A stretch of 15,379 nucleotides of DNA, from assembly GCA_027058925.1 (NCBI GenBank), contig JALTAS010000070.1, positions 1 to 15,379 on the forward strand, read 5' to 3'. The translations under genes were made by a program, and so were the position numbers. The notes below the pieces were generated by a model. The model worked only from the letters and a program-made list of their open reading frames with translations. It did not search any database and was not told the origin of the DNA. Shown here in pieces: positions 1 through 15,379 of this stretch (the first letter of the stretch is position 1; every line of letters begins with the position of its first letter). This DNA is from Persephonella sp. GTDB taxonomy: Bacteria > Aquificota > Aquificia > Aquificales > Hydrogenothermaceae.

Positions 1-3000
1 TTCAGAAAGTTCAAGACTGTAAACGCTTGATATTCCTTCCCTTGCAGAAACACCAAGAAGCCTGTCTGCATAAGATGCCATAGTGTCTCTAAGGGTTACC
101 ACTATAAACTGGGCTTCCTGAGAAAGTTCTTTCATCAGCTCTGCGATCTTTCTTGCGTTTGCATCATCAAGATGGGCATCTACTTCATCAAAATAATAAA
201 ATGGTGCAGGTCTGTACTGCTGAACAGCAAAAAGGAAGGCAAGAGCTGTTAATGTTTTTTCACCACCTGACATTATCTCAAGCCTTTTTACATCTTTTCC
301 CCTCGGTCTTGCTTTCAGTAAAATACCTCCAGAAAGGGGATCCTCCTCATTTTCTATCTCAAGGTAGGCTTTTCCTCCCGGGGAAAGTCTTCTGAATATC
401 TTTCCTAAATTTTTGTTTACAGCTTCATAGACCTCCATAAATGCCCTTATTTTTTTCTCCTCAAGGTTTTGTATCATTTCTTCAATAGACTTTTTTTCAT
501 CTATAAGAACTTTCAGCTTTTCACTCAGATCATCGTACCTTTCCTTTATCTCCTGATAATCCTCAACAGCTTTCTGGTTTACAGCTCCTATCTGCTGTCT
601 TTTTTCCTGATACTCTTTTAGATCTCTCTCAAGCTGTTTAAGGTCTCCTTCTACAGCTTCCCCGTCGTATTCCTCCCTAAGAAGCATAAGCTCTTCTTTT
701 AGATCCTCTATCTTCTGCTCGTGTTTTCCTTTATCCTCAAGAAGGTATGTTATCTGCTTGTTTATGTTCTCCTCTTCGTATCTGAGGACTTTCAGCTCTT
801 CTTTCAGATTTTCAACATCCTCAAGGAGTTTATCCCTTTCTTTTTCCTTTTCTTTCAGATCTTTCCACAGATCTGAAAGCTGTTTGCTCAGATCCTCAAT
901 CTGATCTTTTATCTGCTGTATCTGGGCTGTTTTGGTTCTTTCAGTGTCCTCAATCTTCATCTTTTCATTTTCTATCTGGAATATTCTGACCTTCAGGCTG
1001 TTTTCAAGTCTGTCTTTGAGTTTTTCTATCTGATTTTCAATCTCATTTTTCTTTTCTCTGAGGGAATAAACCTTCTGTGTTGCTTCTTCCCACTCTTTTC
1101 TTAATTTGTGTAGTCCTTCACTTTCCATTTTTTCTAAGATTGATCTTTTTTTCTGCTTGACGGAGCTTATCTGTTTTTCAACCTCATTTAGGTGCTTTTC
1201 TGCATTTTCAAGCTTGTTTTCTATCTCAAACTGTTTTTTCTTCAGGTTTACAATCTCTTCTTCAAGAATGTTTATTCTGCTTATGTTGTGCTGGAGTTTT
1301 TTCTCAATCTCCCTGTTTCTTTCAAGTACATTCTGGCTTTCGTTTTTGAGCTGGAAGAGCTCTTTTTCTGTAAGGGATATTTTTTCTTCTAATTTTTTTA
1401 GCTCTTCTTCCATAGCTTTTTCTTCTGCTTTCAGCCTGTCGTCCTCTTTTTCAAGCCTTATCTTTTCCTGTTCAAGATTTCCTTTTCCCAGAATACCTGA
1501 TCTGCCTTTGTCTGAACCTCCTGTTATTGTCCCGCTTTTTTCAAATATCTCACCTTCAAGTGTGACCATTCTGTATGTTCCTATTCCTAAGCTTCTTGCA
1601 GAATCAAAATCCTGAACTATAACAGTATCCCCAAATACATACCTTACGGCCTTTTCAATTGCAGGATCGTACTCAACAAAGTTAACAGCAAGACCTAAAA
1701 CACCTCTCATCAATGGAGGTCTGTTGACAGAAGGAACTCTTATTTTGTTCAGGGGTATGAATGTTGCCTTTCCTCCTTTATTTTCCTTTAGGACTTTAAT
1801 ACATTCCTGTGCAACCCTGTCGTTCTCAACAACTATATTTTTTAACCTTCCTCCTCCTGCTGCCTCAACAGCTTTGGAATACTCAGGGTCTTTTACACCT
1901 ATAAGATCTGCCACCTGACCGTAAACACCTTTAATATCTCTTATAAGTGCCATTACCCTGTCTTCTCTAACCTGTGAAAGCTGGGCAAGGATCTGGGCAA
2001 GCCTCTGAAAGTTTGATTCTATTTTATCCCGATTTTCTCTGAGCTTTTTTGTTATGCTTTCTTTTCTGATTTTTAGTCTCTGGAGCTCACTCTGGAGGCT
2101 TTTTATCTTTCTTTCCTGTGTTTCAACAAATGATTTTATGTTGTTTTTTGAATTTCTCAGTCCTTCTATCTCTGTTGAGAGCTGGTCTATCTCATCTTTA
2201 TAGCTCTGCACTTTTTCCATTATCCTTGACAGTTCCATCTCAAGGTGGAGCTTTTCCTTGTGGAGGTAGCCCTGTTTTTCTGTGAGTTCCTTTTCTTCCC
2301 TCTCAACCTCCCCAAGATCTAACTTTGCTTTTGATCCTCCTATCTCTATCTCTTTTAGTTTCTTATTTTTTTCTTCAAGCTCCTTTTCAGCTTCTTCAAG
2401 CTCTCTTTTTATCTGGGGAAGTTTCTTTTTTAAATTTTTTATCTCTTCTTCTATAGATATAACCTCTTTGATGTGGGTCTCTTTCTCCTTTGCAAGATCC
2501 TTAAGCAGTTCTTTCAGGCTTTCAAGCTCCTGTTCTATCTCCGATTTTTTTTCATTCAAATGCCTTATCTGTGAGGTTATTGAGCCCTCTTTTTCTTTGA
2601 TAGGCAGTAAAGATTCCTGAAGTTGATTAAGAGTGTTTTCAAGCTGTTTTATCTGGTGTATCTTTTCTTTCTGTTTTTCTATTGATCTTTCTTTTTCAAG
2701 GTAAAGACTGTTTATTTTCTGCTCTATCTCCTCAAGCTCTTTTAACGCTTTTTCCTGCTCTGTTAAAAGAAAGTAAAGTTTTACACCTTTTATTTTGTCC
2801 TGTATCTGGGCTATCTTTTCTTCAAGCTGTGATGCTATAAGAGCATTTTCCCTTTCTTCTTCAAGCCTTTTAAGGTTTGCCCTCACCTCTTTTAGTATTA
2901 ATCTTGCTGATGATATCTTTTCCTCTGATTCCTGAAGGTCTTTTACAGCTTTCTCTTTTCTTTCTTCATACTCTGTAATTCCTGCAATCTCACTGAGAAG

Positions 3001-3480
3001 ATCCCTTCTTTCTGAGGGGGTCATCTTGATAAACTTGAATATGTCACCCTGCGTAACTATGTTGTATCCCTGTTTTGGAATGCCTGCATAAGATAAAATC
3101 TCCTCCACTTCATACTGTTTTGCAGGTCTTCCATTTATTTTGTATGTTGATTTTCCGTTGTGTTCTATCTTTCTGTATATGGAAACATAATCATCATTAA
3201 GGGGAAAAGCTCCTTCATTTTTGAATATAACCTCAACCTCAGCATATTCTGCAGATTTACCCCTTGATGAGAAGATCAGATCAGAAAGTTTCAGGGCTCT
3301 CATTGATTTTGCTGTCGCAAGTCCAAGGGCAAATACAACAGCATCACCTATGTTGCTCTTTCCTGATCCGTTTGGACCAACGATACCAACAAATCCGTCC
3401 CCCACAGGAATGGATAACCTTCTGTTTCCGTAAGATTTAAAACCATAAACATTGATCCTTTCAATGTAAGCTTTTGACAT
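1..3480 (-). CDS. smc: Chromosome partition protein SMC, archaeal-like, C-terminal end cut by window edge
   Basis: Structural maintenance of chromosomes ATPase. As a dimer it forms the bacterial condensin ring that compacts and segregates the chromosome. The frame is open for 1160 codons from the ATG at 3480 to base 1. The family is usually about 1150-1200 residues, so only a short tail is missing. Visible parts in order: N-terminal head with Walker A GPNGSGKS (residues 35-42, Lys41) and Q-loop Gln144; a long charged coiled coil to about 500; a glycine-rich hinge at about 505-655; the returning coiled coil; then the C-terminal head with ABC signature MSGGEK (1070-1075), Walker B FDE (Asp1098, Glu1099) and D-loop HLDDAN. 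All ATPase residues are present, so the protein should be active. The wording of both heads (KFIKM after the Q-loop, MSGGEK, PAPFYYFDEVDAHLDDAN) recalls Pyrococcus SMC more than Bacillus SMC. It lies 80 bases after the acyl-CoA synthetase on the same strand, and may be cotranscribed with it. Confidence 0.97.
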   Translation of the reverse strand, partial: MSKAYIERINVYGFKSYGNRRLSIPVGDGFVGIVGPNGSGKSNIGDAVVFALGLATAKSMRALKLSDLIFSSRGKSAEYAEVEVIFKNEGAFPLNDDYVSIYRKIEHNGKSTYKINGRPAKQYEVEEILSYAGIPKQGYNIVTQGDIFKFIKMTPSERRDLLSEIAGITEYEERKEKAVKDLQESEEKISSARLILKEVRANLKRLEEERENALIASQLEEKIAQIQDKIKGVKLYFLLTEQEKALKELEEIEQKINSLYLEKERSIEKQKEKIHQIKQLENTLNQLQESLLPIKEKEGSITSQIRHLNEKKSEIEQELESLKELLKDLAKEKETHIKEVISIEEEIKNLKKKLPQIKRELEEAEKELEEKNKKLKEIEIGGSKAKLDLGEVEREEKELTEKQGYLHKEKLHLEMELSRIMEKVQSYKDEIDQLSTEIEGLRNSKNNIKSFVETQERKIKSLQSELQRLKIRKESITKKLRENRDKIESNFQRLAQILAQLSQVREDRVMALIRDIKGVYGQVADLIGVKDPEYSKAVEAAGGGRLKNIVVENDRVAQECIKVLKENKGGKATFIPLNKIRVPSVNRPPLMRGVLGLAVNFVEYDPAIEKAVRYVFGDTVIVQDFDSARSLGIGTYRMVTLEGEIFEKSGTITGGSDKGRSGILGKGNLEQEKIRLEKEDDRLKAEEKAMEEELKKLEEKISLTEKELFQLKNESQNVLERNREIEKKLQHNISRINILEEEIVNLKKKQFEIENKLENAEKHLNEVEKQISSVKQKKRSILEKMESEGLHKLRKEWEEATQKVYSLREKKNEIENQIEKLKDRLENSLKVRIFQIENEKMKIEDTERTKTAQIQQIKDQIEDLSKQLSDLWKDLKEKEKERDKLLEDVENLKEELKVLRYEEENINKQITYLLEDKGKHEQKIEDLKEELMLLREEYDGEAVEGDLKQLERDLKEYQEKRQQIGAVNQKAVEDYQEIKERYDDLSEKLKVLIDEKKSIEEMIQNLEEKKIRAFMEVYEAVNKNLGKIFRRLSPGGKAYLEIENEEDPLSGGILLKARPRGKDVKRLEIMSGGEKTLTALAFLFAVQQYRPAPFYYFDEVDAHLDDANARKIAELMKELSQEAQFIVVTLRDTMASYADRLLGVSAREGISSVYSLELSE

Positions 3481-3560
3481 TTTTCTACCCTTGAAGGATT
3501 TATTTAATTAAATCTTTCGGATTTTTGGAAAATTTTATTAAAGATATACCCTGCTTTGTT

Positions 3561-5117
3561 TTAATCAAACTCTCCCCTGTTTAATTTTTCTTTTAATACC
3601 CTTTTCAGAATTTTTCCTGTTGCGTTTCTGGGAAGATCTTCAACAAAATAAAAAGCTTTTGGGATTTTGTAGTTTGCAAGTTTTTCTTTCAGAAATGCTC
3701 TCAGATCTTTTTCTTTCAAATCTGAACTTTCAGTAAGCCTGATAAAAGCTACAGGTATCTCACCGTGTGTTTCATCTTTTTTACCAACAACAGCAGCTTC
3801 TTCAACTTCTGGATGGGATGTCAAAACCTCTTCTATCTCCCTTGGATATATATTTATACCTTTTGAGATTATAAGGTCTTTTTTTCTATCAACAATAAAT
3901 ATGTATCCTTCTTCATCAACATAACCCATATCTCCTGTTAGTAGCCATCCGTTGATCACCGTTTCTTCTGTTGCAGTAGGATCTTTATAGTAGCCTTTCA
4001 TCACATTATTTCCCTTTACGATAATCTCACCTATCTCCCCTGTAGTCAGTTCCATCAGCTCATCATCAACTATTTTTACCTGATAGTCCGGAAGAGGAGG
4101 ACCGACTGATAGAGGTTTTTGTTTTTCCATTCTGTTTATTGAAACAACGGGGGAGGCCTCTGACAGACCGTATCCCTCAAGAAGAGGAACTTTTGGAAAT
4201 TTATTTTTCATTCTTTCAAGTGTTGATTGTGGGAGAGGCGCTGCTCCTGACACAAAAGCTCTTAATCTGTTGAACCACATAAAATACCAGGGAAGTTTTG
4301 CCTTGGAAAGTGCGTTAAAAACTTCAGGAACCCCCATAAAAATAGTAACTCTTTTCAGAAGCGTCTGCTTCAGTATGTTTGAAAAAGGGAGTATTGATCT
4401 GACTATAACTATTGGGGACCCGAAATACAGGGGAAGAAGGACTGTAGCTGTAAGCGTAAATGTATGAAACATAGGGAGATAAACGATAAACCTGTCTTTG
4501 TGAGATACAGGAACAACTCTCTCAATATTTATCAGATTTGAGAATATATTTCTGTAAGAAAGCATAACACCCTTTGGTTTACCTGTTGTTCCAGAGGTGT
4601 ATATAATAACAGCAGTATCATCTAAATCTGACTGGGGTTTGATATGTTCATAATCCTTTACTGTCAGTCCTTCTTCAAATGACAAATTTTTTTGATCAAA
4701 ATTTTTGTAATCCCCCTGCCATATTATTTTTTCTACTTTGGTTTTCTGAAAAATATCCACAAGCTCTTTTCTGAACCTATCCTGCGTTATCAGAACTTTT
4801 GAGTCACTGTGATCCAGTATGTATTCAATCTCTTCTTTTTTTAAAAATGTGTTGACAGGAACAGCAACAGCACCTAACTTTCCAATAGCCAGAAATGAGA
4901 TAATAAACTCCTTGGAATTTCCCATTAAAAGGGAAACATGATCCCCCTTTCTGACACCTATCAGCTCAAGATATCTTGCAAACGAATCAACATATTCCTT
5001 GAGCTGTCTATGTGTTATTTTCTGTTTGTCTTCAAACAGTGCGGGCTTTTTTCCAAATTTTTCTGCGTTCTTCTTTACAAGCTGGTAAAAGTTGCTGTAA
5101 GGATATTTCCCTTCCAT
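3561..5117 (-). CDS. AMP-forming acyl-CoA synthetase (FadD-like fatty acid-CoA ligase)
   Basis: ANL-superfamily enzyme that activates a carboxylic acid with ATP to an acyl-adenylate and transfers it to CoA. The 518 residues match the usual length. Motifs in order: the Ser/Thr/Gly-rich P-loop YTSGTTGKPKG (173-183), YGLSE (316-320), TGDMG (394-398), the hinge region DRKKD (410-414), and PRNATGKILKR with the expected catalytic Lys502. No motif residue is missing. The chain between P-loop and YGLSE is rich in Phe, Leu and Pro, as in medium/long-chain acyl ligases, but the acid cannot be read from sequence. The start is the ATG preceded by GAGG with a 6-base spacer; that site overlaps the stop codon of the upstream porin gene. 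Being directly after a FadL-type porin favours a fatty or other hydrophobic acid taken from outside. No beta-oxidation genes are in view, so the product may feed lipid synthesis instead. Aryl or other acid-CoA ligase activity is the main alternative. Confidence 0.93.
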   Translation of the reverse strand: MEGKYPYSNFYQLVKKNAEKFGKKPALFEDKQKITHRQLKEYVDSFARYLELIGVRKGDHVSLLMGNSKEFIISFLAIGKLGAVAVPVNTFLKKEEIEYILDHSDSKVLITQDRFRKELVDIFQKTKVEKIIWQGDYKNFDQKNLSFEEGLTVKDYEHIKPQSDLDDTAVIIYTSGTTGKPKGVMLSYRNIFSNLINIERVVPVSHKDRFIVYLPMFHTFTLTATVLLPLYFGSPIVIVRSILPFSNILKQTLLKRVTIFMGVPEVFNALSKAKLPWYFMWFNRLRAFVSGAAPLPQSTLERMKNKFPKVPLLEGYGLSEASPVVSINRMEKQKPLSVGPPLPDYQVKIVDDELMELTTGEIGEIIVKGNNVMKGYYKDPTATEETVINGWLLTGDMGYVDEEGYIFIVDRKKDLIISKGINIYPREIEEVLTSHPEVEEAAVVGKKDETHGEIPVAFIRLTESSDLKEKDLRAFLKEKLANYKIPKAFYFVEDLPRNATGKILKRVLKEKLNRGEFD

Positions 5118-5120
5118 ATT

Positions 5121-5129
5121 CCACCTCTA
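5121..5129 (-). promoter_or_regulatory. Ribosome-binding site of the acyl-CoA synthetase overlapping the porin stop codon
   Basis: On the minus strand the sequence reads TAGAGGTGG, three bases before the ligase-initiating AATATG. The TAG at 5129-5127 is the porin stop, and GAGG (5127-5124) is the Shine-Dalgarno core, with 6 bases to the ATG at 5117. The two genes therefore share bases, which supports one transcript and probable reinitiation by ribosomes finishing the porin. Confidence 0.75.
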
Positions 5130-6371
5130 AAATCTGTATCCAAGAGACAGGTTTAAAAGATGTGCTTTCATATCTGAAAAATCTCCATTCATACTTGCAT
5201 TATTTATCGTTCTGTCAAACTTCTGTACATAAAGATAAGCAACTCCCAGCTCAAGATTTGTTTTTGGGTTCCATAAACAACCTATAGAAAACATCCATCC
5301 ATTTGAGTCTGGCAGTTCAAAACCCTGTGTTGACTGGGGGATTGGTGTTTCATCGTAGGCTATTCCTAACAGCCCTGTAAATTTCTTGTTAAATCTGTGC
5401 TTCACCCCTAAACGAATAGTCTTTGAGTCATGCCAGTTCTTTGGTTTCGGTCTTCCTAAAGAATTTTCTGCAACAGGATCCTCGTAATTTATATCAAGCT
5501 TTTTATATCTTCCCCAGAATGTTATCTCATATGTCAGATCAAAAGTTGTATTCTCAGAATAATTGTAAGATATACCAAGCCTCCACTCTGCAGGTAAAAC
5601 AACCTTCACATTTCCCTCTGTTGATATAGGATAAACCGTAGGACCTGGGAGAAGTATGTAACCTTTTGCCATTCCATTTATCTCAGGTTTTATCTCTGAT
5701 TTATATATTGTTGCAATCCTCAGATTTTCATTCAGTCTTAACGCGGCTGAAAGAAGATAACCAAAAGATATACCGCTTTCCCCATCCATATTTATTCTGT
5801 AATAAGGCTCTCTTCTGTACTTTATCTCTCCTGAAGAGTAAAGAGCTCTTAAACCACCCCCCAGAGAAAGCCTTTTATCAACTTGATATGCAAAAGTTGT
5901 GTCAAACTCAAATGTTTTTAGTGTAAATTCCTCTGCAGTAGCTCTCTGATAGTCTGCAGACCATCTTTTTGAAAGGCCAAAAGGGGTCACAAACGAAAAA
6001 CCAAACCTTGTCCTGTTTCCTGCAGGAAGGATAAAATGAAAGTAAGGAACTACAAACTCCTCCTTTACCGTTTTAGCGTTTGTAATTGGTGGTGATGGAT
6101 CATAACCAAGCGGATCCCTTGCTACTCCATAAAAGTTTATCCTTGGAAGAAAAATATACTTTGCACCCAACTCTATAAGTGTTTTGTCTTTATCTTCTAT
6201 CCATACCATTCCAGCTGGATTATAATAGGCTGAATCAGCAGAATCAGCACCTGCAAAGTAAGCTGCTGATGTCCCCATTGATCTTGTTGACTGTTCAGGA
6301 ATTTTGTATGCCGCCCCGTAAGCTGTTGTAAAAACAAAAACTCCCACCAGACCCAATAATACCCTTCTCAT
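5127..6371 (-). CDS. FadL/OmpP1-family outer-membrane transporter
   Basis: Beta-barrel porin of the FadL/OmpP1/TodX family, which lets long-chain fatty acids or other hydrophobic molecules cross the outer membrane. With the start chosen here the protein has 414 residues, a usual family length. It begins with two Arg and a hydrophobic stretch ending near TTAYG (15-19), a signal peptide likely cut around residues 19-21. The mature N-terminus holds the family pattern IPEQS, then SADSAYYNPAG with the Asn-Pro-Ala turn at 51-53, part of the plug that opens the lateral gate in E. coli FadL. The rest alternates polar and aromatic residues as beta strands do, and the chain ends in Phe (GYRF), as expected for barrel insertion. 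A start 5 codons upstream (6386) is open but has no ribosome-binding site. The ATG at 6371 has GGAGG 8 bases upstream, so I use it. It is followed closely by an acyl-CoA synthetase. The substrate cannot be told; hydrocarbons or aromatics are also possible. Confidence 0.93.
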   Translation of the reverse strand: MRRVLLGLVGVFVFTTAYGAAYKIPEQSTRSMGTSAAYFAGADSADSAYYNPAGMVWIEDKDKTLIELGAKYIFLPRINFYGVARDPLGYDPSPPITNAKTVKEEFVVPYFHFILPAGNRTRFGFSFVTPFGLSKRWSADYQRATAEEFTLKTFEFDTTFAYQVDKRLSLGGGLRALYSSGEIKYRREPYYRINMDGESGISFGYLLSAALRLNENLRIATIYKSEIKPEINGMAKGYILLPGPTVYPISTEGNVKVVLPAEWRLGISYNYSENTTFDLTYEITFWGRYKKLDINYEDPVAENSLGRPKPKNWHDSKTIRLGVKHRFNKKFTGLLGIAYDETPIPQSTQGFELPDSNGWMFSIGCLWNPKTNLELGVAYLYVQKFDRTINNASMNGDFSDMKAHLLNLSLGYRF

Positions 6372-6372
6372 T

Positions 6373-6384
6373 CTCCTAACCTCC
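6373..6384 (-). promoter_or_regulatory. Ribosome-binding site that fixes the porin start
   Basis: On the minus strand GGAGG (6384-6380) stands 8 bases before the ATG at 6371-6369. A second AGGAG (6377-6373) is too close to be used. The alternative ATG at 6386 is preceded only by an A/T run, and it overlaps the ribosome-binding site itself. Confidence 0.7.
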
Positions 6385-6408
6385 ATATTTTTAAAAAATT
6401 CTAAAACA

Positions 6409-6436
6409 TTTAGCCATTTTTTAAAATGTTTATAAT
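6409..6436 (+). promoter_or_regulatory. Candidate sigma-70-type promoter for hisC
   Basis: A perfect -10 box TATAAT lies at 6431-6436. A weak -35-like TTTAGC lies at 6409-6414, with a 16-base spacer. Transcription would begin near 6443, about 23 bases before the hisC ATG. The 94-base gap between the divergent porin and hisC genes should also hold the porin promoter. On the minus strand I see only a poor candidate for it (TAGAAT at 6403-6398 with no good -35). Confidence 0.5.
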
Positions 6437-6454
6437 ATTAATGCTAATTTTTTC

Positions 6455-6460
6455 AGGAGG
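6455..6460 (+). promoter_or_regulatory. Strong ribosome-binding site of hisC
   Basis: AGGAGG, a full anti-Shine-Dalgarno match, ends 5 bases before the hisC ATG at 6466. It fixes the start and suggests efficient translation. Confidence 0.75.
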
Positions 6461-6465
6461 AGTTA

Positions 6466-7515
6466 ATGTTTTTAGATAGATTAAAGAATTTCAAAAGTTA
6501 CAAAACAGAAACAACACCCTGCAGGGTAAAACTTTCATCAAATGAAAATCCTTTTGATCTTCCAGAATGGTTAAAAGAAAAGATTTCTGAAGCAGTTAAA
6601 AACATTCCTCTTAACAGATACCCTGATCCGACATCGCAGGAACTAAAAGAGGTAATAGCAGATTTTTACGGAGTCAGCCCTGAAAATCTTGTTCTTGGAA
6701 ACGGTTCTGACGAACTTATACATCTTCTTGTAACTGTGGTGGGACAGATTGACAGACCTGTAATGTATCCTGTCCCCACTTTTCCAATGTATCAGGTTTC
6801 TGCAGACATATTAGGAAGGCCAAAAGCTGAATTTTTACTTGATCAAAACTTTCAGCTTGATAAGAGAGAGATAGACAAAGCTCTTGAAAAAGAACCTCAG
6901 CTTGCTTTTTTTGCTTCCCCAAATAACCCTACAGGTAACAGTTTTGACAGGGATCTAATTCTCTATACAGCAGAAAGAGGGATTTTTACCGCTGTTGATG
7001 AGGCTTATATACACTTTTCAGATAAAAAAGATTTTTTAAATGAGGCTGTAAACTCTGACAGAATTGTTGTAATCAGAACAATGTCAAAAATAGGTCTTGC
7101 AGGAATAAGACTGGGTGTTTTAATTGCGAACAAAGATGTTGCTTCCCTTTTAGACAGGGCAAGACAGCCGTTTAATATAACATACCCTACACAGATAATA
7201 GGAAAGATTGTTCTAACAGAGGGAAAAGAAGTTATAAAAAATCAGATAGAGAAAATAGTATCCGAAAGAAAAAGAGTCATGGAACAGGTTCAAAAAATAA
7301 AAGGCATAAAAGTATATCCATCCGATGCAAATTTCTTTCTGATAAAAGTTCCCGATGGGGAAACAGTTCACAGAATGCTTATTGAAGAAGGTGTTCTCGT
7401 GAGAAATATGTCCCATCTTCCTATGATGGAAAACTGTCTTAGAGTATCAATAGGAAAACCTGAAGAAAATGATACATTTATAAAAGCTTTAAAAAATGTT
7501 ATGGAGAAGATCTAA
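6466..7515 (+). CDS. hisC: Histidinol-phosphate aminotransferase
   Basis: PLP-dependent fold-type I aminotransferase of the histidine pathway. It moves an amino group from glutamate to imidazole-acetol phosphate to give histidinol phosphate, in the cytoplasm. The 349 residues fit the family. Seen in order: SSNENP near the N-terminus (24-29), RYPDP (51-55), GNGSDELI (79-86), SPNNPTGN (151-158) with the PLP-contacting Asn, DEAYIHF (178-184) with Asp178 for the PLP ring nitrogen, SKIGLAGIRLG (207-217) with the Schiff-base Lys208, and LRVSIG (325-330) with Arg326 for the substrate carboxylate. The SK-x-GLAG-x-R-x-G spacing and NENP are typical of HisC rather than aspartate aminotransferases, though some HisC also take aromatic substrates. 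It stands alone: the porin gene is divergent on its left and the methyltransferase gene converges on its right, overlapping its stop. No other his gene is present. Confidence 0.95.
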   Translation: MFLDRLKNFKSYKTETTPCRVKLSSNENPFDLPEWLKEKISEAVKNIPLNRYPDPTSQELKEVIADFYGVSPENLVLGNGSDELIHLLVTVVGQIDRPVMYPVPTFPMYQVSADILGRPKAEFLLDQNFQLDKREIDKALEKEPQLAFFASPNNPTGNSFDRDLILYTAERGIFTAVDEAYIHFSDKKDFLNEAVNSDRIVVIRTMSKIGLAGIRLGVLIANKDVASLLDRARQPFNITYPTQIIGKIVLTEGKEVIKNQIEKIVSERKRVMEQVQKIKGIKVYPSDANFFLIKVPDGETVHRMLIEEGVLVRNMSHLPMMENCLRVSIGKPEENDTFIKALKNVMEKI

Positions 7516-8198
7516 ACCTTCTTTGCCACGAATATATAAACATTGGGAAACAATCTATCTATTTTTGTAACCTTAAATCCCTTGCTCTCAAGTTCAATCT
7601 TCATCATACCTGGAAGAATAAAGTTTTTTATTGATGTGGACAGATAGTTATATGCCTTGAAATTTCCTGTGATAATTCCTCCTAAATAGGGAAGTACATG
7701 ATGTATATATGTGGAAACAGCTTTATTGATCATATTGCCATTTTCCACAGGAAAAAACTCAAGTATCCCTAAAATCCCTCCATTTTTTAAAACTCTTGAA
7801 AACTCTTTGAATGCTCTTATTCTGTCTTCAAAGTTTCTTACTCCAAAAGACACAGCTATAAGATCAACAGTGCCATCTTTTATTGGAAGTTCTTCAGCTA
7901 TACCTTCTAAAAAAATCACATCAGGAAATCTCTTTTTTGCAACTTTTAACATATTTTTTGAAGGGTCTATCCCTATCTTCATCTTAAAATCACAATGGCA
8001 GTATTTAAAGTTTTCTCCTGTTCCTGTTGCAACATCAAGAAAAAAATCTATATTTTCAAGCCTGTCCGAAAGGGACTTAAAAAAATATTTCCTCCAGCAG
8101 ATATCAAACCAGAAACTTAGAACATGGTTGGCTAAAATATATCTATCAGCTATTGAATCAAATGTTTTGATAATTTTGAATCTCTTTTGTTCTTCCAT
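7512..8198 (-). CDS. UbiE/MenG-type quinone C-methyltransferase
   Basis: SAM-dependent methyltransferase of the UbiE/MenG family, which adds the ring methyl in the last step of menaquinone (or the C-methylation step of ubiquinone) synthesis. Motifs: FDSIADRY (13-20), SAM motif I DVATGTGE (55-62), the acidic ribose contact in GIDPS (Asp78), FGVRNFED (118-125, compare FGLRN in UbiE), RVLKNGG (135-141), LEFFP (146-150) and YNYLSTSI (183-190). With the ATG at 8198 it has 228 residues, the usual size. A frame extension to a TTG at 8258 adds 20 hydrophobic, Tyr/Ile-rich residues not found in the family. That TTG is the first half of a TTGACA promoter box, so I reject it. An AAGGG lies 8-12 bases upstream of the chosen ATG. 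The gene lies alone, away from other quinone genes. Menaquinone is more likely than ubiquinone if the host is Aquificota, but another polyprenyl ring substrate cannot be excluded. Confidence 0.9.
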   Translation of the reverse strand: MEEQKRFKIIKTFDSIADRYILANHVLSFWFDICWRKYFFKSLSDRLENIDFFLDVATGTGENFKYCHCDFKMKIGIDPSKNMLKVAKKRFPDVIFLEGIAEELPIKDGTVDLIAVSFGVRNFEDRIRAFKEFSRVLKNGGILGILEFFPVENGNMINKAVSTYIHHVLPYLGGIITGNFKAYNYLSTSIKNFILPGMMKIELESKGFKVTKIDRLFPNVYIFVAKKV

Positions 8199-8228
8199 TA
8201 TTAAGCCCTTATAAGTTATTCGTATATA

Positions 8229-8258
8229 AATATATAAATTTAAAGCAATATATGTCAA
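8229..8258 (-). promoter_or_regulatory. Sigma-70-type promoter for the ubiE/menG gene
   Basis: On the minus strand a consensus -35 TTGACA at 8258-8253 is followed, after an 18-base spacer, by TATATT at 8234-8229 (TATATA with a 16-base spacer overlaps it). Transcription would start near 8222, giving a leader of about 24 bases to the ATG at 8198. This agrees with the shorter protein start. It is the best-matching promoter in the window. Confidence 0.65.
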
Positions 8259-8321
8259 ACTAAGCTTTTAATCAGATAAAGAAGGAAGTCTAACTTGCAG
8301 AGGAACATATATTTCCAAAAC

Positions 8322-8327
8322 TATAAT
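8322..8327 (+). promoter_or_regulatory. Candidate -10 box for the sfsA-led operon
   Basis: TATAAT stands 32 bases before the sfsA TTG start, so transcription would begin near 8334 with a leader of about 25 bases. No good -35 lies at the normal distance. The nearest, TTGCAG at 8295-8300, leaves a 21-base spacer. The promoter may be weak or activator-dependent. It is the only candidate I see for the seven-gene run downstream. Confidence 0.4.
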
Positions 8328-8358
8328 AAAATATATTTTAAAGATAGGGAGAAAAAGA

Positions 8359-9045
8359 TTGGTTCTTTTAGATCTAAAAAGCAATGGCAAGATAGAGAAA
8401 GCTTTTTTTATAAAAAGGCCAAATAGGTTTGTTGGGCTTTGCAGGATAAACGGTTCAATAAAAAAATGTCATATTGCAGACTCTGGAAGGCTAAAAGAGA
8501 TACTGACCGAGGGTAGAGAACTTCTTGTTGTAAAAAACCCTGAAGGTATGAAAACAGATTATAAGGTTCTGGCGGCAAAAATGGAAGAAGGCTGGATACT
8601 TCTTAATACTTCGCTTCATTCTGCAATAGGGAAAAAAGCTATACAAAAAGGGATCTTAGGCTTTAAACCAGAAAATATCAAAGCTGAAGTGAGATATGGA
8701 AAAAGCAGAATAGATTTTCTTGTTGAGGGGAACATATTTGTTGAGCTAAAGGGAAGCAATCTTTTAGTGGGAAAAAAATGTGTCTTCCCAGACGCACCAA
8801 CATTAAGGGGAAAAAAGCATCTTGAAGAGCTTATCAAAGCAGTAAAAGAAGGATACAGAGCGTACATACTGATTATGGTGTTAAGAGACTGCCGTTGTTT
8901 TGAAACCAACAAGGATCTTGATCCTGAATTTTCAGATACCTTTAAAAAAGCCTTGAAATCTGGTGTTAAATTTGTAGGGTTTCAAGTAAAAATTGATAAA
9001 GATCTAAATGTGGTTCTAAAAGGAAAAATTAATCTTTGCAGGTAA
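8359..9045 (+). CDS. sfsA: SfsA-family protein (PD-(D/E)XK nuclease-like fold)
   Basis: Member of the SfsA (sugar fermentation stimulation) family. In E. coli it was linked to maltose metabolism and DNA binding, but its biochemical role is unsettled. Later fold work places its core in the PD-(D/E)XK nuclease superfamily. The 228 residues match the family. Seen: an N-terminal OB-like part with FIKRPNRFVG (17-26) and HIADSGRLKE (38-47), then the core SRIDFLVE (Asp119), FVELKGSNL (Glu129, Lys131, completing D-ExK) and FPDAPTLRGKKHLEEL (143-158), all family hallmarks. Translation starts at TTG 8359, preceded by AGGGAG about 7 bases upstream; no in-frame ATG upstream fits. The stop lies 3 bases before the TRIC gene, so it probably leads the operon. 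Nothing ties its function to the ion-transport genes behind it. Confidence 0.92.
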   Translation: MVLLDLKSNGKIEKAFFIKRPNRFVGLCRINGSIKKCHIADSGRLKEILTEGRELLVVKNPEGMKTDYKVLAAKMEEGWILLNTSLHSAIGKKAIQKGILGFKPENIKAEVRYGKSRIDFLVEGNIFVELKGSNLLVGKKCVFPDAPTLRGKKHLEELIKAVKEGYRAYILIMVLRDCRCFETNKDLDPEFSDTFKKALKSGVKFVGFQVKIDKDLNVVLKGKINLCR

Positions 9046-9048
9046 AAG

Positions 9049-9663
9049 ATGATAACAGAGATGTTTCTCTTTATGAATATAACAGGATTAATAGCTTTTG
9101 CTGTTGTAGGTTCATTCAAAGCATTGAGAGAGAATCTTGATCTTTTTGGCATAACCGTTTTAGGTGTTTTAACCGCACTTGGAGGTGGAATAACAAGAGA
9201 TCTTCTGGTTAATCAGGTTCCGTATGCATTAAAATCCTTTACAGATTTTTCGTTTGCACTTGGAGGGGTATGGCTTGCCATCGTTCTCCACCGTATATTT
9301 AAAAAAGATATTAGTAACAAGTTTTTTATACTTATTCCAGATGCTATCGGGCTATCGGCATTTACTACAACTGGAGCCTTAATAGCCCACGGTGCAGGTG
9401 TGTCATTTTTTGGGGTTATTATTCTTGCAACTATGACCGGAATAGGAGGGGGTATGATAAGCGATATATTTTTAGGTAAAGTTCCGACTGTTCTGAAGGA
9501 TGATTTCTATGCATCGTGTGCTATTATCGGTTCAACCGCATTTTACATCGCTGTTCATTCTGGAATTGATCCAAGCGTTGGTGCGGTTATATGTGCAACT
9601 GTAGTTCTTATGATAAGGATTCTTGCCATTTTATATAACTGGAGATTACCTAAATTCTCATGA
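9049..9663 (+). CDS. TRIC-family trimeric cation channel (UPF0126 membrane protein)
   Basis: Integral membrane protein of the TRIC/UPF0126 family. Animal and archaeal/bacterial members form trimers, each subunit with its own pore passing K+ and other monovalent cations. The 204 residues hold about seven hydrophobic segments in two related halves. The first half has ALGGGITRDLL followed by VP (43-58, Gly45-47, Arg50, Asp51). The second has GIGGGMISDIFLGKVP (131-146, Gly133-135, Asp139). The paired triple-glycine motifs kink the pore helices in known structures. The ATG follows the sfsA stop by 3 bases with AGGT upstream, and its TGA overlaps the next ATG (ATGA at 9660-9663). Being coupled to a SERCA-like pump is striking, since animal TRIC carries counter-current for Ca2+ release from the store that SERCA fills. 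Some UPF0126 proteins have instead been associated with glycine transport, so channel function is a family inference. Confidence 0.88.
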   Translation: MITEMFLFMNITGLIAFAVVGSFKALRENLDLFGITVLGVLTALGGGITRDLLVNQVPYALKSFTDFSFALGGVWLAIVLHRIFKKDISNKFFILIPDAIGLSAFTTTGALIAHGAGVSFFGVIILATMTGIGGGMISDIFLGKVPTVLKDDFYASCAIIGSTAFYIAVHSGIDPSVGAVICATVVLMIRILAILYNWRLPKFS

Positions 9664-12170
9664 AGAACAGTTTCCATAGCCTATCTCTGGAAGAAACCTT
9701 TAAGACCCTTAAAACAGATAAAAAGGGTCTTTCAAGAAAAGAGGCTATATTAAGGCTTAAAAAATATGGATTAAACAGCATACAGGAGAAAAAAGAAAGT
9801 CTCCTGACCATATTCTTGAGGCAGTTCAACAATCCTCTCGTTTTTATTCTTCTTATTGCAATCGGGATTACAACCTATATGGGAGACAGAATAGATGCTG
9901 TGATCATAGGAATTATTGTTCTTGTGAACAGCATGTTAGGATTCTTTCAGGAAGTTAAGGCAAGGTCTTCTGTAGAATCCTTAAAAAGGATAACGGAAAC
10001 CAAAGCATGTGTAATTCGAGATGGAAAAGAAAAAATAGTTCCTGTTTCAGAAGTGGTTCCGGGAGACATAGTTGTTGTGGTTGAGGGAGATGTAGTTCCA
10101 GCAGACACGAGACTTATAGAGGCTTCAGGTTTACTTGTTGATGAGTCTATTCTGACCGGAGAATCCATTCCTGTGGAAAAAAAAGCTGATGTTATTCTTC
10201 CAGAAAACACACCCCTTTACAAAAGAAATAACATTTTATTTAAAGGAACAATAGTTGTCAGAGGTAAAGGTAGAGGAATTGTTTTCGCTACCGGCAGAAA
10301 CACAGAGATAGGAAAGATAACTGAAAAAGTAAAGGAAAAATCTCCGGAGAGTCCACTAAATAAAGCTCTAAAAGCTTTTTCTCTAAAATGGATGGTAATA
10401 CTGTTCATAATACTTGGATTTATCCTTTTTTTAGGAATACTACAGGAGAGAGACCTTTACAAATTATTTCTGCTCATTATATCTGAGCTTGTATCAGCAG
10501 TTCCAGAAGGTCTTCCCCTTGTTGTTACATTCGTTCTTGTGATGGGGGCTCTTTCTCTGGCAAAGAAAAAAACCCTTGTAAAGTACCTTCCGTCTGTTGA
10601 AACCTTAGGAAGTGCAACATACATAGTTTCTGACAAAACCGGAACAATAACAGAAGGGAAACTAAGGGTTGAAGATTATGCATCATCAGATATTGAGGTT
10701 CTATATCTTGCAGCTGCCTTATGCAATGATGCAGAAGAAAAAAAAGGAGATCCCGTTGAAGTTGCCCTTCTGAATTGGCTTTCAAAATCAGGTTTTGACT
10801 GGAAAAAAGCAAGGAAAGCATACAGGAGGATTTGGGAACACCCATTTGACACTCACCTGAGGTTAATGGCAACTGTAAACAAAATAGATAATCAGGACTA
10901 TCTATTTGTTAAAGGGGCTTTTGAAACCTTATCAAAAATGGCTGTTAATGATATATCTCATTTTGAGAAACAGCATGATGAGATGGCACAAAAAGGATTA
11001 AGAGTTCTTACATTTGGATTTTCCAAAATAAGCAAAATACCAGATGAGATAGAAAAAGTAAAAATAGAGATCATAGGTCTGGTAGGTTTTCTTGATCCTC
11101 CAAAAAAAGGTGTGAAAGATGCCGTTGAAACAGCAAGAAAAGCCGGGATTAGAGTTATAATGGTTACGGGAGACAATTTAAAAACAGCCGTTTCTGTAGC
11201 AAAAATGGTTTCCATATACAAAAATGGAGATGTTGCTGTATCTGGCGCAAAACTGTCGGAGTACTCGGATGAAGAGCTATACAATCTGTTAAAAATGATA
11301 TCTGTGGTTGCCCGGGCAACACCAGAGGATAAATACAGAATAGTTAAAGTTCTACAGAAACATCGTGAGATCGTTGCTGTAACCGGAGATGGAGTAAATG
11401 ATGTTCCGGCTCTAAAAGTGGCAGATTTAGGAATCGCAATGGGCGGTGGAACAGAAGCAGCCAAAGATGTTGCAAAAATGATAATAACTGATAACAATCT
11501 GTCAGTTATTGTTGATGCAGTAAAACAGGGAAGAACGATAGCAAATAACATAAGGAAGGTTATATATTATCTTCTTTCCTGTAGTTTTGGAGAGATCACA
11601 CTACTGACAACAGCTTTCTTATTTAAACTTCCTCTTCCCCTTTACCCTATCCAGATTTTATGGATAAATCTGGTTACAGAAGGGGTTCAGGACAAGACAT
11701 TTGCTTTTTGTAAAGAAGAAAAAAATCTTATGGAAGAAAAACCAAAAAAACCGGAAAAAACATTTTTTGATAAAAGACAGCTTTTTGACATATCTTTTGC
11801 AGCCAGTGTTATGGGATTATTTAACTTTATTTTATTTATATATCTTCTCGGAATTGTCTCATATGAAAAAGCCGTTACAATCACATTCTGTTCTCTCATA
11901 GCAAATCAGTGGTTTAACGGAATTCAGGCAATTATAGAAGAGCCTTTTTTCAAAAATATACGCAAAAGCTTCACAGTAAATCCATATATGTATTTAGGAT
12001 CTGGTATCGGATTTATTTTACAATTAGGAGCGGTATACATTTTTCCACAATGGATACATACTGTACCCCTTCATTTAAAAGATTGGATCTTTGTTCTTGG
12101 AACATCTATAGCTGTTTTCCTGATGATAGAAATAAAAAAATGGATTCTACACAGGATAAATAAAAAATGA
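9660..12170 (+). CDS. P-type (P2-like, SERCA/PMCA-related) cation-transporting ATPase
   Basis: Ten-helix P-type ATPase of 836 residues, pumping a cation across the inner membrane at the cost of ATP. It has an N-terminal cation-ATPase domain (about 5-55), actuator TGES (166-169), the M4 motif VPEGLP (281-286), phosphorylation site DKTGT (Asp325), nucleotide-domain KGAFE (418-422), MVTGDN (501-506) and the hinge TGDGVND (575-581), so catalysis should be intact. There is no heavy-metal CPx motif or metal-binding domain, which rules out the P1B group. By hand alignment to SERCA, Glu283 matches E309, Glu645 matches E771, Asn670 and Thr673 match N796 and T799, and D800 is Glu674 (LVTEGVQDK, 671-679). 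N768 is Ser642, and the M8 segment ANQWFN (748-753) shows no acid for E908. Calcium is plausible; Na+, Mn2+ or H+ are not excluded. It overlaps both neighbours by ATGA, so is translationally coupled to TRIC and the antiporter. Confidence 0.92.
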   Translation: MKNSFHSLSLEETFKTLKTDKKGLSRKEAILRLKKYGLNSIQEKKESLLTIFLRQFNNPLVFILLIAIGITTYMGDRIDAVIIGIIVLVNSMLGFFQEVKARSSVESLKRITETKACVIRDGKEKIVPVSEVVPGDIVVVVEGDVVPADTRLIEASGLLVDESILTGESIPVEKKADVILPENTPLYKRNNILFKGTIVVRGKGRGIVFATGRNTEIGKITEKVKEKSPESPLNKALKAFSLKWMVILFIILGFILFLGILQERDLYKLFLLIISELVSAVPEGLPLVVTFVLVMGALSLAKKKTLVKYLPSVETLGSATYIVSDKTGTITEGKLRVEDYASSDIEVLYLAAALCNDAEEKKGDPVEVALLNWLSKSGFDWKKARKAYRRIWEHPFDTHLRLMATVNKIDNQDYLFVKGAFETLSKMAVNDISHFEKQHDEMAQKGLRVLTFGFSKISKIPDEIEKVKIEIIGLVGFLDPPKKGVKDAVETARKAGIRVIMVTGDNLKTAVSVAKMVSIYKNGDVAVSGAKLSEYSDEELYNLLKMISVVARATPEDKYRIVKVLQKHREIVAVTGDGVNDVPALKVADLGIAMGGGTEAAKDVAKMIITDNNLSVIVDAVKQGRTIANNIRKVIYYLLSCSFGEITLLTTAFLFKLPLPLYPIQILWINLVTEGVQDKTFAFCKEEKNLMEEKPKKPEKTFFDKRQLFDISFAASVMGLFNFILFIYLLGIVSYEKAVTITFCSLIANQWFNGIQAIIEEPFFKNIRKSFTVNPYMYLGSGIGFILQLGAVYIFPQWIHTVPLHLKDWIFVLGTSIAVFLMIEIKKWILHRINKK

Positions 12171-13156
12171 TATTGTGGACAATTTTTCTCTTTTTAACAC
12201 TTGTTATATTCTTTTCCGGGAAAAATCTTGTTAAATATGGGGATATTCTGGCAGAAAAATTGCGGTTAGGCAAAACAATTGTAGGAATATTGTTTGTTGC
12301 CTCAATTACATCCCTTCCTGAGCTCATAACAGGCATAAGTGCCGTTACATTTGCAGATTCCCCAGACATAGCTGCAGGTGATATTTTCGGAAGCTGTATG
12401 TTTAACCTTCTAATTCTTGCGTTTCTTGACGGTTTTTTTAGAGATACACCGCTCTCCACGAAGGTTCACCATGGTTTGACACTATCTGGAGCTTTTGGAA
12501 TTATACTGATAACAATTTCTATGTTGACCATATTTTTAGGGAACAAAATACCTGCCTTTGGATGGATATCAGGAAGTTCCTTCATCATAATTTTTGTTTA
12601 CATAATATCTGTATGGGTAATAACAAGATATGAGAAAAAATTGATTACCAAAACAGTAGAGGAGGTTGCATATCTATATGAAGATATCACATTAGGAGAA
12701 ACAGTCTTTAAATATGGAATTAATGCTATAATCATAATTATTGCATCTACCTTTTTACCTAAAGTTTCAAAAGAGATAGCCCACCTTTATGGCTTTACAG
12801 AAACATCATTCGGTACATTTTTTGTAGCTCTCTCAACATCCTTACCAGAAATAGCCGTTTCTGTAGCGGCTGCAAAAATGAATATGGTCACAATATCTGT
12901 GGCAAATCTTCTTGGAAGCAACATTTTCAACATATTCATACTGGCTGTTGATGACTTTTTCTACACAAAAGGATCAGTATTTGAATACATGGACCATAAC
13001 AACCTGTGGAGTGGTGGTACAGCCGTTCTAATGACAGCAACTGTAATAATTGGTCTGATATACAGGGCTGAGAAAAAAAGGTTAAGACTTGCCTACGAAT
13101 CAATAGCCCTTATTATGATTTATTTAGCAGGTATTATAATTATCTTTAAGCTTTAA
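12167..13156 (+). CDS. CaCA-family cation antiporter (Na+/Ca2+ exchanger fold)
   Basis: Ten-helix membrane antiporter of the Ca2+/cation antiporter family, 329 residues, close to the usual 300-360. Both inverted alpha repeats are visible. Alpha-1 has ITSLPELITG (47-56, Glu52) then GDIFGSCMFN (71-80). Alpha-2 has STSLPEIAVS (223-232, Glu228) then ANLLGSNIFN (246-255). The repeats should line the ion path, with Glu52 and Glu228 as the core acids. Two features differ from the characterised Methanocaldococcus NCX: alpha-1 has Cys77 where GSN/GSD is usual, and alpha-2 has Asn252 where that protein has Asp. An aspartate pair follows alpha-2 (Asp262-Asp263). A central loop with Lys/Glu (about 155-176) joins the halves. 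The ATG overlaps the ATPase stop (ATGA, 12167-12170). Ca2+ export driven by Na+ or H+ is the family expectation, but the ion is uncertain. Confidence 0.88.
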   Translation: MILWTIFLFLTLVIFFSGKNLVKYGDILAEKLRLGKTIVGILFVASITSLPELITGISAVTFADSPDIAAGDIFGSCMFNLLILAFLDGFFRDTPLSTKVHHGLTLSGAFGIILITISMLTIFLGNKIPAFGWISGSSFIIIFVYIISVWVITRYEKKLITKTVEEVAYLYEDITLGETVFKYGINAIIIIIASTFLPKVSKEIAHLYGFTETSFGTFFVALSTSLPEIAVSVAAAKMNMVTISVANLLGSNIFNIFILAVDDFFYTKGSVFEYMDHNNLWSGGTAVLMTATVIIGLIYRAEKKRLRLAYESIALIMIYLAGIIIIFKL

Positions 13157-13176
13157 AAATAAATGAGGAGAAAAGA

Positions 13177-14349
13177 ATGTTACTCAAAGAAAAAAATCTG
13201 CTTTTAGGTGTGACAGGATCAATAGCTGCCTACAAATCCTGTGAGATAGTGAGGCATCTGCAGAAAAAAGGAGCAAAAGTAAGGGTGTGTCTTACCCCAT
13301 CAGCAAAGGAGTTTGTTGGGGAAATTACATTCAGAGCACTGACAGGTGAAGATGTTTTATCCACATGGAAGGATGGAAAGACAGGGCTTGAACATATATT
13401 CTGGGCAAGATGGGCTGATACCTTTGTTATAGCACCTGCAACAGCAAACACCATAGCGAAAATATCTGCAGGTATTGCTGACAATTTTGTAAACTCTGTA
13501 GCTCTTGCCTATGACAGACCTATCATATTTGCTCCTGCAATGAACACAAACATGTATAGATCCCCACAGACACAGGAAAACATAAAAAAGCTAAGAAGCT
13601 GGGGGCACATATTTGTTGAGCCTTCGGAAGGAGAGCTTGCCTGTGGCGAAGAAGGTGAAGGAAAGCTTGCAGATGTTGAGGACATTACCACGCAAATTCT
13701 GTATGCTGTTTTACCAAAATATCTAAAAGGTAAAAAAGTGCTGGTAACAGCAGGAGGAACAAGGGAGTTTTTTGATCCTATCAGATATATATCAAATGCA
13801 TCTTCAGGACAGATGGGATATGCCCTTGCAAGGATAGCTTATGCGCTTGGAGGCGACGTTACACTTATATCTGCTCCCACATGTCTGAAGAAACCTTATG
13901 GAATAAAAACTGTGGATGTTGTATCCGCAGAAGATATGCATGAGGCTGTTATGGAAAGTTTTCCTGAGGCAGATGTGATAATTATGAACGCAGCAGTTGC
14001 TGATTTTAAACCTGAAACATACAGCAGTGAAAAACTAAAAAAATCTTCAGAAAAACCTGTTATAAATCTTGTCCCAAATCCGGACATATTGAAAGAGTTG
14101 GGGGAAAAAAAGAGAAAAGATCAGATATTGATAGGGTTCGCAGCAGAAAGCCAGAACATCATCCCAAATGCAGAAGAAAAGTTAAAAAAGAAAAATCTGG
14201 ACTACATTATTGCAAACAGGGTTGATGTTTTCAGCAAAGAAACTCACGAAGGCTGGATAATATCAAGAGAAGGGAAGGTTATACAGATTCCCAAAATGGA
14301 TAAGGAATCTTCAGCCTATTTTATCCTTGAAAAAATCTTTAAGAGGTAA
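13177..14349 (+). CDS. coaBC: Bifunctional CoaBC (phosphopantothenoylcysteine synthetase/decarboxylase)
   Basis: Cytoplasmic enzyme of coenzyme A synthesis. The C-terminal CoaB half joins 4'-phosphopantothenate to cysteine with CTP, and the N-terminal CoaC flavoprotein half decarboxylates the product to 4'-phosphopantetheine. The 390 residues are typical (E. coli Dfp is about 406). CoaC part: GVTGSIAAYK (11-20), likely catalytic His73, PATANTIAK (87-95), APAMNTNMY (119-127, Asn123) and the flap LACGEEGEGKL (154-164) with Cys156. CoaB part: VTAGGTREFFDPIRYISN (190-207), SSGQMG (209-214), NAAVADFKP (271-279), NPDIL (301-305) and IGFAAES (319-325). No key residue is missing. An ideal GAGGAG lies 7 bases before the ATG, in a 20-base gap after the antiporter gene; the next gene follows after 5 bases. 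It seems a housekeeping passenger in an ion-transport operon. Confidence 0.96.
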   Translation: MLLKEKNLLLGVTGSIAAYKSCEIVRHLQKKGAKVRVCLTPSAKEFVGEITFRALTGEDVLSTWKDGKTGLEHIFWARWADTFVIAPATANTIAKISAGIADNFVNSVALAYDRPIIFAPAMNTNMYRSPQTQENIKKLRSWGHIFVEPSEGELACGEEGEGKLADVEDITTQILYAVLPKYLKGKKVLVTAGGTREFFDPIRYISNASSGQMGYALARIAYALGGDVTLISAPTCLKKPYGIKTVDVVSAEDMHEAVMESFPEADVIIMNAAVADFKPETYSSEKLKKSSEKPVINLVPNPDILKELGEKKRKDQILIGFAAESQNIIPNAEEKLKKKNLDYIIANRVDVFSKETHEGWIISREGKVIQIPKMDKESSAYFILEKIFKR

Positions 14350-14354
14350 GAAAA

Positions 14355-14843
14355 ATGGAGTTTAAGGAAAGTGATCTGCCAGGAATCGGAAAAAAATACT
14401 CAATAGTAACATCAGCAGGTGATAAAATCACCGTTGTAATGCATGTTACCGGAAAAAGGGAAATATTCATTTTTGAACCTGAAGATTTTGATGAGCCATC
14501 CTGCGATGTTGTTCTCACAGAAGAAGAAGCAAATCAGCTTGGATCTATCTTAATGGGAGCATATTTCAGGCCTGAACAGGAAAAAGAAAAAGAGGTTCTG
14601 ATTGAAAATCTTGCGATTGAATGGGTAAAGATACCAACAACCTCTCCTTTGGCAGGAAAAAGCATTAAAGAGGCAGAGATTAGAAGAAGGGCAGGTGTAA
14701 CAGTGATAGCAATAATAAAAGAGAATGAAACCATCGTAAACCCTAAACCTGAAGAGATTATATCTGCAGGGGATACTGTTGTTGTTGTTGGAACAAGGGA
14801 ACAGGTTGATAACTTTTTGAGAGAGTACAAAATAAATGCATGA
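14355..14843 (+). CDS. KhtT-like RCK_C regulatory subunit of a K+/H+ antiporter
   Basis: Small cytosolic protein (162 residues) with the layout of KhtT/YhaT, the gate subunit of the KhtTU K+/H+ antiporter of Bacillus. An N-terminal domain (about 1-70) begins FKESDLPGIGKKY, as in this family. A linker rich in Glu and Lys follows (about 72-80), then an RCK_C/TrkA_C domain (about 80-160) with PLAGKSIKEAEIRRRAGV (98-115), NPKPEEIISAGD (129-140) and TVVVVGTREQV (141-151). The AGKSI...R...G and P...GD...V.G pattern defines RCK_C. There is no Rossmann RCK_N domain, so NAD(H) is not the likely ligand. Bacillus KhtT responds to pH and binds c-di-AMP; whether this one does cannot be seen. The ribosome-binding site AGAGGT lies inside the end of coaBC. 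The gene overlaps the next, a CPA2 antiporter, by 8 bases, which strongly supports the pairing. Confidence 0.9.
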   Translation: MEFKESDLPGIGKKYSIVTSAGDKITVVMHVTGKREIFIFEPEDFDEPSCDVVLTEEEANQLGSILMGAYFRPEQEKEKEVLIENLAIEWVKIPTTSPLAGKSIKEAEIRRRAGVTVIAIIKENETIVNPKPEEIISAGDTVVVVGTREQVDNFLREYKINA

Positions 14844-15379
14844 AACAATCCCTTTCCTTATGCTGTTTGGCTTTTTAAATCTGGCACTTTTCTTTGCCGG
14901 TTTGCTCGGGAGACTTTTTAGATTTCCTGCCATCTTATTTTACATAGTAGCTGGAATAATTTTTGGCGGACTTATACATACAGAAGAAGCTATAGAGATA
15001 TTCAGTGAAATAGGAATCGTTTTACTGTTCTTTTATCTGGGTCTTGAATTTAACCTTAGCAGGGCTTTTTCCACTGCAAAAAAGATATGGTCAGTAGGAC
15101 TGCTTGATCTTTTTTTTAATTTTTTTCTAATTTTTGGACTGATGATTCTTTTAGGGTTTGATCTATTTACATCAATACTTGCTGGCGGTGTTGCATATGC
15201 ATCATCTTCAGCGATAACAACAAAAATTATTGTTGACAACCACAGAATAGCAAATCCGGAAACAGAGCTTATTCTCGGACTTATGGTTTTTGAAGACATC
15301 GCTGCGCCTATTCTTCTTGCTGTAATCGCAGGTATGTCCTCAGGAAATGATTTTACACTAATTACATTCGGTATTATAT
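14836..15379 (+). CDS. CPA2-family cation:proton antiporter (KhtU/KefB-like), partial
   Basis: Start of a membrane antiporter cut by the right edge; 181 codons are visible. The protein begins MHETIPFLMLFGFLNLALF and runs as successive hydrophobic helices. Family signs are FPAILFYIVAGIIFG (helix 2 region), GIVLLFFYLGLEFN (the KefB/KefC-like GLEF motif), a small-residue run YASSSAITTKI, and LMVFEDIAAPILLAV, where the Glu-Asp pair sits at the position of the ion-binding acidic motif of CPA2 antiporters. The ATG at 14836 overlaps the end of the KhtT-like gene by 8 bases. A second ATG at 14840, forming a tempting ATGA with that gene's stop, gives only 12 codons and is not used. Known KhtU proteins exchange K+ (also Na+ or NH4+) for H+ under control of KhtT. 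The missing C-terminus would tell whether an RCK_N domain is fused. Confidence 0.88.
   Translation, partial: MHETIPFLMLFGFLNLALFFAGLLGRLFRFPAILFYIVAGIIFGGLIHTEEAIEIFSEIGIVLLFFYLGLEFNLSRAFSTAKKIWSVGLLDLFFNFFLIFGLMILLGFDLFTSILAGGVAYASSSAITTKIIVDNHRIANPETELILGLMVFEDIAAPILLAVIAGMSSGNDFTLITFGII

What the first reader, a model, noticed from the sequence alone, without database searches (positions are those of the whole stretch)
9049..13156. TRIC channel, SERCA-like pump and Na+/Ca2+-exchanger-fold antiporter fused into one translationally coupled cassette
Three genes in a row are joined by two ATGA overlaps (9660-9663 and 12167-12170). Their families match the three partners that handle Ca2+ at the animal sarcoplasmic reticulum and plasma membrane: TRIC (monovalent counter-ion channel), SERCA/PMCA-type ATPase, and CaCA exchanger. 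In animals TRIC balances charge during Ca2+ release. Here the channel could pass K+ to balance charge moved by an electrogenic pump and exchanger in the inner membrane. The coupling of these three would make a compact bacterial cation-homeostasis system. I do not know of it as a described unit. The overlaps and families are seen; the joint function is inferred.
Basis: partly seen in the sequence, partly recalled or inferred. Interest (0 to 1): 0.78.

Follow-up and report, generated by a model that had tools for sequence, protein, structure and literature searches.

The report
Cation-pump gene pair beside TRIC
Three neighbouring membrane-transport genes in a hot-vent bacterium look like a miniature animal calcium kit, but related genomes suggest that only the pump and the exchanger belong together and that the channel-like gene is a neighbour beside which they landed.

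Summary
Three separate ORFs (9049-9663, 9660-12170, 12167-13156; +) overlap by ATGA at 9660-9663 and 12167-12170. They encode a TRIC/UPF0126 protein, a P2A-like cation ATPase and an NCX_Mj-like CaCA exchanger.

The three-part unit is not supported. Of 136 Aquificota genomes searched, 7 show TRIC-ATPase-CaCA, all of the window's genus (Persephonella by inference). The ATPase-CaCA pair stands apart from TRIC in 6 more genomes of two families, always tightly spaced. TRIC occurs in 53 genomes; in this family its usual upstream neighbour is SfsA. Four congeners have SfsA-TRIC-CoaBC with nothing, or a multihaem cytochrome, where the pair sits here; three of them carry a pair elsewhere. In one congener TRIC abuts CaCA and no ATPase orthologue was found. 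Possible -4 starts are common in one congener (37 of 249 pairs).

Best reading: a pump-exchanger pair, of a kind already reported for bacteria, inserted beside TRIC in one lineage. TRIC's own role is unsettled: prokaryotic TRICs conduct K+, yet the family is reported as needed for glycine use in 11 bacteria, and 3 of 8 haloarchaeal relatives examined lie beside glycine-metabolism genes. Low interest.

The parts
8359..9045 (+). SfsA (DNA/RNA nuclease family); usual upstream neighbour of TRIC in this bacterial family
   Evidence: TIGR00230 above cut-off; SfsA-TRIC junction in 25 genomes
9049..9663 (+). TRIC / UPF0126 protein (Pfam 'Gly_transporter'), 204 aa, two repeats with GGG kinks; M2 GGxxRD, M5 GGxxSD
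9660..12170 (+). P-type ATPase, P2A-like (LMCA1/SPCA1 nearest solved), 836 aa; M4 PEGLP, M5 SFGE, M6 NLVTEG
12167..13156 (+). CaCA-superfamily exchanger, 329 aa, two alpha repeats (TSLPE..GSCMFN and TSLPE..GSNIFN)
9660..9663 (+). ATGA overlap TRIC/ATPase; an ATG at -4 also in 4 of the 5 other triples with intact genes, the fifth (G081) having TTG at -4 or ATG at +11
12167..12170 (+). ATGA overlap ATPase/CaCA; over 13 adjacent pairs the spacing varies from -16 to +6 nt
13177..14349 (+). CoaBC; directly follows TRIC in two pair-less congeners (G091, G092)
14355..14843 (+). TrkA_C-domain protein, read as a KhtT-like regulatory subunit (name recalled)
14836..15379 (+). Na_H_Exchanger family protein (KhtU-like K+/H+ antiporter, name recalled), cut by the window end

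Best explanation
The ATPase and the CaCA exchanger are a co-inherited two-gene cation-export pair: an ATP-driven pump (most likely Ca2+, possibly Mn2+) plus a secondary exchanger (most likely Na+/Ca2+) that work in parallel to keep the free ion low in the cytoplasm. In one Persephonella lineage the pair was inserted between TRIC and CoaBC of an older gene string (SfsA-TRIC-CoaBC-KhtT-KhtU-EpmA-K+ channel). TRIC is therefore a neighbour by history and keeps its own job, either a K+ leak or glycine/small-metabolite transport. Shown: gene families, pair conservation, TRIC's independent contexts, congeners without the pair at this site. Inferred: the ion, the direction of transport, insertion rather than earlier presence and excision, co-transcription.
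For: Triple in 7 of 136 genomes, one genus. ATPase-CaCA adjacent in 13 of 16 genomes with both, spacing -16 to +6 nt; pair without adjacent TRIC in G080, G083, G091, G092, G123, G126. The ATPase tree (quick, SH-aLRT only) and the CaCA tree agree that the G083/G091/G092 pair groups with another genus rather than with the pair of the triple genomes. TRIC in 53 of 136 genomes with SfsA, dnaX/response regulator/BioF-like, TrmFO-like or PrmC/MurA-like neighbours. Four congeners lack the pair at this site; G088 has TRIC-CaCA, no ATPase orthologue found. A paper states that bacterial SERCA/PMCA-related ATPases commonly neighbour Na+-Ca2+ antiporters (PMC7016017, passages).
Against: An ATG at -4 joins TRIC and ATPase in 5 of 6 triples with intact genes, and a TTG at -4 is possible in the sixth, so coupling may be selected. 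All 18 genomes with the orthologous CaCA also have TRIC somewhere, though kinship may explain this. Polarity cannot be fixed: the deep branches of the genus tree are weak. In G074, G075 and G076 pump and exchanger orthologues are apart and in G088 the exchanger has no pump orthologue, so the pair is not obligate. Nothing was measured on transport.
Confidence: 0.75

Rival explanations
1. One reading: TRIC passes K+ to balance charge moved by the pump and exchanger; the three form one functional Ca2+/cation unit.
For: Close coupling in the triples; prokaryotic TRICs resemble mammalian ones in conductance (PMC5477506, passages) and SsTRIC passes K+ and Na+, its authors suggesting a role as membrane-potential regulator (PMC5401562, passages).
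Against: Adjacency limited to one genus; TRIC without the pair at this site in 4 congeners and TRIC-CaCA without an ATPase orthologue in G088; ATPase orthologue without TRIC in 23 of 52 genomes; 0 of 13 plasmid TRIC neighbourhoods show an annotated P-type ATPase or CaCA within 4 kb (gene tables incomplete).
Confidence: 0.1
2. A genus-level cation-homeostasis operon: TRIC, KhtT-KhtU, the RCK K+ channel and, in one lineage, the pump-exchanger pair are co-regulated to keep K+, Ca2+ and membrane potential in balance in mineral-rich vent fluid.
For: KhtT-KhtU, an EpmA-like gene and an Ion_trans+RCK channel follow closely in the same direction in G081, G087, G088, G090 and G092, and the channel lies farther off in G084.
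Against: SfsA, CoaBC, an EpmA-like gene and a multihaem cytochrome are interleaved; outside the genus TRIC was not seen with KhtT-KhtU in the loci read, one (G077) having a channel homologue a few genes away on the other strand; no expression data.
Confidence: 0.12
3. TRIC here is a glycine or small amino-acid transporter with no link to cations; Pfam's name is right. (This is compatible with the best explanation, so the odds overlap.)
For: UPF0126 reported as important for glycine use in 11 bacteria (PMC12173739, one passage of a review reporting another study); 3 of 8 haloarchaeal plasmid TRICs examined lie beside gcvT/gcvH/gcvPA or lipA/lpdA/glyA, and these share the variant M5 motif without Arg.
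Against: Prokaryotic TRICs conduct K+ or Na+ in bilayers (PMC5477506, PMC5401562, passages); the other 5 haloarchaeal contexts show no glycine genes; no glycine-cleavage genes were recognised beside the Aquificota copies, the BioF-like enzyme in family f5 being nearest to 8-amino-7-oxononanoate synthases.
Confidence: 0.45

Closest known systems
Bacterial P-type ATPase / Na+-Ca2+ antiporter gene neighbourhoods (PMC7016017)
   Same: A SERCA/PMCA-related ATPase gene near a Na+/Ca2+ antiporter gene, read there as ionic homeostasis
   Different: Here a TRIC gene precedes the pair in one lineage; that paper's supplementary figure was not seen
Prokaryotic TRIC proteins of known structure (5wuc, 5wtr, 5h35, 5wuf, 5h36)
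   Same: Length, GGG kinks in M2 and M5, DAxGL, plug-like P...DFYA stretch
   Different: M5 motif is GGxxSD where 5wuc and 5wtr have GGxxRD, while M2 carries RD where they do not
LMCA1 (Listeria Ca2+-ATPase) and SPCA1/PMR1
   Same: Best solved-structure matches; PE in M4, DKTGT, same domain order
   Different: M5 has Glu where LMCA1 has Ala, M6 Glu where LMCA1 has Asp, M8 Gln where LMCA1 has Arg; below every Ca2+-ATPase equivalog cut-off listed
NCX_Mj / YrbG-type CaCA exchangers
   Same: Both alpha repeats with TSLPE and GSxxxN/D
   Different: Second repeat has Asn where NCX_Mj has Asp, in 16 of 16 relatives aligned; below the TIGR00367 cut-off
Animal SR/ER trio TRIC-SERCA-NCX (recalled)
   Same: The same three broad families
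   Different: TRIC linkage not conserved here; PMC7016017 finds no evidence that such parts act together in any bacterial clade (passages)

Membership tests
TRIC/UPF0126 (PF03458) | Pfam match above curated cut-off, two repeats | tested here: met
   136.3 vs 23.5 bits, 2 stretches
TRIC/UPF0126 (PF03458) | GGG signature in M2 and M5 (PMC5477506) | tested here: met
   GGG at 45-47 and 133-135, kept in at least 48 of 49 Aquificota TRICs
TRIC/UPF0126 (PF03458) | GGXXRD plug-binding motif on M5 (PMC5401562) | tested here: not met
   GGMISD; Ser at 138 in 45 of 49 Aquificota TRICs. A gating-motif variant; the family match stands
TRIC/UPF0126 (PF03458) | K+ conductance or glycine transport | not testable with these tools
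   needs bilayer or uptake assay
P2A Ca2+-ATPase | P-type core: TGES, DKTGT, GDGxND | tested here: met
   TGES in 46 of 47 (one row has a gap), DKTGT 47 of 47, GDGxND 47 of 47 orthologues
P2A Ca2+-ATPase | Score above a Ca2+-ATPase equivalog cut-off | tested here: not met
   TIGR01522 558.8 vs 798.3; TIGR01116 461 vs 703.4; TIGR01517 390.2 vs 507.05
P2A Ca2+-ATPase | Ca2+-site residues (SERCA E309, N768, E771, N796, D800, E908; numbering recalled) | tested here: inconclusive
   E283, S642, E645, N670, E674, Q750 by the LMCA1 alignment and recalled numbering
P2A Ca2+-ATPase | Ca2+ transport | not testable with these tools
   needs vesicles or growth tests
CaCA superfamily (PF01699) | Na_Ca_ex match in two stretches with an acidic SLPE in both alpha repeats | tested here: met
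   109.2 vs 24.9 bits, 2 stretches; TSLPE twice (G082 has TSFPE in repeat two)
TRIC-pump-exchanger functional unit | Gene linkage conserved beyond one genus | tested here: not met
   7 of 136 Aquificota genomes, all one genus; other phyla seen only through 13 plasmid loci
P-ATPase/CaCA gene pair | Adjacency across genera or families | tested here: met
   13 of 16 genomes with both, two families

The most novel reading that the evidence does not exclude
A Persephonella lineage has assembled TRIC, a P2A-like pump, a CaCA exchanger, a K+/H+ antiporter with its regulator and an RCK K+ channel into one transcription unit, and TRIC serves as the counter-ion leak that lets the electrogenic pump and exchanger run without upsetting the membrane potential: a bacterial, plasma-membrane analogue of the TRIC-SERCA arrangement that arose independently.
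Probability: 0.1. Interest if true: 0.55.

Novelty: new member of a known kind. Interest (0 to 1): 0.2.

Why it matters
It shows how a striking family triplet (channel, pump, exchanger) can arise in a gene string of mixed content, so adjacency and ATGA coupling alone should not be read as joint function. The conserved pump-exchanger pair, with an altered ion-site residue, is a usable test object for which ion these bacterial P2A-like pumps carry, and this TRIC subfamily offers a test of the K+ versus glycine question for prokaryotic TRICs.

Tried and rejected
Fusion: rejected, three ORFs with stops. Assembly artefact: rejected, same order in six more genomes. TRIC with another P-type ATPase in family f5 (G133, G135): looked like a second association, but that pump (29-31% to ours) is separated from TRIC by dnaX and a response-regulator gene and follows a GroEL-like gene (name read from the sequence), and two related genomes (G132, G134) have the same pump and dnaX-regulator-BioF order without TRIC. 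K+-transport operon in f5: rejected, the neighbours are DnaX, response regulators and a BioF-like enzyme. Promoter and terminator scans: 22 promoter-like sites (22.1 expected) and 3 terminator-like sites (4.6 expected), no information. RNA families and tRNAs: none in the window. The search for related loci in genome contigs returned one locus, the contig of G090. Co-occurrence of TRIC with the orthologous CaCA (18 of 18) was not tested for significance because the genomes are related. Whole genomes of other phyla could not be surveyed. Paper searches in which a described TRIC-pump-exchanger unit might have shown: (listings only); none was seen among the listed titles and abstracts; the library lacks most subscription papers.

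Full report
What is there. Three complete ORFs run in one direction at 9049-9663, 9660-12170 and 12167-13156, joined by ATGA overlaps at 9660-9663 and 12167-12170. They encode a TRIC/UPF0126 protein, a P-type cation ATPase and a CaCA exchanger. Upstream lie UbiE (minus strand) and SfsA; downstream CoaBC, a TrkA_C protein and a Na+/H+-exchanger-family antiporter cut by the window end.

How surprising are the overlaps? In 20 stretches of 20 kb from one congeneric genome (G083), 37 of 249 co-directional neighbour pairs have a possible start codon at -4, and two such junctions in a row occur 6 times. My ORF rule accepts any alternative start, so this is an upper bound; still, such coupling is ordinary there.

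Who are the proteins? TRIC matches five solved sequences (two labelled TRIC; best E 9e-33). The ATPase is closest to Listeria LMCA1 (464 bits), then SPCA1 (435), then SERCA (351); among NCBI models the PMR1 type is best but below its cut-off, as are the SERCA- and PMCA-type models. Against LMCA1 it has PEGLP in M4, Glu instead of Ala in M5, Glu instead of Asp in M6 and Gln instead of Arg in M8; matching these columns to SERCA E309, N768, E771, N796, D800 and E908 rests on recall. Acidic residues remain in M4, M5 and M6, so a divalent ion is plausible, Ca2+ first, but not shown. The CaCA protein matches NCX_Mj with both TSLPE stretches; the Asp of NCX_Mj's second repeat is Asn here and in all 16 relatives aligned.

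Where else does the order occur? I searched 136 Aquificota genomes for the ATPase, TRIC and CaCA. ATPase orthologues (48% identity or more, fragments included) are in 52; I fetched wide surroundings for 51 of them and saw G036 only with 1.5-kb flanks; some lie at contig ends. TRIC loci not already in hand were fetched; at a few (such as G043, G067, G068, G074, G096) a contig end hides one neighbour, but where an ATPase orthologue exists in those genomes its upstream neighbour was seen and is not TRIC, except G076-type fragments that begin at a contig end. The window's genus follows from its kinship to these. TRIC-ATPase-CaCA occurs in 7 genomes: the window, G081, G082, G084, G087, G090 and G093 (in G093 pump and exchanger are broken and TRIC is cut by the contig end), all of the window's genus. 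Of the other seven genomes of the genus, G083 and G089 have SfsA-TRIC-multihaem cytochrome-CoaBC-KhtT-KhtU, G092 has SfsA-TRIC-CoaBC-KhtT-KhtU, and G091 has SfsA-TRIC-CoaBC up to its contig end, all without the pair between; G088 has SfsA-TRIC-CaCA-CoaBC with no ATPase orthologue found; G085 and G086 (74 and 70% complete) have no TRIC match.

The pair. ATPase and CaCA orthologues are both present in 16 genomes and adjacent in 13, with spacing from -16 to +6 nt. Six of these 13 have no TRIC next to them: G080, G083, G091, G092 and, in another family, G123 and G126. In G074, G075 and G076 both genes exist but apart; G077 has a CaCA piece at a contig end and no ATPase orthologue found. In the CaCA tree the G083/G091/G092 copies group with G074/G075/G076 (100/100); in the ATPase tree (quick, SH-aLRT only) with G074/G075/G071 (100), while the ATPases of the triple genomes group with G080 (97), without a resolved order among them. 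So pump and exchanger largely travel together, while their position beside TRIC looks like a local event. A paper on the evolution of the ER calcium system states that bacterial P-type ATPases related to SERCA and PMCA commonly associate with transporters such as Na+-Ca2+ antiporters in conserved gene neighbourhoods, and that there is no evidence that such parts function together in any bacterial clade (PMC7016017; passages read; its supplementary figure not seen).

TRIC's own company. TRIC occurs in 53 of 136 genomes. SfsA lies directly upstream in 25 of them, all in the window's family and spread over several genera (26 with G103, whose TRIC is split). In family f5 TRIC sits between a response-regulator gene and a BioF-like gene behind dnaX in 9 of 9 TRIC-bearing genomes (clusters; one set identified by Pfam and structures), and two related genomes keep that order without TRIC. 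Elsewhere it follows a TrmFO-like gene or precedes PrmC/MurA-like genes (these names are my reading of sequences). The ATPase orthologue occurs without a TRIC match in 23 of 52 genomes. Outside the phylum I read 13 annotated plasmid neighbourhoods, chosen from 40 listed of 115 records: none shows an annotated P-type ATPase or CaCA gene within 4 kb, with the caveat that the plasmid gene tables are incomplete.

What does TRIC do? Two bodies of evidence conflict. Structural and electrophysiological papers report that prokaryotic TRICs resemble mammalian TRICs in function and that almost nothing is known of their physiological role (PMC5477506, passages), and that SsTRIC passes K+ and Na+, with a report of K+ uptake in E. 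coli relayed from another study (PMC5401562, passages). A review reports that UPF0126 genes were important for glycine use in 11 bacteria, hence a predicted glycine transporter (PMC12173739, one passage), which fits Pfam's name. Of 8 haloarchaeal plasmid TRICs examined, 3 lie beside glycine-cleavage, lipoate or serine/glycine genes and 5 do not. The window protein lacks the Arg of the M5 GGXXRD plug motif (Ser here), as do these 8 haloarchaeal proteins (Ala), while M2 keeps RD; five other bacterial plasmid TRICs have Arg in both.

Mechanism. Most likely the ATPase pumps Ca2+ (or Mn2+) out at the cost of ATP, and the exchanger removes the bulk at lower affinity using Na+ or H+; TRIC works on its own. 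All of this is inference from family. The tree of the genus (concatenated SfsA, TRIC, CoaBC, KhtT, KhtU; 14 rows, two of them with 31% of columns) does not resolve whether the pair was inserted once in the triple lineage or inserted earlier and lost in the G083 group; G088 lies with the triple genomes G081 and G093 (100/100), so its lack of the ATPase is most simply a loss.

Verdict. It is a pump-exchanger pair of a known kind in an unusual place.

Noticed in passing
window 11679-11681 (ATPase residue 674): The M6 acidic residue is Glu in 15 of 47 Aquificota orthologues and Asp in 32; 14 of the 15 Glu genomes and none of the 32 Asp genomes carry the orthologous CaCA (a few Asp genomes have only weak 25-31% CaCA hits). 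The Glu genomes are one clade, so one event, but it hints that ion specificity changed with the partner. M5 residues 642 (Ser/Asn) and 645 (Glu/Gln) vary too.
   Followed up: partly
window 9445-9486 (TRIC M5): The M5 plug-binding Arg of GGXXRD is Ser in 45 of 49 Aquificota TRICs, with RD in M2; haloarchaeal relatives have Ala or Ser.
   Followed up: partly
window 13157-13176 and relatives L036, L144, L159, L166: The stretch between TRIC and CoaBC is variable: nothing, the ATPase-CaCA pair, CaCA alone, an 807-824 aa multihaem cytochrome, or pair plus cytochrome.
   Followed up: partly
window 14355-15379 and L035, L142: KhtT/KhtU-like K+/H+ antiporter genes, an EpmA-like gene and an Ion_trans plus RCK channel follow in the same direction in relatives.
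   Followed up: partly
L088, L089, L208: Haloarchaeal plasmid TRIC genes beside glycine cleavage, lipoate, threonine ammonia-lyase or serine hydroxymethyltransferase genes.
   Followed up: no
L085 (G093): ATPase and CaCA are broken into pieces by frameshifts or stops and TRIC is cut by the contig end; the genome is 55% complete, so sequencing error is likely.
   Followed up: no
window 1-3480, minus strand: A 1160-aa SMC-like ATPase frame runs off the left end of the window (name from reading the sequence).
   Followed up: no
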